64,000 nucleotides of DNA, from NCBI RefSeq assembly GCF_000384035.1, contig NZ_KB913024.1, positions 1,831,087 through 1,895,086 of the forward strand. Reading direction: 5' to 3'. Below the pieces are notes generated by a model that saw only the letters and a list, made by a program, of their open reading frames with translations, did no database searches and had not been told where the DNA came from. Source of the DNA: Actinopolyspora mortivallis DSM 44261 (GTDB lineage Bacteria; Actinomycetota; Actinomycetes; Mycobacteriales; Pseudonocardiaceae). Numbering within the stretch: position 1 is the first letter of the stretch; every line of letters starts with the position of its first letter. The position numbers and the translations under genes were made by a program. Shown in pieces: positions 1-64,000 of the stretch.

Positions 1-2178
1 TGAGTTCGCTGTTTTTGCCGTAGAAGATGACCCCGTTGCCGGAGTTCCAATTCTCCACCACTTGCAGCCCGCCGTGGATCTCGCGGCGCAGGGACGGGTC
101 GGCGAGGTAGTCGCAGGCGAAGATCGTGCGCACCGCCCGGCCGAGTTCTTCCAGGGCTTGGTAAGTGGGGTGTTTCGGTCCACCGCGGGAAAACCGTCGC
201 AGGATCGACTCCGACTCGGCGGTGCCCAGCCGCAGCGCGGTGGCGTACTTGACCAGCTTACCCAGCCCCGCACACAAGTTGTCGCGGGTGATGAAGTGCC
301 GCCGTACATACCGCAGCGCGGCCTCGGTCTCGCCGTGCTCGCCGGTGGCCACGAGATGGCGGATGCCGATGTTGGTGCCCAGCGCGAACAGGCACAGCAG
401 CAGCCGACGCCGCAGCGTGTCCCGGTCGATGATCTCGCGGGAGGCCACCGAGGTGAACTCGCCGGTGAACTCGGTGAGGAAATCGGCCTCTTTGAGCACA
501 TTCAGCAGATCCAGCGTACCCTACCGGCGGGCGATCTCCTCCTTGAGCGCGCCCAGCATCTGCGGGGTTTCAAGGGGCCCCAGCTTGGGCACGGTGATAA
601 ACGGCTCGCCGCGGCGCCGGATGATGCGCACCCCACCCGCCGTTCCCTCGGTCAGGGCTGTATCGAACCGGTCCAACGCCGCGCTCATGCGCTGCTTGAG
701 GTCGGCGATGAACTCGCTGGGATCCAACGGTTGGCGCAGTTCGGCGTAGTGCACGTCCCGACTGGCCTCGAAGTCGGGTGGCAAATCGTTCTCGGGGTTG
801 CGCCACCGCTCGGACCCGGCCACATACACCTCACGGCGACGCAGCGCGTCCCGCAGCGCCACTAGCACACACAACTCATACGGGATGCGCTCGATACGGC
901 CCTTCTCGTCGAGGCCGTCGACCACCGCCTCGCGCCACGCCTTGGGAACCACCCCCTCGACGGGGACCGTCTCGCCAGCGTCGTAGAACCGGATCTTGCC
1001 AGCGACCTCGCGGTACCGGCCCAGCAACTCCAACGCGGCCAACAACGCGGGCAGCATCCGCCGGTAATGGTTCGAATACGAGCTGCGCAGCACGGTACGC
1101 ACCCTGGCCTGAAACGCGTGCTGGTTGGCCTTGGCCTCTTTGACGAGCTCGCGCAGGGTCTTCTCCCCGACCACCGGATACAGCGCGGTGCGCACCGAAT
1201 CGTCCGGGTGCTCCACCGCCGCCTCGGCCATGCGGAACAAGATGCCTTCCTTGCCACGCACCCGGCGCAGATCCTCGGTGAACTCGCGCTCCACACGCCG
1301 CTCGGCACGGGTGTTGACCTTGTGTACCAGGCTGATCAACAGATCCACCAGCGCATCGGTGATTTCCGTCTGCCGCGTCCAGCACAACGCCGCCAGAAGC
1401 GTCAGCCGCACGTTGAGCGGGGCATCCCGCAAATCCGACGGCCACGATCGCGCCGCCCGCGCCCGCCACGCGACGAGAAGCTTCTCCGAGGCGTCGGCGA
1501 ACACATCCGCCGGTAGCCCCAGCTCCCGCACCGCGGTCAACTTGTCAACCTCGGCCAGCAGCGTATCCAAACTGGCCTGTCCCGGATCGGCCTTCAACTC
1601 GCTCAGCAACCCACCACGGGCGCCGTCGACCACGGCTACCAGATCTTCCAGCCGCTGCGCCGCCGGACCGATCCGGGACATCGTACGCTGGCAAAAGTCC
1701 GCTTCGAACTGCCGCAGCGCGCTGGCCACCACCCGATCGGCCTGGCCGGAACTGGGCGGCTCGACCTTCTCCTGCCGACATCGCGTCAACACCGTCGCAG
1801 CCAACCGGCCGCGATCCAACTCCACCCCGACCAACTCCGCAGCCAGCCAGTCGGCCACCGCCGCTCATCGTCCTCAGTGGCCGAGCGAAACCCCCACACA
1901 CGACGAATCTGACCACGGTGATACTCCGCCGTGCGCCCCGACAGCGCATACTTGGCGAACTCGGTAGCCTCCACCCGCACCTGCGAGGCGACATACTCTA
2001 CCGCCACCGACGGCACTTCCTCCGGATACGCCGGAAACCGCGCCTCGACCTCGAAGAACTTCAACAACACCGCGAACCCCAGCCGGGTCACACCGGTCTT
2101 GTTTCTCACCCACCGCCAGTCATCCCCGACCAGCGTCCACAGGTCGACCAGCTCGTCCGACGTCCACTCTTGCCGCAT
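1..2178 (-). pseudogene. tnpA: Tn3-family transposase TnpA, decayed and cut by the window edge
   Basis: The reverse strand reads as a Tn3-family transposase in three pieces. An N-terminal DUF4158-like piece runs from 2178 to about 1865 (begins MRQEWTSDELVDLW, contains NKTGVTRLGFAVLLKFFE). A 1-base loss near 1860 in a GGCGG tract shifts it into the next frame, which continues as ADWLAAELVGVELDRGRL down to 523. An in-frame TAG at 521-523 (expected Trp or similar before [14 protein letters not shown]) then interrupts the DDE domain, which continues open in the same frame to position 1 with [16 protein letters not shown] and [16 protein letters not shown], a typical Tn3 C-terminal motif. Two independent lesions make an active enzyme unlikely. 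The last part of the gene and one terminal inverted repeat lie off the left edge. Family assignment is secure; the element's exact subgroup is not. Confidence 0.9.
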
Positions 2179-2594
2179 ACGCGGACATTAGCGACACACA
2201 CCACGATCGAACGATCACTACCTTGCGGCCCGGCGTAACGACCGGAGAACTGGGCCTAGAGGCCTCTCGACTGGCAACCTAACCGAGACCAACTCGGGGC
2301 CTGGGGAACATCTGCCCAGGATCGTGCGCCAAGCGGTGTTCATGCTGGCAAGCGTCGTACGACGACTGATGCGGCTTCGCCCTGTTTATCCGCGATAGCT
2401 ACCGACGCTCAAGCGCTCTGCCGCACGATCCGGAACGAATGTTCCTCAAGCCCCAACTCCGCGCCACGCTGCACGCCGACCGCAACCTAGCCCCGCGCTC
2501 CCGCGACATCAGCCTGTGCCCCACCGACGAGCCCAGGGGTCTGCGTAGCAGCGGTCCGTGATGCTCCGCTGAGCGGTGAGGGTGTTGATCTCGT
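2179..2594. other. 416 bp without a supportable gene
   Basis: This stretch lies upstream of the transposase start and downstream of the XRE regulator. Short open frames on both strands do not resemble any family I recognise. It would be the place for the outer inverted repeat of the Tn3 element, but I could not identify a 38-bp repeat because its partner is outside the window. Confidence 0.5.
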
Positions 2595-3494
2595 TCACGT
2601 TTCATCTGGAGCTGCCGTAGCCGCTGGCCCGCTGTCGGTGGGTTCGTCCTGGTACCGGGCGGCCCAGGAGGCGAGGATGCGCAGTCGGTCGTAGGTGGGG
2701 GTGCCGGGTTCGGCGGTCCAGGTGACGAGGTGCTGGTCGGGATCGCTGGTGCAGGTCAGGGTGTCCCAGTCGAGGGTGAGATCGCCGACGACGGGGTGGT
2801 TCAGGGTTTTGGTGCCGATGCGCTGGTTGGCGACGTGGTGCTCGGCCCACCACCGGCGGAAGTCCGTGTCGCGCATCGACAGTTCGCCGACGAGCTCGGT
2901 CAGAGCTTGGTCGTCGGGGTAGTGGGCCGCTTCGCGGCGCAGCAGGGCCACGCTGGTGTGGGCGACGGATTCCCAGGCAGCGTAGAGGGTGCGCATGTGC
3001 GGCTCGGTGAACAGCAGCCGCACGTAGTTGCGGTGCTTGGGCGGAAGCTGAGCGAAGTCGGTGACCAGGGCTGCCGCCAGGGGGTTCCAGGCCAGCACGT
3101 CCATGCGGCGGCCCAGCACGAACGCGGGGGTGAATCGCAGGTCGTCGAGCACGCGCCGCAGGGAGGGTCGCACTGCTTGGCGCGCGCGTCGGCGCGGCCG
3201 CGTGGCGTCCTTGCCGGCGAGTTCGGAGAGGTACTCGCGCTGGGCGTCGTCGAGGTGCAGCACCCGGGCCAGCGCATCGAGCACCGGTGCGGATGCGGCG
3301 ATGCGGCCCTGCTCCAGGCGCGTGTAGTAGTCGGTGCTGATCGCCGCCAGCTGGGCGACCTCCTCCCGACGCAGCCCTGGCACGCGCCGTTGGCTGCCGG
3401 TGTGGGGCAGTCCCAGTTGGTGCGGTTTCAGCTCGGCACGTCGCGCCTTGAGGAATTCCCCCAGTTCAGCGCGGTGAGCTCTGCTGCTGCTCAT
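2595..3494 (-). CDS. XRE-family regulator with MmyB-like ligand-binding domain
   Basis: A 299-residue transcriptional regulator. An N-terminal Cro/CI helix-turn-helix (about residues 10-75, with RRVPGLRREEVAQLAAIS and YYTRLEQGR) is followed by the MmyB-type domain (about 100-270; WNPLAAALVTDF, RNYVRLLF, WWAEHHVA, HPVVGDLTLDWDTL). Family members bind a fatty-acid-like ligand in a PAS-like fold and usually control an adjacent oxidoreductase or hydrolase. The ATG at 3494 was chosen because GAGG sits 9 bases upstream; in-frame starts further out lack spacing. It lies 80 bases downstream of the alpha/beta hydrolase on the same strand, so the two probably form a unit. Both sit between Tn3 relics, which suggests joint acquisition. 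Confidence 0.9.
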   Translation of the reverse strand: MSSSRAHRAELGEFLKARRAELKPHQLGLPHTGSQRRVPGLRREEVAQLAAISTDYYTRLEQGRIAASAPVLDALARVLHLDDAQREYLSELAGKDATRPRRRARQAVRPSLRRVLDDLRFTPAFVLGRRMDVLAWNPLAAALVTDFAQLPPKHRNYVRLLFTEPHMRTLYAAWESVAHTSVALLRREAAHYPDDQALTELVGELSMRDTDFRRWWAEHHVANQRIGTKTLNHPVVGDLTLDWDTLTCTSDPDQHLVTWTAEPGTPTYDRLRILASWAARYQDEPTDSGPAATAAPDET

Positions 3495-3574
3495 GACGCC
3501 CATCCTCGTCTCGTGCGGTCGGTGCCGCGCCCCGCCCCACCGCAACCGGCCGGGCGGGGCGCGGTGGATCGGTT

Positions 3575-4510
3575 TCAGAGGTGCTTGCGGTAGAACGGGA
3601 TCAGGTGTTCCAGCGCCTTGCTCGTGGCCTCGGGTTGGTCGTAGAGGTCGTAGTGCGATGCGCCGTCGACGACCACGAGCTCCTTGTCCTTGGAGGCCGC
3701 GCGCCCGTAGATCTCGAAACCGGCGCGGTAGGCGCCGAAGCTGCCCGGCCGGTCACCGACCACGACGCACATCGGCTGGGTGAGCAGTACCTCGGCCCGG
3801 TCGAAGGCGTCCCACCCGACCAGCGCCGCCTGCCGGGAGAACCGGAAGCTGGTCGCACCGTTTTCCGCGCGGCCGCGATCGGTCTTGTAGTAGTCGGTGG
3901 CCTCGCGCACGTCGATGTCCGTGACTCCCGCCTCCTCGGCAGCCTGGGGTGAGGGTGGCAGCAGGTCGTTGACCACCGCATCCTGTCCGCGTGCCTCGGC
4001 GGTGCGCTGGGCGGCGATGGTCTCCAGCGCACCCAGTGGGTCGTAGTTCACGAAGCCCTCGCGCATCATCCGGCCGACGTTGGCCGCGGTCACCGTGCCG
4101 AGTGCCTTGATCCGCCGCTCGGTCATCGCCGCGTTGATCGCATAACCGCCACTACCGCAGATGCCCAGCACGCCGATCCGGTTCTCGTCGACGTAGGGCT
4201 GGGTGACCAGGTAGTCGATCACGTAGCTGAAGTCCTGCACCCGAAAGGCCGGGTCCTCGGTGAGCCGCGGCTGGCCGCCGCTCTCGCCCTGGAAGCTCGC
4301 GTCGAAGGCGATCGCGACGAAACCCTGCTGGGCCAACGCGGTGGCGTAGACGTTGCCGGAGGTCTGCTCCTTGCAGCTGCCGGTGGGATGGGCGCTGATC
4401 ACCACGGGGTAGGTCCGGTTGCGGTCAAAACCCGGCGGGAAGTAAATGTCCGCCGCGATGTCCCAGGCCAGGGCCGTGATGTTCACGCGCTCGACGTTGT
4501 CGGAAGGCAT
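3575..4510 (-). CDS. alpha/beta hydrolase, YcjY/dienelactone-hydrolase-like
   Basis: A 311-residue cytoplasmic hydrolase with no signal peptide. The N-terminal strand region (ADIYFPPGF, YPVVISAHPTGSCKEQ) and the nucleophile elbow GICGSGGY near residue 120 match the YcjY-like group, where a Cys in GxC may serve as nucleophile as in dienelactone hydrolases; a C-terminal DGASHYDLYDQPEA supplies the likely catalytic His. The substrate cannot be read from the sequence. The ATG at 4510 has GAGGAG 8 bases upstream; a GTG nine bases earlier overlaps that site and was rejected. The downstream MmyB-type regulator probably controls this gene, a common pairing. Confidence 0.87.
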   Translation of the reverse strand: MPSDNVERVNITALAWDIAADIYFPPGFDRNRTYPVVISAHPTGSCKEQTSGNVYATALAQQGFVAIAFDASFQGESGGQPRLTEDPAFRVQDFSYVIDYLVTQPYVDENRIGVLGICGSGGYAINAAMTERRIKALGTVTAANVGRMMREGFVNYDPLGALETIAAQRTAEARGQDAVVNDLLPPSPQAAEEAGVTDIDVREATDYYKTDRGRAENGATSFRFSRQAALVGWDAFDRAEVLLTQPMCVVVGDRPGSFGAYRAGFEIYGRAASKDKELVVVDGASHYDLYDQPEATSKALEHLIPFYRKHL

Positions 4511-4794
4511 GGGCCTCACTCCTCATGTGTGCCGCATCGGTCCGGCGGAAGGGCCGTTGACCAGCGGCTTCGAGTCCGTACACCCCAAATGTAGGGCGGC
4601 ATGGACCCGTGCGGCAGGGACAGTTCCTTCCCAGGAAGCGGCTTGCCGCTGATCGTCGACGAATGACACACCTCGACCGCACCCGATGACACAGTCCTTA
4701 CCGACACCCCCATTGACTGTCACTCGCGCCGCACACGCGCACGCTATCGACTCACAGGCCAAGGGACCGCTCTACTCCGCCCCTCAGGACAGCT

Positions 4795-4941
4795 TCAGGA
4801 GGACACGCGTCCTTCGCGGATGGAGATCGCACTGCGCAGCAGATCACTCCAGTGCCGCTCGACGAGGTCCCAGTCGATGGTGTGCTCGTCGAACAGCACG
4901 TCGATGTGCTGATACCGGGTGGCCGCGTCGGGGCGGTCGAA
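4795..4941 (-). pseudogene. Tn3-family transposase fragment (second relic)
   Basis: The reverse strand encodes about 48 residues that match the middle of a Tn3 DDE domain: YQHIDVLFDEHTIDWDLVER followed by HWSDLLRSAISIREGRVSS. It ends in a stop at 4795. In the next frame AVLRGGVE could be the degraded continuation (family consensus xLLRRL). Nothing transposase-like is visible before it in the frame. This differs from the larger copy at the left edge, so it is either from another element or a diverged copy. The rest of 4511-5300 holds no recognisable gene. Confidence 0.6.
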
Positions 4942-5300
4942 GTTCGGATCGTGCCGGTCAGCATCGATACCTCGCCGTGGCGCCTTTCGGGCGTGTCCGG
5001 TTCCTCCCCGAGCACGAGCGAGATCCCTACCCCCAGTGAGAGATCTCGCTCCTGCTCGGGCACGAAGGATGGCCACGTGCTGCCCGGCTACTTCGCAGCG
5101 ACCCCTTCGGCGGCAGCGGCCATCGTGGCATCACCGTGACGGAGTCCCGGGTCGTACTGCTACGTCCGCGTACCTCGGCAGCACGGGGGCGATGGAAACA
5201 GCCATCCCGGATTCTGTCAACAACCGTATTCAAACGGTACTACATGGATAGAGGTGTTGGCACCTCGGGTTCCAGGCCGGAAGGTTGGCGGGGCAGTCAC

Positions 5301-5942
5301 CTACGTCTGGGTGACCAGGACGGCGTACAAGCCGCCACCCACGGCGGCCCCTATGACCGCCCCCGCTGTGACCTGGGCCGATGTATGGTCATTGAGGACG
5401 ACCCGAGACCACCCGACTGCGGCGACCACCACCGCCGTCACCCAGAGCGCGGGAGAGTATGTCGCGGCGAGGATGATCACGGTGCCGCCGGCGACGGCCG
5501 TGTGCATGGAGATCTTCCAGAAGATCGTGATGAGTCCGCCAACCACCAGTGTCACGAGCATGCTGATGTCCAGTGCGATCAGTGGCCAGGGAGCGCTTGC
5601 GATGATCAGGGCGGCCACTCCGCCGAGGCTGGACACGATCAGCGTGAGGAAGGGGATCAGACGTCCTTCGCGGTTGCGGACGTGGTGGCCCTCCCACCGT
5701 TTGGTGCGAGCTCCCCAGACGATGACGCCCATCGGAATGATGCTGCTTGTCAGTGCGACGAGAAGTCCCCAGAGGACGGTAGGTATGGGCGCGTGCGTGG
5801 CCCGCCAGGCCACGGCCAGGGGCAGCATGAGCACGATCACCCATGGGGCGAACACTTCGGTGAGCACCCGAGCGAGAGGACGGGAGTTTTTGGGGGACGT
5901 GCTCGTCGAGGAGGTGACCGCGTTGAGGTCAGAGGCGTTCAT
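5301..5942 (-). CDS. PAP2-superfamily membrane phosphatase
   Basis: A 213-residue integral membrane protein with five to six hydrophobic segments. The PAP2 motifs are visible: a basic first motif region (TKRWEGHHVRNREGR), WKISMHTAVAGG with the central His, and GWSRVVLNDHTSAQV with the third-motif Arg and His. Family enzymes remove phosphate from lipid or isoprenoid pyrophosphates at the membrane. The ATG overlaps the end of the upstream 7-TM gene by 14 bases, with GGAG 9 bases before it, so the two are translated together. It is the last gene of the four-gene cassette; whether the phosphatase acts on a signal lipid or a general carrier is unknown. Confidence 0.85.
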   Translation of the reverse strand: MNASDLNAVTSSTSTSPKNSRPLARVLTEVFAPWVIVLMLPLAVAWRATHAPIPTVLWGLLVALTSSIIPMGVIVWGARTKRWEGHHVRNREGRLIPFLTLIVSSLGGVAALIIASAPWPLIALDISMLVTLVVGGLITIFWKISMHTAVAGGTVIILAATYSPALWVTAVVVAAVGWSRVVLNDHTSAQVTAGAVIGAAVGGGLYAVLVTQT

Positions 5943-7089
5943 GATTCTGGTCTCCGGCTAGAGGGCTGGCGTGGCGTAGGGCACGGGACACACGTGTTAA
6001 CCAGGCGAGGTCGTCCGGGTGCGTGTTTGGGGGGTCGGGAACGTTCGTTCTGGGAGACGCGCCGGAGTGCCAGGCGCGTACCGCCTCGAGGATCGCGGCT
6101 GCCTCGTGCGCGGCCTCGGGATCCGCACGACGAGTGGCCGGGGGGATGCTCTCTCGACTACGAGGCGTGCTGGGGCGGTAGGGAGCGAGCAGCAACAGCG
6201 CGTCGTGGAGATCCACGATCCGGCGTGTCAAGCGCCAGTCGAGAGGATGTGGTCGCTGGGAGGCAGCGCTGGGCAGGTGCGTGTGGCCGGCGAGTACGGG
6301 GGACAGCGTCTCCCACATCGGGGTCAGCACACGGTAGGCGTGGTAGTGCCGTACGCGCCGCACCGATGCCGTCAGTGCGGGTCCCCAGGAGGGCATGGTG
6401 GCTCCGATGGCGACCAGGGCCGCACACGGGGCGGCGGTGACGGTGGACACCGTGGACTCGAAGCCCAGTGTTCGCCCCGCCCGGAAAAAGACCGCGGTGG
6501 CCACCGTTGTTTTGCCCGCTGCCCAGGCGAGGCCGAAGACGGCACCGAGCTGGGTGATTCGCAGACCACGTCGCAGCCAGGGACGGTCGCTGAGGCGAAT
6601 GTAGCGATGGACGAGCCGCACGAAGGCGAGCAGGATCCAAGCGACGTAGCCGCAGAAGATCAGAATGTAACCCAGCACCGTGGGTTCGTCGGCGAAACGA
6701 GCGACGAAATCGGGATCGAAAGGGATGGGAGCCCGTATCAGGAGGAGGCTCATGACCACAAGGCTGAGGCCGAGCACGGCGGCTTGACGACGAACGGCCG
6801 TCTGCGCACGTGGGGGGTCGGTGACCAGGTGGACCAGCAACCCGTACACGCACCACGCGCCCACCATCCCGAAGGCGTTGGCCAGCAGGCGGGTGGCGTT
6901 GGGGAACGGTTCGACCGGTGCCGTGAGCATCAGTGTGTGGGGGGACGAGAGGAGGGCGGAAAGCCCCACACTGGCGATGGCCCCGGAGAGATGGATAACC
7001 CCGGGGGTGCGGTGGGTGGCACGGTGGTAGCGGACACCTGCCGCGATCAGCGCGAGGAGCCCGGTGCTCCACATCAGTAGACTGGCCAT
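5929..7089 (-). CDS. 7-TM membrane protein, MAB_1171c/DUF6545 type
   Basis: A 386-residue protein with about seven membrane segments in residues 1-235 (for example LLMWSTGLLALIAAGVRY, LGLSLVVMSLLLI, YILIFCGYVAWILLAFVRL) and a soluble C-terminal tail of about 150 residues rich in Arg, Pro and His. The layout matches the actinobacterial MAB_1171c family, annotated as a putative transporter without biochemical proof; the receptor-like 7-TM-plus-tail shape would also fit sensing. The ATG at 7089 follows the stop of the ImmA/IrrE gene by 14 bases and the end overlaps the PAP2 gene. A GTG three bases earlier is an alternative start. Confidence 0.8.
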   Translation of the reverse strand: MASLLMWSTGLLALIAAGVRYHRATHRTPGVIHLSGAIASVGLSALLSSPHTLMLTAPVEPFPNATRLLANAFGMVGAWCVYGLLVHLVTDPPRAQTAVRRQAAVLGLSLVVMSLLLIRAPIPFDPDFVARFADEPTVLGYILIFCGYVAWILLAFVRLVHRYIRLSDRPWLRRGLRITQLGAVFGLAWAAGKTTVATAVFFRAGRTLGFESTVSTVTAAPCAALVAIGATMPSWGPALTASVRRVRHYHAYRVLTPMWETLSPVLAGHTHLPSAASQRPHPLDWRLTRRIVDLHDALLLLAPYRPSTPRSRESIPPATRRADPEAAHEAAAILEAVRAWHSGASPRTNVPDPPNTHPDDLAWLTRVSRALRHASPLAGDQNHERL

Positions 7090-7103
7090 CACGGTTTCGG
7101 GGG

Positions 7104-7637
7104 TCAGGGTTGGTCGAATGCCGAGGTCAACCTGGTCAGAGTGGCGGCGGTCGAAGCATCCAGTCGCTGAGTGGTCCGTCGATGACGGCGGCGTGGCTGA
7201 CGTGAGACCCGAGCCAGGATCATCGTGGCGATGGTTTCGGCCTCGTGTTCCTCGGCGGCGGCGCTGACGCGGTCAAGGAGATGCGCGAAGGCGGCCGGCG
7301 CCAGACTCGGTGCACGTTGTTGGGCCTCCTGAGCGGACAGCACACAGCGGCCACGGTGGTTCGAGATCACGTGGCCGATCTCGTGCAGGATGATGTGGTC
7401 CTGGTGTACGGCGGTGGTGTTCTCGGCATAGCCGATGACGTCGTAGTTCTCACGGCGCTGCCAGGCTCCGGTGCTGTCACCGAGGGTCCAGGGCACGGCC
7501 ACCAGGTCGATCTCGCGGTCGCGGTGCTCTTCCAGCCTGTCGAGAAAGTCGTCGATGTCCCACGGATGCGGAATCATTCCCAGCAGGGGTTCGACGCGGG
7601 AGGCAACAGTGGAGCGCGGATCGGTCTCGGCAGTCAC
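7104..7637 (-). CDS. ImmA/IrrE-family metallopeptidase
   Basis: A 177-residue protein with the zinc-protease motif HEIGH at about residues 85-89, followed by a downstream acidic stretch EEHEAETIA that can supply the third ligand. In phages and in Deinococcus such proteases (ImmA, IrrE/PprI) cut a partner XRE repressor; here the partner would be the EspR-like gene just upstream. The GTG at 7637 was picked because GAGAGG lies 5 bases upstream and because homologous family members start close to the PHPWDIDDF segment; the frame is open to ATG codons at 7727 and 7751, so a longer N-terminus is possible. It belongs to the four-gene minus-strand cassette. Confidence 0.85.
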   Translation of the reverse strand: MTAETDPRSTVASRVEPLLGMIPHPWDIDDFLDRLEEHRDREIDLVAVPWTLGDSTGAWQRRENYDVIGYAENTTAVHQDHIILHEIGHVISNHRGRCVLSAQEAQQRAPSLAPAAFAHLLDRVSAAAEEHEAETIATMILARVSRQPRRRHRRTTQRLDASTAATLTRLTSAFDQP

Positions 7638-7731
7638 GCTTTCCTCTCGTGCTTCCTCAGCCCCGGTGAGGGACCTCAGCCGTAAACACCGGGGAACAGC
7701 CTCCGAACAGGTGTTTTCGGAGGGCATCGTC

Positions 7732-8196
7732 TCACCCGTCTTCCCTGTCATCGGTGACCCGCTTGCGTCGGCCTCTGCGGGCACGGTCCTTCCGTTCGTG
7801 GTTGGCGAGATGGTTCACCATCTCGGAGACCGCGTTGCGGTGTTCCGGGCTCAGCGTGTTGATGCGCTGGACGATTTCCCGTGCTTCGGTGTCGCGCCAC
7901 TGGATCACGTCACTGATCTCGGCATCGACCTGCCGAGTCACCTCGTCGTCGAAGAAGTACGCTGGTGGGACGCCGAAGAAGGACGCCAGGGCCTCGACGT
8001 AGTGCATACGGGGATTCGACTGCTTGCCCGCAGCCAGCTGCTGGATGTAGGCCGCCGTCATCGCACCCCGATGCTCTTTGATCCCGGCTGCGATCTCCCG
8101 GTACGAGTATCTCCCCCGGTCGGGTGGGTGTACCGTTTCGATCAGATGGGCCAGTTTGGCGGCAAACGTTTGTTTGTGCCGCTCGGAGTCGGTCAT
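7732..8196 (-). CDS. EspR-like XRE-family regulator
   Basis: A 154-residue DNA-binding protein resembling mycobacterial EspR: FAAKLAHLIETVHPPDRGRY, an extended helix-turn-helix with GAMTAAYIQQLAAGKQSNP, then LASFFGVPPAYFFDD, and a C-terminal helical part (QWRDTEAREIVQRINTLS) that in EspR mediates dimer formation. The C-terminus is very basic (RKDRARRGRRKR). AGGAGG lies 5 bases before the ATG at 8196, a strong site, so this is the first gene of the cassette. The neighbouring ImmA/IrrE protease may inactivate it; this is inference from family precedent. Confidence 0.88.
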   Translation of the reverse strand: MTDSERHKQTFAAKLAHLIETVHPPDRGRYSYREIAAGIKEHRGAMTAAYIQQLAAGKQSNPRMHYVEALASFFGVPPAYFFDDEVTRQVDAEISDVIQWRDTEAREIVQRINTLSPEHRNAVSEMVNHLANHERKDRARRGRRKRVTDDREDG

Positions 8197-8430
8197 GGCA
8201 GCCTCCTGGCCCTCACGCGGAGCGTCAACAGTCTTCCTCCACACATACCACGCGCATATGCGTATTGACAGGCCTCAGGGTGCGGGGATGCGGGACCGAG
8301 CGCTGCCCCGGTGTCCTCCGACTCTCGGCGCTGCGGGGGCGACGGGGATGTCCGACGATGGTGGGCGGGCAGCAGTGGTCCCGCCGGGCGGCGCTGTTCA
8401 CGGCGGGCTCCGACGAGGGAGGCAGCAGCC

Positions 8431-9423
8431 ATGCCGAGCACGCCCACCGGTCTGCACCACGTGACCGCGATCGCCACCGATCCGCAGCGCAACGTGGATT
8501 TCTACCGTACGGCGCTGGGGCTGCGTCTGGTGAAGCGAACCGTCAACTTCGACGCTCCCGACACCTACCATCTGTACTTCGGAAACGAATCAGGACAGCC
8601 GGGAACGTTGATCACGTTCTTCTCCTGGCCGAACGCGCCGCGTGGACGGCGGGGCGCCGGGCAGACCACCTCGGTGGCTTTCTCGGTTCCCCAGCACTCG
8701 TTGGGGTGGTGGCAGCGCCACCTGGACGGGCTCGACGTGGAGACCGGTCCTCCGTCCGCCCGCTCCGAGGAGGAGGCACTGTGGGTGACCGACCCCGACG
8801 GGCTGTTGATCGAGCTGGTGGGGCATCCGTGGGCGGACTCGCGTGGCCCGTGGGAGAACGGCACCATCCCTCCCGAGTACGCCATCCGCGGGCTGCACTC
8901 TGTCACCGTGACAGAAATCGGTCATGAGCACACCGCGGAGCTGTTGACCGGAACGCTCGGTTTCCGGCTCGTCGAGGAGGACGGATCCAGGTTCCGTTTC
9001 GCCGCGGCCGGAGAAGCCTCCGGGGCGATGGTGGACGTGCGGTGCAGCCCGGAAGCCCCGCTGGGTGTGGTCGCGGCGGGCACGGTGCACCACATAGCCT
9101 GGCGCAGCGCCGACGACACCGAACAGCGTCAGTGGCGCGAGGTGCTGCTCGACAGCGGGGTGGACGTCACTCCCGTGCTGGACCGCCACTACTTCCGCTC
9201 GATCTACTTCCGTGAGCCGGGAGGGGTGCTGTTCGAGATCGCCACCGACCCTCCCGGTCTCACCGTCGACGAACCACTCCCGGAGCTGGGCACGGCCCTG
9301 AAACTGCCTCCCTGGCTGGAGTCCTCCCGCGCCGAGATCGAGCGGTCGCTGCCCGCTCTCCGTGTGCCCGGCCCGGACGAGGAGATCACCTTCACCCCAC
9401 CACCGGCGGAGGAGACCCCGTGA
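8431..9423 (+). CDS. ring-cleaving dioxygenase, two-domain glyoxalase fold (MhqO-like)
   Basis: A 330-residue protein with two vicinal-oxygen-chelate modules: residues about 5-135 (LHHVTAIATDPQRNVDFYRT, HLYFGNESGQPGTLITFF) and about 150-285 (LHSVTVTEIGHEHTAELL, VHHIAWRSADD, RSIYFREPGGVLFEIATD). The metal triad is present as His in LHHVT, His in VHHIAW and Glu in LFEIA. Bacillus relatives cleave hydroquinone-type rings and are induced by quinone stress. ATG at 8431 has GAGGGAGG upstream. No regulator of the MhqR type is adjacent. It converges on the membrane-protein pair at 9454-10304. Confidence 0.87.
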   Translation: MPSTPTGLHHVTAIATDPQRNVDFYRTALGLRLVKRTVNFDAPDTYHLYFGNESGQPGTLITFFSWPNAPRGRRGAGQTTSVAFSVPQHSLGWWQRHLDGLDVETGPPSARSEEEALWVTDPDGLLIELVGHPWADSRGPWENGTIPPEYAIRGLHSVTVTEIGHEHTAELLTGTLGFRLVEEDGSRFRFAAAGEASGAMVDVRCSPEAPLGVVAAGTVHHIAWRSADDTEQRQWREVLLDSGVDVTPVLDRHYFRSIYFREPGGVLFEIATDPPGLTVDEPLPELGTALKLPPWLESSRAEIERSLPALRVPGPDEEITFTPPPAEETP

Positions 9424-9453
9424 CCGGGGACCGGTCTCCGGAGAGGACCGAGT

Positions 9454-10203
9454 TCAGGGCCGGGGCTCGGAGGGACCGGGCGAGGTGTCCGAGAAACCCC
9501 GACGCACGAGGGTGATCCCCACACCCAGCACCCACACCGTGGCCAGCCCCGCGAAAGGCAACAGCAGCTCGAACGAGACTCCGGGAAGGCGCAGGAACAG
9601 AGCCGAACCGACGAGAAACCATCCGACGGTACTGACCAGCCCCGTCCAGGACAACACGCGTGAGTACTGTCCGCTTCGCAGCATCGCCAGGGCGTACACC
9701 GCCAGCGCCAGCCCCACGAGGGCTTGGGACGCTACGGAGGAACCACCGACGAGCACTTCCACGACGCGGAAGTCGTTTGTGGCCGTTCCCGTCTCGATGT
9801 TCCCCGTGCTCCACTGCCGTGCGAGTGTCCCCCCGCTGAAACCGTCGTGCGCGTAGTTGACCGTGAACAGCACGACCGCGACCGTCAACAGGGGTTCGGC
9901 CATTCGCGCAACCGAGCCACTCACCGGATCCCGCAGCGCACGTCCGGCCGCCGTAAAGGCCACGAGCCAACAGAGCATCCCGAGGATGCCCAGGAACGCG
10001 GCGGTGAACCAGGGCCTGCCGCTGATGTGCTCGAAAGCTCCGAGCGGGTCGCCGCGGGGAAGCCCCGCCCGCTGCTGGAGAAACTGGCTGAGGATCGTCA
10101 GAACGGTACCGAGCAGGGCGAGGATGCCGGCCGATCTCGTTCGGAACCGGTGGGCCCGCACCTCCGGTGTGCCCTCCGGGAAACTGTCGCACGGAGCCGT
10201 CAC
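9454..10203 (-). CDS. conserved six-TM membrane protein, DUF998-like shape
   Basis: A 249-residue protein with six hydrophobic segments (starting at SAGILALLGTVLTILSQFL and ending with LATVWVLGVGITLV) and short loops; I do not recognise catalytic residues. A GTG start at 10203 shares bases with the TGA stop of the small upstream ORF (GTGA overlap), which implies coupled translation. The reading frame stays open far upstream, but that extension is low-complexity and overlaps the small gene, so it was rejected. Function unknown; DUF998-like membrane proteins are a possible family. Confidence 0.7.
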   Translation of the reverse strand: MTAPCDSFPEGTPEVRAHRFRTRSAGILALLGTVLTILSQFLQQRAGLPRGDPLGAFEHISGRPWFTAAFLGILGMLCWLVAFTAAGRALRDPVSGSVARMAEPLLTVAVVLFTVNYAHDGFSGGTLARQWSTGNIETGTATNDFRVVEVLVGGSSVASQALVGLALAVYALAMLRSGQYSRVLSWTGLVSTVGWFLVGSALFLRLPGVSFELLLPFAGLATVWVLGVGITLVRRGFSDTSPGPSEPRP

Positions 10204-10304
10204 TGTCTGCGGCGTTTCCTGCGGTCGATACGGAGATCCCACACGGTCCACAGCAGACCGAGGATCACGAGGCTGGACAACAGGGTCAGTACGACACCTT
10301 CCAT
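10200..10304 (-). CDS. 34-residue membrane peptide
   Basis: A very short ORF (MEGVVLTLLSSLVILGLL, then WTVWDLRIDRRKRRRQ): one membrane helix followed by a strongly basic tail. A GGAGG site stands 7 bases before the ATG at 10304, better than for most genes here, and the stop overlaps the GTG of the next gene by four bases. Both features argue that it is translated. It resembles small single-span partners that regulate a larger membrane protein, but no family is recognised. Confidence 0.65.
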   Translation of the reverse strand: MEGVVLTLLSSLVILGLLWTVWDLRIDRRKRRRQ

Positions 10305-10925
10305 GTGTTCCCCTCCCCGGAGAGGATCTCGGGCGGGTGCCTTCCGTCCCGCGCGTTTTTCGTGTCCGTACCGGAATGTCAGCGTGTTGCACGTGTGTGC
10401 GGAAGTCAAGTGGGCCTGGCGAGGCTGGTTCACTTCCGTTTTCGCCACCCCGATGATCGTTCTCACCCGCAGTGACAATCATTTTGCTCGATCGTGTGTT
10501 GACACCGTTCCCGTCGAATTAGAGGAGATCATCCTCCCTGGTGAGGGCCACTATTCGCGATGATGTCGAAAGACGATCCCCTGTTTTCACCTCTTCGAGT
10601 GAGGTGGTTCTCGTCGGGAGAGGCAGCTCGAACGAGCCAATGTGAAATCTTTGCCGATTTATTCGGGACAGCGCGAAAGGATCGCGCCCCGTACACTGTT
10701 TCGTGCCGATACGGAAAAACCGTTCCCCCGCACGATCGGTTTTTCGCCACCGAGACGAGCCGAACGGTTCCGCCCACGGCGATCCGGGCATCCCGCTCGG
10801 GCGAAGGACCGACCGACGGCGAACCGGCGCCGGAACCAGGGGAGGGAGGAGGCCGTGGAACATCGCCCCGCGCCCCGTTGTGGGGATCCCGACCACGCTC
10901 GTTGCCGTACGGAAAGGACCCGGCG
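10305..10925. other. 621 bp intergenic region, divergent promoters only
   Basis: The region separates the minus-strand membrane pair from murT. Open frames in it have no family signature. It has a TTGACA box at 10499-10504 and a small inverted repeat at 10588-10606 (CACCTC, 7-base loop, GAGGTG). Base composition is less GC-rich in 10470-10700, consistent with a long 5' untranslated or regulatory region before murT. Confidence 0.45.
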
Positions 10926-12296
10926 ATGACGAACACGACCCGCCAGGACACGCGAGCCGGACAGCACCGGCGGGACGAGTCGTGTTCGCCCGCCCGGCCG
11001 CCACGCTGGCGGCTCGTTCCGCCGGGCGGCCCCCCCACCGAGCACGCCTCCCCCCTGCGTCGGGTGCGTACCGCCCTGGCGGTGGCGGCGGGCCGACTCG
11101 CCACGGGTGCCTCCAGGAGGCTGCGTCTCGGCAGCGGCGGCATCATCGGCGGACGAGTCGCCCTGGCGCTGCAACCGGACCTGTTGGACGAACTCGTGGC
11201 GGGCAAACACGTGGTCGTGGTCACCGGCACCAACGGCAAGACCACCACCACCCACATGGTGGCCGAGGCGCTCCGCGCCGGGGGACGGTCGGTCAGCAAC
11301 GCGACCGGAGCCAACATGCTCGACGGCCACGTCGCCGCCCTGATGGGCGATCTCGGTGCGGACCGCGCCGCGCTGGAGGTCGACGAGCTGCATCTGGCCC
11401 AGGTGACCGAACGGTTCGCTCCCACGGCGATCCTGCTGCTGAACCTCAGCCGCGACCAACTGGACCGGGTGGGCGAGATCCGCACCGTCGAGGCCAGCCT
11501 GCGCGCGGCACTCTCCCGGGTCCCGCGAACCAGGGTGGTCGCCAACGCCGACGACCCCAACATCGTCTCGGCCGCCGCCGACCATCCGGAGGTGACCTGG
11601 GTGTCCGGAGGGTGCCGGTGGAAGCACGACGCCCTCAACTGCCCCCGGTGCGGGGCTTTCCTGCACCGCGAGGACACCGACTGGCACTGCGCCTGCGGCC
11701 TGCGCCGTCCCCACCCGGACTGGACGGTCGCCACCACCGAGCTGATCGGTCCGGACGGGCTGCGTGAACAGCTCTCCCTGCCGCTGCCCGGGCAGGTCAA
11801 CAGGGTCAACGCGGCCTTCGCGGTGGCCGCGGCCTCGGCGCTGGGTACCCCCGTCCGGCAGGCGGTGGACCGTGTCCGCGCGCTGCGGCAGGCCCACGGG
11901 CGCTACGAGCGGGTTCTGCTGGCCGGGCACAGCGTGCGGCTGCTGTTGGCCAAGAACCCGGCGAGCTGGCTGGAGATGCTCGACCTGGTCGCCGAGAACG
12001 AGCGTCCGCTGGTGCTCGTGGTCAACAGCAGAGAGGCCGACGGCTACGACGTCTCCTGGCTGTGGGACATCGACTTCGAACGACTGGCCGGGCGCACCGT
12101 GGTGGTGGCGGGGGAACGGGCGCTGGACCTCGCCGTCCGGCTGCGCTACGCCGAAGTCCCGTGCGAGGTCGCCTCCACCGGGGTGTCCCAGGCGTTGCGG
12201 TGGGCCGCCTCCCACGGGAGGAACGACGAGCCGGTCGAGGTCATCGCCAACTACACCGCGTTCCGCGATCTGTTCTCCAAGAGGCAAAGACCGTGA
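10926..12296 (+). CDS. murT: MurT, lipid II isoglutaminyl synthase ligase subunit
   Basis: A 456-residue Mur-ligase-family protein. The ATP P-loop TGTNGKTTTTH is at about residues 100-110, NLSRDQLDRVGE is the Mur-type central motif, and a four-Cys ribbon (CPRCGAF at about 239, HCACGL at about 258) marks MurT rather than MurE/F. The C-terminal DUF1727 domain has LLLAKNPASWLEML and NSREADGYDVSWLWD, including the conserved Asp. With GatD it amidates the D-glutamate of lipid II in the cytoplasm. ATG at 10926 has AGGA 7 bases upstream. The stop overlaps the gatD GTG start by four bases, so the two subunits are made in equal amounts. Confidence 0.95.
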   Translation: MTNTTRQDTRAGQHRRDESCSPARPPRWRLVPPGGPPTEHASPLRRVRTALAVAAGRLATGASRRLRLGSGGIIGGRVALALQPDLLDELVAGKHVVVVTGTNGKTTTTHMVAEALRAGGRSVSNATGANMLDGHVAALMGDLGADRAALEVDELHLAQVTERFAPTAILLLNLSRDQLDRVGEIRTVEASLRAALSRVPRTRVVANADDPNIVSAAADHPEVTWVSGGCRWKHDALNCPRCGAFLHREDTDWHCACGLRRPHPDWTVATTELIGPDGLREQLSLPLPGQVNRVNAAFAVAAASALGTPVRQAVDRVRALRQAHGRYERVLLAGHSVRLLLAKNPASWLEMLDLVAENERPLVLVVNSREADGYDVSWLWDIDFERLAGRTVVVAGERALDLAVRLRYAEVPCEVASTGVSQALRWAASHGRNDEPVEVIANYTAFRDLFSKRQRP

Positions 12297-13006
12297 CAGA
12301 ATCCACCGTCCGCATCGCACTCGTGGTTCCCGACCTGCTCGGCACCTACGGGGACCGGGGAAACGCGCTGGTGCTCGCCCAGCGGCTGCGTTGGCGCGGC
12401 TACGCCGCTGAGATCGTGACCGTGCTGTCCTCGGAGGCGACCCTTCCCGAGACCTGTGAGATCTACCTGCTGGGCGGGGGTGAGGACGTCGCCCAACAGG
12501 CCGCCGTGGACTTCCTGTCCCGAGGGGACGGGCTGCACCGGGCCGTGGCCTCCGGAGCGGTGGTGCTGGGGGTCTGCGGGGGTCTGCAGGTGCTGGGAAC
12601 CGCGTTCACCACCGGTGACGGCAGAACACGGGCGGGCCTGGGGCTGGTCGACATCACGACCGAGCCGGGCGGGCGCAGGGCGATCGGGGAGCTGTCCACG
12701 CGCGGCGAACTCGCCGGGGTGGGAACGCTGACCGGTTTCGAGAACCATCTGGGACGAAGCAGGTTGGGCGAGCATACCCGACCGCTGGGGACGGTGCTGC
12801 ACGGCACCGGCAACGGCCCCGACGGCACCGAGGGCGCCGTCAGTGGGCGGGTGGTGTGCACCTATCTGCACGGTCCCGCCCTGGCGCGGAACCCCGAACT
12901 GGCCGATGTTCTGCTGTCCTGGGCGGTGGGTGAGCGGTTGAGTCCGTTGCCGGAGTTTCCGGAACTCACCGAGCTGCGCGAGCGGCGCCTCCGGGTGAGG
13001 AGCTGA
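12293..13006 (+). CDS. gatD: GatD, lipid II isoglutaminyl synthase glutaminase subunit
   Basis: A 237-residue class-I-like glutamine amidotransferase of the CobB/CobQ-like type. The nucleophile Cys95 sits in LGVCGGLQVLG and the catalytic His193 in CTYLHGP; LLGGGEDVAQQ precedes it. It frees ammonia from glutamine and feeds it to MurT. The GTG at 12293 overlaps murT's stop. It converges with murJ with a gap of only three bases, so a classical intergenic terminator is absent. Confidence 0.95.
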   Translation: MTESTVRIALVVPDLLGTYGDRGNALVLAQRLRWRGYAAEIVTVLSSEATLPETCEIYLLGGGEDVAQQAAVDFLSRGDGLHRAVASGAVVLGVCGGLQVLGTAFTTGDGRTRAGLGLVDITTEPGGRRAIGELSTRGELAGVGTLTGFENHLGRSRLGEHTRPLGTVLHGTGNGPDGTEGAVSGRVVCTYLHGPALARNPELADVLLSWAVGERLSPLPEFPELTELRERRLRVRS

Positions 13007-13009
13007 TCC

Positions 13010-14653
13010 TCAACAGCCGTGGCGCAGGCGGTGCCACATCCGCCGGAGCCGCTGCCGCGCGATCACCGTCTCGGGCACGGGCAGCAGCAGCATGGAACCG
13101 AAGCCCACTCCCAGGGTGATCACGGTGCGGATCACCAGGTCGACCCAGGCTCCGGGGACCTCGCCGAGAGCGTCCAGGCCGGGGGAGAGCGGGTGCAGCA
13201 CGAGCACCGCGAGCACACATCCGGCGGTCGAACTCAGCAGGGCCCACCCGATGCCGCCGGCAGTGCGTCGGGTCTGGACCGGGCCCAGACGCAGGTGCAG
13301 CCACAGTTGCCCCACCACGGCACCGAGCAAAAAGCTCAGGGACATGGCCAGGGTCACCCCGATCACCAGGTGCCGCGGATCCAGCGTCACCAGCATTCCG
13401 TAGCAGAGCAGGGCGCGGAAGGTGACCATGACCGCGTTGATCACCGCCGGTGTCCTAGCGTCCTTCATCGCGTAGAACGCCCGCAGCTGCAACATGGTGA
13501 TCGCGAAGGGCACGATGCCGGCCGCCGCCACCCCGAGGGTCACCCCCAGACGGTCGGCGGCGGCCGTGCTGCCCTGGCCCAGTGAGAAGAAGGCCACGCC
13601 GATGACGGGGCCGCCGATGAGCATGAGCGCACTCACCGGCGTCAGCAGCAGGGCACTGAGTCGTTCGCCCAGACCGAGGTCGTCGACGAAGGAACCGGTG
13701 TCCCCCCGGTCGGCGGATCTGCTGATTCTGGGCATGAGCGCCTGCAGCAGGGAGACCCCGAGCACTCCGTAGGGCACCTGGGACAGCAGCCAGGCGTAGT
13801 GGAAGGTGGCCACGCTGCCGGCGGTGCCCTGACCGGCGACCCGGATGGTCACGATCATCCCGACCTGGCTGATCAGGGTGTAGACGAGCACCCATCCGGC
13901 CAGCGCTCCGAACTCCGACAGCCTGTGGTCCCATCCCCAGTTCCAGCGGAAGCGGAAACCGGTGCGGCGCAGGGACAACGCCATCACCAGGCTCTGGGCG
14001 GCGATGCCGGACATGGTGCCGAGCCCGAGCACCAGCAGTTTGGGCTCTCCCATGCGCACCGGGTCGAGCGAGACGGTTCCGGGCATGGCCGTGTACAGCA
14101 GCACCGTGGCGGTGATCACCACGTTGTTCAGCACCGGGGCCCAGGCCGGAGGGCCGAACACCTGACGGACGTTGAGGATCGCCATCAACAGTGCCGAGAG
14201 CCCGTAGAAGACGATGCCGGGAAGCAGCAGGTAGGCCAGTGCCGTGGTCAGGGCACTGTTGGCGCGGGTGTGGGGGCCCAGATACAGCTCGGTCAGCAGG
14301 GGAGCCGAGGCCACGGCCAGCACGGTGGCCGTGACCAGCAGCACCAGCCCCATGGTGATCATCCACTGGGCGTAGGACTCGCCTTCGGACTCGCCCCTCT
14401 GGCGGGCGCTCACCAGCAGGGGGACGGCCACGCTGGTGAGCACACCGCCCAGCAGGAGCTCGTTGACCACCGTCGGCAGGGTGTTGGCCACGGTGTAGGA
14501 GTCGTTGACCACCCCCAGCCCGAGCACCCACACCAGCAGCAGTTTGGCGAACAGGCCGCTCACTCTGCTCGCCAGTGTGGCCACGGCCATGGCCCCGCTG
14601 GCCCTGCCCAGCGAGGAGGTCCGTTCACGCGGTGGGTTCTGCTGCTCGACCAC
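13010..14653 (-). CDS. murJ: MurJ/MviN-like lipid II flippase
   Basis: A 547-residue membrane protein with about 14 hydrophobic segments of the MOP/MviN fold: LGRASGAMAVATLASRVSGL, LLLVWVLGLGVVNDSYTVAN, LLLGGVLTSVAVPLLVSA, ending with a short basic tail. MurJ moves lipid II across the cytoplasmic membrane. It lacks the long C-terminal kinase-like extension seen in mycobacterial MviN. A GTG at 14653 with GGGGAG just upstream was selected; the frame is open for another 104 codons but that part has no membrane-protein features. It faces murT-gatD, placing lipid II amidation and export side by side. Confidence 0.88.
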   Translation of the reverse strand: MVEQQNPPRERTSSLGRASGAMAVATLASRVSGLFAKLLLVWVLGLGVVNDSYTVANTLPTVVNELLLGGVLTSVAVPLLVSARQRGESEGESYAQWMITMGLVLLVTATVLAVASAPLLTELYLGPHTRANSALTTALAYLLLPGIVFYGLSALLMAILNVRQVFGPPAWAPVLNNVVITATVLLYTAMPGTVSLDPVRMGEPKLLVLGLGTMSGIAAQSLVMALSLRRTGFRFRWNWGWDHRLSEFGALAGWVLVYTLISQVGMIVTIRVAGQGTAGSVATFHYAWLLSQVPYGVLGVSLLQALMPRISRSADRGDTGSFVDDLGLGERLSALLLTPVSALMLIGGPVIGVAFFSLGQGSTAAADRLGVTLGVAAAGIVPFAITMLQLRAFYAMKDARTPAVINAVMVTFRALLCYGMLVTLDPRHLVIGVTLAMSLSFLLGAVVGQLWLHLRLGPVQTRRTAGGIGWALLSSTAGCVLAVLVLHPLSPGLDALGEVPGAWVDLVIRTVITLGVGFGSMLLLPVPETVIARQRLRRMWHRLRHGC

Positions 14654-14827
14654 GGAGCTCCCCGTGCGGTTCGTGGTGGATGCCGAGTGATTCGACGGTA
14701 ACCAACCACCGGCCCGAACGCGGCGTCGAAAAGAATTCACCCGTTTCCGGGGGGACGCGCTGCGGCGACCCCGACGGGGACGCATACTCGGTTTCGGGCG
14801 TTCTGCGCAGCGCACGAGGGGGTCGGG

Positions 14828-15208
14828 ATGGAGGGTTCCGGAGGTGGAGCGAGAATTCCGCCCGAGGTGGCGGTGCTGGAGCGCTGGTGGCGCGCGGGAG
14901 TGGACTGCGCCGTGGGCGAGCTGCGCGGTCGGTTGTACGGTTTCGCGTTCCTGCCCGGGGTGCACAGCGGGTGGAGCCGGTCACCGGTTGGTGGGCGGGA
15001 GGCGCTGGCCCCGGAGAGGCTGGGGGGCTGGGTCGTGCTCGAGTTCGGGGCGGTGGGGCTGTTCTGGTCCCAGGAGGTGCGGGCGCGGTTCACCGCCCCG
15101 GCGGGGGAGTTGAGCGGGTGGGAACAGTGGGGTTGGGCGTGGGCGGTGCGTCACGGATACGAGGAGGTCAACGCCTTCGTCGACGCTCAGTACCGGTGGG
15201 AGGGATGA
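14828..15208 (+). CDS. hypothetical protein, 126 aa
   Basis: A Trp-rich small soluble protein (WWRAG, GWSRS, GWVVLEF, WEQWGWAWAVRHGYEEVNAF). No signal peptide, membrane span or known motif is visible. ATG at 14828 has GAGGGGG 5 bases upstream. It is divergent from murJ across 174 bases and is followed by a strong hairpin. The composition and ribosome site make it a real gene; the function is unknown. Confidence 0.65.
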   Translation: MEGSGGGARIPPEVAVLERWWRAGVDCAVGELRGRLYGFAFLPGVHSGWSRSPVGGREALAPERLGGWVVLEFGAVGLFWSQEVRARFTAPAGELSGWEQWGWAWAVRHGYEEVNAFVDAQYRWEG

Positions 15209-15234
15209 GTTCGGAGCGCGTTCGCCGCACGCGC

Positions 15235-15273
15235 TCGGGGCACGTGGCGGGTGTCCCGACACACGTGCCCCGA
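15235..15273. terminator. bidirectional hairpin between convergent genes
   Basis: A perfect 12-bp inverted repeat (TCGGGGCACGTG at 15235-15246, its complement at 15262-15273) with a 15-base loop lies between the ends of the 126-aa gene and the acyl-CoA dehydrogenase. There is no T-tract, as is common in high-GC actinomycete terminators. Confidence 0.7.
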
Positions 15274-15298
15274 CCATCGAACACCGGTCCGTCCGGTC

Positions 15299-16453
15299 TC
15301 ACTTGAGCAGCGAGCGGGCCATGACCATGCGCTGGATCTGGTTGGTGCCCTCGTAGATCTGGGTGATCTTCGCGTCGCGCATCATGCGTTCCACGGGGAA
15401 GTCGCGGGTGTAGCCCGCGCCGCCGAACAACTGTACCGCGTTGGTGGTGACCTCCATGGCCACGTCGGAGGCGTAGCACTTGGCGGCGGCGGAGATGAAT
15501 CCCAGGTTGCCTTCCTCACGTTCGGCCCGCGCGGCGGAGACGTAGATCATGTGTCGGGCCGCCTCGATCTTCATCGCCATGTCGGCGAGCATGAACTGGA
15601 CACCCTGGAAGTCGGCGATGGCCCGACCGAACTGTTTGCGTTCCTTGACGTAGTCCACGGCCGCGTCGAGGGCTCCCTGGGCGATGCCGAGGGCCTGGGC
15701 GCCGATGGTGGGACGGGTGTGGTCCAGGGTGCGCAGCGCGGTCTTGAAGCCGGTTCCCGGTTCCCCGATGATCCGGTCGGCGGGGATGGTGCAGTCGTTG
15801 AAGTGGATCTCCGCGGTGGGGGATCCCTTGATGCCGAGTTTCTTCTCCTTGCCACCGACCTCGAATCCGGGGTCGTCGGCGTGCACCACGAACGCGCTGA
15901 TCCCGTTGGGTCCCTTGTCGGGGTCGGTGACGGCCATGACCGTGTACCAGCTGGACTCACCGCCGTTGGTGATCCAGCACTTGGTGCCGTTGAGCACCCA
16001 GGTGTCGCCGTCCCGGTGGGCCCGGGTCTTCATCGAGGCGGCGTCCGAACCGGCCTCGCGTTCCGAGAGGGCGTAGGAGGCGGTGCACTCTCCGGCGGCC
16101 ACCGAGGGCAGCACCTGGTGCTTCAGTTCCTCGGAGGCCGACAGCAGGATGGGCATCGTGCCGAGCTTGTTCACCGCCGGAATCAGCGAGGAGGAGGCGC
16201 ACACCCGGGCCACTTCCTCGATGACGATGCAGGTGGCCACCGAGTCCGCCCCCTGGCCGCCGTAGGCCTCCGGCACGTGCACTCCGGCGAAGCCGGATTT
16301 CGCCAGGGCCTCGAAAGCTTCCCGGGGGTAGCGTTCCTGCTCGTCGCACTCGGCGGCGTAGGGGGAGATCTCCTTCTCGGCCAGTGCCCGTACCGCCTCC
16401 CGGAGGGCTTCGTGCTCGTCGGAGAGCTGGTAGGTGTCGAAACTCGAATCCAC
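15299..16453 (-). CDS. acyl-CoA dehydrogenase, short/branched-chain type
   Basis: A 384-residue FAD enzyme that introduces the alpha-beta double bond into acyl-CoA. Visible signatures: YALSEREAGSDAASM and WITNGGESSWYTVMA (flavin and substrate region), LDHTRPTIGAQALGIAQGAL, and the C-terminal IYEGTNQIQRMV with the catalytic base Glu368, a position typical of short-chain and branched-chain enzymes. GTG at 16453 has AGGAGG 6 bases upstream. It is divergent from a TetR-type regulator with 148 bases between them, which probably holds a shared operator. Confidence 0.93.
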   Translation of the reverse strand: MDSSFDTYQLSDEHEALREAVRALAEKEISPYAAECDEQERYPREAFEALAKSGFAGVHVPEAYGGQGADSVATCIVIEEVARVCASSSLIPAVNKLGTMPILLSASEELKHQVLPSVAAGECTASYALSEREAGSDAASMKTRAHRDGDTWVLNGTKCWITNGGESSWYTVMAVTDPDKGPNGISAFVVHADDPGFEVGGKEKKLGIKGSPTAEIHFNDCTIPADRIIGEPGTGFKTALRTLDHTRPTIGAQALGIAQGALDAAVDYVKERKQFGRAIADFQGVQFMLADMAMKIEAARHMIYVSAARAEREEGNLGFISAAAKCYASDVAMEVTTNAVQLFGGAGYTRDFPVERMMRDAKITQIYEGTNQIQRMVMARSLLK

Positions 16454-16601
16454 GCGGTTCCTCCTGCGCAGCGGAGCGGCTCGGTTCTTCCGAGCGGTAC
16501 TCGAACAAACTACTGGCATCCAGTGCCAAAAAAGCGGATACGAGTCGTATCGTAGCGGCACTGCGTGCCACCGGCAATCGTGGCCTGCTACATTGCGGGC
16601 C

Positions 16602-17345
16602 ATGCCCGAGGGGAGCTCCACCGGCCGGAAACCCCGCGCCGCCCGCACGGCCGGACAGCGACGTCGCCTCCGCAGCGCCCTGGCGGTGGCGGCGCTGGAC
16701 CTGTTCGCCACCAAGGGGTACGACGCCACCACGGTGGAGGACATCGTCGAGGCCGTGGGCGTCGGACGACGCACCTTCTTCCGCTACTTCCGTTCCAAGG
16801 AGGAGGTGGTGTTTCCCGACCACGACGAGCGTCTCACCGAGGTCGTCAACGACCTGGAACGCTCGGGAACGGAGGAACCGCCGATGCGGGCCGTGCGCCG
16901 CACGGCGGAACGGGTGTTGGAGATGTATCTGGCCGAACCGGAGATCTCGCTCAAACGTTTCGAACTGACCAGACAGGTCCCCTCGCTGCGCGACCGCGAG
17001 ATCGTCAGCATCGACCGCTACCAGCGCGTGTTCGCCCGCTACCTGAGGCAGCGCTACGCGGGAACGCCCGAGGCGGACTTACGGGCGGCCGTGGAGGCCG
17101 CCAGTGTCGTGGCCACCCACAACCACGTACTGCGGCGCTGGCTGAAGAGCGGGGGCGCCTTCGACGCGCACGAGGCGCTGCGCCGGGCACTCACCGAGGT
17201 GGGGATGGGTGGGGAAAGCCATCAGCTCGGGTCCGACGGGGAATCCGAGCAGGTGGTGGTCGGGGTGCTGCGCACCCGTGCCTCGGCCGAGACGGTGCGG
17301 GACCGGATCGAACGGGCCCTCGGCGACCTTCCCGGACGGGAGTGA
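16602..17345 (+). CDS. TetR-family regulator
   Basis: A 247-residue repressor-type protein: N-terminal helix-turn-helix (RSALAVAALDLFATKGYDAT, TVEDIVEAVGVGRRTFFRYF, residues about 20-75) and a helical ligand-binding part with a long C-terminal extension. The long basic N-terminus and RRTFFRYFRSKEEVVFPD are typical of the actinobacterial group that controls oxidoreductase or mycofactocin-like genes. ATG at 16602. Its divergent neighbour, the acyl-CoA dehydrogenase, is the likely target. Confidence 0.9.
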   Translation: MPEGSSTGRKPRAARTAGQRRRLRSALAVAALDLFATKGYDATTVEDIVEAVGVGRRTFFRYFRSKEEVVFPDHDERLTEVVNDLERSGTEEPPMRAVRRTAERVLEMYLAEPEISLKRFELTRQVPSLRDREIVSIDRYQRVFARYLRQRYAGTPEADLRAAVEAASVVATHNHVLRRWLKSGGAFDAHEALRRALTEVGMGGESHQLGSDGESEQVVVGVLRTRASAETVRDRIERALGDLPGRE

Positions 17346-17368
17346 GTCCTCCCGCTCCGGATGGTGGT

Positions 17369-18628
17369 TCAGCCCTTTCCGCGCGGCCCGGTGGGAGGGC
17401 AGCGGCAGGGATCGTCCAGCACCTCCTCGACGATGATGTTCGCCCCGCCCCGCACGGCGGCGGTGAATCCGAACGCCGAGGCGGTGACGGGGCACGCCGC
17501 CGCCTGCCCCGCCACGACCCGTGCCCGTAACTCCCGGGTGGCCCGCGGGAGCACATGGGCAGCGACCGCGGCGAAGTAGCCGCCCAGTACCACGAGGCTC
17601 GGATTGAACAGGTTGACCACGATCGAGATGCCGACGCCGAGCCAGTGTCCGACCTCGTCGAGACCGGACAGAGCCCGTGGGTCGCCCTCCTCGGCACGTC
17701 GCAGCAGAATCCGCGCCTGCCGGGCGGGATCCCGTGCGGTTCCGATCAGGTCCGGCGCGGCGGCCCGCACCGCCGCCTCCAGGCCGATCCGGGTTTCCAG
17801 GCAGCCGTGCTGGCCGCACCCGCAGGCCCGCCCGTCGGCGACGACCGGGACGTGGCCGATCTCCCCGGTGGAACCGGCCGAGCCGCGTAACAGCCGTCGT
17901 CCGGTGACCACTCCCGCGCCGACACCGACCTCGCCGGTCAGCGACACCAGATCGTCCGCCGTGTTGTCCGGCTGGTTGAACTCGGCCAGTGCGGCCAGGT
18001 TGGCCTCGTTGTCGACGACGACCGTGTGCCGTTCGTCCAGGGCCAGCCACCGGCGCAGCCACGAGGCGATCGGCACGTCCCGCCAGAGTAGGTTCGGGGC
18101 GTGGCGCACGATTCCGTTCGGAACATCCACGATTCCCGGCACCGCCACACCGATCCCGGCCAACCGCGCACCGGAGCGTTCCACCTCGCCGAGGACCTTG
18201 CCGGCCAGCCGCGCCAGTTCACCCACGGCCTGTTCGGCACCGGCCCGGGGCGTGTCGCAGCCCATCCGGCGCTCGGAGAGCACGCGACCGGCGAGGTCGA
18301 CACCTCGCACGGCCAGACAGTGGGCGTTGACTTCCACTCCCAGGGCCGCCACCGTGCTGCCGTCCAGTTCCAGCAGTCGGCCCGGACGGCCCACCCCGCC
18401 CGCGTGGTGCCGGCCGCTTTCCCTGAGCAGTCTCCGCTCGATCAGCTCGGTGACGAGACCGGACACCGTGGCCTTGCTCAGCCCGGTACGTGTTGCCAGC
18501 TCACTCCGGGAGCGGGCTCGGGAAGCGCGGACCTCCTCCAGCACGCGGACGAGGTTGTTCCGACGTACCGTGTGCTGGTCCAGGCGCCCGTCGTCGGTTC
18601 CCGTGCCGGGCCCGTCTCCGCTGTGCAC
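17369..18628 (-). CDS. ROK-family transcriptional regulator (NagC/XylR type)
   Basis: A 419-residue protein. A winged helix-turn-helix (about 20-80; RNNLVRVLEEVR, LATRTGLSKATVSGLVTELI) is followed by a ROK sugar-kinase-like domain (about 90-400) with GVGAGVVTGRRLLRGSAGSTGE and a zinc site CGCGQHGCLE. Members bind a sugar or amino sugar and repress transport or catabolic genes. No sugar operon is adjacent, so the target is unclear. It converges with the TetR gene, 23 bases apart. Confidence 0.92.
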   Translation of the reverse strand: MHSGDGPGTGTDDGRLDQHTVRRNNLVRVLEEVRASRARSRSELATRTGLSKATVSGLVTELIERRLLRESGRHHAGGVGRPGRLLELDGSTVAALGVEVNAHCLAVRGVDLAGRVLSERRMGCDTPRAGAEQAVGELARLAGKVLGEVERSGARLAGIGVAVPGIVDVPNGIVRHAPNLLWRDVPIASWLRRWLALDERHTVVVDNEANLAALAEFNQPDNTADDLVSLTGEVGVGAGVVTGRRLLRGSAGSTGEIGHVPVVADGRACGCGQHGCLETRIGLEAAVRAAAPDLIGTARDPARQARILLRRAEEGDPRALSGLDEVGHWLGVGISIVVNLFNPSLVVLGGYFAAVAAHVLPRATRELRARVVAGQAAACPVTASAFGFTAAVRGGANIIVEEVLDDPCRCPPTGPRGKG

Positions 18629-18943
18629 GCAGCTCTCCCGTCGTTCAGTGGGGCGAACAAACTAACGCGGAACACACCGGACTGTCACCATCGAACCTCT
18701 CGTTGCTGCCCTCGGGATCCCGAGGGGCACGACTCGGTCCCGTCTCGCGGCGGTGTCCCGGCCATCCGCGCACTCCAGGAGTTTCGCGGAGCGTCGGTGG
18801 TCACCGACTCTCCACCGGGTCAGCAGTGTGTCACCAGCGCGTCAGCACGCGGAGCACGCTTCCCCGCACGGCGCGGCGTGTCAGCGCCGATGTCGGGGAC
18901 AACGCCCCTCGAATCCGGGATCGTCGATACTTCCGGTGGAGGG
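18629..18943. other. 315 bp without a gene, upstream of the ROK regulator
   Basis: Contains the promoter region of the ROK gene and the tail of the CDF transporter transcript. I see no open frame with coding character and no clear hairpin. Confidence 0.4.
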
Positions 18944-19717
18944 TCACGACTGCGTGATACCGCCCTCGCGGCAGTCGTCGGTCCGGTCGGTGCCCTCCGG
19001 TGTGAGCGTCGGAGCGCAGCATCCCTCTCCGCGCCAGGCCTCGCGACCTTCCCGGACCGCGACCGCGGCGATGACCAGTGCCACCACCGGATCGGCCCAG
19101 CTCCAGCCGAAGGCGGCGTTGAGCAGCAGCCCGACCAGCAGCACCCCGGACAGATAGGTGCACAGCAGGGTCTGCTTGGAGTCGGCCACCGCGCTGGCCG
19201 ATCCGAGCTGACGACCGGCGAAGCGTTGGGCCAACGACAGACCGGGCATGATCACCAGTGACAGGGCGGCGAGCACGATTCCCACCGGCGAGGACTCCGC
19301 CCCGACCCCGCCCGTCAGGGAGCGCACGGCCTCCACGGCGACATAACCGGCGAGCACGAAGAACGACACGGCGATGATCCGCAGTGCCCTGCGTTCCCGC
19401 GCCTGACGGAGAGCCGCCTGGCGGGCCGAGAACTGCCAGGCCACCGCGGCCGCCGAGGCCACCTCGACCATCGAGTCCAGGCCGAAGCCGATCAGTGCCG
19501 TCGAGGAGGCCAGCACGCCGGCGGTGACCGCCACCACGGCCTCGATCACGTTGTAGCTGATCGTGGCCGCCACCAGCAGTCGGATCCGACGCGACAGGAT
19601 AGCCCGTCGCGCGGCGTCCGGGAGGCCGCGCGACGACGGGGAGGGGGCGCAGCATCCGTCCGAACATCCCGCGCCGGTGGCCCGGGTCGGTGCGCTGTGC
19701 GTGCCGGACTCGCTCAT
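18944..19717 (-). CDS. cation transporter of the CDF-like group with Cys-rich ends
   Basis: A 257-residue membrane protein with five to six spans (VAATISYNVIEAVVAVTAGV, LIGFGLDSMVEVASAAAVA with the metal-site Asp, IIAVSFFVLAGYVAVEAV, SWADPVVALVIAAVAVREG). The terminal tails carry Cys clusters (CSDGCCAP at 18-25 and GEGCCAP near the C-terminus), suited to soft metals. The ATG at 19717 overlaps the TGA of the CmtR-type gene (ATGA), so the sensor controls it in the same transcript. It lacks the soluble C-terminal domain of full CDF proteins. Likely role: efflux of cadmium, lead or zinc. Confidence 0.85.
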   Translation of the reverse strand: MSESGTHSAPTRATGAGCSDGCCAPSPSSRGLPDAARRAILSRRIRLLVAATISYNVIEAVVAVTAGVLASSTALIGFGLDSMVEVASAAAVAWQFSARQAALRQARERRALRIIAVSFFVLAGYVAVEAVRSLTGGVGAESSPVGIVLAALSLVIMPGLSLAQRFAGRQLGSASAVADSKQTLLCTYLSGVLLVGLLLNAAFGWSWADPVVALVIAAVAVREGREAWRGEGCCAPTLTPEGTDRTDDCREGGITQS

Positions 19718-20073
19718 GGCCGCACCACCCCGCCCTCGGCGGGCACCGTGGTCGTGTCCTCCTCGGAGCAGAACTCGCCCGGTTCCACGGCCAGTACCAC
19801 CCGCACCAGTTCCCGCAGAGCCCGGGCCAGGTGCGCGTCGGCCAGTGCGTAGCGCACCTGACGTCCCTGGTAGGTGGCCACCACCAACCCGCAGCCCCGC
19901 AGACACGACAGGTGGTTGGACACGTTCGAGCGGGACAACCCCAACTGCTCGGCCAGCTGTCCCGGATAGTGTTCCCCGTCCAGCAGGCGCACCAGGATCC
20001 GGCAGCGTGTCGGGTCGGCCAGGGCCCGGCCCAGTCGGGCCAGCACCGCCTCCCGCGTCTCACTCGTCAGCAT
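19714..20073 (-). CDS. cmtR: CmtR-type ArsR/SmtB metal sensor
   Basis: A 119-residue winged-helix repressor whose Cys positions are exactly those described for Mycobacterium tuberculosis CmtR, the Cd(II)/Pb(II) sensor: Cys57 and Cys61 in LSCLRGCGLV within the recognition helix and Cys102 in the C-terminal tail (GEFCSEED). LADPTRCRILVRLLDGEHYP and SRSNVSNHL give the HTH. The ATG at 20073 gives this numbering. Metal binding in the DNA-reading helix would release the operator. It heads a two-gene transcript with the cation transporter. Confidence 0.92.
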   Translation of the reverse strand: MLTSETREAVLARLGRALADPTRCRILVRLLDGEHYPGQLAEQLGLSRSNVSNHLSCLRGCGLVVATYQGRQVRYALADAHLARALRELVRVVLAVEPGEFCSEEDTTTVPAEGGVVRP

Positions 20074-20208
20074 ACACAAAACAATACACCATACAGTGAA
20101 CTGAATTCATGCTTTTCCCGGAGAGAAGCACGAGAGCGTGACCCGGTCCCCACGGACTCTCGACGCCCCTGCCGGAATGAGGGACTCGAACGCCCCCGGA
20201 AGCCGTGC

Positions 20209-20227
20209 CTTCCGCCCTGGGCGGAAG
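20209..20227. promoter_or_regulatory. perfect 19-bp palindrome
   Basis: CTTCCGCCC and GGGCGGAAG around a single T, in the 337-bp gap between divergent cmtR and gltS. It is too far from cmtR (136 bases) to be a certain operator for it and could equally belong to gltS or act as a terminator for antisense reads. No cognate protein can be named. A smaller repeat (CGGAG, 3-base loop, CTCCG) lies at 20359-20371. Confidence 0.4.
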
Positions 20228-20410
20228 TGAGGGGATCACCGTTATTGCTGGGCAACACGTGTCCTTTCGGGAACGTCCCAGCGCTGTACGGGGGCGGACG
20301 TCCCGGGAAATAGGATTGCGCCGCCGATGAACACAGCTCGGCTCTTGTCAGGACACCCCGGAGAACCTCCGTGGTGACGTCGTTCAACCATCGGTTACCG
20401 AAAGGTGATC

Positions 20411-21847
20411 ATGTCCTCCGAAACGATCGGTTTCGCGCTCCTGTTGCTGGGAGTGCTGTTGCTCGTGGCCAAGCTCGTCCGGGTGAAATGGCGACTGGCG
20501 CAGAGACTCTTCCTTCCCGGATCGATCATCGGTGGGGGGATCGCGTTGCTGCTCGGTCCCGACGTGTTCGGCAGGATCGCCGCGGCGTTCGGTACCGACC
20601 GGTTCACCGAGGGAGGACTGTTCGGAACCGAGATCCAACAGGTCTGGTCGACCCTGCCGGGGCTGCTCATCTCGGTGGTGTTCGCCGGACTGTTCCTCGG
20701 AAGACGGATGCCGAAGGCGCGCGAGGCGGGACGGATGGCCGGGCCCCAGATCGCCTTCGGACTGACCCTCAGCAGTGGCCAGTACGTGTTCGGGCTGCTG
20801 CTGGCCCTGGCGGTGCTGACTCCCGTGTTCGGGCTTCCCCCGCTGACGGGAGCTCTCATCGAGATCGGTTTCGAAGGGGGCCACGGAACCGCCGGAGGCC
20901 TGGGGGAGACCTTCGCCGAGTTCGGTTTCGCCGAAGGACAGGACCTGGCGCTCGGCATGGCCACCATCGGCCTGCTCATGGGTATCGTGCTGGGCATCGT
21001 GCTGATCAACTGGGGAGTGCGTCGGGGGCACGCCACCGAACTGCGCGCGGACGCCGCCCCGTCGGTGGCCGAACGCATGGGACTGGTCGAGCGGGAGAAC
21101 CGGCGTTCCGCGGCCACACTGACGGTGCACCCCTCGTCCATCGAGCCGTTGACCCTGCACTTCGGCGTGCTGGCGCTGGCGATCATCATCGGCCAACTGC
21201 TGCTGTGGGGGTTGCAACTCCTGGAGAACGCGCTGTGGGTGGACACCATCGAGATCTTCGGCTACGTGCCCCTGTTCCCGCTGGCGATGCTCGGGGGCAT
21301 CCTGCTGCAGGTGGTGATCAACCGCTTCGACCGGACCCAGATCATCGACAGACTCATGATCGAACGTATCCAGGGATTCGCGCTGGACATGCTGATCATC
21401 GCCGCCATGGGGACGCTGTCGCTGGACGTGATCGCCCACAACATCGTGCCGTTCCTGCTGCTGGCCACCGTCGGCATCGCCTGGTCGCTGGGAGCCTTCC
21501 TGCTGCTGGCCCCACGGATGCTTCCGGACTACTGGTTCGAACGCGGAATAGGTGACTTCGGCCAGTCCATGGGTGTCACCGCCACCGGCCTGATCCTCAT
21601 GCGCATCGCCGACCCGGAACTGCGCACCCCCGCCTACCCGGCCTTCGGCTACAAGCAACTGGTGTTGGAACCGTTCTTCGGGGGAGGTCTCGTCACGGCC
21701 GCTGCCATCCCCCTGATCGTCCAGTTCGGACCCGTGCCGCTGCTGGTGGTCATGGCCGTGGTCTTCCTCCTCGCCCTGTTGTCCGGGATGCTGTACTTCG
21801 GACGTCGCGGCGCCCCCGCCGACACGGAGGCCGAGGCCTCGCGGTGA
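20411..21847 (+). CDS. gltS: sodium/glutamate symporter family (GltS-like)
   Basis: A 478-residue transporter with about 11-12 membrane spans. The two inverted halves of the ESS fold are visible, with GGHGTAGGLGETFAEFGF in the first re-entrant loop and DFGQSMGVTATGLILMRIAD in the second. GltS proteins import glutamate with sodium. ATG at 20411 has GAAAGG 5 bases upstream; a GTG six bases earlier is the alternative. It is followed at once by an 18-bp terminator, so it is a single-gene transcript. Confidence 0.88.
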   Translation: MSSETIGFALLLLGVLLLVAKLVRVKWRLAQRLFLPGSIIGGGIALLLGPDVFGRIAAAFGTDRFTEGGLFGTEIQQVWSTLPGLLISVVFAGLFLGRRMPKAREAGRMAGPQIAFGLTLSSGQYVFGLLLALAVLTPVFGLPPLTGALIEIGFEGGHGTAGGLGETFAEFGFAEGQDLALGMATIGLLMGIVLGIVLINWGVRRGHATELRADAAPSVAERMGLVERENRRSAATLTVHPSSIEPLTLHFGVLALAIIIGQLLLWGLQLLENALWVDTIEIFGYVPLFPLAMLGGILLQVVINRFDRTQIIDRLMIERIQGFALDMLIIAAMGTLSLDVIAHNIVPFLLLATVGIAWSLGAFLLLAPRMLPDYWFERGIGDFGQSMGVTATGLILMRIADPELRTPAYPAFGYKQLVLEPFFGGGLVTAAAIPLIVQFGPVPLLVVMAVVFLLALLSGMLYFGRRGAPADTEAEASR

Positions 21848-21854
21848 TTCGGCT

Positions 21855-21898
21855 CCGGTGTCGGTCCCGCCGCTCACACTCGGCGGGACCGACACCGG
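21855..21898 (+). terminator. strong 18-bp hairpin terminator after gltS
   Basis: A perfect 18-bp stem (CCGGTGTCGGTCCCGCCG at 21855-21872 and its complement at 21881-21898) with an 8-base loop, starting eight bases after the gltS stop codon. Confidence 0.85.
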
Positions 21899-21984
21899 CA
21901 ACATCTCCGAACGCGAACAACAAGACCCGGACGGCTGGTCGAACAGGTCTTTCCCGGGGTCTCGCCGGACTATGATGGTCGCCC

Positions 21985-22370
21985 GTGACCGAGTTCGACT
22001 TCCTCCGCCGAACCCGGTGCTCCCACGACGCCACGGCCCACGACCACGCCGAGTGGATCCGGGACGAGCTGGCGGCCAAACCACTGGACCGTGCCGTGCT
22101 CGGCGGCTTCGCCGAACTCGCGCGACGCCGAGAGCCCCGTGGCCGACGTCGGCTGCGGTCCCGGCCGGGTGACCGCCCACCTGGGCGCCCTCGGGCTGTC
22201 GGTGTTCGGGATGGACCTCTCACCCGAGATGGTCGCCGAGCCGCTGGAGCGGGCCGGACTGTCCGTACGGGCCCGGCTGCTGCGTGAGCCGACGAGGAGG
22301 GGACTTTCCCGAGGAAACACCACAGGGGTTCCTGCTCGCCCGGAAACCGCCCCGTGACGGCGGAGCGTGA
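21985..22370 (+). pseudogene. class I SAM methyltransferase, internally deleted and frameshifted
   Basis: Three frames give parts of one methyltransferase. The start MTEFDFLRRTRCSHDATAHD and FAELARRR is in the first frame; VADVGCGPGRVTAHLGALG and FGMDLSPEMV (the SAM site) are in the second; the far C-terminus EETPQGFLLARKPP is in a third. The distance between DLSPEMV and the C-terminal LERAGLSVRARLLREP is only a few residues, whereas intact enzymes have about 80, so the centre has been lost. A GTG at 21985 was the original start. Non-functional. Confidence 0.8.
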
Positions 22371-22494
22371 CGAGCCACGATAGCTGCCCCGTTCGTGGTA
22401 CGTAACCCGCCCGGATCGCGGTTGCATCCTGTAGCCCACTACGGGCCTACCGTCGACGTGGCAGGACACAGGACCGCGAGGAAGGGAGCATGGG

Positions 22495-23010
22495 GTGCAG
22501 GTGACGACGAACCGGGCGAGCCGCGACACGAAGAGCGAGCCCACCGCGCACCGGTTGGTGGCCGGGCTCGGCTGGGGCACGGTCGCGACGGTGCTCATGA
22601 GCGCGGTGATGCTCCTCGGCACCGCTGTCGGCGCGGCACCTGTGCCGAAGCCCGTTCCGGTGGCTCTGACGAGTCAGACCGTGGGGGTGCCGTCGCAGCC
22701 GGTGTTACTGCTGATGGCCGGGTTTGCCCACCTGGGCTACGGAGCCGTGGCAGCGGCGGTGCTGGCCGGGTCGGTCCGCCGGGTGTCGGTGTGGGCCGGG
22801 CTCGGCTACGGCGTGCTGCTGTGGGCGCTGATGGGGCTGGTGTGGCTGCCCTACCTGGGATGGGGGTTGTTCGGGATCGCCGTGAGCCCGCGTGTCGCCG
22901 TGGCGACGCTGGTACCGCACCTGGTCTACGGCACCACGGTGGGGTTGGGACTCGACCGAGGACACCGCCCGGTCCGGGCGGGCACCACAACCGGAAGGGG
23001 ACAGCGATGA
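22495..23010 (+). CDS. four-TM membrane protein, DUF6789-like
   Basis: A 171-residue protein with four hydrophobic segments (GLGWGTVATVLMSAVMLLGT, PVLLLMAGFAHLGYGAVAAA, GLGYGVLLWALMGLVWLPYL, ATLVPHLVYGTTVGLGLD). The repeated G-x-H-L-x-Y/G pattern and the conserved HLVYG resemble DUF6789 membrane proteins. The start is GTG 22495 (or GTG 22501). Its stop overlaps the MerR start (ATGA), so the regulator and this protein are co-expressed. Function unknown; metal or thiol stress is suggested by the partner. Confidence 0.7.
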   Translation: MQVTTNRASRDTKSEPTAHRLVAGLGWGTVATVLMSAVMLLGTAVGAAPVPKPVPVALTSQTVGVPSQPVLLLMAGFAHLGYGAVAAAVLAGSVRRVSVWAGLGYGVLLWALMGLVWLPYLGWGLFGIAVSPRVAVATLVPHLVYGTTVGLGLDRGHRPVRAGTTTGRGQR

Positions 23011-23621
23011 CGACCGAGGGGACGAACGGATGCTCCTGCTGCGGATCGGTCCTCGGCACCATCCCGGTCGGACGGTCGGAGTCGTGCGCGGTCCCCACGG
23101 GATGGCCCGCCGACACGGACGAGCGGGGGACGAGCGCTGTCTGCCGGGGTGCCGGGCGAGATCGTCGAGCGGAGGAGGGTTCCGAACCCAGGGGTTTCCT
23201 GCGAAGCGGCCAACTCGCCGAGGCCGCCGGGGTGAACCCCCAGACACTGCGCTACTACGAGCGGCGCGGGTTGCTGGCCGAACCCGAACGCAGCCTGGGT
23301 GGACACCGGCTCTACCCACCGCAGGCGGTCACCACACTGCGAGCGATCAAAGCAGCCCAACGGCTGGGGTTCAGTCTCACCGAGGTCGCCGAGTTGCTCG
23401 CGGCCGGTCGACCGCACCGTGGCGGCCGTTTCGGAGTGGGACTGCGTCGGCACGCGCAGGACAAACTGGCCGAGGTCGAGGCCCGGATAGCGGACCTGAA
23501 CACCCTGCGGTGCGCGCTGTCCGAGGCGGTCGAGGCCGGCTGTGACGATCTTCTCGCATGTGGCACCAGCCCGAGTTGCCCGCTGCCGTTCGCCGAGGTC
23601 ACCGAGGAACGGGACCCATGA
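23007..23621 (+). CDS. MerR-family regulator with a Cys-rich N-terminal extension
   Basis: A 204-residue protein. The MerR DNA-binding domain begins only at about residue 64 (LRSGQLAEAAGVNPQTLRYY, ERRGLLAEPER, GGHRLYPPQAV) and is followed by the dimer helix and a C-terminal metal-site-like loop CDDLLACGTSPSCPLP (Cys179, Cys185, Cys191). Ahead of the HTH lies an unusual extension with five cysteines (9, 11, 12, 27, 46; GCSCCGSVLG). Typical MerR proteins have no such extension. It shares ATGA with the membrane-protein gene before it. Probable sensor of a thiophilic metal or electrophile. Confidence 0.85.
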   Translation: MTTEGTNGCSCCGSVLGTIPVGRSESCAVPTGWPADTDERGTSAVCRGAGRDRRAEEGSEPRGFLRSGQLAEAAGVNPQTLRYYERRGLLAEPERSLGGHRLYPPQAVTTLRAIKAAQRLGFSLTEVAELLAAGRPHRGGRFGVGLRRHAQDKLAEVEARIADLNTLRCALSEAVEAGCDDLLACGTSPSCPLPFAEVTEERDP

Positions 23622-23798
23622 TCGATTCCGTCGCCGAACGTCCCGGCGGCCGCGGGTGGATCCGGCCGGACTCCGCCTCAGGGGGTGAGGAACATCGGAA
23701 CGGAAACCGGCGCTAAGCCGTCGCGGCGCTGGTCGCTGGGTTGATCTTCTTCGGTGATCGCTTCGTGTGGGTAGGGGGCGCGGATAAGGGCGGCTAGC

Positions 23799-24080
23799 TG
23801 GCACGTCCGCATCTGCCGCTCCGGGAACGGACGTTGTGGCGGATGCTGTATGAAACCGCCGCTCGCGCCGACGAAGTCCTCGGCCCGGGCGGGACGCCGA
23901 GCGCTTCGAGCAGGCCACCACCGGGCTGCCGGGCAGGCCGTTCACCCTGTACCAGCTCCGGCATTCCGCCCTTTACGCACGATGTCGAGGACGGCGCGAA
24001 CACCGTCACACTGCTGGCCCTGTCCGGGCACACCTCAGTGGCCTCGCTGGTGACGGCCGCGCCCAGTTCGGCCGCGTGGG
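23799..24080 (+). pseudogene. tyrosine recombinase/integrase relic
   Basis: Fragments of an XerC/phage-type integrase catalytic domain are spread over frames: LPLRERTLWRMLYETAARAD (first catalytic Arg region), then in another frame RDAERFEQATTGLPGRPF and TLYQLRHSAL (the RxxH box), then back to HDVEDGANTVTLLALSGHTS. The active-site Tyr region has decayed to VTAAPSSAAW. It has lost its N-terminus and has at least two frame changes. It marks an old insertion point just upstream of the amidohydrolase gene. Confidence 0.75.
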
Positions 24081-24166
24081 GGGCGGTTATCACGACCGAA
24101 CGGTTGTCGACGCCGGCGGCACGGTGTCGTCGGTGCCGACCGGCTCCCAACCCACATCCGAAATTT

Positions 24167-24191
24167 TTGTCACAAAACATTTTTGTGTCAA
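24167..24191. promoter_or_regulatory. AT-rich inverted repeat upstream of the amidohydrolase gene
   Basis: TTGTCACAAAA at 24167-24177 is opposed by TTTTTGTGTCAA at 24180-24191 (one mismatch in the arms). It stands 48 bases before the amidohydrolase ATG in an AT-rich island and looks like a MarR-type operator overlapping the promoter. The segment TTTTGTGTCAAACT (24181-24194) recurs with two changes at the padC promoter (45166-45179). Confidence 0.55.
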
Positions 24192-24239
24192 ACTGTAATC
24201 TCGTGGGGTTCCTGCCGTCGACAGTGAGGAGTCACGATC

Positions 24240-25886
24240 ATGAGCACGCTCGATGTCTTGGTCCGCAACGCGGTGGTGCACACCATGGATCCGCTGCGGC
24301 CGCGGGCGACGGCGTTCGGGATCCGCGACGGGCGGATCACCGCCGTCGGCGGCGACATCGAGGCGGGCGGGGCCGCCGGTCCGGACACCGAGGTTGTCGA
24401 CCTGGCCGGGGCTACGGTGCTGCCTGGGCTGCTGGACGTGCACAACCATCACGCCGCCGCCGGGGAGGCCGACCTGCACACCCTGCAGTTCCCTGCGACG
24501 GCGTCGCTGGAGCAGATCCTCGACGCGGTCCGCGAGCGAGTACGCAGCCGGCCCGACGAGGAGTGGGTCGCGGGCGGTTCCTGGGGCTCGACGCTGCTGG
24601 ACCAGATCTCGGAGTCCAGCGCACTGGCGCGCCTCGACGAGGCCGCCGACGGGCGGCCGGTGGTGCTCACCGACGACAGCCACCACAACCGGTGGGCCAG
24701 TACCGAGGCGATGCGCCGAGCCGGGGTGCTGGGATACGACGGTGACCCCGTCGGCGGGCGCATCGTGCGTGACAGCGACGGCCGCCCGACCGGGGTCCTC
24801 TACGAGAGCGCGGGCGCGTTGGTGGAGCGGGCCCGCGCCGAGGCCACCGATCACGACGACGAGTACCACGCCCGCAGCAGCGAGCGCGGCATCGAGCTGC
24901 TGCACCGGGTAGGGGTCACCGGTTTCCAGGACGCGGCTGTCTCGCTCGACCAGCTGGCCGGACTGCGGCGGCTCGACGAGCAGGGGCGCCTGCACGCCTG
25001 GACGGTGTCTTCGCTGTTACTCAACAACTCGCTGATGAGCGCCGGTGTCGTGGGGGAAGAGCTGGTCGCGGTCGCCGAGCAGTACCGCACCCGCCACCAC
25101 CGGCCGGACTTCGGCAAGATCTTCCTCGACGGCGTCCCGACCACGCGCACCGGCGCGTTCCTCGAGCCGTACCTGCCCGACGAGGTGCACGGTTGCCACC
25201 ACACCGGCCACACCACGATGTCGGTCGACGAGCTCGCCAGTTGGCTACGCAGGGCCGCGATCGCCGGGCTCGGGCTGAAGATCCACTGCACCGGGGACGC
25301 GTCGGCCCGGATGGTGCTCGACGTCGTTGAGGCCGCCCACCGGGCGGGCGAACGGGTGCCTCCGGTGCAGATCGCGCACGGCCAGTTCCTGCACCCCGAC
25401 GACGTCGGCCGGTTCGCGCCGCTGGGCGTGGTCAACGACATGTCGCCCGCGCTGTGGTTCCCCGGCGTCATCGTCGACGCGCTGCGCGAGGTGCTGCCCG
25501 CGCACCGGGCCACCCGCATCCAGCCAGTGCGGGACCTCCTCGACACCGGCGCGCTGGTGGCGGGTGGCTCGGACTGGCCGGTGGCGGGGTCGCCGAACCC
25601 ATGGCCGGGAATCGCCGGGCTGGTCACCCGGCAGGACCCGGCCGGCCTGGCCCCGGGGGCGCTGTGGCCCGAGCAGGCGATCTCGGTGCCCGAGGCCGTC
25701 GCGGCCTACACCACCGGCGCGGCCCGTGCGATGGGACTCCAGGACCAGGCCGGCTCCTTGACCCCGGGACTCTCGGCCGACTTCGTCGTACTGGACCGGG
25801 ACCCCTTCGCGGTGCCGCACGACGAGCTGGCGGGCACGACGACCGAGCAGACCTGGTTCGCCGGCTTGCCCCGCTACCGCCGTTGA
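24240..25886 (+). CDS. amidohydrolase-superfamily enzyme (YtcJ-like)
   Basis: A 548-residue metal-dependent hydrolase. The N-terminal beta-sandwich part contains VRNAVVHTMDP, the metal motif is DVHNHH at residues 66-71, LKIHCTGDASARMVLD and QIAHGQFLHPDD carry further His ligands, and GGSDWPVAG carries the late Asp. The C-terminus LTPGLSADFVVLDRDPF is typical of the YtcJ/N-substituted formamide deformylase group. Substrate unknown. ATG 24240 has GAGGAG 8 bases upstream. It lies directly after an integrase relic and behind an AT-rich MarR-like operator without a MarR gene next to it. Confidence 0.9.
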   Translation: MSTLDVLVRNAVVHTMDPLRPRATAFGIRDGRITAVGGDIEAGGAAGPDTEVVDLAGATVLPGLLDVHNHHAAAGEADLHTLQFPATASLEQILDAVRERVRSRPDEEWVAGGSWGSTLLDQISESSALARLDEAADGRPVVLTDDSHHNRWASTEAMRRAGVLGYDGDPVGGRIVRDSDGRPTGVLYESAGALVERARAEATDHDDEYHARSSERGIELLHRVGVTGFQDAAVSLDQLAGLRRLDEQGRLHAWTVSSLLLNNSLMSAGVVGEELVAVAEQYRTRHHRPDFGKIFLDGVPTTRTGAFLEPYLPDEVHGCHHTGHTTMSVDELASWLRRAAIAGLGLKIHCTGDASARMVLDVVEAAHRAGERVPPVQIAHGQFLHPDDVGRFAPLGVVNDMSPALWFPGVIVDALREVLPAHRATRIQPVRDLLDTGALVAGGSDWPVAGSPNPWPGIAGLVTRQDPAGLAPGALWPEQAISVPEAVAAYTTGAARAMGLQDQAGSLTPGLSADFVVLDRDPFAVPHDELAGTTTEQTWFAGLPRYRR

Positions 25887-26577
25887 ACCGTGATCGCCGG
25901 TACCCGTAGCGCGTAGTGCGAGACCGCGCTCATCGTCGACAAGTAGCCGCAACCACCAGCTACTTCACGACCAAGTGGCAGGTTTCGGGCGCATTCCGCC
26001 CGAGCCCACTGTCGGCCTTCCTGCGGGCCCGGTTCAGCCGAGTTCGTCCTCGTCGGGTTCGGACGGGTCGCGCAACGGCCGCAGCCTGCTCCTCAGACAG
26101 GTACTCAACTGGTAACTCACTGGCCCTTTCAGGTCTGCACCCGCCCACTGCGGCGGAACCGAGCGCGGACTTCAGCAGCCCGGTCAAGGTCGTCAACGAG
26201 CGGATCAGCCCCACGGCCGCTTAGCGCCGGTTTTCGTTCCGATGTTCCTCAAGTCCCCGCCCGTGGTTGCCAGCCGTGGCGGTGGCGGCACGGAGGTCAC
26301 GATCTCGTGTGATCAACGACAAAGTCTTGCCCGTTCAGGGTTGCGAAATTGGAGTCATGGTGCCAGAATAAGTGCCGTAAGGCGATGAGGGACGAGCAAA
26401 CCGGAGGTGGTCACAGGCCTCGTTCTTCGTTCTCGCTTTCCGTTCCGGGTCGGTCGACGGTCGGGACACGGATCTCACCTTCGTTCCCGACCGACTCGTC
26501 GGACCCACACTTCCCTGTGCTGGTGACCGAAACCGTTCCGGCATTGCTTGGTTGTGTGTGGAAAGGAGTTCGCTGAG
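25887..26577. other. 691 bp without an intact gene; possible Tn3 scrap
   Basis: The reverse strand at about 26150-26090 reads ELPVEYLSEEQAAA, which resembles the N-terminus of Tn3-family transposases (PVEFLTDEQ); the similarity stops after about 15 residues and the frame soon loses sense. This is weak evidence for a third relic. The right part holds the hsp20 promoter. I searched for the HspR inverted repeat (CTTGAGT-N7-ACTCAAG) and did not find it. Confidence 0.35.
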
Positions 26578-27015
26578 ATGACCACGGCATTCGACCCGCT
26601 GTTCCGGGACCTGAACAGGTTGGCCACCGAGGTGTTCGGCAGCAACCGTGCTCCGCAGTCGATGGCCATGGACGCCTACCGCTCCGGGGACAACTACGTG
26701 GTCGAGTTCGACCTCCCCGGCATCGACCCGAGCAGCCTGGAGGTCAGCGCCGAGAACCGTACGTTGACCGTCCGGGCCGAACGCGGCACGGGCAACCGTG
26801 GTGAGGAGGTCGACTACATCGCCGCCGAGCGGCCGAGGGGCACCTTCTCGCGTCAGCTCTCGCTCGGTTACGGGCTGGACGTGGACAACATCAGCGCCAC
26901 CTACACCGACGGGGTGCTGACCGTGACCCTGCCCGTGGCCGAACAGGCGAAACCGCGGCAGATCAAGGTCGATCACGGCGGAGACCGGAAGGTCATCGAG
27001 GGAGGTAACAGCTGA
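26578..27015 (+). CDS. Hsp20/alpha-crystallin small heat-shock protein
   Basis: A 145-residue chaperone of the actinobacterial Hsp18 kind. The alpha-crystallin domain spans about residues 30-125: MDAYRSGDNYVVEFDLPGID, LTVRAERGTGNRGEEVDYIA, RGTFSRQLSLG and GVLTVTLPVAE (the GVLTLxLP signature). It binds unfolding proteins in the cytoplasm. ATG at 26578 with AAAGGAG 9 bases upstream. A MerR-type regulator follows 55 bases downstream and may control it. Confidence 0.95.
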   Translation: MTTAFDPLFRDLNRLATEVFGSNRAPQSMAMDAYRSGDNYVVEFDLPGIDPSSLEVSAENRTLTVRAERGTGNRGEEVDYIAAERPRGTFSRQLSLGYGLDVDNISATYTDGVLTVTLPVAEQAKPRQIKVDHGGDRKVIEGGNS

Positions 27016-27070
27016 CCACCGCTCTTCCTCCGGCACGGGGTGATCCCGGTTCCAGTGATCAGGAGCGGCC

Positions 27071-27424
27071 ATGTCCGAAGCACGACCCACCGACCGCGCA
27101 GACAGGGCGTTCGACGACGCCGACTACCCCGCCTACACGATGGGACGTGCTTCGGAGATTCTCGGGGTCACCCCTGACTTCCTGCGCAGCCTGGACAACA
27201 CGACCGGGCTGTTGACGCCGGCTCGTTCCGAGGGAGGTCACCGCCGCTACAGTCGGGCCCAGCTGCGTCTGGCGGCCCGGGTGCGCGAGCTCCTCGACCA
27301 GGGACACACCGTGCTGTCGGCGGTGTGCCGCATCGCCGAACTCGAACGTGACCTGGAACGGACCCGAGCACGACTCGCCGAGTTCGACCACACTCACAGC
27401 CCCGAGCAGGACTCCTCAGAGTGA
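27071..27424 (+). CDS. MerR-family regulator next to hsp20
   Basis: A 117-residue protein: HTH MGRASEILGVTPDFLRSLDN, wing SEGGHRRYSRAQLRLAAR, then a short dimer helix (ELERDLERTRARLAEFD). Without Cys residues in a sensor loop (only one Cys in SAVCRIAEL) it is unlike metal-sensing MerR proteins and closer to HspR-like regulators, which fits its place behind hsp20. AGGAG is 5 bases before the ATG. It lacks the C-terminal tail typical of HspR. Confidence 0.85.
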   Translation: MSEARPTDRADRAFDDADYPAYTMGRASEILGVTPDFLRSLDNTTGLLTPARSEGGHRRYSRAQLRLAARVRELLDQGHTVLSAVCRIAELERDLERTRARLAEFDHTHSPEQDSSE

Positions 27425-27556
27425 GGAGTCCGATCACCGCGTGTCGTCGTCCGGACACACGGCAGCAGTGCCCTCCGGTGCCCGCGAGCGCGGCACGAAC
27501 GAGGCCTAGAGTGGTTGCCCGTCCGGAAACGACGGTCGTGGTGTGCGAGGTGTGTG

Positions 27557-28606
27557 GTGCACGGGGAGTACAAGGTTCCCGGCGGGAAGCTGGTCGCCGC
27601 CGACGTGGAGGTGACCGAGGGCAGACTGAGCCGGGTACGGGTCAGCGGTGACTTCTTCCTGGAGCCGGACGAGGCCCTGGACGAGATCAACGGTTCCCTG
27701 GTCGGGGCCGCGGCGAACACGGACGTGGACACCCTGGCGTCGTTGGTGCGCGCGGGTACGGATCCACAGACCCGCATGGTGGGGTTCACCCCCGAGTCGG
27801 TGGCCGTGGCGGTGCGACGGGCGGTGACCGGCTCGACCGGCTGGTTGGACCACCGGTGGTTGTCGGTCAGGGAGCCGGCCCGCTCACCGTTGATGCACAT
27901 GGCCCTGGACCAGGTGCTGGCCGAGGAGGTCGCGGCCGGACGACGGAGCCCCACGCTGCGTTTCTGGGAGTGGTCGGACCCCTCGGTGATCATCGGCAGT
28001 TTCCAGTCGGTCCGCAACGAGGTGGACCTGCCCACCGCCGAGCACTACGGCATCGAGGTGGTGCGTCGGATCACCGGTGGGGGCGCCATGTTCGTCGAAC
28101 CCGGCAACACGGTCACCTATTCGTTGTACGCACCGAAGTCGCTGGTGGCGGGCATGTCGTTCGCCGACTCCTACGCGTTCCTGGACGACTGGGTGCTGGA
28201 GGTGTTGCGGGAGCTGGGGCTGAACGTGTGGTACCAGCCGTTGAACGACATCACCTCCGACGGGGGCAAGATCGGCGGTGCCGCGCAGAAGCGGGTCTCG
28301 GCCGGGGCCGTGTTGCATCACGTGACGATGTCCTACGACGTGGACGCGGAGAAGCTGGGGCAGGTGCTCCGGGTCGGCGGGGTGAAGCTCTCCGACAAGG
28401 GGGTGGGCAGCGCCGTCAAGCGCGTCGACCCGTTGCGACGTCAGACCGGCCTGGATCGGCAGACCGTGATCGACCGGCTGGAGTCGGGTTTCCGGGCCCG
28501 CCACGGGCTGGTCGCCGACGGGATCACCGCCGCCGAGGAACAACGCGCCGAGGAACTGGTCGCCACGAAGTTCGCCACCTCCGAGTGGCTGCACCGGGTG
28601 CCCTAG
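27557..28606 (+). CDS. lipoate-protein ligase A family protein, accessory domain first
   Basis: A 349-residue protein. The N-terminal 75 residues (HGEYKVPGGKLVAADVEV, VSGDFFLEPDEALDEIN) correspond to the small accessory domain that sits at the C-terminus of E. coli LplA. The catalytic ligase domain follows (residues about 95-340) with VVRRITGGGAMFV and KIGGAAQKRV, the ATP/lipoyl site and the Lys. It would activate lipoate and attach it to 2-oxoacid dehydrogenases or GcvH. GTG 27557 is preceded by GAGG 6 bases away. Confidence 0.88.
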   Translation: MHGEYKVPGGKLVAADVEVTEGRLSRVRVSGDFFLEPDEALDEINGSLVGAAANTDVDTLASLVRAGTDPQTRMVGFTPESVAVAVRRAVTGSTGWLDHRWLSVREPARSPLMHMALDQVLAEEVAAGRRSPTLRFWEWSDPSVIIGSFQSVRNEVDLPTAEHYGIEVVRRITGGGAMFVEPGNTVTYSLYAPKSLVAGMSFADSYAFLDDWVLEVLRELGLNVWYQPLNDITSDGGKIGGAAQKRVSAGAVLHHVTMSYDVDAEKLGQVLRVGGVKLSDKGVGSAVKRVDPLRRQTGLDRQTVIDRLESGFRARHGLVADGITAAEEQRAEELVATKFATSEWLHRVP

Positions 28607-28698
28607 GAGTCTTCCGACCGAGCAGCCGAGCTGTTCGAACACCGACACGGGTGGGGGCCGGGCGGTCTCCCCTGCCGGGATCCGTGAGCGAGCCCTCT

Positions 28699-28935
28699 TC
28701 ACGACAGGGGAAGCACTCCGACCGCTCCCGCGGTGAGGTGGGTGCGTTTACGGCGCAGCCACACCTTGCGGGAACCGTCGGAGTACAACAGCACCCGCGA
28801 CAGTTCCCACCCGGCGAACTCGGCGTGGATGCTCAGACGGGTGGCCGCGCTCAGCCGGGAAATCCCCGGGGGCAGCCGCAGGGGAAAGTACTCCCAGTCC
28901 TGCTCGGAGGAGGATGTGTCCTCGGTCGCCGTCAC
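28699..28935 (-). CDS. DUF5703 family protein
   Basis: A 78-residue protein with the DUF5703 pattern: DWEYFPLRLPPGISR, HAEFAGWELSRVLLYSDGSR and KVWLRRK. It is conserved in actinobacteria beside a beta-propeller lipoprotein and an aldo/keto reductase, as here, but has no assigned function. The GTG start at 28935 overlaps the stop of the lipoprotein gene (GTGA). It converges with the lipoate ligase gene. Confidence 0.85.
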   Translation of the reverse strand: MTATEDTSSSEQDWEYFPLRLPPGISRLSAATRLSIHAEFAGWELSRVLLYSDGSRKVWLRRKRTHLTAGAVGVLPLS

Positions 28936-29933
28936 TTCCGCACCACCTGTAGTCCGTCTCCGGTCGCCGAAGCGACGTAGCGGGTGCCGGTCCTCGGGTC
29001 CACCGCGACCGCTTCGGGCTGGCGGACAGTGGGGACACGGTGGGTCTCACGAGGCTGTCCCCCGGTCACGTCGTAGCCGACGAGCTCGTTGCGGGCGGTC
29101 AGCGTGACCCAGGCCAGATCCCGACCCGGATCGTAGGCCAGGGCGAAGGGAGACCCCTTCGCCGGGTAACGCTGTTTCATGATCAGTGGTTCGGTGTCGA
29201 AGGCCATGATCTCCTCCCCCCGGGTGTCGACGAGCAGGACGCGCCCGAACTCGTCGGTCACCGCCCGGGTCGCCCCCTCCCCGGCACGCAGCGCGGGGAG
29301 TTTCTCCGCCGTTTCGATGTCGAGCGGGGTCACCGAGGTGGTGAGCTTGTCCACCACCACCACCGTGGAGCCGCGGCGCAGCAGGGTGTCGGCTCCGGGA
29401 AAACCCTCGGCGCGGTGCTGGACGGCACCGTCCCGCAGGACGGCGACGTCCTCGGCCCCGGGGCGGGAGACGAAGAGGCGGTCCCCGACGGGCAGGGCGT
29501 CGGAGGGGTGCCCCCGCACGGGGGTGCGGGTGAGTTCACCGCTGTCGACGTCGATGTCGACGATCACCTCGGCCTCGGGTAGCGCCGCCAGCAGACCCCG
29601 GCCTCCGTCGAGGGGACGCAGGGAGGCGGCCGGAGCGGGCAGCTCGATCGTCCGGGCGGGGGATCCCAGCTCGCGGGTGTCGACCAGGGTGACGCTGGCC
29701 TGCTCGGCCCCGGCCAGGGCGAGCAGGCCGGTGGCGGGCAGGTAGACGGCGTGGTCGGCGGGTGGTGCGGGCACCACCCGGCCCGCCGGTGTGGTCTCCG
29801 GGGAGGGAGCCGGTGCGGGGGTCGCGGAGGTGAGCTCGTCGGTCACCTGCAGGGGACGGGAGTCGCCGCCACCGGTACAGGCGGTCAGCAGCAGAGCCGA
29901 TGTGGTCAGGCACGCGGCGAGGAGACGTCGCAA
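28932..29933 (-). CDS. secreted beta-propeller lipoprotein
   Basis: A 333-residue lipoprotein: basic n-region, hydrophobic core and lipobox LLLTAC near residue 18, so it should be anchored outside the membrane. After a Pro/Thr-rich linker come repeated blades with TVLVD-like strands (VYLPATGLLALAGAEQAS, VIVDIDVDSGELT, RVLLVDTRGEEIMAFD, VAVDPRTGTRYVASA), the pattern of YVTN/WD-like propellers. The start is a TTG at 29933 with GGGAGG 6 bases upstream, while upstream in-frame codons would put about 37 non-signal residues before the lipobox. It is coupled to the DUF5703 gene. Confidence 0.82.
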   Translation of the reverse strand: MRRLLAACLTTSALLLTACTGGGDSRPLQVTDELTSATPAPAPSPETTPAGRVVPAPPADHAVYLPATGLLALAGAEQASVTLVDTRELGSPARTIELPAPAASLRPLDGGRGLLAALPEAEVIVDIDVDSGELTRTPVRGHPSDALPVGDRLFVSRPGAEDVAVLRDGAVQHRAEGFPGADTLLRRGSTVVVVDKLTTSVTPLDIETAEKLPALRAGEGATRAVTDEFGRVLLVDTRGEEIMAFDTEPLIMKQRYPAKGSPFALAYDPGRDLAWVTLTARNELVGYDVTGGQPRETHRVPTVRQPEAVAVDPRTGTRYVASATGDGLQVVRK

Positions 29934-30024
29934 CGGTGACCTCCCTGGGGGACGAGCTGGCACGTCGGTGTCGACGTGCTTCCAGGATCCCGCACGAGCG
30001 TGGTGGGCGGCGCCGGGGTGTGCC

Positions 30025-30954
30025 TCAGGGCTGGGGGAGGGCACTGACGTCGTCGAGAGCGGCCTGGATGGCCGGAGGCAGCGTCACCTGCTCGCACTCG
30101 AGGCAGCTTTTGAGCTGTTCGGTGGTGCGGGCACCGAGGACCGGGCTTCCGACGCCGGGGCGGTCCCGGATCCAGGCCAGGGCGACCGCGGCGGGTGAGG
30201 TTCCGAGTCCGTCGGCGGCGGTGGCGAGCGCGTGCACGATGCGCCCGGATCGGGGGGTGCGGTGGTGGGCGATGTAGGGGGCCATCTCCGGGTCGGCGGC
30301 TCGGGAGTCGGTGGGGGTCTCGGTTCGGTACTTGCCGGTCAGCACGCCCCCAGCGAGGGGAGAGCAGGGCAGCAGGCTGACGTGGTGGTGGCGGGCGGCG
30401 GGCAGCAGTTCGTGCTCGGGAAGGCGTTGCAACAGGGAGTACTCGGTCCGCACGCAGGCCAGGGGGATACGCCCGGAGGCGGTGCTCTGCAGCGCGGCCA
30501 TGGTGGCCAGCTGCCACCCCCGCTGGTTGACCACACCGATGTAGCGGACTTTTCCGCTGGTGACGGCGGTGTCGAGGGTGTCGAGGGTTTCCTCCAGCGG
30601 GACGGTGGAGTCCCAGCCGTGCAGTTGCCACAGGTCGATGTGGTCGACGCCCAGACGTCGTAGTGAACCGTGCAGTGAGTCCAGCAGGGCCGCGCGGGAG
30701 GTCCGGGGGCCCGTGGTGGTGGCGATGAGCAGGTCGTCGCGAGCGACGGTGTCGTTGAGCAGACTCCCCAGCATCGTCTCGCCGTGTCCGTGCTGATGGA
30801 CGGGCGAGGTGTCGACCAGGGTCCCACCGACCTGGTGGAACAGGGACAACTGGGCGGCGGCCTCCGAGACGTCGGTGCCGTTTCCCCACGTCATGGTCCC
30901 CAGCGCGAGCCGGGAGACGCGCATACCGGTGTTGCCGAGCTGTCGATAACGCAC
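30025..30954 (-). CDS. aldo/keto reductase family protein with altered catalytic residues
   Basis: A 309-residue TIM-barrel of the AKR family (MRYRQLGNTGMRVSRLALGT, IDLWQLHGWD, YIGVVNQRGWQ, CSPLAGGVLTGKYR, SPVLGARTTEQL). Of the catalytic tetrad Asp48 and His112 are kept, but the Tyr of the usual DTADxYG motif is His53 (DTSPVHQHGHGE) and the Lys of LATKVG is Thr80 (IATTTGP). Normal hydride-transfer chemistry would therefore be impaired. The NADPH-binding C-terminal segment remains recognisable. GTG start at 30954. It precedes the propeller lipoprotein and DUF5703 genes on the same strand. Confidence 0.85.
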   Translation of the reverse strand: MRYRQLGNTGMRVSRLALGTMTWGNGTDVSEAAAQLSLFHQVGGTLVDTSPVHQHGHGETMLGSLLNDTVARDDLLIATTTGPRTSRAALLDSLHGSLRRLGVDHIDLWQLHGWDSTVPLEETLDTLDTAVTSGKVRYIGVVNQRGWQLATMAALQSTASGRIPLACVRTEYSLLQRLPEHELLPAARHHHVSLLPCSPLAGGVLTGKYRTETPTDSRAADPEMAPYIAHHRTPRSGRIVHALATAADGLGTSPAAVALAWIRDRPGVGSPVLGARTTEQLKSCLECEQVTLPPAIQAALDDVSALPQP

Positions 30955-31245
30955 GGTGACTGATCGTATTCCTTTGGTGCCGGATGTGCTGAACAGCGCG
31001 TGGCCACACAGTGAACACGAAACGAGTGACTCACATCACCCTTTTCCCTGTTGGGCGAGAAGACGACGCCCGTCTGTGGCTCAGCGTGTCCGCAGTGGGT
31101 CCGATTCGCCCAGTGACCTGCCCCGTTGCGTACGTGACCACGGTCAACGGCCCGCTATCCCCCCCTGTTCGGGTCATGCTGCAAGATTTCCGGCAGCAAG
31201 AGGCCGTTACAGGGTGCTCCGAAACGGGGCGCAAGATTCGACTGT

Positions 31246-32091
31246 GTGGAGTGGGTTTCGTTGACCTGGTTGCAGGCCGTGGTGCTTGCTGTGGTGCAGG
31301 GGCTGACCGAATTCCTGCCCGTCTCTTCCTCGGGGCACCTGCGGGTGGTTTCGCAGCTGCTGTTCGACGCCGACGCGGGCGCCTCGTTCACGGCGGTCAC
31401 CCAGATCGGCACGGAGTTGGCCGTGGTGATTTACTTCTTCGCCGACATCGCACGTCTGATCACGACGTGGTTCCGCGGCATGGTCAACCCCGAGGTGCGG
31501 CGAACCCAGGACTACCGGTTGGCGTGGTACGTGATCGTGGGCAGCATCCCCATCGGCGTTCTCGGATTCTTCTTCCAGGACCTCATCCGGGGGGCCTTGC
31601 GGAGTCTGTGGATCACCGCGACCACCCTGATCGTGTTCGGCCTGCTGCTGGGCCTGGCCGAACGGTACGGCCCCCAGCTGCGCAAACAGGCCGAGCTGCG
31701 TCTCAGCGACGGAGTGCTCATGGGCTGCGCCCAGGCACTCGCCCTGATCCCCGGAGTCTCCCGCTCGGGAGGGACGATCACCGCGGGACTCTCGCTGGGG
31801 CTGGACCGCCCCACCGCCGTGCGGTTCTCGTTCCTGTTGGCGATCCCCGCGGTGTTCGCGGCGGGATTGCTGGAGTTGGGCCACGTTTTCGATCCGGGTG
31901 GGCCGGGACTGCAACCGAGCGGAGCACAGATGCTCGTGGCCACGGTACTGGCCGGTCTGGTCGGCTACGCCTGTATCGCCTGGCTGTTGAGGTACGTGGA
32001 AAAGCACAGCATCTACCTGTTCGTGTGGTGGCGTGTGCTGGTGGGGCTCGCCGTGTACCTGTTGCTCGGTTTCGGCGTGTTGCAGGCGTGA
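31246..32091 (+). CDS. uppP: undecaprenyl-diphosphatase UppP (BacA)
   Basis: A 281-residue membrane enzyme that recycles undecaprenyl pyrophosphate for cell-wall synthesis and gives bacitracin tolerance. Both signature regions are present: [14 protein letters not shown] at about 19-32 and [15 protein letters not shown] at about 166-180. Eight hydrophobic segments. GTG at 31246. The next genes (phosphatase, DUF6314, MetAP-like) follow on the same strand with small gaps. Confidence 0.96.
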
Positions 32092-32132
32092 GGGTCCGGT
32101 TCGTGTTTCGGATGTGAGCGGCCTCGCACCGG

Positions 32133-32861
32133 ATGCCCGGTGTGGAACGGCGCATCCGTATGCTCGGTGCCGTGGCAACGGTGATTCTGCTGCGGCACGC
32201 ACGTTCGACCGCCAACGGCACGGGCACTCTCGCGGGACGTAGTCCCGGTGTCAGCTTGGACGAGTCCGGCCGCGCCCAGGCGGCCGGACTCCTCGACCGG
32301 CTCGCCCAGGTACCGCTGCGGGCGGTGCTGGCCTCCCCGCTACAACGGTGCGTGGAAACGGTCACCGGGCTGGCCACCGCCCGCTCCCTGCAGGTGGAGA
32401 CCGACGAGGGATTGTCCGAGGTCGACTACGGTGAGTGGACCGGACGCCGGTTGGAGGAACTCGCCGAACAACCGCAGTGGCGTGTGGTACAGCAGCACCC
32501 CTCCGCGGCCGTGTTCCCGGGAGGGGAGGGGCTGGCCCAGGTCCAGGCGCGGGCCGTGGCGGCGGTGCGCGGTCACGACACGCGGCTGTCCGCCGAGTAC
32601 GGCCCCGAGACGGTGTGGCTGGTCTGCACCCACGGCGACGTGATCAAAGGGGTGTTGGCCGACGCCCTGGGGCTGCACCTGGACGGTTTCCAGCGGATCG
32701 TGGTCGAACCGTGCTCGCTGAGCGTGGTGCGCTACACCGAGACCCGACCGTTCGTGCTGCGGATCAACGACACCGGCGCGGACCTGTCCGGTCTGCTCCC
32801 CTCCGGTGAGGACGGCTCCGCCTCCGGTGCCGCCGTGGTGGGAGGGGCCAGCGGACGGTGA
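32133..32861 (+). CDS. histidine phosphatase family protein, MSMEG_4193 type
   Basis: A 242-residue cytoplasmic phosphatase-like protein. ILLRHARSTANGTGTLAGRS carries the phospho-acceptor His (the usual RHG is RHA), ASPLQRCVET the second Arg, GLSEVDYGEWTGRRLEEL the acid, and VWLVCTHGDVIKGVL the second His. Actinobacterial members of this set sit beside uppP and are called putative phosphomutases. The ATG at 32133 was kept, but no clear ribosome site precedes it; GTG 32172 just before TVILLRHAR is an alternative. Confidence 0.88.
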   Translation: MPGVERRIRMLGAVATVILLRHARSTANGTGTLAGRSPGVSLDESGRAQAAGLLDRLAQVPLRAVLASPLQRCVETVTGLATARSLQVETDEGLSEVDYGEWTGRRLEELAEQPQWRVVQQHPSAAVFPGGEGLAQVQARAVAAVRGHDTRLSAEYGPETVWLVCTHGDVIKGVLADALGLHLDGFQRIVVEPCSLSVVRYTETRPFVLRINDTGADLSGLLPSGEDGSASGAAVVGGASGR

Positions 32862-33325
32862 ACACAGCGTGTGGCCACCCGGTACACGATCTTCCCGGCT
32901 TCCTCGGGGGGCGGTGGTCGCTGTGGCGGGTGATCTCGGACCCAGACGGTAACCGGATGGGCGAGTTCGACGGCTCGGGCTGTTTCCGCACCGTCGACGA
33001 CGTGCTGGTCTACGAGGAGCGGGGCACCCTGCGGCTGGGCGACTACCGCGGGAACGCCTTCCGGAGTCTGCGGTACCGCGTGACCGGGCCCGGACGGGCG
33101 GAGGTGTACTTCGACTACGGGGGGTTCTTCCACACGCTCGATCTGCGTGCCGGGCACTGCAGAACCCACCATCCGTGTCGTGACGACCTCTACCAGGGCG
33201 AGTTCGGCGTGGTCGACGAGAACAGGTGGTGGCAGCGCTGGGTGGTCGCCGGGCCCACGAAGAACCACGTGCTGCACACCACCTTCACCCGCAGCGGCCG
33301 GTCCCGCGTCGAGGGGGAGAGCTGA
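32858..33325 (+). CDS. DUF6314 family protein
   Basis: A 155-residue protein with the DUF6314 pattern: GFLGGRWSLWRVISDPDG, FDGSGCFRTVDDVLVYEERG, RAEVYFDYGGFFHTLDLR, HHPCRDDLYQGEFGVVD, WVVAGPTKNH. The fold is probably a lipocalin-like barrel that binds a small ligand. The GTG overlaps the phosphatase stop (GTGA) and the stop codon abuts the next start, so it is part of the same transcript. Confidence 0.8.
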   Translation: MNTACGHPVHDLPGFLGGRWSLWRVISDPDGNRMGEFDGSGCFRTVDDVLVYEERGTLRLGDYRGNAFRSLRYRVTGPGRAEVYFDYGGFFHTLDLRAGHCRTHHPCRDDLYQGEFGVVDENRWWQRWVVAGPTKNHVLHTTFTRSGRSRVEGES

Positions 33326-34084
33326 GTGGTCCGGAACTCAGTCGAGCTCAGATCAGCCGCCGAGATCGGGTGCATGCGTCTGGCCGGTCGTGCCGTGGCC
33401 GAGGCACTGCGCCACACGAGCGAACACCTCGTGGCCGGAACCACCGGAGTGGAGCTGGAAAGGCTGGCGCGGGCGGTACTGCGGGACCACGATGCCGTCC
33501 CGGCGCTGGACCACCAGGACACGGGGAAGCACACCGCCCTGGCCCTCGCGCCGAACGAGGTCGTGCGTGGCCGTGTTCCCGACGCCGGGCGTGTGAACCG
33601 GAACGATCTCGTCACGGTGGAATGCGCGGGCCGGGTCCAGGGCTGGTGTGCCTGGGCCGCGGTCACCACCGCCGTGGGACCGGAGACCGAGGCCGTGCTG
33701 CGGGCCCGGGACACGGCGCGGGAGGCGCTGCGCAGCGCCGTCGCCGTGAGCACCGTCGGAAACCGGCTGGGTGACGTGTCCTGGGCGTTGGGTCTGGCGG
33801 CCAGGGGCGCCGGATACGGGATACCGGTCTCGTGCGGGCACGGTATCGGCCGTTTCGTTCGGGAGCCCCCCACTGTTCCGCGTACCGGTGAACGGGGAAC
33901 GGGGCTGTCCCTGCGGCCGGGGACGGTGCTCACACTGGTCTCCGCGTTGGCACGGGGCGGTGCCGACGGGTGCCGGCACGGCCCCGGGAACGCGGTGGAG
34001 ACCGTGGACGGAAGTCCCTGTTTCCTGCTCGGGCACACGGTGGCGGTGGGGGAGCACGGCCCCCGGGTGCTGACGGCGGGCTGA
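33326..34084 (+). CDS. methionine-aminopeptidase-like protein without metal ligands (M24 fold)
   Basis: A 252-residue protein with clear pita-bread-fold landmarks of type I MetAP: SAAEIGCMRLAGRAVAEALR, LALAPNEVVRGRVPDAGRV, SCGHGIGRFVREPP, LRPGTVLTLVSAL and GHTVAVGEHGPRVLT. Of the five metal ligands only His172 is kept; by alignment Asp97 is Glu99, Asp108 is Ala, Glu204 is Val205 and Glu235 is Gly236. It should not hold the metal pair or remove Met. GTG 33326 directly follows the DUF6314 stop codon. It could be a binding protein derived from MetAP. The gene is intact and in frame with normal codon use. Confidence 0.85.
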   Translation: MVRNSVELRSAAEIGCMRLAGRAVAEALRHTSEHLVAGTTGVELERLARAVLRDHDAVPALDHQDTGKHTALALAPNEVVRGRVPDAGRVNRNDLVTVECAGRVQGWCAWAAVTTAVGPETEAVLRARDTAREALRSAVAVSTVGNRLGDVSWALGLAARGAGYGIPVSCGHGIGRFVREPPTVPRTGERGTGLSLRPGTVLTLVSALARGGADGCRHGPGNAVETVDGSPCFLLGHTVAVGEHGPRVLTAG

Positions 34085-34088
34085 AGTC

Positions 34089-34114
34089 GTGCCCGGGCGG
34101 CGTCGCCCGGGCAC
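34089..34114. terminator. bidirectional hairpin terminator
   Basis: An 11-bp perfect stem (GTGCCCGGGCG at 34089-34099 and complement at 34104-34114) with a 4-base loop, between the convergent MetAP-like gene and the methyltransferase gene. Confidence 0.85.
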
Positions 34115-34150
34115 ACGGTGTCGCGGGCAACGCTGACAGCGGGCGGTTCC

Positions 34151-34972
34151 CTAGCGCAGGATCCCCACGGCCCCGTACACGTTGCCGCGCCGGGCCTCCT
34201 GCTCGGACACGGGCCGGTCGGGTCGCCACAGCGGAGCGGGGACCACTCCCGGGTCCAACAGGGTGTAGCCGGGCATCAGCGCGGCCACCTCCTCCGGGGT
34301 ACGCAGATGCAGGTTCGGGGTGGAGGTGTTCGCCAGCAGGGCTCTGAGTCCGGCCACCTCCTCGTCACTGCGGGTCAGTTGGGCGTTGTTGGAGACCGCC
34401 AACGCACTGCCGGACACGCAGGCGTCCCGATAGCGCGCGGCCAGCCCAGCCCCGTCTGTGGTGGGGATGATGTCCAGGATGCCGAAGGCGAGCACCGCGA
34501 TCGGACGCGTGAAGTCCAGCAGCCCCGCCACCCCGGCAGCGTTGAGCACCACCTCGGGCTCGCACACGTCGGCCTCGGTCACCGTCACGCGCCACTCGTC
34601 CGGACCGAGCAGGTGCCGCGCGTGGTGGCAGGCGATGGCCTCCCAGTCCACATAGGCCACTCGTGCGGAGGGGTTGTGCTCGTGTGCGATCTCGTGCACG
34701 TTGCCGACGGTGGGTACCCCCGAGCCGAGGTCGAGGAACTGGTCCAGGCCGTACTCGGTGACCAGGGTGCGGACCACCCGGCCGAGGAAGGCCCGGTTGG
34801 CCCAGCAGTAGTCCAGCTCCTGCGGCGCGACGCGCAGTGCCTGCTCGGCCGTGTGTCTGTCCACGGCGAAGTTGGCGGATCCGCCGAGATGGTAGTCGTA
34901 CATCCGTGCGATGTTGGGCTGGTTGAAATCCGCGTGCGCCACCTGGGCGGCCAACTCCGCGTCACGAGACAT
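34151..34972 (-). CDS. SAM-dependent methyltransferase, DUF574 type (copy 1)
   Basis: A 273-residue member of the actinobacterial Methyltransf_19 (DUF574) family: PNIARMYDYHLGGSANFAVD, NRAFLGRVVRTLVTEYGLDQ, FLDLGSGVPTVGNVHEIA (SAM motif), VAYVDWEAIACHHAR, FGILDIIPTTDG and VPAPLWRPDRPVSE. These genes occur in many copies in actinomycetes and their substrates are unknown. A second copy with the same landmarks is at 46359-47195. ATG 34972, divergent from the glycosyltransferase gene. Confidence 0.93.
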   Translation of the reverse strand: MSRDAELAAQVAHADFNQPNIARMYDYHLGGSANFAVDRHTAEQALRVAPQELDYCWANRAFLGRVVRTLVTEYGLDQFLDLGSGVPTVGNVHEIAHEHNPSARVAYVDWEAIACHHARHLLGPDEWRVTVTEADVCEPEVVLNAAGVAGLLDFTRPIAVLAFGILDIIPTTDGAGLAARYRDACVSGSALAVSNNAQLTRSDEEVAGLRALLANTSTPNLHLRTPEEVAALMPGYTLLDPGVVPAPLWRPDRPVSEQEARRGNVYGAVGILR

Positions 34973-35275
34973 ACACGTAGCCTAACCGTCCACGTTGGTG
35001 GTTACCAACACGCTGCGGGAAACCGTCCTCGAGGTTGCCCACGGGCGAAAGGGCTTCGAATCCACGAGGGACGATCCGTGGGCGTGTGCGGAGGAAGGCG
35101 TCGGATCCGACGCCGACGGGGAATTCCGGCGTCCTTTTTGGGAACTAGGTCCGAATGTCGGTGTTGAGGACGTCACGTTTCCTTCCGGAAACGGGCCTGG
35201 GATCTCGTCGACGCGGAATAATCGACGGGAAAGTGGCAGTAATGCCAGGTTTTTCGGATGTGGCTGTGAGGAACT
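34973..35275. promoter_or_regulatory. 303 bp divergent promoter region
   Basis: Separates the methyltransferase and glycosyltransferase genes. It contains a short inverted repeat GTTGGT-N4-ACCAAC at 34994-35009 immediately upstream of the methyltransferase ATG, a plausible repressor site. No coding frame is convincing. Confidence 0.4.
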
Positions 35276-36460
35276 ATGCCCCGCCATTTCGCGTTCATGG
35301 CACCCCCCTTCGACGGACACGTGAATCCGACCCTGCCGCTGGTGGAGGAGCTGGTCCGGCGCGGACACCGGATCACCTACGCCACCGGGGACCGTAAGCT
35401 GGAAACGGTGCGTGCCAGCGGGGCCCGGCCCGTGGACCTCGGCCTGGACTTCGCCCTGCCCAGCCACTCGTTCGACCGGATCACCCCCGAGATGATGGCG
35501 GAGATGACGCACCGTTTCCTCGACCACGTGCGTGATTCGTTCCCCTCCCTGCGGGAGCGTTTCGTCGCCGACCCGCCGGAGGCGGTGTGTCACGACATGA
35601 TGATGCCCGCCGGCCCCATGTTGGCCGATACTCTCGGGGTCGCCCAGGTGGCTTTGGTGCCGAACTTCGCCGCCAACGAACGGTTCTCGTTGGCGAAGAC
35701 GTTTCTGCCCGAGGACTTCGACACCGAACACCCGGCGCTGCGGGAGGTGGAGCGGAGCCGACTGGAGCTGGCCGACCAACTCGGTGTCACTCCGCCGGGG
35801 CCGCTGTTCTCGCCGCAACCGGCCGGGCTGAACCTGGTGTTCGTCCCGCTCCAGTTCCAGTACGCGGCCGAGACCTTCGACGACCGGTTCCGTTTCCTGG
35901 GCCCCTCCCTCGGCAGCAGGGCGCGGAACGAATCCTTCACTCCCCGCGACCCCGAGGCACCGCTGTTGTTCGTCTCCCTGGGCACCGCGTTCAACAACCG
36001 CCCCGAGTTCTACCGCCGCTGCCTGGAGGCCTTCGGCGGAACCTCCTGGGAGGTGGCCATGTCCGTGGGTGAGCGGGTCGACCCGGCCGAGTTGGGAACC
36101 CTGCCGGACAACGTCGACGTACGGCCCCGGTTCCCCCAGCCGGCGGTGCTCGAACACGCCGACGTGTTCCTGTCACACACCGGGATGAACTCCACGATGG
36201 AGGCGCTGTACCACGGAGTTCCCCTGGTGGCCTATCCGCAGATGCCGGAACAGCGGGCCAACGCCGAACGGGCCGAGCAACTCGGCCTGGCCCGCATCCT
36301 TGCCGAGGAGGCCTCCGCCTCGACACTGCGGAGAACGGTGGAGGAGGTGGCCGGTGACGAACGGATGCGGGCCGTGGCCGCCGCCACCAGCCTCGGCGTG
36401 CGCAGTGGCGGCGGGGCGGTGGCCGGTGCCGACGCCCTGGAGGCGCATCTGGCCCGGTGA
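35276..36460 (+). CDS. macrolide-type UDP-glycosyltransferase (GT1)
   Basis: A 394-residue GT-B enzyme. The acceptor half starts HFAFMAPPFDGHVNPTLPLV with the catalytic His in GHVNP; the donor half has LLFVSLGTAFNN and the nucleotide-sugar motif FLSHTGMNSTMEALYHGVPL, PQMPEQRANAERAEQLG. Relatives (MGT, OleD, YjiC) attach a sugar to macrolides or flavonoids, often to inactivate an antibiotic. No secondary-metabolite cluster is next to it, which fits a detoxification role; the erythromycin-esterase-family gene is 23 kb away. Confidence 0.92.
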   Translation: MPRHFAFMAPPFDGHVNPTLPLVEELVRRGHRITYATGDRKLETVRASGARPVDLGLDFALPSHSFDRITPEMMAEMTHRFLDHVRDSFPSLRERFVADPPEAVCHDMMMPAGPMLADTLGVAQVALVPNFAANERFSLAKTFLPEDFDTEHPALREVERSRLELADQLGVTPPGPLFSPQPAGLNLVFVPLQFQYAAETFDDRFRFLGPSLGSRARNESFTPRDPEAPLLFVSLGTAFNNRPEFYRRCLEAFGGTSWEVAMSVGERVDPAELGTLPDNVDVRPRFPQPAVLEHADVFLSHTGMNSTMEALYHGVPLVAYPQMPEQRANAERAEQLGLARILAEEASASTLRRTVEEVAGDERMRAVAAATSLGVRSGGGAVAGADALEAHLAR

Positions 36461-36467
36461 ACCGGTT

Positions 36468-37883
36468 TCACCCCCATCCGGCCCACCGGGCCACGGCGGC
36501 GGTGAGGCTGGTGACCACGATGCCGAGCCCGACCGGCAGCAGCGTGGCCACCGCGGTCCACGTGGCGCTGCGGGTTTCGTGCCAGATGGTGAGGATCGTG
36601 GTTCCACACGGGTTGTGCAGCAGGGTGAACAGCATCAGGTTCACGGCCGTGAGCAGGGTCCAGCCTCCCGCCTGCACGAGCACGGTCGCGGTCTCGGCGG
36701 TGCCGAGTTCGAGCAGGACTCCCTGTTCGGCGCCGAACAGGTTCGTCCCGAGCGTCATCGTCAGCATCAGGATGGTGGGAACGACGATCTCGTTGGCGGG
36801 AATGGCGACGACGTAGGCCAACAGGATGATGCCGTTGAGGCCCATCAACCATCCCAGCGGGGCGAGCAGGTCGACGAGGTGAGCGGCCAGACTCGCGTCG
36901 GCGACGGTGATGTTGCTGATCAGCCAGGTGGCCGCACCGGCGGGTGCGGCCATGGTCACCGCCCTGCGCAGCACTTTCAGGGTGCGGTCGATGAGGCTGG
37001 TGTAGAGGGTGCGCCAGATGCGGGGTGGGCGGTAGGGAGGCAGCTCCAGTGAGTAGACCGAGGTGGCGCCCCGAAGTACCGTTCGCGACAGTCCCCAGGA
37101 GACCACCAGGGCGGTCAGCACTCCCAGCGCGGCCACCGTGGTGACCGAGGCCGCGGCGACCACCGCGGCCAGCGGGGGCGGGGCGAGCTGTCCGAGGAAG
37201 ACGGTGCCCAGCAGGATGAGCACGGGCCAACGGCCGTTGCAGATGCTGAAGTTGTTGGTGATCACCGCGATCAGCCGTTCCCGGGGGCTGTCGATGATGC
37301 GGGTGGCGGTGACCCCGGCGGCGTTGCAGCCGTATCCCATCATCATGGTCAGGGCCTGTTTGCCGTGCGCTCCGGCCTTGGCGAACAGCCTGTCGAGGTT
37401 GAACGCGACCCGGGGCAGATAACCGAAGTCCTCCAGGATCGTGAACAGGGGAAAGAAGATCGCCATGGGCGGCAGCATCACCGCCACCACCCAGGCGGTG
37501 GACAGATAGACCCCGTCGACCAGCAGTCCGCTCATCCAGTCCGGCAGCGACAGGAGTCGGGACAGACGGTTCAGCTGTTCGTGGCCGTGCTCGACCAGCA
37601 GGTTGGACAGCAGGTCCGAGGGTACGGCCGCGCCCGCGATGGTGAACCAGAAAACCCCGAACAGCAGCGCTCCCATGGCCAGGAACCCCCACACGCGGTG
37701 GGTCAGGATCCGGTCGAGGAGTTTGTCCAGGGTGGGGCGGGCTGGTCGTTCACCGTGGGACAGACTGGTGGCGCTGATGCGGGCCGCTTCGGCGTAGAGG
37801 GACTCCACGATGTCGTCCCGGAAGTTCTCGGGAAGTTCGGCCCGTAGCCTGTCGGTCTCGTCGAGGATCGGGGAGCGGGTCAT
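36468..37883 (-). CDS. feoB: FeoB membrane permease part (split FeoB)
   Basis: A 471-residue membrane protein corresponding to the Gate domains of FeoB: ILTHRVWGFLAMGALLFGVF, LPPMAIFFPLFTILEDFGYL, MMMGYGCNAAGVTATRII (with the conserved Cys), NNFSICNGRWPVLILL, IPANEIVVPTILML. It lacks the GTPase domain, which is encoded separately just upstream; the ATG overlaps its stop by four bases (ATGA). Together they import ferrous iron. It converges with the glycosyltransferase gene, leaving 7 bases. Confidence 0.9.
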   Translation of the reverse strand: MTRSPILDETDRLRAELPENFRDDIVESLYAEAARISATSLSHGERPARPTLDKLLDRILTHRVWGFLAMGALLFGVFWFTIAGAAVPSDLLSNLLVEHGHEQLNRLSRLLSLPDWMSGLLVDGVYLSTAWVVAVMLPPMAIFFPLFTILEDFGYLPRVAFNLDRLFAKAGAHGKQALTMMMGYGCNAAGVTATRIIDSPRERLIAVITNNFSICNGRWPVLILLGTVFLGQLAPPPLAAVVAAASVTTVAALGVLTALVVSWGLSRTVLRGATSVYSLELPPYRPPRIWRTLYTSLIDRTLKVLRRAVTMAAPAGAATWLISNITVADASLAAHLVDLLAPLGWLMGLNGIILLAYVVAIPANEIVVPTILMLTMTLGTNLFGAEQGVLLELGTAETATVLVQAGGWTLLTAVNLMLFTLLHNPCGTTILTIWHETRSATWTAVATLLPVGLGIVVTSLTAAVARWAGWG

Positions 37884-38716
37884 GCGTCGGGTTCCTCCGG
37901 GACGGTCTCCGAGCGGAGTTCGGCGGGATCGGCCACGAGCTCACGCAACCTGCCCTCGGCGACGGCGCGTTCGAGCGTCGCGTCACCCTCCAGCAGCCGC
38001 AGCGCGACCCATCGGGGGTTGGTCACACCGGGGACGTGCCGTGCGACCCGCTCGGCGAGGTGGCTCACCGCGCGTTCGAGCCGCCGGTTCCGGTGGATGA
38101 GCCGGCGCCCACCGAAGGACGTGGGGGACAGTGCCACCCGTTCGACCGCGTCGAGCAGGTCCTCGATCCCGGTGCCCCGGCGTGCCGCCATGCCCACGGC
38201 GGGCACTCCGAGTTCGCGGGAGAGGTGCCGGAAGTCCACGGTGATGCCGTGGCGGCGGGCCTCGTCGACGAGGTTGACGGCGACCACCACCCGTGTGGTG
38301 ATCTGCAGGATCTGCAGTACGAGGTTGAGATCGCGTTCCAGCCGGGTGGCGTCGACGACCACCGTCGTCACGTCGGGGCGGCCGAACACCAGGAAGTCCC
38401 TGGCGATGTCCTCGTCCTCGCTGGTGGACAGCAGGGAGTACGTTCCGGGTAGGTCGACGAGCTTGTACCTGCGTTCGTGGTACTCGAAACCGCCTTCGGC
38501 GCGGTCCACGGTCTTGCCCGCCCAGTTTCCCACGTGCTGTCGCAGGCCGGTCAGGGCGTTGAACACGGTGCTCTTGCCGGTGTTGGGGTTTCCCGCCAGG
38601 GCGACGACCAGGTCGTGTCCGGAGGGGTCCACTCCCAGTCGGCGCAGGTTGGCGGCGTTGTTGAGCGCGCATGTTCCGCACGCGCTCGTGGTGGGTGGCG
38701 AGGGGGTGGGGCTCAT
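37880..38716 (-). CDS. feoB: FeoB GTPase part (split FeoB)
   Basis: A 278-residue protein with the complete G-protein set: G1 ALAGNPNTGKSTVFNALTG, G2/G3 region VGNWAGKTVDRAEG and LVDLPGTYSLLSTSEDEDIA, G4 VAVNLVDEA, plus the guanine-dissociation-inhibitor-like helical part (DATLERAVAEGRLRELV). An N-terminal CGTC pair (residues 13-16) may bind a metal. ATG 38716 lies 8 bases after the feoA stop. Most bacteria fuse this to the permease; here the two are separate but translationally coupled. The G4 motif reads NLVD rather than NxxD with Lys, as in other FeoB proteins. Confidence 0.92.
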   Translation of the reverse strand: MSPTPSPPTTSACGTCALNNAANLRRLGVDPSGHDLVVALAGNPNTGKSTVFNALTGLRQHVGNWAGKTVDRAEGGFEYHERRYKLVDLPGTYSLLSTSEDEDIARDFLVFGRPDVTTVVVDATRLERDLNLVLQILQITTRVVVAVNLVDEARRHGITVDFRHLSRELGVPAVGMAARRGTGIEDLLDAVERVALSPTSFGGRRLIHRNRRLERAVSHLAERVARHVPGVTNPRWVALRLLEGDATLERAVAEGRLRELVADPAELRSETVPEEPDA

Positions 38717-38724
38717 CGTGGGTC

Positions 38725-38961
38725 TCACCCCTGGTGACGGTCGACGTGGATCCTGCCCGCATGGTTCCGGCGCAGCACGAGCAGGCTGCCGCGCACCAGG
38801 TAGGCGGTCGGGTCGCCGAGCGGGCTGCTCCGCTCGGCCCGGATCCGAGTCCCCGGCAGGATTCCCAGGTCCATCAGCCGCCGTCGTTGGGGGCCTTCGA
38901 CGTCCAGGGCGGTCACCGTCGCGGTCTCTCCCGGGGAAAGCCGGTCCAGTGTCGTGTTCAT
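38725..38961 (-). CDS. feoA: FeoA, ferrous iron transport SH3-like protein
   Basis: A 78-residue SH3-fold protein: TTLDRLSPGETATVTAL, RRRLMDLGILPGTRIRAERS, PTAYLVRGSLLVLRRNHAGR. FeoA associates with FeoB in ferrous iron uptake. ATG 38961 with GGAGGGAG 9 bases upstream is the first gene of the feoA-feoB-feoB unit. The tail ends HVDRHQG, with His residues that might touch metal. Confidence 0.93.
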   Translation of the reverse strand: MNTTLDRLSPGETATVTALDVEGPQRRRLMDLGILPGTRIRAERSSPLGDPTAYLVRGSLLVLRRNHAGRIHVDRHQG

Positions 38962-39039
38962 GTCCGGGATCTCCCTCCACCGGAACGAAGAGTTTCCAGG
39001 AACCCAACACATGTTTCGTCAAGGCGAAAACACTGCTGT

Positions 39040-39052
39040 GTTACAGCGTAAC
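39040..39052. promoter_or_regulatory. GTTAC palindrome upstream of feoA
   Basis: GTTAC-AGC-GTAAC, a perfect 13-bp palindrome 79 bases before the feoA start in the 355-bp divergent gap to the NPP1 gene. It has the size of half a DtxR/IdeR-type iron box but does not match the TTAGGTTAG consensus. The rest of 38962-39316 holds no gene. Confidence 0.35.
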
Positions 39053-39316
39053 CGCGTCGGAGGGTCGGGAAAACAGGGGCCACGAGGTCGGTGGCGTGCC
39101 GGAACGGTTCTCCTGGTTACCGGCGCGGAACCACACCGGCAGGAGGCCACTTCCGACGAGCGCTCCGACGACGAGTCACCGAAGGAGGTCCGGGTCGGAC
39201 CACCGGGGAGTCGAGCACGTCGTTTTCACGTTCCGTTCCCGCGGAGCCAGGTCACCGTTTCCGTTCTCCCGTTACGATCACCCCGCGTCGCCACCCGCAC
39301 ACGGAGGAGGGAACGT

Positions 39317-40156
39317 ATGACGCGCTCATCGGCCGCGCGGGAAGTCACCGGAACCGGAGCACGGTGGGAGCACGGCCGGACGGGAAGGTTCGTCCGGAGT
39401 CGCGTGAGACGGGTGACGGCCGCCGTGCACGGCGCGGTTCTGCTGCTGGTGGCCCTGCCGGGCTCGGCGGTGGCCGAAACCGTCCCCCGGCGGATCCCGG
39501 CCGACTCCACCTCCCTGGACCGGAAGTGGATGCCGGCCTTCGACTACGACGGGGACGGATGCTACCCCAGCGTGGCCGTCGGCCCGGACGGCACGGTGAA
39601 CTCGGGACTGGACAACTCGGGGGCGCTGGACGGGCAGTGCCACGACCTCTCCGACCTGGAGAACTCCAATGTTTATGCCCGTTCCGAGAGCAACCACGGC
39701 TGGCAGGCCCACCTGTACGACGTGTACTTCCAGAAGGACCAGGCCGTTCCCGGTTTCGACGTGTTCGGTCACCGACACGACATCGAGCACGTGGTGGTGT
39801 GGGTGCACGAGGGCCGTGCCCGCTACGTGTCCACCTCGGCCCACGGCGAGTACGACGTGCATCCGGCCTCCGCCGTCGACTGGCACGAGGGCACCCACGC
39901 GAAGGTCGTCTACCACAAGGACGGTGTGGGCACCCACGCCTTCCGGCTGGCGGGAGAGGACGAACAGCCGGAGAACGACCTGGGAGACTGGCACTATCCG
40001 GCCCTGGTGAGCTGGGAACGTTTTCCCGGTGACACCCGCTCGGTACTGAGCGAGGCCGACTTCGGCCACGCCGCGTTCGCGATCACCGACGGGGCGTTCC
40101 GGGACAACCTCGCCGCGGCCGAACCCGCCGGTATCCCGTTCGATCCCTCCCTGTGA
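39317..40156 (+). CDS. NPP1/NLP family secreted protein
   Basis: A 279-residue secreted protein with the necrosis-inducing (NLP) heptapeptide GHRHDIEH at about 151-158, followed by VVVWVHEG. A long basic N-terminus with a hydrophobic core VHGAVLLLVALPGSAVA near residues 37-53 acts as the signal peptide (cut near AVAET). Two Cys (GCYPS, GQCHD) probably form the family disulfide. NLPs of plant pathogens bind sphingolipids and damage plant membranes; in actinomycetes the role is not settled. ATG 39317 with GGAGGAGGG upstream. AKVVYHKDGVGTHAFRLA and NDLGDWHYP support the family. Confidence 0.92.
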   Translation: MTRSSAAREVTGTGARWEHGRTGRFVRSRVRRVTAAVHGAVLLLVALPGSAVAETVPRRIPADSTSLDRKWMPAFDYDGDGCYPSVAVGPDGTVNSGLDNSGALDGQCHDLSDLENSNVYARSESNHGWQAHLYDVYFQKDQAVPGFDVFGHRHDIEHVVVWVHEGRARYVSTSAHGEYDVHPASAVDWHEGTHAKVVYHKDGVGTHAFRLAGEDEQPENDLGDWHYPALVSWERFPGDTRSVLSEADFGHAAFAITDGAFRDNLAAAEPAGIPFDPSL

Positions 40157-40239
40157 CCCGAGTCCCGCGACCGAGAGGTTCGGCGGGGCTCACCGGGTTC
40201 CCGAACCGGCGGGACCTGCCGGCGGGGAGAGCGGGACGG

Positions 40240-41802
40240 TCACCACAGACTCATGTGGTACAGCCGGGGCCACAGCCGGGACCAGGGCAGTTTCGGATCC
40301 TCGGCGACCCAGATCCTCATGCCCTCGTAGTAGGTGGAGGCGGGCAGGTCGGTGTTGACGGTGCCGACCTGCCGTACCGACTCGAACAGCTCTCCCAGTC
40401 GCTGCCGGTCGGAGCCGAGGTAGACCACCCTCCGCACCCGCTCGGAGGGGTGCCCGAAGTACCAGAACCCCCGGCTGGGGCTGTAGACCTCGGACAGGCC
40501 GTGCTCGGGACCGAAATGGTGCAGCGCCCCGGCCGACCAGTAGTCGTGGGTGACGACGGCTTTGGTGTTCTCGCTTCCCGGCAGGTTGTGGTACGCGGCG
40601 GCGAGCTGCTCCGTGATCGGCTGCCATCCCAGGCTGGCCGTGGCCACCACGTTCGCCGGCCCGATGGACGAGACCGGGGCGAGGGGCAGCGTGTGCACCG
40701 CCGTGGGAAGCGCCCACAGGTAGGCCGCCGCCACCCCGGCGGTCCATCCGCGGAACAACCACCGGTACCGCCGAGTGCGGGGACGTCGCCACCACCACTG
40801 CTGCACGAGGACGGCCCCGGCGGCGAACAGCACGGCGTAGAAACCGGCCAGGTAGTAGGAACGTCCGCCACTGGCGGCGAACACCACCGTGAGCAGCACC
40901 GCCGTGACCCCCAGGAACCGGTACTCACGCAGCCCGCGCGCGAACAGCAGTCCACCCAGCCCCAACAGCGTCAACACGGAACCGATCGGGCCGACCTGGG
41001 TGAGCAGCACCTTCAGGAAGGCCTCCACCCCGCCGGTCTCGGCCTCCACGACATCGGCCATGTCCAGCTGTGGCCAGCCGTGACGCCACTGCCACAGCAC
41101 ACTGGGCAACGCGGCGAACACGGCCAACGCACCGCCCGCCCACAGCCCAGGGCGCCGCAGCAGCCGCCGGGGCCCGAGCACGACACTCACGGGCACCAGC
41201 ACCACCCACAGTGCCGGGATGAGCAGTTTGAACTGCAGCGCCAAGGCCGTGACCGCTCCGGCGGCCAACAGCAGAAGGTCCCCCGAGTCGCCGGTGGGGT
41301 GCCGGCGGACCCACCGCACCAGCAGCCACAGCACCCAGGCCCACATCGTCTGGTCGAACGAGTAGGTGACCAGCAGGTGCGCCGAACCCACGAAATGGGG
41401 GGCCAGCACGCAGGCGAGGGCGGTGCAGGTCTGTGCCGTGCGTGTTCCCCCGAGTTCCCGCGTGGTCAGCGCCGTCAGCACGAGGTAGCCGATCGTGGAC
41501 AGCAACGACGGCAGCCGCAGCGCCTCCAGCGAGTCGGGGAACAGGGCCTGCATGGTGCGCGCGAGCAGCGGCACTCCGAAGGGCTGGTCCACGTACCCGA
41601 GGGAGAGATGGTGTCCCGCCGCCAGGAAGTACAGCTCGTCACCGAAGTAGCCGTAGCGTGAGGCGACCAGGGTTCCCACGGTGAGCACGCCGAGACCGAG
41701 CACGGTGAGCGGAAGCCACGCGAAGGCGGGAGGCCGGTGGGGGACGGACGGGCCGGGCTCACGCAGCGAAGTTCCGGCGGAGGCCGGGGGTGCTGTGGAC
41801 AT
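40240..41802 (-). CDS. GT39-type polyprenyl-linked glycosyltransferase (ArnT/PMT-like)
   Basis: A 520-residue membrane protein with about 11-12 spans. The first extracytoplasmic loop has the catalytic pair Asp55-Glu56 in YGYFGDELYFLAAGHHL and LGYVDQPFGVPLL, as in ArnT-like enzymes that transfer a sugar from a polyprenyl phosphate to an acceptor outside the membrane. A C-terminal soluble domain of about 150 residues follows (PITEQLAAAYHNLPGS to the end). Acceptor unknown. ATG 41802. Confidence 0.88.
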   Translation of the reverse strand: MSTAPPASAGTSLREPGPSVPHRPPAFAWLPLTVLGLGVLTVGTLVASRYGYFGDELYFLAAGHHLSLGYVDQPFGVPLLARTMQALFPDSLEALRLPSLLSTIGYLVLTALTTRELGGTRTAQTCTALACVLAPHFVGSAHLLVTYSFDQTMWAWVLWLLVRWVRRHPTGDSGDLLLLAAGAVTALALQFKLLIPALWVVLVPVSVVLGPRRLLRRPGLWAGGALAVFAALPSVLWQWRHGWPQLDMADVVEAETGGVEAFLKVLLTQVGPIGSVLTLLGLGGLLFARGLREYRFLGVTAVLLTVVFAASGGRSYYLAGFYAVLFAAGAVLVQQWWWRRPRTRRYRWLFRGWTAGVAAAYLWALPTAVHTLPLAPVSSIGPANVVATASLGWQPITEQLAAAYHNLPGSENTKAVVTHDYWSAGALHHFGPEHGLSEVYSPSRGFWYFGHPSERVRRVVYLGSDRQRLGELFESVRQVGTVNTDLPASTYYEGMRIWVAEDPKLPWSRLWPRLYHMSLW

Positions 41803-41883
41803 TACGCTCCGAAGTGGCTATGGGAACAGCCCGACAGGCACGGGGCCGCATCGGAGTTGTCACGGGCGGAAGGCCCCACTGTG

Positions 41884-42375
41884 TCAGCGTTTCCTCGGGG
41901 GAGGGTCCTTGCGCAGCAGATCCGGGCCGAGGATCCGGCGTACGACACGGCGGGCCAGGCTGCGTCGTTTCTGCGGGGGCCCCACCGTTTCGGAGGAACC
42001 GTCCCCCGAGGCCGCCGCGGTGTCCGGCGAGGGGGCCTCGACGGGTCGCTGCTGGCTCGCCGGAGACGCGGTGCCGGGCGGAGGAGCGGGTTCGGTCTCG
42101 CCGGGCTCCTCCGCGGCCTGGGTCGGTGGGGTCGGCTCCGGGTTCAGGCGTTTGGCGAACTCCGGTGCCTGTTCCCGGATGGCGGGGATGAACGGTTGCG
42201 TGACCTCGAGCCGTTCCGTCCACGGTGCCGGGTTCAACGGCTGGTCCGGAGGAACGAGCTCCCCCTCGATGCGGGTGGTCAGTGGTCCCGCGTCGTTGGT
42301 GAAGTCACTGTGCGGTTGTTCGTGCGGCACCAGAGGCTGGAACCAGGGTCGAGCACGGTCGTCTTGAAGTGTCAT
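41884..42375 (-). CDS. hypothetical Pro/Glu-rich protein with basic C-terminus
   Basis: A 163-residue protein. The first 75 residues look ordered (RPWFQPLVPHEQPHSDFTND, NPAPWTERLEVTQPFIPAIR, EQAPEFAKRLN), then a disordered Pro/Glu/Ala region and a basic end (KRRSLARRVVRRILG, RKDPPPRKR). No known domain. ATG 42375 lacks a clear ribosome site; the transcript may be leaderless. It lies just before the GT39 gene on the same strand. Confidence 0.5.
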   Translation of the reverse strand: MTLQDDRARPWFQPLVPHEQPHSDFTNDAGPLTTRIEGELVPPDQPLNPAPWTERLEVTQPFIPAIREQAPEFAKRLNPEPTPPTQAAEEPGETEPAPPPGTASPASQQRPVEAPSPDTAAASGDGSSETVGPPQKRRSLARRVVRRILGPDLLRKDPPPRKR

Positions 42376-43099
42376 CCGTATCGACTCGTGATAGGAGCAA
42401 ACGGCCAGTCCCACCGGAGGGTGAATCCCTGTCCGGCGTACCAGAGCCTACCGGTAACACTCCGATTAAGCACCACCCGCCGAGGGCGTGTGACCGAACC
42501 TGGCAGCTCAGAGGTGTTGCCCGAATGCGTCACACCCCTCGCGCGACCCCCGGGGGGTGGCGCGGTGTCGGTGAGACGAACCCCGTCTCGAGGGGACGCT
42601 CGGGGGCCGCGTCGGCGTGTGGCCGCGTGTCCGCCGGAGCACAGTCGGTGACCGTTCCGGCTTTCCCGTGTGTGGGAGGTCCACCGGTGTCCGGCAGGTT
42701 GACGGGCTCCTCGGCGACCGGAGGCCCAGGAGGCGACCAGGGGCCGACGTTGCCATCTCCCCGGCAGCGCGGAGAGTTCGAAGGTCTCCGCGCGAAGAGA
42801 CAATCACCTTTCCGGAGGCTTGTCCCGGACACAACGTAATAGACAATCCTCCTTTTGAGTGTGATCACAACAATTTTCCGAAACGGGAGGAAAAAAGCCC
42901 GGAGAAAACGAGTTCCCGTTCCGAGTGGGACGATGACACGATCGTGCATTTCCCGGCATGAATCGCCCCCACGGGAATCAGTGGATACTAACCTCGAACG
43001 AGAGTCGAGACCGGTGCTCCTGCCCGGATTCCTCGACGTCGGAGCAGACTTCGGCAGAAGTGAGCACGGCGACGGGTGTCGGCCAGGAAGGACGGAGAG
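42376..43099. other. 724 bp intergenic region with an AT-rich island
   Basis: No open frame in this gap has coding character that I would accept. An AT-richer stretch at 42830-42960 contains a perfect 10-bp palindrome TGTGATCACA at 42860-42869, possibly an operator for the small XRE gene at 43100 or its own promoter. Function unknown. Confidence 0.4.
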
Positions 43100-43372
43100 G
43101 TGAAGTGGAATCTACGACTCGTGGCGGCCCACCGGGGCATCTGGAAGGCGGGAGAGTTGCAGCGCAGACTCGCCGAACACGGATTGCACGTCTCGGCGGG
43201 GAAGCTGTCTGGTCTCTGGTCGGGCACGCCGATCAGTCTGAAACTGTCCGATCTGGATGTCATCTGTGAAGTGCTGGACTGCGACATCGGGGAGTTGTTG
43301 ACACCGGAACCGGGCGTCTCCCCCGGAAAGGCGACGGACGATCGGGCGGGGCGATATGAGAACGACGAATGA
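43100..43372 (+). CDS. small XRE-family regulator (HTH_26 type)
   Basis: A 90-residue single-domain helix-turn-helix protein: WNLRLVAAHRGIWKAGELQR, AEHGLHVSAGKLSGLWSGTP, LSDLDVICEVLDCDIGELL. It matches short Cro/CI-like proteins of actinomycetes, which often accompany a tyrosine recombinase; none is adjacent here. GTG 43100 with AAGGA 7 bases upstream was chosen over an upstream frame extension. Confidence 0.8.
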   Translation: MKWNLRLVAAHRGIWKAGELQRRLAEHGLHVSAGKLSGLWSGTPISLKLSDLDVICEVLDCDIGELLTPEPGVSPGKATDDRAGRYENDE

Positions 43373-43646
43373 GTCTTCGGCCCAACGGGTCGTCGTGGGA
43401 ACGGTGGCACAACGAAAGTGGGACCGGAACCAACGAGGCAGCGGCGTGTTCCGTCGTTGCGGTCGCCCGCGGCCTCCGTCCGCGCGCTCGCGGGCGACAG
43501 CGAGTCGGTTCCGCCGTGCTCCGATAGCGTGAAATACCGCCGCCAGGCCGTGCGGAGTGCGACACTGCCGCCACACCAGCAGCCAGCCCTCCCGGTAGGC
43601 ACCCATCACACCGGGACCCGCGGACCAACACCGGTGAGGAGAGACC

Positions 43647-44669
43647 ATGACCGAGGCGGCAGTCCCCCACGGGTTCGTTCCCACCTCGACCTCGTGGACC
43701 AACGCGTATCGGGGCTGGATCCTCGGGTTCGCCGGACAGGAGGAGTCCCGGCGTCCGGTGCTGCTGCACACCGACACCAGCGGCTTGTCCTGGTCACGAC
43801 GGGCGGCGCCTCAGGTCGAGGTGAGCGAGTTCTCCGGGCACGTACGGGTGCACGCGATGACCGAGCGGGACCTGCTGGTCACCAACGGCGAAACCGTTTT
43901 CGCCACGCACGACGGGGCCGCACACTGGCACCTCGTGGAACTCGCCGAGACGGGCAACCCGGTGCTGGTGGGGGACCTGGCCTCCAACGAGCACTTCTGT
44001 TACGCGGTGGTCACCTCCGGTGCTGAAGAGACCGGACGGACCCGTCTGCTCGTGTCACCGGTCTCCGAGTCGCGGTGGGAACCGGCGACCGGGATCGAGG
44101 TTCCCGGTCCCGCGGGCGGATCGGTGGTGGCGACGGGCAGTGCCGCCTTCGTCGCTCTCGGAGGAGGGGGCGTTCCCGGGCGGTACTGGGTCAGTGACAA
44201 CGGAACGGACTGGCGGGAGGGCAGCCCGCCGTGTGCGGAGCCCTACATGGCCGCCTGGCTCACGGTACCGCCGGCGGATCCGTCCATGGTGTTCGCGTTG
44301 TGCTCCTACCAGGCGGACCAGCCCCCGGGCCACACCTACAAGGACCTGAAGTGTTCCCTGGGGCGGGGGGAGTTCCGGACACTGGGTCGGGCACCGGCAC
44401 CCGGAATCAGCCGGGGACTGGCCGTGTCCACCCCGCTGTCGGTGGTGGTGAGTTCGGTCGGGGGCGGTTTCGGGTTCCTGTTCCGCTCCACCGACGGCGG
44501 AAGGGAATGGGAGACCGCGCTGCGCCGGGAACCCCCGATGTTTCTCGACCTGGATTTCCAGGATCCGGTGCACGGGGTGGTGCTGCGGGGCTCCGGCACG
44601 GGACGACACGGTGCGGTGCTGCGTACTTTCGACGGCGGGGCGAGCTGGCAGGAGCTGTCGCTGGGCTAG
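43647..44669 (+). CDS. BNR/Asp-box beta-propeller protein, cytoplasmic
   Basis: A 340-residue protein with sialidase-type Asp-box repeats (DTSGLSWSRRA, THDGAAHWHLV, SDNGTDWREGS, STDGGREWETA, TFDGGASWQEL), the pattern of a six-bladed propeller like YCF48/HCF136 assembly proteins. No signal peptide is seen, so it works in the cytoplasm unless exported by other means. No catalytic site is obvious. ATG 43647 with GAGGAGAG upstream. Confidence 0.8.
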   Translation: MTEAAVPHGFVPTSTSWTNAYRGWILGFAGQEESRRPVLLHTDTSGLSWSRRAAPQVEVSEFSGHVRVHAMTERDLLVTNGETVFATHDGAAHWHLVELAETGNPVLVGDLASNEHFCYAVVTSGAEETGRTRLLVSPVSESRWEPATGIEVPGPAGGSVVATGSAAFVALGGGGVPGRYWVSDNGTDWREGSPPCAEPYMAAWLTVPPADPSMVFALCSYQADQPPGHTYKDLKCSLGRGEFRTLGRAPAPGISRGLAVSTPLSVVVSSVGGGFGFLFRSTDGGREWETALRREPPMFLDLDFQDPVHGVVLRGSGTGRHGAVLRTFDGGASWQELSLG

Positions 44670-44684
44670 GCCGCCACGGAGGGC

Positions 44685-45143
44685 TCAGGAGGCGGGAGAG
44701 TCCTCGTGGGACCGGACGGAGAGGATCTCGGTCAGACGCTCCAGGGCGGGCATGGCCGTGGCCAGGGCCGTTCTGTCCTCGACGGTGAGTTCGGCCAGTG
44801 CCCGTTCCAGGGTCTGTCGACTGGCCTTGTCGTAACGTTCCAGCAGCCTCCGGGCTCGCGGAGTGATCGACAGCTGTACCGTGCGTAGGTCCCGGTGGGT
44901 GGTGTTTCTGTCCACCAGGCCGGAGGAACTCATCGTCCGCACGAGATTGCTGACCGTTGCCGGCGAGGTGTGGAGCTGTTCCGCTGCCGCCTTGGTTCCG
45001 AGCGGACCCTCGTCGGAGAGCACGCGAAGCAACTCGATCTGCGCCTCGGGCAGGTCGGGGAGGTCTTCGGCGGTCCTGGTCGAACGCAGCACGGCCCGCC
45101 GCAGCGGGCCGAGCAGACGGCTGAGTGAAGCGGCTGTGGTCAC
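44685..45143 (-). CDS. MarR-family regulator
   Basis: A 152-residue winged-helix protein: [78 protein letters not shown]. The GTG at 45143 was chosen; the reading frame stays open far upstream without coding character. It is divergent from padC with 90 bases between starts, so it very likely represses padC and responds to phenolic acids, as reported for MarR-type regulators of hydroxycinnamate genes. Confidence 0.9.
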
Positions 45144-45148
45144 GGGAA

Positions 45149-45194
45149 CATTGTGACACACTTTATTTTGACTCAAACTAGTTTTGCAACAAAA
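45149..45194. promoter_or_regulatory. operator region of the marR-padC divergent promoter
   Basis: AT-rich stretch with TTGTGACACA (45150-45159) and an imperfect dyad TTTTGACTCAAA-CTAG-TTTTGCAACAAAA (45166-45194) whose centre AAACTAGTTT is a perfect palindrome. The position between the two start codons fits an operator that shuts both genes. Similar sequence words occur in front of the amidohydrolase at 24167-24194. Confidence 0.65.
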
Positions 45195-45233
45195 ATGAAG
45201 GTGTCCCGGCAACGACACGCAGGGAGGTGTGTG

Positions 45234-45752
45234 ATGACCGCGCTGTTCCCGGCCGCTCCGGAGCAGGACCTCACGGGCATCCTCGGCAGGCACTTCATCT
45301 ACACCTACGCCAACGGATGGCGGTACGAGATGTACGTGAAGAACGCCGAGACGATCGACTACCGCATCCACAGCGGGATGGTGGGGGGACGCTGGGTCAA
45401 GGACCAGCCCGTCGACCTCGTCCGACTCGCCGAGGACAGTTACAAGATCTCCTGGAACGAACCCACCGGCACCTCGGTCAGCGTCAACGTGCTGCTCGGC
45501 CCGCGACGCCTGCACGGGGTGATCTTCTTCCCGCGCTGGGTCCACCAGCATCCGGAACGCACCGTGTGCTTCCAGAACGAGCATCTCGAACAGATGAAGC
45601 GTTACCGCGACCAGGGACCCACCTATCCCGTGTTCACGGTTCCCGAGTTCGCCACCATCACCTTCGTCGAGGACAGGGGCCTTGACGACGAGACCGTCAT
45701 CGCCGAACCCCCGGAGAGGCTCCCCGAGGGCTACACCACGCGCGTCAACTGA
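45234..45752 (+). CDS. padC: phenolic acid decarboxylase PadC
   Basis: A 172-residue enzyme of the PAD family that converts hydroxycinnamic acids (ferulate, p-coumarate, caffeate) to vinylphenols without cofactor. [20 protein letters not shown] carries the two Tyr that hold the carboxylate; [18 protein letters not shown] and [19 protein letters not shown] carry the Arg and Glu of the active site; [18 protein letters not shown] is the conserved central part. Length matches the family. ATG 45234 with GGGAGG upstream; controlled by the divergent MarR protein. Confidence 0.95.
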
Positions 45753-45924
45753 CTCCGCCGGAGAAACCCCCACCCTCGTCCGTGGGCGGTTCACCGTCGG
45801 GTACCCGGTGGATACGAGCAGCGCGAGGTTCTCCGTGTCCGACACGGACGTTCCCTCGGCAGTCGTGTCGAGTGGCGGGCTCTCCGGGAACGAGGGTCCA
45901 CGAGACCGCGGTTACGGTCGGGGC

Positions 45925-46260
45925 GTGACCATAGCCCGTTCGGTGAGCCTGTTCGTGGTGGCGGCCCTGTTCGAAATCGGTGGTGCCTGGATGGTCTGGC
46001 AGGCCGTGCGGGAACAGCAGGGGTGGCTGTGGGCGGGGCTCGGCGTGCTCGCCCTGGGCCTCTACGGTTTCGTGGCCACGCTGCAGCCCGAGGCCCACTT
46101 CGGGCGGATCCTGGCCGCCTACGGCGGCGTGTTCGTCGCGGGATCACTCACCTGGGGGGTGGTGCTGGACGGCTACCGTCCGGACCACTACGACGTCATC
46201 GGGGCGTCGGTCTGTCTGGTCGGAGTCGCCGTGATCATGTACGCCCCGCGCCGCCGGTGA
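45925..46260 (+). CDS. YnfA family membrane protein (UPF0060)
   Basis: A 111-residue four-TM protein related to small multidrug resistance pumps: [60 protein letters not shown] and [17 protein letters not shown]. YnfA proteins export toxic cations in some bacteria. GTG 45925 selected because the first span begins right after it. Confidence 0.9.
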
Positions 46261-46358
46261 CAGCACGTGCCCCGTCCCGGTGTCGAGGCCGTCCGTACGG
46301 GCCACGCCCGGGCCGTACCGGACGGAGGGACGATCCCGTCCGTGTCAGACTGTTCGCG

Positions 46359-47195
46359 ATGAGCGAGCACGACAGGGAACCCGTGGAGTCCGATTCCGAC
46401 AGCGGCGAGATCGACGAGCACACTCCGAACATCGCCCGCATGTACGACTACTTCCTCGGGGGGTCGACGAACTTCGCCGCCGACCGGCAGGCGGCCGACC
46501 GGTTGCTGCGGGTGTTTCCCGGAAACCTCGAATGGACCCACATCAACCGGGCCTTCCTGGGACGGGCCGTGCGCCTCTGCGCCGAAGCCGGAATCGACCA
46601 GTTCCTCGACCTGGGCTCCGGCATCCCCACCAAAGGCAATGTGCACGAGATCGCCCAACAGGTGAACCCGCGGGCCCGTGTGGCCTATGTGGACATCGAA
46701 CCGATCGCGGTGCGCCACGCCCACCAGCTGTTGGCCGACCACCGACTGGTCACCGCGACCCGTGCCGACGTCCGGGATCCGGCGGCCGTGTTGGCCGCTC
46801 CGGGGGTATCCGGGCTGCTGGATTTCCGGCGGCCGGTGGCCGTACTCGCCGTGGCTGTTCTGGACATTCTCGACACGCCGGACCCGGTGGGGCTGGTCGC
46901 GGCCTACCGGGACGCCTGCCCGCCGGGAAGCGCGCTCGTGCTCTCCCACTCGGCGGTACTGGACATCACCACCGAGGAGGTCGAAGGGGCCCAGGAGGTC
47001 TTCGAGACCACCACAACCCCGACCCTGACAACCCGCGGCCACGCCGAGGTTCTGGAGATGTTCGACGGTTACGAGCTGCTGGAGCCCGGCCTGGTGCCCA
47101 GCGCCGCGTGGCGACCGGAGGAACCCGTCTCCGAGGAGTACGCGGCCCGCAGCAACGCCTACGCGGCGGTGGGGATACTTCCGGACAACGACTGA
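46359..47195 (+). CDS. SAM-dependent methyltransferase, DUF574 type (copy 2)
   Basis: A 278-residue paralogue of the gene at 34151-34972 with the same landmarks: PNIARMYDYFLGGSTNFAAD, NRAFLGRAVRLCAEAGIDQF, DLGSGIPTKGNVHEIA, VAYVDIEPIAVRHAHQL, VAVLDILDTPDPVG and VPSAAWRPEEPVSEEYA. An acidic N-terminal extension (EPVESDSDSGEIDE) is specific to this copy. Substrate unknown. ATG 46359. Confidence 0.93.
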   Translation: MSEHDREPVESDSDSGEIDEHTPNIARMYDYFLGGSTNFAADRQAADRLLRVFPGNLEWTHINRAFLGRAVRLCAEAGIDQFLDLGSGIPTKGNVHEIAQQVNPRARVAYVDIEPIAVRHAHQLLADHRLVTATRADVRDPAAVLAAPGVSGLLDFRRPVAVLAVAVLDILDTPDPVGLVAAYRDACPPGSALVLSHSAVLDITTEEVEGAQEVFETTTTPTLTTRGHAEVLEMFDGYELLEPGLVPSAAWRPEEPVSEEYAARSNAYAAVGILPDND

Positions 47196-47220
47196 GGTGC
47201 CCACGGGGACGGGGCCGGTC

Positions 47221-49569
47221 TCAGAGCGTCCGGACTCCGGTGACCGCCACCGTGGGAGTCACCAGCACCCCCTGCGGGGGAGTGAAGCCGGGGACACTGT
47301 CGAGATCGTGGCTCCGGTCGACCAGGCGCACGGTGAGCGTCTCCTGGTGTTGGTCGAGAACCACCCTCACCTCGATGCCCCGCGGTGGTGTGTCGTCGAA
47401 GACGAATCCGAACTCCTCGTCCGCCGGATCCACCGACAGGTCTCGTCCCCCTACGGTGGCGGCACGTACCGTGGCCTGTTCACCCGCGATCCACATCCCG
47501 ACACCGGTGGCTCCCCTGGGCGAGGACAACCGCAGCAGCAACTCCCGACGGCCGTCGTCCCCACGCCGGTCCTCGACCACGTCGAGCCGTGGTGGGCTCT
47601 TGTCCGTCGCGGGGGCGGGGCCGTGGAAGAGCCTACGGCCGTCGAGCCAGGGGAAGCTTTCGTCGAGCACGGCGGGCTGTTCGGTCAGCCGCGATCGGCT
47701 CCATCCCGTGTCCGGTTCCCGTGGGGAGGCCCAGTGTGCTCTGCCGGTGGCGGTGTTCAGTGCGTACAGGACGTGTTCCTGGCGTGGGGGCGTCGCTTCG
47801 CTGCGGTTGACGACCAGACCGGTCGCGGTGAGAAACGCGACCAGCACAATCCCCAGCGCCGGAACCAGCACGTGCCGAAGGGTTCGGGCGCCTCGCGAGT
47901 CGGGGGAAGGAAGACGCCCGAGCAACGGCAGAGCCAACCAGGCGAACAGGGAGAGGAACACCACCGCCAGCACCCCGCCCATCCCGGCTCCGAGAGCGAA
48001 AGCGCTGAGTGCGTTCGGCCCGAGCACGAGCGCGGCCGGGACCAGCGCGAGCACGAGCACCACGGTCCGAGCGAGGTCGTGTCGTGCGGGCAGCAGTGTC
48101 GCCAGCAGGTGTCCCAGCACGACCGGAAGCAGGGGAGGCAACAGCAGCGCGGAGGCACCGGGCGCCATCCGCGCGGCCACCACCCCGCACAGGGCGAAGG
48201 TCACCAGTCCTCCCGTCGCCAGCGCCGGAGTTCCGAGGCGACGGCGCGCCAGCACGTAGCCGACGAGGAGCAGACCGAGTCCGGCCGACGCCATCGCCAG
48301 GCGATAGGGTTCGGGGTGATAGACGGTTCCGACTTCCACCGAAGCCTGCCCCGGGTCGATCGCCAGAGCTGTTCGCCACACGGCCAGCGCGGCGGTGCCG
48401 GCCATCGCCATAACGAGGACGGTGACCCCCACCGACATCCCCACACGCGGCAGGGTCAGGTCACCTCGACGGTGACGCAGTGCCGTGACCAGACCGACCA
48501 ACGCGAGTGTCATCCAGGCGAGTGGCTCTTCGAGCGCCGCGGGCCAGCGCAGGAGACCCCACGGTGTGGTGACCACCAGTTCGCTCCCGCTTTCGGGCAC
48601 TGCCGTCAGATCAGCGACGGCGAGCTGTCTCGTCATCGCCAGACTGGCCTGCCCCGTCTGCTGCAACGCCGAACGGCTCAGACGGTCGGGGGTGTCCAGC
48701 GGGGTGTGGTAGTAGGCCCCGCCTCCGATGATCGCCGTGTCGTAGGAGTGCAACCCGCCTTCGGCGAAGCGGGTGACATCGGTGTCGTTGGGCAGGGCCT
48801 CGAACGCGGCCTCGAAAGCGGAGTTCGCCACGGTCCCCGGAGCGGCGGACAACACACGCAACAGTTCCCCGTTGGGGGAAGTGGTGCGGAAAGTGGACGG
48901 TGTGCCCGCGTTTCCCCGTGCCTCGTGGTTGAGCAGCACCGTGGTTCCGAGGTCCTCGGTGTGCCGGCGGACGAACGCCTCGGCTCCGAGCAGGCCGAGT
49001 TCCTCCGCGTCGGTGATCAGCAGCATCACGTCGTTGCGGGGTGCGGATCCGTCCGTGCTCAGCGCCCGTGCCGTTTCGAGCAGAACCCCCAGGCCGAGGC
49101 CGTCGTCGGCGGCTCCCGGCGAACCGGGCACCGAGTCGTAGTGGGCGGCGAGCACCACTGTTCCACTGGGATCGGTCCCGGGCAGCCTGGCGACGATGTT
49201 GGACACCGCGGCGAGTTGTCGGGTTCCGGTGGAGGAGGGGCTGGCTCCGACGCCGCGCCGGACCTCGGTGGTCCAACCCCAGGCGTCGAGCCGGTCGAGC
49301 AGATAATGTCGCGTCTCGGTGTGGTGGGCTGATCCCACCGGGCGGGGTTCCTCGGCGATCCGTTCGACGTGCTCGGCCGCACGTGCGGCGCTGAACACCG
49401 AGGAGGGAGCCTCCGCGGGAAGCGGTTCCACCGGGTGACGGTCGATCGTGGCGAGCACACCGACCAGCACCAGAGCGAACAGTCCCGCGAGAGCACCCCC
49501 TCGACCGAGAGCACCCCGTCGACGAGGTCCGGTGTGGCCCTGTTCCGGCATGTCCGCTGGGGAGCCCAT
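47221..49569 (-). CDS. large membrane-anchored M28 aminopeptidase-like protein
   Basis: A 782-residue protein. One N-terminal span (GGALAGLFALVLVGVLATID) precedes an M28 zinc peptidase domain (residues about 60-330) with the ligands in HYDSVPGSPGAADDGLG (His143, Asp155/156), DAEELGLLG (catalytic Glu189/Glu190), and YYHTPLDTPDRL. Eight or so spans follow (about 365-610) and a C-terminal extracytoplasmic beta-rich domain. This design resembles the ER aminopeptidase Fxna and yeast Pff1 more than secreted streptomycete enzymes. Peptide substrate unknown. Confidence 0.9.
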   Translation of the reverse strand: MGSPADMPEQGHTGPRRRGALGRGGALAGLFALVLVGVLATIDRHPVEPLPAEAPSSVFSAARAAEHVERIAEEPRPVGSAHHTETRHYLLDRLDAWGWTTEVRRGVGASPSSTGTRQLAAVSNIVARLPGTDPSGTVVLAAHYDSVPGSPGAADDGLGLGVLLETARALSTDGSAPRNDVMLLITDAEELGLLGAEAFVRRHTEDLGTTVLLNHEARGNAGTPSTFRTTSPNGELLRVLSAAPGTVANSAFEAAFEALPNDTDVTRFAEGGLHSYDTAIIGGGAYYHTPLDTPDRLSRSALQQTGQASLAMTRQLAVADLTAVPESGSELVVTTPWGLLRWPAALEEPLAWMTLALVGLVTALRHRRGDLTLPRVGMSVGVTVLVMAMAGTAALAVWRTALAIDPGQASVEVGTVYHPEPYRLAMASAGLGLLLVGYVLARRRLGTPALATGGLVTFALCGVVAARMAPGASALLLPPLLPVVLGHLLATLLPARHDLARTVVLVLALVPAALVLGPNALSAFALGAGMGGVLAVVFLSLFAWLALPLLGRLPSPDSRGARTLRHVLVPALGIVLVAFLTATGLVVNRSEATPPRQEHVLYALNTATGRAHWASPREPDTGWSRSRLTEQPAVLDESFPWLDGRRLFHGPAPATDKSPPRLDVVEDRRGDDGRRELLLRLSSPRGATGVGMWIAGEQATVRAATVGGRDLSVDPADEEFGFVFDDTPPRGIEVRVVLDQHQETLTVRLVDRSHDLDSVPGFTPPQGVLVTPTVAVTGVRTL

Positions 49570-49729
49570 AAGGGGAATCTAGCCCGAGAACCGGAGAAGA
49601 CGAACCCCGAACCGGCGAGAAGTATCCACTTTCGCCGCTGCGGTGGCCCGACCCGTGCGCTGTCTTTTCCGCCCGGCATCACCGTCACAGTGACGACACG
49701 AACGACAACGTAGCCCCGTGGGGAGAACC

Positions 49730-50137
49730 TCAGTGCGACGTGTCGGTACGCGTAGTGGAACGCTGTGAGTCTGGTCGTGGCAGGTTTTCGGGTAGGAAGT
49801 ACTTGAGTAGGGGTAGTTCGCGGTCGGGTATCGAGCCGGAGGTGACAGTGCCGACCAGCTCGGCTCCGCGTGACCGGTAGAAAGAGGTGGCCTTGGGGTC
49901 GGACTCGATGCGGATCTGGTGGAAACCCAGGCTGTGGGCGGTGTCGCACAGGTGGTTCCAGACCCGTCCGCCGCCGACGGCGGAGGGATCCACGAACAGA
50001 CAGTCCAGCTCGCCTTCGGGGGCTGCCCCCCCCCGCAAGCTGTAGAAGCCCACGGGCCTGTCGCGCGGCAGACAACCCGAGCTGTCGACCAAGCAGCAGT
50101 ACCAGCCAGGACCGCTGACCACCGAGCACGCCCACAC
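49730..50137 (-). CDS. GNAT-family N-acetyltransferase, N-terminally shortened
   Basis: About 135 residues covering the core of a GNAT fold: PVGFYSLRGGAAPEGELDCL, FVDPSAVGGGRVWNHLCDTA, GFHQIRIESDPKATSFYRSR, GAELVGTVTSGSIPDRELPL. The family normally has 40-50 more residues ahead of this (first helices), which are not visible in frame. A run of nine C at 50026-50034 sits in the coding sequence and is in frame. The start is uncertain: GTG 50137 is the earliest that gives plausible protein. It may be a truncated gene. Confidence 0.55.
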   Translation of the reverse strand: MWACSVVSGPGWYCCLVDSSGCLPRDRPVGFYSLRGGAAPEGELDCLFVDPSAVGGGRVWNHLCDTAHSLGFHQIRIESDPKATSFYRSRGAELVGTVTSGSIPDRELPLLKYFLPENLPRPDSQRSTTRTDTSH

Positions 50138-50231
50138 CGTCGGCCCCGCGCTCCTCACCGAGGACTGTCTGCCCTGCTCCGTTCTCGGGACAGTTTCAGG
50201 AGTACAGGGCTGCGGGGCACGAACCACGAAC

Positions 50232-51266
50232 CTATGTTCGGTGTATCGAACTAAGATCGGTGCTCTGCCGCACGACCAGTTCCGGCGGGACCACGACGCG
50301 GGCCTCGGGGTGCTCGGCACCCTCGATGCGTTGCAGCAGCAGCTCCATGGCACTGCGGCCGACCGCGTCGAAGTCCTGCCGGACCGTGGTCAACGAAGGG
50401 GTGAAATAGGCCGACTCGGGGACATCGTCGAAGCCCGCCACCAGCACGTCCTCCGGAACCCGCAGGCCCCGTTCGTGGAAAGCGCGCAGCACGCCCAGCG
50501 CCATCTGGTCGTTGGCGACGAACACGGCACCCGTTCCGACGCGCTCGGCCAGTGCCAGACCGTTGGCGTAGCCGGAATCCGGGCTCCAGTCGCCGAACAG
50601 CACCTCGGGGGTACTGCGCCGGTGCCGAGACAGTTCGTCTCTCCACCCCGCGAGGCGCTGGCGGGCCTCCCACCAGTCCTCCGGGCCAGCCAGATGCCAC
50701 ACCGTGGAGGCCCCCCGCTCCAACAGGTGCCGTGTGACCGCGCCCGCCCCGTCGAACTGGTCCACGCACACCACGGGCCGTTCTCCTCCCTCGCCACTTT
50801 CCACCACGACCAGCGGAAGGCGTGAGGGCGTCCGCCGAAGCGCCTCCACAGCGGCCTGATGCGGTGCGATGACGATAATCCCGTCGACGAACTGCTCGCC
50901 CAGCCGTCGCACGGCCCGCCGCATCGTCTCCCCTTCGACGTCCTCCACCCTGGCCACGCTGATGAAGTGGCCGCTCCCCCGTGCCGCCTGTTCGATGCCG
51001 TACAGCGTGCGAGCGGGGCCGTGGAGCGTGGTGACGGGGCTGATCACCCCGATCCCTCCCGTGCGCCGGGTCACCAGCGCACGGGCCGCCGAATTGGGGC
51101 GGTAGTCGAGCCGCTCGATCGCCTCCCACACCCGAGCACGGGTCCGCGGGGCCACCGACGGGTGACCGTTGAGCACCCGGGACACCGTCTGGTGCGAGAC
51201 CTCGGCCAGCCGAGCCACGTCGGTCATCACGACGGGACGTCGTGGCGCGGACGCGTTCCGGGACAT
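50232..51266 (-). CDS. LacI-family transcriptional regulator
   Basis: A 344-residue repressor: HTH TDVARLAEVSHQTVSRVLNG, hinge LDYRPNSAARALVTRRTG, then a periplasmic-binding-protein-like effector domain (GIGVISPVTTLHGPARTLYG, VCVDQFDGAGAVTRHLLERG, FVANDQMALGVLRAF, VAGFDDVPESAYFTPSLTTV). ATG 51266 has CGGAGG 5 bases upstream; a GTG six bases earlier was rejected. The GH127 gene 135 bases away on the same strand has a perfect LacI-type palindrome at its promoter, so this is its likely repressor, released by an arabinose-related sugar. Confidence 0.93.
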   Translation of the reverse strand: MSRNASAPRRPVVMTDVARLAEVSHQTVSRVLNGHPSVAPRTRARVWEAIERLDYRPNSAARALVTRRTGGIGVISPVTTLHGPARTLYGIEQAARGSGHFISVARVEDVEGETMRRAVRRLGEQFVDGIIVIAPHQAAVEALRRTPSRLPLVVVESGEGGERPVVCVDQFDGAGAVTRHLLERGASTVWHLAGPEDWWEARQRLAGWRDELSRHRRSTPEVLFGDWSPDSGYANGLALAERVGTGAVFVANDQMALGVLRAFHERGLRVPEDVLVAGFDDVPESAYFTPSLTTVRQDFDAVGRSAMELLLQRIEGAEHPEARVVVPPELVVRQSTDLSSIHRT

Positions 51267-51401
51267 AGACACCTCCGACGTTCGGACCGAACCGACGATA
51301 CCGTCCCGTCCGGACCGTCCGACCAGGCTGTCGGCAGGCGGAATCGGTTCCGTCTGCCGACCCCGGCCCGTCCGCCTCCGCCCCGCCGAGATCCCGGGGG
51401 A

Positions 51402-54212
51402 TCAGTGCTCGTAGCGTGCCCGCGCCACGGCCCTTCTGATCCTCCGGCGTTCCTCCACTGTGAACACGCCCTGTCGGCACCAGAGCCCGGACACCTCCGT
51501 CACCCGCTCGACCAGTTCCCCCTTGTCCGCGAAGGGAGCGGCGCTCCAGATCCGGTCGAGGAACGTGGTGCCGTCGGGCCCCGTGCGGTTCGGGACTCCG
51601 GAGTCGACCGAGTCGAACACGATGCGGGGTTCCTCCCTCCGGAAGTAGGAGTGACAGGGCTCTGTGGTGCCTTCGAAGAAGGGAGCGAGCTCCACGCCAC
51701 CGAGCCGGAAGTGCAACGGCCTGTTCGGCAGGGGAGTGAGAGCGCGGGACAGGTCTCCGGACAGTCTCGCGGTGGGGTGGAGCCCGAAGTTCAGGAACTC
51801 GGTGCTCGCCTCGAGTGCCACGAGGTGCACCGGCCCGTACATGAGACTCTGTACCGTCGGATCGTCCGGGGTCGGTTCCGCACGCAGTGCGAAGGGAAGA
51901 TCGACCTCGACGACGTCGCCGTCGCTCCAGCGACGGGCTATCCGCACCCGGCTCCGCGCACCCCGCACCGGATGCGGGACTCCGTTGACCCGCACCGCGA
52001 ACCCACCGGGTACCACCCATGCCGGCACCCGCAGGTGCAGCTCGAACTCCGCGGAACCGTTGATCCGGATCCTGCTGCGTCCCTCGTGCGGAAAGGAGGT
52101 ACGCTGCTCGACCCTCACCCCCTTGGCGTGCCAACGCAGGGTCGAGGGCAGATACAGAGCGACGTGCAGCGACTCTTGGTCCTCACCGACGAAGTACGCA
52201 CAGTCCTGGTACTTCGTGGCGCTTTCCATTCCGGTGCCCTCACAGCAGGTGGTGCCGTTCTTCGGGGTGTAGTCACGGACGGCCCCGGGCTGCTGCCCCA
52301 CGAAGTAGGTGGTCAATGGTCTCTCGGGATCCACCGTGTCCTGTTTGGATCCCAGGATCTGGTTGACCAGCGTCCGTTCGTAGTACTCGGTGTAGTCGGG
52401 GCAGGGGTCCCGGAGGAAGAGTTCCCGGGTGAGTTTGAGCATGTTGTAGGCACAGCAGGTCTCCGCCGTGTGCGGCCCCAGCAGTTCGGCCACCGCTCCG
52501 GAACGGTGGAAGAACTCGCCTTCGCCCGTGCCGCCGATCGCGAACATCCTGGGTGGCACGACCATGCGCCAGAAGTTGTGCGCGGCCTGGTGGTAACGCC
52601 GCTCTCCGGTTCGTTCCCACAACAGCACCAACCCGGTGAGGATCGGAATGTGCTGGTTGGCGTGCTTGCCCTCGAGCACGTCGCGATCACGCGCACAGGC
52701 CTCGATCAACGAGTCCAGGTCGAAGTACCGGGCCAACCGCAGATGACGCGGCTCGCGGGTGTGCTCGTGGGTGCGCAGGATCGCCTCGACGATGCCCCCG
52801 TACTCCCCACTGGAGAAGATGCTCCACATCCGCTGCCGATCGTCCTCGGTCAACCGGCTCAGCCGGGAATACATCCAGTCACACATGCCGGAGGCCAGCT
52901 CCAACGCACGGGAGTCGTTCGTGGTTTCGTAGGCGTCCGACAGTCCCTGCAGGATCTTGTGCGCCGTGTAGTACGGCGCCCAGACCAAGTGGTAGTCGCT
53001 GCTGGTCAACGACTCCAGCAGGATGAACTGGGTCTCCGGGTACGCGGCGAGGAAACCGGGGTGGCTGGGTCGCCCCCAGGTGCGTGCGTACCGCGCGTGC
53101 CGTCCGGCCCCCGACACGTCGTGCAGCACGGTTCCCCCGTGCTCGTCACACGGGTAGGAGAACCGGTCTCCGGGGCCGACCACTTCCGCCGCCCTGGAAC
53201 GGCCCATCCGGGCGATCTGCTCGGCAGACAACACACTCGACCACAGGTTGACGTCGTGGTATCCGCCGGCGTAGACGGGGTCGCCGTAATGGGAACGGCC
53301 GAGCCAGCAGTGGGCCAACGGTCCCAGTTCGGACGGGGTGAGCGTCATCGCCCTGTTCTGACCGACCTGGTGTCCGTTGAGGTAGAGCAGGCCGGTTCCG
53401 CCTCCGAGAGTGACGGCGACGTGGTTCCACTCACCCACCGACAGCGGTCGGGTGCCGACGATTCGCTCCTCGCTGTCGGCGCCGGCACGGGTGATCGCGA
53501 AGCGGGGCAGCCCGTCACCGTCGCAGGCGGTGAGAAACATGGTGGTCTCGGTGTCATCACCGTAGTCGAGGATCCGGGCCCACGGCTCGGCCACGGTGGG
53601 ACGCACCCAGGCCGCGAAGGTCAACTCGGACAGCCCGTGAAGCGACTCCGCCGGGACGTCGAGATGGAGATGGGATCCCCGACGCACCTCCACGGCTCTG
53701 CCGAACGGCCCCGGGCCGGTCCGCAGTGAGGGAGCTCGGTTCAGCGCTTGCCGACACTCGTACAGCCCGGAAACCAGGGTGCGGAGCTTGCGGAGGAACA
53801 CGTCCTCACCGGTGGCGGCGTGTGCCTGGGCGAGCATGGTCATGAAGTGGCCGGTGAAGTGTCCACGCAGGTTGCCGTTGGCCTCGCCGTCCAGGCTTTC
53901 CCACCCTTCGGGGGAGCTGACCCCGTGGGTGGGAAGGTCCGCGTTCACCCGGAAGTTCAACAGTAACCGGTTCTCGTCGTAACCGCGGGCGAAATCCAGC
54001 ATCCGAGCACGTTTGTCCGCGAAGACCCCCGGTCCGAGGCTCACCTCGGACAGCGGGAAGGGACGTAATCGCGGTGGGAACGGCTCGGACGAGGTGGCTG
54101 CGGCAGCCCTGGCCCCTGCGTGGGCGGCTGAGGTTGTGAAAGGCGGGGCCAGTAGCGACGCGGCTGCCGTGCCCAGGAAAAGCGCTTGGCGGCGGTTGAC
54201 ATGAGAGCTCAT
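51402..54212 (-). CDS. Tat-exported GH127 beta-L-arabinofuranosidase-like enzyme with LamG insertion
   Basis: A 936-residue protein. The N-terminus MSSHVNRRQALFLGTAAASL is a Tat-type signal. The GH127 (DUF1680) catalytic domain begins at about 45 and is interrupted after YECRQAL (about 157) by a LamG/concanavalin-like domain (about 170-345; VRRGSHLHLDVPAESLHGLS, FAAWVRPTV, LYLNGHQVGQ, WLGRSHYGDPVYAGGYHDV), then resumes at HPGFLAAYPETQFILLE. The zinc-thiolate site of this family is present: Glu584 and Cys586 in HTAETCCAYNMLKLT, Cys656 and Cys657 in GTTCCEGTGMES. AGGAG lies 5 bases before ATG 54212. It probably trims L-arabinofuranose from plant glycans. Confidence 0.92.
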   Translation of the reverse strand: MSSHVNRRQALFLGTAAASLLAPPFTTSAAHAGARAAAATSSEPFPPRLRPFPLSEVSLGPGVFADKRARMLDFARGYDENRLLLNFRVNADLPTHGVSSPEGWESLDGEANGNLRGHFTGHFMTMLAQAHAATGEDVFLRKLRTLVSGLYECRQALNRAPSLRTGPGPFGRAVEVRRGSHLHLDVPAESLHGLSELTFAAWVRPTVAEPWARILDYGDDTETTMFLTACDGDGLPRFAITRAGADSEERIVGTRPLSVGEWNHVAVTLGGGTGLLYLNGHQVGQNRAMTLTPSELGPLAHCWLGRSHYGDPVYAGGYHDVNLWSSVLSAEQIARMGRSRAAEVVGPGDRFSYPCDEHGGTVLHDVSGAGRHARYARTWGRPSHPGFLAAYPETQFILLESLTSSDYHLVWAPYYTAHKILQGLSDAYETTNDSRALELASGMCDWMYSRLSRLTEDDRQRMWSIFSSGEYGGIVEAILRTHEHTREPRHLRLARYFDLDSLIEACARDRDVLEGKHANQHIPILTGLVLLWERTGERRYHQAAHNFWRMVVPPRMFAIGGTGEGEFFHRSGAVAELLGPHTAETCCAYNMLKLTRELFLRDPCPDYTEYYERTLVNQILGSKQDTVDPERPLTTYFVGQQPGAVRDYTPKNGTTCCEGTGMESATKYQDCAYFVGEDQESLHVALYLPSTLRWHAKGVRVEQRTSFPHEGRSRIRINGSAEFELHLRVPAWVVPGGFAVRVNGVPHPVRGARSRVRIARRWSDGDVVEVDLPFALRAEPTPDDPTVQSLMYGPVHLVALEASTEFLNFGLHPTARLSGDLSRALTPLPNRPLHFRLGGVELAPFFEGTTEPCHSYFRREEPRIVFDSVDSGVPNRTGPDGTTFLDRIWSAAPFADKGELVERVTEVSGLWCRQGVFTVEERRRIRRAVARARYEH

Positions 54213-54257
54213 GGGGGCTCCTGGCGTCGAAGCGGGTCGGCGCGATGGTCTCCGGTG

Positions 54258-54277
54258 TTGTGTTAGCGCTAACACAA
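54258..54277. promoter_or_regulatory. LacI-type operator, perfect 20-bp palindrome
   Basis: TTGTGTTAGC followed by its exact complement GCTAACACAA. It contains TGTTAGCGCTAACA, the consensus operator of LacI-family repressors, and stands 46 bases upstream of the GH127 start codon. The nearby LacI gene (50232-51266) is the likely reader. Confidence 0.92.
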
Positions 54278-54355
54278 GATCGGATCGGGAATGCTAGCAG
54301 CGTTCCGGGCCGTTTTCCACGGCTCGCGCGAGCACGGCTTCGGCCCTCGGACGCT

Positions 54356-55630
54356 TCAGCTCCCGGTTCCCCGCCGGAGTCCCCGACCACCTCGACGGGG
54401 GACCACCGCTCTGGCCGCCAGTCCGACACCGAACAGGCCGAGTCCACCGAGCACACTGGTCACCGGCAGGGTGGTGGCCAGCAGGAGACATCCGGCGGCA
54501 CCGAGAACGGTCAGCGGTCGCAGCCAACGGCGCTGTTCGCCGGGGAGGGTGAAGGCGGACACGTTGGCCAGGGTGTAGTAGACGAGCACGGCGAAGCTGG
54601 AGAAACCGATGGCCCCGCGCAGGTCGACGAACAGCACCACCACGGTCAGCACCATCCCCAGCAGGAGCTCGGCCCGGCGGGGAACCCGGTAGCGGGGGTG
54701 CACGGCCGCCAGCCAGTGCGGCAGCTCATGGTCGCGGGCCATGGCAAGACCGGTGCGACCGACACCGGCCATCAGCGACAGCAGCACACCGGCCGAGGCC
54801 ACCGCACCGCCCACGCGTACCAGCACGGCCAGTTCACCCAGGTCACCGGTGCGGGCGACCGCGGCCAGCGGGGCCCGCGCCTCGGCCAAGCCCTGGGGAC
54901 CGAGCACGAGCAACGCGCTCGTGGCCACCACCGCGTAGACGACCACCACCAACAGCAGTGCCAGGGGGATCGCCCGGGGGATGGTGCGGGCCGGATCGCG
55001 GACCTCTTCTCCCAGCGTGGCGATGCGCGCGTAACCGGCGAAGGCGAAAAACAGCAGCGCGGCCGCCTGGGTGATACCGGTGATCCCGTGGGTGGTCCAG
55101 TCGCCCAGCCGAGTCGGGTCGACCTGGCCTCCTCCGAGCCCGGCGGCCACCACCCCGGCGAGGGTCAGCAACGTGAGCACCACCAGCACACGGGTGAGCC
55201 GGGCTGTCTTGGTCACTCCGAAGTAGTTCACCGCCGTCAGTACCGCCACCGCCGCCACGGCGACGGGAACCGGGTGCTCCGGCCACGCGTAGGAGCCCAG
55301 GGTCAGTGCCATGGCCGCGCAACTGGCGGTCTTGCCGACCACGAACCCCCACCCGGCCACGAATCCCCACACTGGTCCGAGACGGCGTCCGGCATAGACG
55401 TAGGTGCCGCCGGACTCGGGGTACCGGGCGGCCAGCCGGGCCGAGGCGGTGGCGTTGCAGTAGGCCACCACCGCGGCCAGACCGAGCGCGACCAGCAGCC
55501 CGGATCCGGCGGCCGCCGCGGCCGGAGCGAACGCGGCGAAGACCCCCGCACCCAGCATCGAGCCCAATCCCAGAACCACGGCGTCGTACGTCCCCAGACG
55601 ACGGGCCAGCGCGGAGGGCTCGGACGACAT
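54356..55630 (-). CDS. APC-family amino acid permease
   Basis: A 424-residue transporter with about 12 spans. The APC first-helix motif is seen in VVLGLGSMLGAGVFAAFAPA, with ATASARLAARYPESGGTYVY in the next segment and AALLFFAFAGYARIATLGEE with the conserved unwound helix 6. It imports or exchanges an amino acid or polyamine; specificity is not readable. ATG 55630. Confidence 0.9.
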   Translation of the reverse strand: MSSEPSALARRLGTYDAVVLGLGSMLGAGVFAAFAPAAAAAGSGLLVALGLAAVVAYCNATASARLAARYPESGGTYVYAGRRLGPVWGFVAGWGFVVGKTASCAAMALTLGSYAWPEHPVPVAVAAVAVLTAVNYFGVTKTARLTRVLVVLTLLTLAGVVAAGLGGGQVDPTRLGDWTTHGITGITQAAALLFFAFAGYARIATLGEEVRDPARTIPRAIPLALLLVVVVYAVVATSALLVLGPQGLAEARAPLAAVARTGDLGELAVLVRVGGAVASAGVLLSLMAGVGRTGLAMARDHELPHWLAAVHPRYRVPRRAELLLGMVLTVVVLFVDLRGAIGFSSFAVLVYYTLANVSAFTLPGEQRRWLRPLTVLGAAGCLLLATTLPVTSVLGGLGLFGVGLAARAVVPRRGGRGLRRGTGS

Positions 55631-55813
55631 GGCGGATCTCTCCCCGGGACACGAAATCGTTTCCGTGATGGTATCCGAGCCCTCTGGAAACGGAAGTTCG
55701 GCCCAGCCGAATCAGCCAGCGAATTCCGAACGATGGTCGCGGAAATTCCTGATTTCCGGAACATGAACATCGCGCCTTTGTCTTCCCAGCCGGGGAGGGA
55801 TCGCGAACAGCCG

Positions 55814-56707
55814 CTAGTCACGCACGAGGTCACGGGCCCGGGCCACGGCCTCGGTGTGCGAGGCACGCAACCTGTCCAGGGTGTCGCGATGTCCGGACAG
55901 GGTGTTGGATTCCACCCGTCGTTGCACCGCTTCCACCGTGTCCGGCAGTTCGGCACGCCGTTGGCACCGGGCGTCCTGACGGGACAAGGACAGTTCCAGG
56001 TCGGCCACTTCCTTACTCGCCCCCTGCTCGGAGAGTTCCTCCCGGACGACACGTAACGGACCCTGTATCGTGTCGAAGTCGTGCCCGGCGGAGGACATGC
56101 AGTCCGACCAGCGTTGTTGGGCCGCCTTGAACTCCTCGGAGTCCGTCACCGCCCGTATCACCCTGTTCGACAGGGACTGGATCGTGTGGAAATCACGGTA
56201 CCAGGACTTTCCGTACAGCCTCGTACGGGCACGATGGACGCACCCGTCACTGGAATACGTGAACGTCCGCCCGGTCGGAGTGGTGAAAGAGACTCTGTGC
56301 TCCTCGGTTCCGGTCAGTGCCTCCTTCCACCGCTCTCCACGAGAGTTCGGTCGTTCGTCCCTCTTCTCCTCCCGTTCCGCCCTTTCGACGTGGCGCATCG
56401 TCATGCCGTACCCGTTCTTCCGCGCCTCTTCCGGAGACAGCAGACCGTACGGGTTGTCCGGACCTTCGCCGCCGGTGGCGGCGGGGGAGACTTCGTAGGT
56501 GAATCCTCTGTCTGCCATGCATTCGGCGATGAGTCGTTCCTTCGCCTCGTGCAGCAGCACGGCACGCCGTTCCGAGAAGTGCGTGACGCCTCCGAAGGGA
56601 TAGCCCACCTCGTTCGGAGGCCGATGGCCGGGAGTGGAGGCACACCCGGCCATCGACAGTGCTACCACCAGGACGGCCACGAAGCCGACCGGGCCGCGAA
56701 GACGCAT
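55814..56707 (-). CDS. lipoprotein of unknown function
   Basis: A 297-residue protein with an N-terminal signal and lipobox (FVAVLVVALSMAGC). The rest is charged and helical with paired Cys (AECMADRGFTY, SDGCVHRAR, WSDCMSSAGHDFD, ARCQRR). The ECMADRGF pattern and repeated Cys-Met-x-x-x-G are known from actinobacterial lipoproteins of no assigned role. ATG 56707 was used; a GTG at 56719 would overlap the stop of the preceding I36 gene by 8 bases. It follows that gene on the same strand and is probably co-transcribed. Confidence 0.75.
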   Translation of the reverse strand: MRLRGPVGFVAVLVVALSMAGCASTPGHRPPNEVGYPFGGVTHFSERRAVLLHEAKERLIAECMADRGFTYEVSPAATGGEGPDNPYGLLSPEEARKNGYGMTMRHVERAEREEKRDERPNSRGERWKEALTGTEEHRVSFTTPTGRTFTYSSDGCVHRARTRLYGKSWYRDFHTIQSLSNRVIRAVTDSEEFKAAQQRWSDCMSSAGHDFDTIQGPLRVVREELSEQGASKEVADLELSLSRQDARCQRRAELPDTVEAVQRRVESNTLSGHRDTLDRLRASHTEAVARARDLVRD

Positions 56708-56711
56708 CGAG

Positions 56712-57077
56712 TCAGACACACCAGTCGTTGGAGGCGATACCGTCGGCGTATGCCCCGCGAGGATTGATGTTGATCCCGTCTCCCCGGGCGAGGGTGAACT
56801 TACTGCCGGTCATGTTCCTGCCGCTGTAGAGTGCGACGTTGCACCTCGTCCCGTTGTTGTAGGTGGATCCGGCATTGGCGAACTTGGAGTACTGCAGCAG
56901 GTTGTTGTTGTCCCCGTAGACGGTTCCCGGGTCTCCGTCGAAGTTCTTGTTGTACCAGGCACAGAGAGCTCCGGACGGGCACGGGTCGGCCGTGGCTGGG
57001 GCGGCGAACCCGACCAGACCGACTCCCATCATGGCGAAAGCACTGGCCACGGCAACGGACTTCTTGCGCAAAGACAA
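56712..57077 (-). CDS. secreted peptidase inhibitor I36-like protein
   Basis: A 121-residue protein. A signal peptide (LRKKSVAVASAFAMMGVGL, cut after PATA) precedes a beta/gamma-crystallin-like domain: CPSGALCAWYNKNFDGDPGT, NNNLLQYSKFANAGSTYNNG, NVALYSGRNMTGSKFTLARG, ASNDWCV. This matches the I36 inhibitor family (streptomyces metalloproteinase inhibitor type). The start is TTG at 57077, with AAGGAG 8 bases upstream; no ATG or GTG is better. Four Cys are available for two disulfides. Confidence 0.85.
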   Translation of the reverse strand: MSLRKKSVAVASAFAMMGVGLVGFAAPATADPCPSGALCAWYNKNFDGDPGTVYGDNNNLLQYSKFANAGSTYNNGTRCNVALYSGRNMTGSKFTLARGDGININPRGAYADGIASNDWCV

Positions 57078-57222
57078 TGTATTATCTCCTTGTTCGGGAC
57101 ACGATCGTCCGATCATTCCGTGCTCACGGAAACGTCGGGAAAAGTCACCGAAAGAAAACAAGCTCCACGAATCCCGTCAACGGGAAGCGCTCTTCGATCG
57201 ACTACCTTTCCGACCATTACCG

Positions 57223-57254
57223 AACACAGTGTTGATTCTACTAAACACGGTGTC
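57223..57254. promoter_or_regulatory. tandem TetR-type operator
   Basis: Two copies of an ACAC-N-GTGT dyad, AACACAGTGTT at 57223-57233 and AACACGGTGTC at 57244-57254, start 21 bases apart, i.e. two helical turns. They lie 43-74 bases before the TetR ATG in the divergent 219-bp gap to the I36 gene. This is the arrangement of cooperative TetR binding and would autoregulate the gene. Confidence 0.6.
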
Positions 57255-57296
57255 GACGACAAGAGGGTATAGAACAAAACGGGACAATCTCATACG

Positions 57297-57977
57297 ATGA
57301 GCGGCATGCAATACTCCGGGTGGCAGTCACCGAGATATCGGAATCGCACGGGGATCAGCCAGGGCGACATCCAGGAACGCGCCCTGCTGGAGGCGACACG
57401 GCGTTTGCTCCAGCAGAAGCTGCCGTCACAGCTGACGGTGGGGAGCATAGCGAGCGAGGCGGGGTTGGCCCGGTCCACCGTGTACTTCTATTTCGACAGC
57501 AAGGAGTCGATCCTTTCGGCCACCATCGAGAGCGTGGTGGGTCCCATGATGGACGAGCACGAACAGCTGCTGACCGACAACGGTTTCACGGCAGCCTTCC
57601 CCGCCATACTGCGTCTGCTTTTCGCGACGTGGAAAGCTCACAGCGGGATACTGTCCGGTGTCATGGAGTTCGTGGCCTCCAATCCGGACTACCGGCGCGT
57701 GTGGAGAGGATACATGGAACGCAGTGTCGCCCTCCAGGTCGCGGCCCTGGAACGGGACCGGCAGCGAGGACTCCCGGTAGGCGGTGGTGACCTGGAAGCG
57801 GAGCTGCTGGCCTTCTGCTGGATGGCCGAACGGTGCTGCTACATGCTGTTCAGCCGTGACCACGAGGGGGAGGAGGAGACACATCTCTTCGAGCTTCTGT
57901 TCGGGATGGCCAGCAGGATCACGGGAACACGACTGTCCGACTCGTCCTCGAACGTGCGGCCGGGGGAGAACGGATGA
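57297..57977 (+). CDS. TetR-family regulator
   Basis: A 226-residue regulator: HTH ALLEATRRLLQQKLPSQLTV, GSIASEAGLARSTVYFYFDS, followed by a helical effector domain with AFPAILRLLFATWKAHSGIL and LLAFCWMAERCCYMLFSRD. ATG 57297. The YFYFDSKESILSATIESV segment is the typical N-terminal domain end. The CPBP protease gene follows on the same strand after 181 bases and may be its target. Confidence 0.9.
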   Translation: MSGMQYSGWQSPRYRNRTGISQGDIQERALLEATRRLLQQKLPSQLTVGSIASEAGLARSTVYFYFDSKESILSATIESVVGPMMDEHEQLLTDNGFTAAFPAILRLLFATWKAHSGILSGVMEFVASNPDYRRVWRGYMERSVALQVAALERDRQRGLPVGGGDLEAELLAFCWMAERCCYMLFSRDHEGEEETHLFELLFGMASRITGTRLSDSSSNVRPGENG

Positions 57978-58158
57978 TCATGTGACATCCCTGGGACCGC
58001 CGGACAGACACTCGTCGAAGACGGGACAGCTCGGGTGCCGGGGTTTCCCGCTGGCCCTCATTGTCCTCAACCCGCTCACGAACGGTGTCCGGTCCGGAAA
58101 CGCGGGGAGAGGCATCACCCCCTAACCGACCTACTCGGGTCGTGAAAGGTATCGAAGT

Positions 58159-59094
58159 ATGTCCTCCGCGACGGAGACCTCCGAAGGCGATGTGGCGGCG
58201 AGCCTTCCTGCCAAGAGACGCACGGCGCGCGCAGTAACGACGTGCGGACTCGTCCTCCTGATCGGCTCTCCGCTGTGGCTGCTTTTGACCGGACACACGA
58301 GTTTCCGTGTCTCGGCGAACGAGGGAGCTCCACCGGTTTCCCTGGGAGCGGCGATACTTCCCCCCGCGGTGGGCTTGGTACTCACGCGGCTGGTCCCGCT
58401 TCGGCTGGCGGAAATCGATCCACTGGCGCACGTTCGACGTGCTCGGACACTGCGGGAGATGTGGACGGTCGTGGCGATGGCCGTGGTGTTTCCGGTAATG
58501 ATCGCCGTGCTCCCCGCCGGGTTCTCCCGTGACGTGGGCTACGCGCTATCGAAAGTAGCGCTGTTTCTCGTGGTGCCGCTGATGGCGTTCCGGATCCTGC
58601 GCGGAACCGGTCCGAGTTCTCCCGCGATTCCGCTGCGTGTGATGCGCCCGCGTTGGCTGGCTCCGATCCCGGCTGTTGTGGCGTGGTTCTGTCTGTCGCG
58701 GATCAGCCCACTGGCTCCGCCACCCGTTCCGGCCGAGGCACTACCGGATCCGGTGACTCTGGCTGTGGCATCGTTGGTGACTCTGCTTACCGCCGGTGTT
58801 CTCGAAGAGGTCTTCTACCGTGGTTTCCTGCAGACCCGAATCGAGAGCCTGCTGGGACGCTGGCCCGCGATCATGGTGTCGTCATCGCTGTTCGCGATGA
58901 TGCATCTGCCCACCCATCTGGGATCCGGACCGGTGCTCACCGAAGTGGCCATGATACTGGCCTTCCAGGGCTCGTTCGGGGTGTTCTGTGGGTATCTGTG
59001 GTCTCGCTACCGCAATATCTGGATCACCATCGGGGTGCACATCATCGTCAACCTCGCTTATATCGATCTTCTTCTCGGTTGGCTCGGCCGTTGA
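58159..59094 (+). CDS. CPBP-family intramembrane metalloprotease
   Basis: A 311-residue membrane protein with eight or so spans. The CPBP (CAAX protease/abi) motifs are present: LEEVFYRGFLQTRI (EExxxR), FAMMHLPTHL (FxxxH) and ITIGVHIIVNLAYID (the last His/Asn box). Such proteases cut membrane-bound or prenylated substrates and some protect bacteriocin producers. ATG 58159. Target unknown. Confidence 0.9.
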   Translation: MSSATETSEGDVAASLPAKRRTARAVTTCGLVLLIGSPLWLLLTGHTSFRVSANEGAPPVSLGAAILPPAVGLVLTRLVPLRLAEIDPLAHVRRARTLREMWTVVAMAVVFPVMIAVLPAGFSRDVGYALSKVALFLVVPLMAFRILRGTGPSSPAIPLRVMRPRWLAPIPAVVAWFCLSRISPLAPPPVPAEALPDPVTLAVASLVTLLTAGVLEEVFYRGFLQTRIESLLGRWPAIMVSSSLFAMMHLPTHLGSGPVLTEVAMILAFQGSFGVFCGYLWSRYRNIWITIGVHIIVNLAYIDLLLGWLGR

Positions 59095-59226
59095 GATTTC
59101 CGACACGGGGGTGTGTCGTAGCGACCTGACCTGAGAACCACGCCTACTTCGCGGCTCGCGGGAGTTTCGGGAGAACCGGGCCCACGAGCACTGGAGGGTG
59201 GCCGGGGCGGGATGGTCAACGGCTGC

Positions 59227-59232
59227 TAGGGT
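59227..59232 (+). promoter_or_regulatory. -10 element (TAGGGT) of a leaderless transcript
   Basis: TAGGGT fits the TANNNT consensus and ends 7 bases before the ATG of the 8-codon leader ORF, the spacing at which actinomycete leaderless transcripts start on the A of ATG. Confidence 0.6.
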
Positions 59233-59239
59233 GGTCACT

Positions 59240-59266
59240 ATGCCTACGGGAAGTCTTTTCCTCTGA
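59240..59266 (+). CDS. leader peptide ORF (8 codons) upstream of the ere-like gene
   Basis: ATG CCT ACG GGA AGT CTT TTC CTC TGA encodes MPTGSLFL. It sits at the predicted transcription start and ends 162 bases before the erythromycin-esterase-family ATG. Short leaderless ORFs of this kind are known in actinomycetes upstream of macrolide resistance and whiB7-type genes, where ribosome stalling changes downstream folding. The function here is inferred, not shown. Confidence 0.5.
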   Translation: MPTGSLFL

Positions 59267-59269
59267 CAC

Positions 59270-59346
59270 GCTCCTCCCGGGGAGCGCGGACGACCGGAGT
59301 GCTGTCTCCTCCGGTCCGGTGGAGCCGGGCTGCGGCCCGCCACCGG
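59270..59346 (+). promoter_or_regulatory. stacked hairpins in the ere-like 5' leader (attenuator-like)
   Basis: Three stems in a row: CGCTCC/GGAGCG (59270-59287), GACCGGAG/CTCCGGTC perfect 8 bp (59292-59316), and CCGGTGG/CCACCGG with an inner CGGGC/GCCCG (59316-59346). The second and third share base 59316 and contain repeated CCGG words, so alternative pairings are possible. They begin four bases after the leader-peptide stop codon. Confidence 0.55.
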
Positions 59347-59427
59347 TTGTGCATGGCCAAGTCGGCTTGGGTCCGTCTCCCCATTCGGTGACTGCGTTTC
59401 GTTCCTACACCGAGAGTTGAGCGACTG

Positions 59428-60717
59428 ATGACTGACCGTATGTCTCGTTCCGCCCCACTGTCCGACTGGTTCTGCGAGCACACCAGCATTCTGCGTGGTT
59501 TCGACGTGGACGCGCCGCTGGACGACCTCGAACCGTTGCGCGACATCGTCGGCGACGCGCAGGTGGTGGCTCTGGGCGAAGGAGCCCACTTCGTCAGTGA
59601 GTTCACCCATGCTCGACAGCGGATGCTGCGCTTCCTGGCCGAACGCTGTGGATTCACTGTCGTGGCCTTCGAGTTCGGATTCAGCGAAGCCGCGGCCCTG
59701 GACCACTGGCTGCGGGGCCACGGTGACGAGGCCGACCTGGCCACGGTGGGTGGAACCACGAACGCCGGGGTGAACCCGGAACTGGTGCACTGGCTGCGCC
59801 GACACAACCGCACCAGCGCACATCCGCTGCGTTTCGTCGGTGTGGACACGCCCACGGCCGGCGGCCAGCTGCGCCCGGCGTTGGAACCACTGGCCGACTA
59901 CCTGCGCGAGGTGGATCCCGAGGTCGTTGACCTGGTCGAGCGGGCGCTGGCCATCGCCGACCGATTCACCGGAACCTCGGTGGCTGTGGCTGCCCCGAAA
60001 TGGGCACAGCTGGATGGTGCCGAGCAGGACGCACTGACCGCCTCGTTGACGCGGCTGCTGCTGCGGTTCCGTTCACTGGAACCGCTGTACGTTTCACGCA
60101 GTGACCAGGCTGGCTACGACCGCGCGTTGCGTCACCTCGAGGCGGCCCTGCACGCCGACTACATGTTCACCACCATGCGCGACCTTTTCGCTGGAGGGGG
60201 GATGGAAGGGGACGCCTCGGTCCGGGACCACTACATGGCCGAATCGTTGCGTTGGCACCTCGACCGCGCCGAGCCCGGAACACGCATCGTGCTGGCCGCC
60301 CACAACAACCACATCCAGAAAACCCCGGTGTACTTCGGCGGGGAACTCGCAGCTCTGCCCATGGGATACTATCTCCACCTCCTGCTCGGCGACAGCTACC
60401 GGGCGCTGGCCCAGACCCACACCGCCGAGCACGTCGCCGAAATGCATCCGAGCGAGGACACCGAGACCGGCTTCACCGTCACCGAGGAGCGCCTCGACGC
60501 TCCCGCTCCCGGAAGTGTCGAGGCCGCCGTCATCGACGCCGGCTACGACGCCGAGATCAGCCTCACCAACCTCCGCAACGCACCCGTGGAAGGACTGGAC
60601 GGTATCCGCACCCAGAGTTCCAGCCTGTCCACTCCCGTACCGCGGGCATTCGACGCGGTCCTGACCAGTCCCACAACAACCACCTACCACACGACCAGCC
60701 TGCACAGCGAGCATTAA
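59428..60717 (+). CDS. erythromycin esterase family protein (EreA-like)
   Basis: A 429-residue enzyme-like protein of the Ere family: VVALGEGAHFVSEFTHARQR with the likely catalytic His54 and Glu58, VVAFEFGFSEA with Glu82, the conserved VRDHYMAESLRWHL and LAAHNNHIQKTP with His292/His295. EreA and EreC open the lactone of 14-membered macrolides, but many chromosomal members have other or unknown substrates. ATG 59428 lacks a clear ribosome site. A short leader ORF and hairpins precede it, consistent with drug-induced control. Confidence 0.88.
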   Translation: MTDRMSRSAPLSDWFCEHTSILRGFDVDAPLDDLEPLRDIVGDAQVVALGEGAHFVSEFTHARQRMLRFLAERCGFTVVAFEFGFSEAAALDHWLRGHGDEADLATVGGTTNAGVNPELVHWLRRHNRTSAHPLRFVGVDTPTAGGQLRPALEPLADYLREVDPEVVDLVERALAIADRFTGTSVAVAAPKWAQLDGAEQDALTASLTRLLLRFRSLEPLYVSRSDQAGYDRALRHLEAALHADYMFTTMRDLFAGGGMEGDASVRDHYMAESLRWHLDRAEPGTRIVLAAHNNHIQKTPVYFGGELAALPMGYYLHLLLGDSYRALAQTHTAEHVAEMHPSEDTETGFTVTEERLDAPAPGSVEAAVIDAGYDAEISLTNLRNAPVEGLDGIRTQSSSLSTPVPRAFDAVLTSPTTTTYHTTSLHSEH

Positions 60718-60724
60718 GAGCAAC

Positions 60725-60767
60725 CGGTTCGGGTCCGAGCGGTGTGCCATCGCTCGGGCCCGAACCG
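60725..60767. terminator. 17-bp hairpin between convergent genes
   Basis: CGGTTCGGGTCCGAGCG (60725-60741) opposes CGCTCGGGCCCGAACCG (60751-60767), 17 bp with one U-G-type mismatch and a 9-base loop, eight bases after the ere-like stop codon and before the end of the coiled-coil gene on the other strand. Confidence 0.85.
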
Positions 60768-60817
60768 CCTCTCCACCGAAGTCACCGTCTGCGTGCGCGC
60801 TTCATGAGAGAACACGA

Positions 60818-62113
60818 TCATCCTGGAGCATCCGTGTCAGCCGGCGGTTCGACGGAGGTCCTTCCTTCCCGCTCGTGCAGCAGACGGCGGATCACGTCGG
60901 TGAGCGCCTGCTCGTCGGTGTCCTCGTGCAGAGCCCGGCTCAACGTGCTCGTCCAGTGGGTGAGCAGTCGAGCGTGTTCGTCCCGGTGCCGCTCGGCGGC
61001 GGACAGCTGATGACGCAACCCTCCGATCGTTTCGTGCAGCTCGGCCACCTGGGTGGTGTGGTGGTGCTGGAGTTCCTCCCGCGTTCGTCGCTGTTCCTCC
61101 GCGTGACTGTGTCGGAGCTCGTCGAGTTCCCGCTGGTGTCGCTGTTCGAGCTGACGGGTCTGATCAGTGTGTTCGGCCCGCAGACGTTCGAGTTCCTCGG
61201 AGTGCTCGCGACGAGCCTGTTCCAGGGCGGCGGTGTGTTCGCCGACGAGTTGGTGCACGCGAGCGGTGGCCGTGTCGAGTTGCTCCCGTGTGTCGGCCAG
61301 CGTCTGCTGGGTGCTGCGTAGTTCCGCCCGCGCCTCGGCCAGGTTCTGTTCCGCCGCATCGCGGAGTTGGGTGACAGCGGCCAAACGCTGTTCGAGGTCC
61401 TGGGCGTGGGCGGCGTAGCGGTCACGTTGGCCCTCGGCACGGGACTGGGCGTGTTCGGCGGCGTGTTGGGCCTGTTCAGCCCGCTCGCGGGCCTGGTCTG
61501 CTTCCTTTCTGGCCTGTTCGGCCGCGTCCCGCTCGGACTCGGCTTCGCCACGGGCCTGCTCGGCGGCTTCGCTCTGTCCCCGCGCTTCGGCCGCCTCGGA
61601 CTCCGCCGCGGCCTGAGCCGCCCGAGCCGAGGCGACGTCCTCGTCGAGTTTGCCCGCCACGCTCTCCAGGGAGCGGGTCAACTCGGCCAACGGGGACCGC
61701 AACCGGTGCACTCCCTGCAGGGTGGTGGTGACCAGTTCCCCGAGCACGGTGGTGTCCACCGTGGCGGCGGGAGAGCACTGGTCCCCGTGGGCCGCCGCCA
61801 GCAGTCGTTCCGCCCTGCCCAGTTCGGCGCAGGTCACCGCCCTGCCGTCCACGTTCCAGGTGCGGTCGCGTTCGTGGCAGAACTCCCGTTTACGCCCGGT
61901 CCTGGCTTCGGGAAGTACCGCTCGACACCGGCTGTAGGCACAACGGCGCTCCTCAGCCGATGACCGGGAACTTTTTTCGTCACGACTTCCGTCATGTCTC
62001 TCCGTGCGCGCGGTGTTCTCCCCCGTGGAACCGGGGGAGAGGTGGCGCTGTTGGTCGCCCTCCTCGACGCCCTCCACCTGGTCTCCTGTGAACCGTCCCT
62101 CCTCAACAGACAC
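60818..62113 (-). CDS. coiled-coil protein with Cys-rich N-terminus, KfrA-like
   Basis: A 431-residue protein. The first 100 residues hold a possible zinc-binding region (RRCAYSRCRAVLPEARTGRK, REFCHERDRTWNV; Cys58, Cys63, Cys79, Cys95), and residues about 160-405 form one long Ala/Glu/Arg/Gln-rich coiled coil with heptad character (SAEAEQARGEAES-like repeats). The layout is like plasmid KfrA proteins and actinobacterial relatives: a DNA-binding head and a filament-forming tail. GTG 62113. The AT-rich region in front carries two inverted repeats, fitting autoregulation as in KfrA. Other roles, such as chromosome organisation, are possible. Confidence 0.7.
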   Translation of the reverse strand: MSVEEGRFTGDQVEGVEEGDQQRHLSPGSTGENTARTERHDGSRDEKSSRSSAEERRCAYSRCRAVLPEARTGRKREFCHERDRTWNVDGRAVTCAELGRAERLLAAAHGDQCSPAATVDTTVLGELVTTTLQGVHRLRSPLAELTRSLESVAGKLDEDVASARAAQAAAESEAAEARGQSEAAEQARGEAESERDAAEQARKEADQARERAEQAQHAAEHAQSRAEGQRDRYAAHAQDLEQRLAAVTQLRDAAEQNLAEARAELRSTQQTLADTREQLDTATARVHQLVGEHTAALEQARREHSEELERLRAEHTDQTRQLEQRHQRELDELRHSHAEEQRRTREELQHHHTTQVAELHETIGGLRHQLSAAERHRDEHARLLTHWTSTLSRALHEDTDEQALTDVIRRLLHEREGRTSVEPPADTDAPG

Positions 62114-62139
62114 ACCCAGAGACTATCACTTCAGTTCAC

Positions 62140-62165
62140 TAAACAAAATAAGGGTAGTTTTGTTT
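62140..62165. promoter_or_regulatory. AT-rich inverted repeat near the coiled-coil gene start
   Basis: AAACAAAA at 62140-62147 and TTTTGTTT at 62158-62165, 10 bases apart, beginning 27 bases upstream of the GTG at 62113. Its position on the promoter makes it a candidate operator. Confidence 0.5.
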
Positions 62166-62189
62166 CAATAAGTATATATGTAGACTTCT

Positions 62190-62227
62190 TTTGAGTAGTA
62201 GATAAGGACGGTTATCTACTACTCAAA
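62190..62227. promoter_or_regulatory. perfect 16-bp inverted repeat with 6-base loop
   Basis: TTTGAGTAGTAGATAA at 62190-62205, loop GGACGG, complement at 62212-62227. The AT-rich, tandem TAG-containing arms are very unlike the surrounding DNA. It stands 77 bases upstream of the coiled-coil gene. It could be a repressor operator or a partition-like site; as a terminator it would lack a gene ending in front of it. Confidence 0.7.
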
Positions 62228-62670
62228 GGATCGAAGGGTGGAGCGAGCTCCCGAGGGGGTGTGGCCGCGCCGGAGGGTCCGAACCACGGCGAGAACTCGG
62301 CAACGCGGAGGCCGCGGAGGAAGGGAGAGTCCGATCCCCGCCGGGACGAGGCCGAAACATGATCGTGATCCCGAGGGGTGGTGACGAGCAGGGGGGTGCG
62401 ATGTCTTCGCGACAGTGCTCGACCAACGGGGCCCGGGGCCGATCAGCCCGAGAACGGATCTCGTGGGCGGCGGGGGAATGCCTGACGCCGAACGCGGCGA
62501 GCTTCGCTACTACGTGAACCGGTTCGGCGCTACGCGCGGTGTCCCCACCGGAACCGCCTCAACCGCGACACCGCACAAGCGCTCATCCCCACCATGGAAC
62601 TCTCGCCGCTCCCGTGTGGACGTGGACGTGTTCCGGTGTCGTCCGCCCTCCCGGATCCACGGGGGCGGTG
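62228..62670. other. 443 bp without a recognisable gene
   Basis: Short frames such as 62415-62807 on the plus strand lack family resemblance; the segment DAERGELRYYVNRFGATRGV does not continue into anything I recognise. Normal GC content returns here after the AT-rich island. Confidence 0.4.
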
Positions 62671-63510
62671 TCAGTTCACGGGTGAGCGGCGTTCGAGAAG
62701 GACGGTGTCATGCCAGGTGCCGTGCCGTTCGGCGATGCGTTCGCGGACGCCGACGGTACGGTAGCCGGCGGCATGGTGCAGGGCTATGCTGGCGCGGTTG
62801 TCGGTGAAGACGGAGGTTTGCAGGGTCCAGAGGCCTGCGCTGTCGGCTTCGGTGACCTGTTTGTGCAGCAGTGCTTTTCCGATCCCACGTCCCCGGTGGT
62901 CGACGCTGACGTAGACGGAGGTCTCGGCGACCCCGGCATAGCACTCGCGTGCTGAGACGGAGCTGGCGGCGGTCCATCCGACGACCTGCCCGTCGATGTC
63001 GGCCACCCAGCGGTGCTCGGGCAACCATGCCGCATCGAGGGTGGCTGTGCTGGGCACAGTGGTGTCGAAGGTGGCCAGGCCGGTATCGACGCCTTCGGCG
63101 TAGAGCCGACGTACGGAGGGCCAGTCCTCGGTATCCAGGGCACGGACGGTGACGTCGGAAGGCAGGTTCTCCGGGCAGCAGGAGCGTGGCCCGAGTAGGC
63201 CCATGACGGCGTCGGCGGCATGAGGCAGGCCGGTACAGCAGGCTTCGTTGACGGCCACGATCGTGGCCGTGCCGCGCTTGTACACACGGACGAATCCGGT
63301 GTCGGCGAGTTTGCGTACGTGGAACGAGCAGGTGGACTGGCTGGTGCCCAGAGTTCGGGCCAGCGCGCCCACGGTGATGCCGGTCGGACTGGTGGCCACC
63401 GCGTGCAGCAGCCGAACGCGCACGGGTTCTGCCAGGCAGGCGAACCACTCCGCGTAGGTGGCCGCATCCGTGGCGGGCAGCGCCTGGATCTCTCGGAACT
63501 CGGTGGCCAT
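62671..63510 (-). CDS. ArsR-type sensor fused to an ArsN1/phosphinothricin-type acetyltransferase
   Basis: A 279-residue fusion. Residues about 15-115 are an ArsR/SmtB HTH (RLLHAVATSPTGITVGALAR, TSQSTCSFHVRKLADTGFV) with two Cys pairs near its end (Cys91/92 and Cys111/112), suited to bind arsenite. Residues about 120-279 are a GNAT of the ArsN1/PAT kind: FDTTVPSTATLDAAWLPEHR, WVADIDGQVVGWTAASSVSA, ETSVYVSVDHRGRGIGKALL, RERIAERHGTWHDTVLLERR. ArsN1 acetylates the antibiotic arsinothricin or phosphinothricin. ATG 63510. It is divergent from a flavoprotein over a promoter with three matching operators. Confidence 0.92.
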   Translation of the reverse strand: MATEFREIQALPATDAATYAEWFACLAEPVRVRLLHAVATSPTGITVGALARTLGTSQSTCSFHVRKLADTGFVRVYKRGTATIVAVNEACCTGLPHAADAVMGLLGPRSCCPENLPSDVTVRALDTEDWPSVRRLYAEGVDTGLATFDTTVPSTATLDAAWLPEHRWVADIDGQVVGWTAASSVSARECYAGVAETSVYVSVDHRGRGIGKALLHKQVTEADSAGLWTLQTSVFTDNRASIALHHAAGYRTVGVRERIAERHGTWHDTVLLERRSPVN

Positions 63511-63521
63511 ACCGCAATTGT

Positions 63522-63592
63522 ATCGACACGGCTCGATGGTTGCTTGTATCGAACACAGTCGATATATTGAGCTTTAATCGACCTAAATCGAT
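63522..63592. promoter_or_regulatory. three ATCGA-N6-TCGAT operators between the ArsR fusion and the flavoprotein
   Basis: ATCGA-N6-TCGAT occurs at 63522-63537, 63548-63563 and 63577-63592, with start-to-start spacing of 26 and 29 bases, filling the 97-bp divergent gap. The third copy ends 15 bases before the flavoprotein ATG and overlaps the ribosome-site region. This is a strong candidate set of binding sites for the ArsR half of the fusion, controlling both genes. Confidence 0.85.
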
Positions 63593-63607
63593 AAAAGGAG
63601 TACGAGG

Positions 63608-64000
63608 ATGCGGGACTTCCCTGTTGCGGTGGTCGGCGCGGGTCCTGTGGGGCTGGCAGCGGCCGCCGAACTAACCGAACGCGGACTCCGCCCCCTGGTA
63701 CTGGAACGCGCCGAACACGCCGGGGCCGCCGTGACCGAGTGGCGTCACGTACGGCTGTTCTCGCGGTGGGAGGAGGTGCTCGCCCCGGCAGCCCGACGCC
63801 TGCTGGAGGCCCAGGACTGGCCTCCACCGGAAGCGGACAGCTATCCGACGGGAGGGGAGTGGGTCGAGCGGTACCTGCGGCCACTGGCCGCGGCCCTGGG
63901 AGACCGGGTCCGGTTCGGTGTCACGGTCACCGGCGTGGCCCGCCGGGGGCGGAACCGGGTGGTCGATGCCGGCCGTGACGCCGAACCACTGACCGTGCAC
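63608..64000 (+). CDS. FAD/NAD(P)-binding oxidoreductase, partial at the right edge
   Basis: The first 131 residues of a flavoprotein that runs off the window: a Rossmann motif VAVVGAGPVGLAAAAELTER at residues 6-25 and LVLERAEHAG as the second strand, then a segment WRHVRLFSRWEEVLAPAARR and ERYLRPLAAALGDRVRFGVT. The layout matches ArsO-like and thioredoxin-reductase-like flavin proteins that accompany ArsR genes in actinomycetes. ATG 63608 with AAAGGAG 7 bases upstream. Divergent from the ArsR fusion and probably repressed by it; induced by arsenical. Confidence 0.8.
   Translation, partial: MRDFPVAVVGAGPVGLAAAAELTERGLRPLVLERAEHAGAAVTEWRHVRLFSRWEEVLAPAARRLLEAQDWPPPEADSYPTGGEWVERYLRPLAAALGDRVRFGVTVTGVARRGRNRVVDAGRDAEPLTVH

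What the first reader, a model, noticed from the sequence alone, without database searches (positions are those of the whole stretch)
5301..8196. Four-gene cassette: EspR-like regulator, ImmA/IrrE protease, 7-TM protein, PAP2 phosphatase
Four overlapping or tightly spaced minus-strand genes combine a DNA-binding regulator, a protease that in phage and stress systems cuts such regulators, a receptor- or transporter-shaped membrane protein with a soluble tail, and a membrane lipid phosphatase. The protein families are known (EspR, ImmA/IrrE, MAB_1171c/DUF6545, PAP2); the combined function is, as far as I know, not described. A working idea: a membrane-perceived signal activates the protease, which removes the regulator, with the phosphatase making or destroying a lipid signal. 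It could equally be a defence or cell-communication module.
Basis: partly seen in the sequence, partly recalled or inferred. Interest (0 to 1): 0.72.

Follow-up and report, generated by a model that had tools for sequence, protein, structure and literature searches.

The report
Receptor-protease-repressor cassette with swappable enzyme
In a salt-loving soil bacterium, four neighbouring genes encode what looks like a membrane receptor, a protein-cutting enzyme, a gene repressor and a lipid phosphatase; the first three travel together through many bacteria, which suggests an undescribed way to turn an outside signal into gene expression.

The parts
7732..8196 (-). EspR-type helix-turn-helix regulator, 154 aa (predicted autorepressor and protease substrate)
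   Evidence: phmmer to PDB EspR 3r1f E 1.3e-20, residues 8-134; family profile E 3.2e-45; AGGAGG-N5-ATG
7104..7727 (-). M78 (IrrE/ImmA/CapP-type) zinc metalloprotease, 207 aa from ATG 7727 or 177 aa from GTG 7637
7371..7385 (-). HEIGH zinc-binding/catalytic motif of the protease
   Evidence: alignment A2 columns H93 E94 H97
5929..7092 (-). MAB_1171c-family membrane protein, 387 aa
   Evidence: NF042915 E 3.9e-52, 177.5 bits; model pLDDT 91.3
6382..7092 (-). seven-helix membrane part (residues 1-237), GPCR-like arrangement
5971..6357 (-). cytoplasmic DUF6545 domain
   Evidence: PF20182 66.3 bits, residues 246-374; matched by 92 of 93 aligned members
5301..5942 (-). PAP2-superfamily phosphatase, 213 aa, five hydrophobic segments found; the variable fourth gene
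   Evidence: 29 of 29 alignment members match PAP2; SMH and WSRx5HTxxQ present; hydropathy
8265..8270 (-). operator-like half-site TGTCAA upstream of the regulator gene
8224..8229 (-). second, inverted half-site GTTGAC, 41 bp from the first
7861..7872 (-). regulator residues 109-112 (V-Q-R-I; commonest residues A-L-R-A), near-invariant Arg111, candidate cleavage region (inference)
   Evidence: Arg in 59 of 60 rows; compare DdrO E-L-R-G loop, PMC10904395 passages

Best explanation
A one-way membrane switch. The EspR-type regulator binds half-sites before its own gene and represses the operon. The MAB_1171c protein is a seven-helix receptor, N-outside; when its variable membrane/outer half perceives a small, probably lipid-like molecule, its conserved cytoplasmic DUF6545 domain activates or releases the soluble M78 protease encoded just upstream. 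The protease cuts the regulator in its C-terminal dimerisation region, and the operon and other targets are switched on. The fourth enzyme (here a PAP2 phosphatase, elsewhere P450, monooxygenase, amidohydrolase and others) makes, matures or destroys the molecule sensed. Shown here: gene content, conservation, predicted active sites, fold and topology models, site enrichment, natural fusions. Inferred: repression, receptor role, protease gating, cleavage of the regulator, and the enzyme's link to the signal.
For: Linkage in 61 genomes: 110 of 116 M78 hits have MAB_1171c within 500 bp downstream, 111 of 127 MAB_1171c hits have M78 upstream, 86 of 107 EspR-family hits lie within 1.5 kb of one of them. 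Own genome 3 of 3. Named loci found by MAB_1171c similarity alone: 30 of 31 with M78, 27 of 31 with regulator, 22 of 31 with PAP2 (9 same strand, 5 fused, 8 convergent), 18 of 31 with all four. Natural fusion of protease and DUF6545 domain, without the seven helices, in one 409-codon frame in L038, with an EspR-type gene convergent. PAP2-MAB_1171c fusions in two clades. Active-site residues in 76 of 76 aligned proteases; fold of IrrE, PprI and CapP, which cut HTH repressors (PMC10904395 and PMC13373217 passages). The protease here has no room for PprI's C-terminal sensor domain, so the sensor should lie elsewhere; MAB_1171c fits (inference). GPCR-like shape, N-out/C-in, and every column conserved at 75% or more at residue 173 or later. 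Site: GTCAACT/AGTTGAC upstream of 16 of 59 regulators against 10 of 558 control genes, p 1.7e-11, best of 738 words; against 4 of 227 promoter-like controls p 4.4e-9. Fourth gene an enzyme in 11 of 13 same-strand non-PAP2 cases scanned, of 21, and in 8 of 8 annotated plasmid loci, PAP2 included. PAP2 label follows the MAB_1171c tree: 8 changes against 31.2 shuffled, 0 of 500 as low.
Against: No biochemistry. 16 of 127 MAB_1171c hits lack the protease; some are fragments or near contig ends, but in L043/L208 (Gandjariella) regulator and receptor-PAP2 fusion have no protease between them. In several Actinopolyspora no regulator was found at the protease-receptor locus, and one sits with another PAP2 copy elsewhere. 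The protease-DUF6545 fusion lacks the seven helices, so the inner domain can work without them. The window's half-site is TGTCAAT, not the family's TGTCAACTG, and the inverted pair at 36-48 bp is in only 4 of 59. GPCR matches have Foldseek E of 0.013 at best and TM mostly 0.3-0.42 by query length, and helical bundles score high easily. In the class/phylum sample only 10 of 48 MAB_1171c loci had this PAP2, 39 of 48 the protease and 24 of 48 the regulator with the first profiles and 1.5-kb flanks.
Confidence: 0.53

Rival explanations
1. MAB_1171c is an exporter or importer (NCBI: 'putative transporter') and the regulator-protease pair controls its expression; PAP2 and the other enzymes act on the transported compound.
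For: NCBI family name; an M. abscessus MAB_1171c knock-out lost about 50% of biofilm mass and its authors group it with transport (PMC8707978 passages).
Against: GPCR-like seven-helix arrangement; conservation concentrated in the inner half; DUF6545 matched by 92 of 93 members and no transporter family by more than one; protease-DUF6545 fusion.
Confidence: 0.16
2. A CapH/CapP-like DNA-damage switch: the protease senses single-stranded DNA and cuts the regulator; the membrane protein and enzyme are the effectors, possibly in phage defence.
Against: Protease is short and the match covers only the N-terminal half of CapP/PprI; none of the four proteins matches a defence effector; partners are small-molecule enzymes.
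Confidence: 0.1
3. A toxin-antitoxin pair with passenger genes, as some NCBI records imply by naming the protease 'toxin'.
For: Product name 'toxin' in 4 of 8 annotated plasmid loci; Xre-COG2856 pairs were predicted as such in 2009 (PMC2701414 passages); presence on plasmids and in an island.
Against: The same paper notes that ImmA is required for proteolytic inactivation of ImmR; the tightest partner is the membrane protein (110 of 116), not the regulator.
Confidence: 0.06
4. Only regulator, protease and receptor form the system; PAP2 is a general lipid phosphatase that gains from co-expression.
For: PAP2 absent from most loci of the wide sample; window-PAP2 relatives in 163 of 249 family genomes, and 8 of the 30 closest loci examined had no MAB_1171c within 1.5 kb.
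Against: Fusions in two clades and clustering on the tree; 22 of the 30 closest PAP2 relatives lie within 1.5 kb of MAB_1171c.
Confidence: 0.15

Closest known systems
PprI(IrrE)-DdrO of Deinococcus
   Different: No membrane receptor; [quoted passage not shown]
CapP-CapH controllers of CBASS and other immune operons
   Same: Protease plus HTH repressor; capH profile matches 43 of 60 regulators
   Different: CapP is activated by ssDNA (PMC13373217 passages); here a seven-helix protein and a metabolic enzyme follow
ImmA-ImmR of ICEBs1
   Same: Protease needed for proteolytic inactivation of an Xre repressor (PMC2701414 passages)
   Different: No conserved membrane partner or enzyme known to me (recalled)
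BlaR1-BlaI / MecR1-MecI (recalled)
   Same: Membrane sensor leads to zinc-protease removal of an operon's own repressor
EspR of mycobacteria
   Same: The regulator is a full-length EspR homologue; EspR binds its own promoter at two flanking sites and can loop DNA (PMC3315491 passages)
   Different: No link to a protease in the passages seen; reported motif TTTGC[TC][GA] differs from TGTCAACTG
NCBI family MAB_1171c (NF042915)
   Same: Member, 177.5 bits
   Different: Named a putative transporter; fold and linkage point to a receptor

Membership tests
EspR family | full-length similarity including C-terminal dimerisation domain | tested here: met
   E 1.3e-20, residues 8-134; profile E 3.2e-45
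EspR family | autoregulation through two sites flanking the promoter | tested here: inconclusive
   two inverted half-sites 41 bp apart in the window; such pairs in 4 of 59 against 0 of 227 controls, range chosen after seeing the window
EspR family | dimer-of-dimers DNA looping | not testable with these tools
   needs protein
Peptidase M78 | HExxH plus downstream Glu | tested here: met
   invariant in 76 of 76 rows
Peptidase M78 | IrrE-type fold | tested here: met
Peptidase M78 | Pfam score over the gathering cut-off | tested here: inconclusive
   window 20.5 bits against 22; 20 of 76 members match at E 0.001 or better
Peptidase M78 | cleaves an HTH repressor | not testable with these tools
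   experiment needed
MAB_1171c (NF042915) | score over cut-off | tested here: met
   177.5 against 100 bits
PAP2 superfamily | catalytic His motifs 2 and 3 | tested here: met
   SMH and SRx5H present in the window; motif-2 His replaced in one of 29 rows, L161
PAP2 superfamily | motif 1 KxxxxxxRP (recalled) | tested here: inconclusive
   Hx6R without Pro in the window
PAP2 superfamily | Pfam cut-off | tested here: inconclusive
   26.3 against 27.2; 29 of 29 relatives match at E 0.01 or better
G-protein-coupled receptors | seven helices, N-out | tested here: met
G-protein-coupled receptors | overall fold | tested here: inconclusive
G-protein-coupled receptors | G-protein coupling, common descent | not tested
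   similarity of shape only; not filed as a member
CapH/CapP | protease with the C-terminal part of CapP | tested here: not met
   177-207 aa here against a 278-residue chain 7t5t; match covers its residues 6-147
CapH/CapP | adjacent immune operon | tested here: inconclusive
   PADLOC finds no effector among the four proteins; wider flanks were not scanned with PADLOC
Type II toxin-antitoxin | toxic protein neutralised by partner | not testable with these tools
   experiment needed

The most novel reading that the evidence does not exclude
A bacterial receptor system in which a GPCR-shaped seven-helix protein, rather than a kinase or sigma-factor route, gates a metalloprotease that destroys a repressor; each copy carries its own signal-making or signal-altering enzyme, so the family is a set of separate chemical languages that spread on plasmids and islands. 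EspR, the mycobacterial regulator, is an offshoot: many mycobacteria still encode the protease and receptor next to espR, others have espR without the pair.
Probability: 0.31. Interest if true: 0.92.

Novelty: new variant of a known kind. Interest (0 to 1): 0.75.

Why it matters
It would add a receptor-protease-repressor route to bacterial signalling, with a membrane protein shaped like the receptors of animal cells; give a job to the DUF6545/MAB_1171c family (0 papers for DUF6545, 1 for MAB_1171c in the library searched); and point to chemical signals of antibiotic-producing actinomycetes, since partner enzymes include P450s and monooxygenases. It also makes a question about EspR directly testable: whether its level is, or once was, set by regulated proteolysis.

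Tried and rejected
Defence module: PADLOC gave no effector among the four proteins; tblastn of MAB_1171c against the phage collection gave no match. Perfect palindrome CGCATATGCG in the window promoter as operator: before 1 of 59 regulators and 2 of 558 controls, rejected. Operator in the Actinopolyspora protease-receptor loci that lack a local regulator: no TGTCAAC or CTGTCAA upstream of the protease in L040-L042, so control in trans by a distant regulator has no site support. Cassette as cargo of the neighbouring Tn3-family transposon: rejected, it lies outside the 39-bp repeats. Microbial rhodopsins and other seven-helix families are not among the 50 rows shown; that excludes nothing. A first statement of mine that no protease fusion exists was wrong: one search saw only part of the loci; one search found the protease-DUF6545 fusion in L038. 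Equal open-frame lengths and 62 further hint at regulator-protease fusions in four genomes (G017, G028 contig C4, G034, G036); their sequence was not fetched. The fusion in L038 is why I raised the best explanation from 0.50 to 0.53 and the novel case from 0.30 to 0.31.

Limits: the protease and receptor profiles were trained on neighbouring genes, so their reciprocity shows a specific subfamily; the genome-wide searches used no position. In one search I used all 127 listed receptor rows; 116 protease rows (12 listed rows weaker than 1e-8 dropped); 107 regulator rows (9 second matches close to another regulator match dropped, and all rows weaker than about 7e-10; that table was itself cut). 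Receptor, protease and regulator alignments are non-redundant selections: 93 of 138, 76 of 100 and 60 of 80. In one search the spacing range was chosen after seeing the window. Downstream genes scanned: 13 of 21 same-strand and 7 of 31 convergent ones. Plasmid places opened: 10 of 11 records, 8 of them with annotation.
Full report

ARE THEY A UNIT. I searched 61 genomes (own plus 60 relatives) with profiles of regulator, receptor and protease, with no condition on position, and then compared places. Of 127 receptor hits 111 have the protease directly upstream on the same strand; of 116 protease hits 110 have the receptor directly downstream; of 107 regulator hits 86 lie within 1.5 kb of either, 74 of them on the strand of the protease and 11 only on the opposite strand. 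In the window's own genome the regulator profile finds three matches in all, each beside one of the three receptors. A scan of named genomes by receptor similarity alone gave 31 loci: 30 with protease, 27 with regulator, 22 with PAP2, 18 with all four. These include metagenome-assembled genomes labelled Chloroflexi and Proteobacteria, whose labels may be wrong. In a class sample 68 of 296 genomes have the receptor, 45 over the family cut-off; in a phylum sample 18 of 197, 7 over it. Several genomes have more than one copy. In 48 receptor loci from these two samples, 39 had the protease, 24 the regulator and 10 this PAP2 with the first profiles and 1.5-kb flanks.

FUSIONS. In L038 (a Pseudonocardiaceae-family relative, G031) the protease, with its HExxH intact, and the DUF6545 domain (profile positions 242-381, that is without the seven helices) share one 409-codon open frame, with an EspR-type gene convergent. 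Receptor and PAP2 share one frame in Actinopolyspora relatives and Gandjariella and, in another part of the tree, in two Chloroflexi assemblies. Fused partners usually act together (inference).

THE FOURTH GENE. Among the 30 closest relatives of the window PAP2 with 1.5-kb flanks, 22 have the receptor near by, on the same strand, convergent, or in the same open frame. Where PAP2 is absent the next same-strand gene is usually another enzyme: of 13 scanned, 2 cytochrome P450, 4 FAD-binding monooxygenase-like, 2 amidohydrolase, 1 amidase, 1 methyltransferase, 1 UDP-galactopyranose mutase, and 2 without a family. In 8 annotated plasmid loci it is P450 (3), FAD-dependent monooxygenase (2), PAP2 (2, one annotated, one by my profile) and polysaccharide deacetylase (1). 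The mobilizable plasmid of Amycolatopsis sp. AA4 carries the window's order, its fourth gene annotated PAP2. On a receptor tree of 119 rows the PAP2 label (36 rows) needs 8 changes, against 31.2 on average for shuffled labels; the window falls in a group of 20 rows, 19 with PAP2. The few other labelled enzymes do not cluster there (12 rows, 12 changes). Receptor lineage and PAP2 thus go together, as expected if the enzyme shapes what the receptor senses (inference).

THE OPERATOR. Words upstream of 59 non-redundant regulators were compared with 558 other genes of the same loci: GTCAACT/AGTTGAC in 16 against 10, p 1.7e-11, the best of 738 words; against 227 genes with free upstream space 16 against 4, p 4.4e-9. 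The listed sites mostly read TGTCAAC or GTCAAC in the gene's direction, some 40-130 bp before the aligned start. The window has TGTCAA and, 41 bp on, GTTGAC. Pairs of inverted half-sites 36-48 bp apart occur in 4 of 59 regulators and 0 of 227 controls, p 0.0017; the range was chosen after seeing the window. For EspR itself two sites flanking its promoter, and DNA looping, are reported (PMC3315491, passages), with a different consensus.

CUT SITE (inference). In the regulator alignment Arg111 is kept in 59 of 60 rows, the commonest residues around it being A-L-R-A, in the C-terminal part. In DdrO the cleavage loop holds E-L-R-G and its Arg was needed for cleavage with ssDNA (PMC10904395, passages).

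MYCOBACTERIA. In a Mycobacterium-type genus the regulator beside the pair is the EspR orthologue itself (E 1e-67 to solved EspR). EspR is in 117 of 118 genomes searched. Of 50 espR loci examined, the 30 closest to the query all have receptor and protease convergent to espR, and of 20 spread lower in the ranking 7 have them and 13 do not; the ranking is not a random sample, so 37 of 50 is not a frequency. From the receptor side, 10 of 17 loci fetched (L236-L252) show protease-receptor><EspR orthologue; the other 7 have other regulators or none (some genomes are in both sets). The gap between the convergent genes is 2-151 bp, median 65, in 48 loci. In 4 loci without the pair that I looked at, espR is followed by a gene of about 219 aa. 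In M. abscessus a MAB_1171c knock-out lost about half of its biofilm mass (PMC8707978, passages).

MOBILITY. In 8 of the 9 genus relatives with the VOC gene (the 8 that I fetched), the genes left of the island (molybdopterin oxidoreductase block, with an acetyltransferase gene in 3 of 8) lie next to the VOC gene that follows the cassette; in this genome about 13.9 kb separates them and holds the cassette and a Tn3-family transposon with perfect 39-bp inverted repeats. The cassette lies to the right of the transposon. Related cassettes are on 11 plasmid records.

PRINT. Searches for MAB_1171c (1 paper), DUF6545 (0) and combinations of EspR, ImmA, IrrE, M78, CapP/CapH, PAP2, Streptomyces and seven transmembrane gave listings (titles and abstract beginnings), capped at 8 to 25 rows; apart from them I saw passages of PMC8707978, PMC2701414, PMC10904395 (also abstract and outline), PMC3315491 and PMC13373217. 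No title or abstract beginning shown describes this cassette. The library lacks most subscription papers. I read no paper whole.

VERDICT. The most likely mechanism is receptor-gated proteolysis of an EspR-type repressor with a partner enzyme for the signal, at about one in two. The parts are known kinds; the assembly appears undescribed in what I searched.

Noticed in passing
window ~1-2256 and L264:3783-8443: Tn3-family transposon with perfect 39-bp inverted repeats, resolvase at L264:4069-4659, and a transposase that seems to read in three open frames (window up to 499, 521-1858, 1786-2178; only the last matches a family, DUF4158) and looks broken.
   Followed up: partly
L264:890-951 and 10836-10897 (window about 4649-4710): 62-nt inverted repeat, 84% complementary, 9.9 kb apart; a frame at L264:934-1329 looks like a tyrosine-recombinase end (my reading of the sequence, no family search). 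Meaning unknown.
   Followed up: no
L236-L245, L265-L294, L297-L302, L307: EspR orthologue of mycobacteria convergent with an M78 protease and a MAB_1171c-like protein; other mycobacteria have espR without the pair.
   Followed up: partly
L038:1471-2697 (-): M78 protease and DUF6545 domain in one open frame without the seven helices, EspR-type gene convergent at 583-1071.
   Followed up: partly
G017:C1:344372-345349, G028:C4:1151340-1152251, G034:C1:226972-227889, G036:C1:8435584-8436510: Regulator and protease matches report the same open-frame length, which hints at regulator-protease fusions; sequences not fetched.
   Followed up: no
L162, L179, L253, L254 (several Actinopolyspora): Regulator and a PAP2 gene paired without protease or receptor, with half-sites 42-43 bp apart upstream, while protease-receptor genes lie elsewhere in the same genome.
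   Followed up: partly
window 3575-4519: Alpha/beta hydrolase with partial similarity to UilS quorum-quenching lactonase (71 bits, cut-off 400), downstream of the cassette on the same strand.
   Followed up: no
window 5214-5221: A further CTGTCAAC half-site about 80 bp beyond the PAP2 stop codon; could be chance.
   Followed up: no
G019:C22:65745-66410, G019:C44:30019-30612, G028:C3:236891-237496, G016:C51:141054-141695: Some regulator frames hold two EspR-type matches in tandem.
   Followed up: no
plasmid records H1, H6, H9, H11: NCBI annotation calls the protease of this cassette 'toxin', which is probably misleading.
   Followed up: yes
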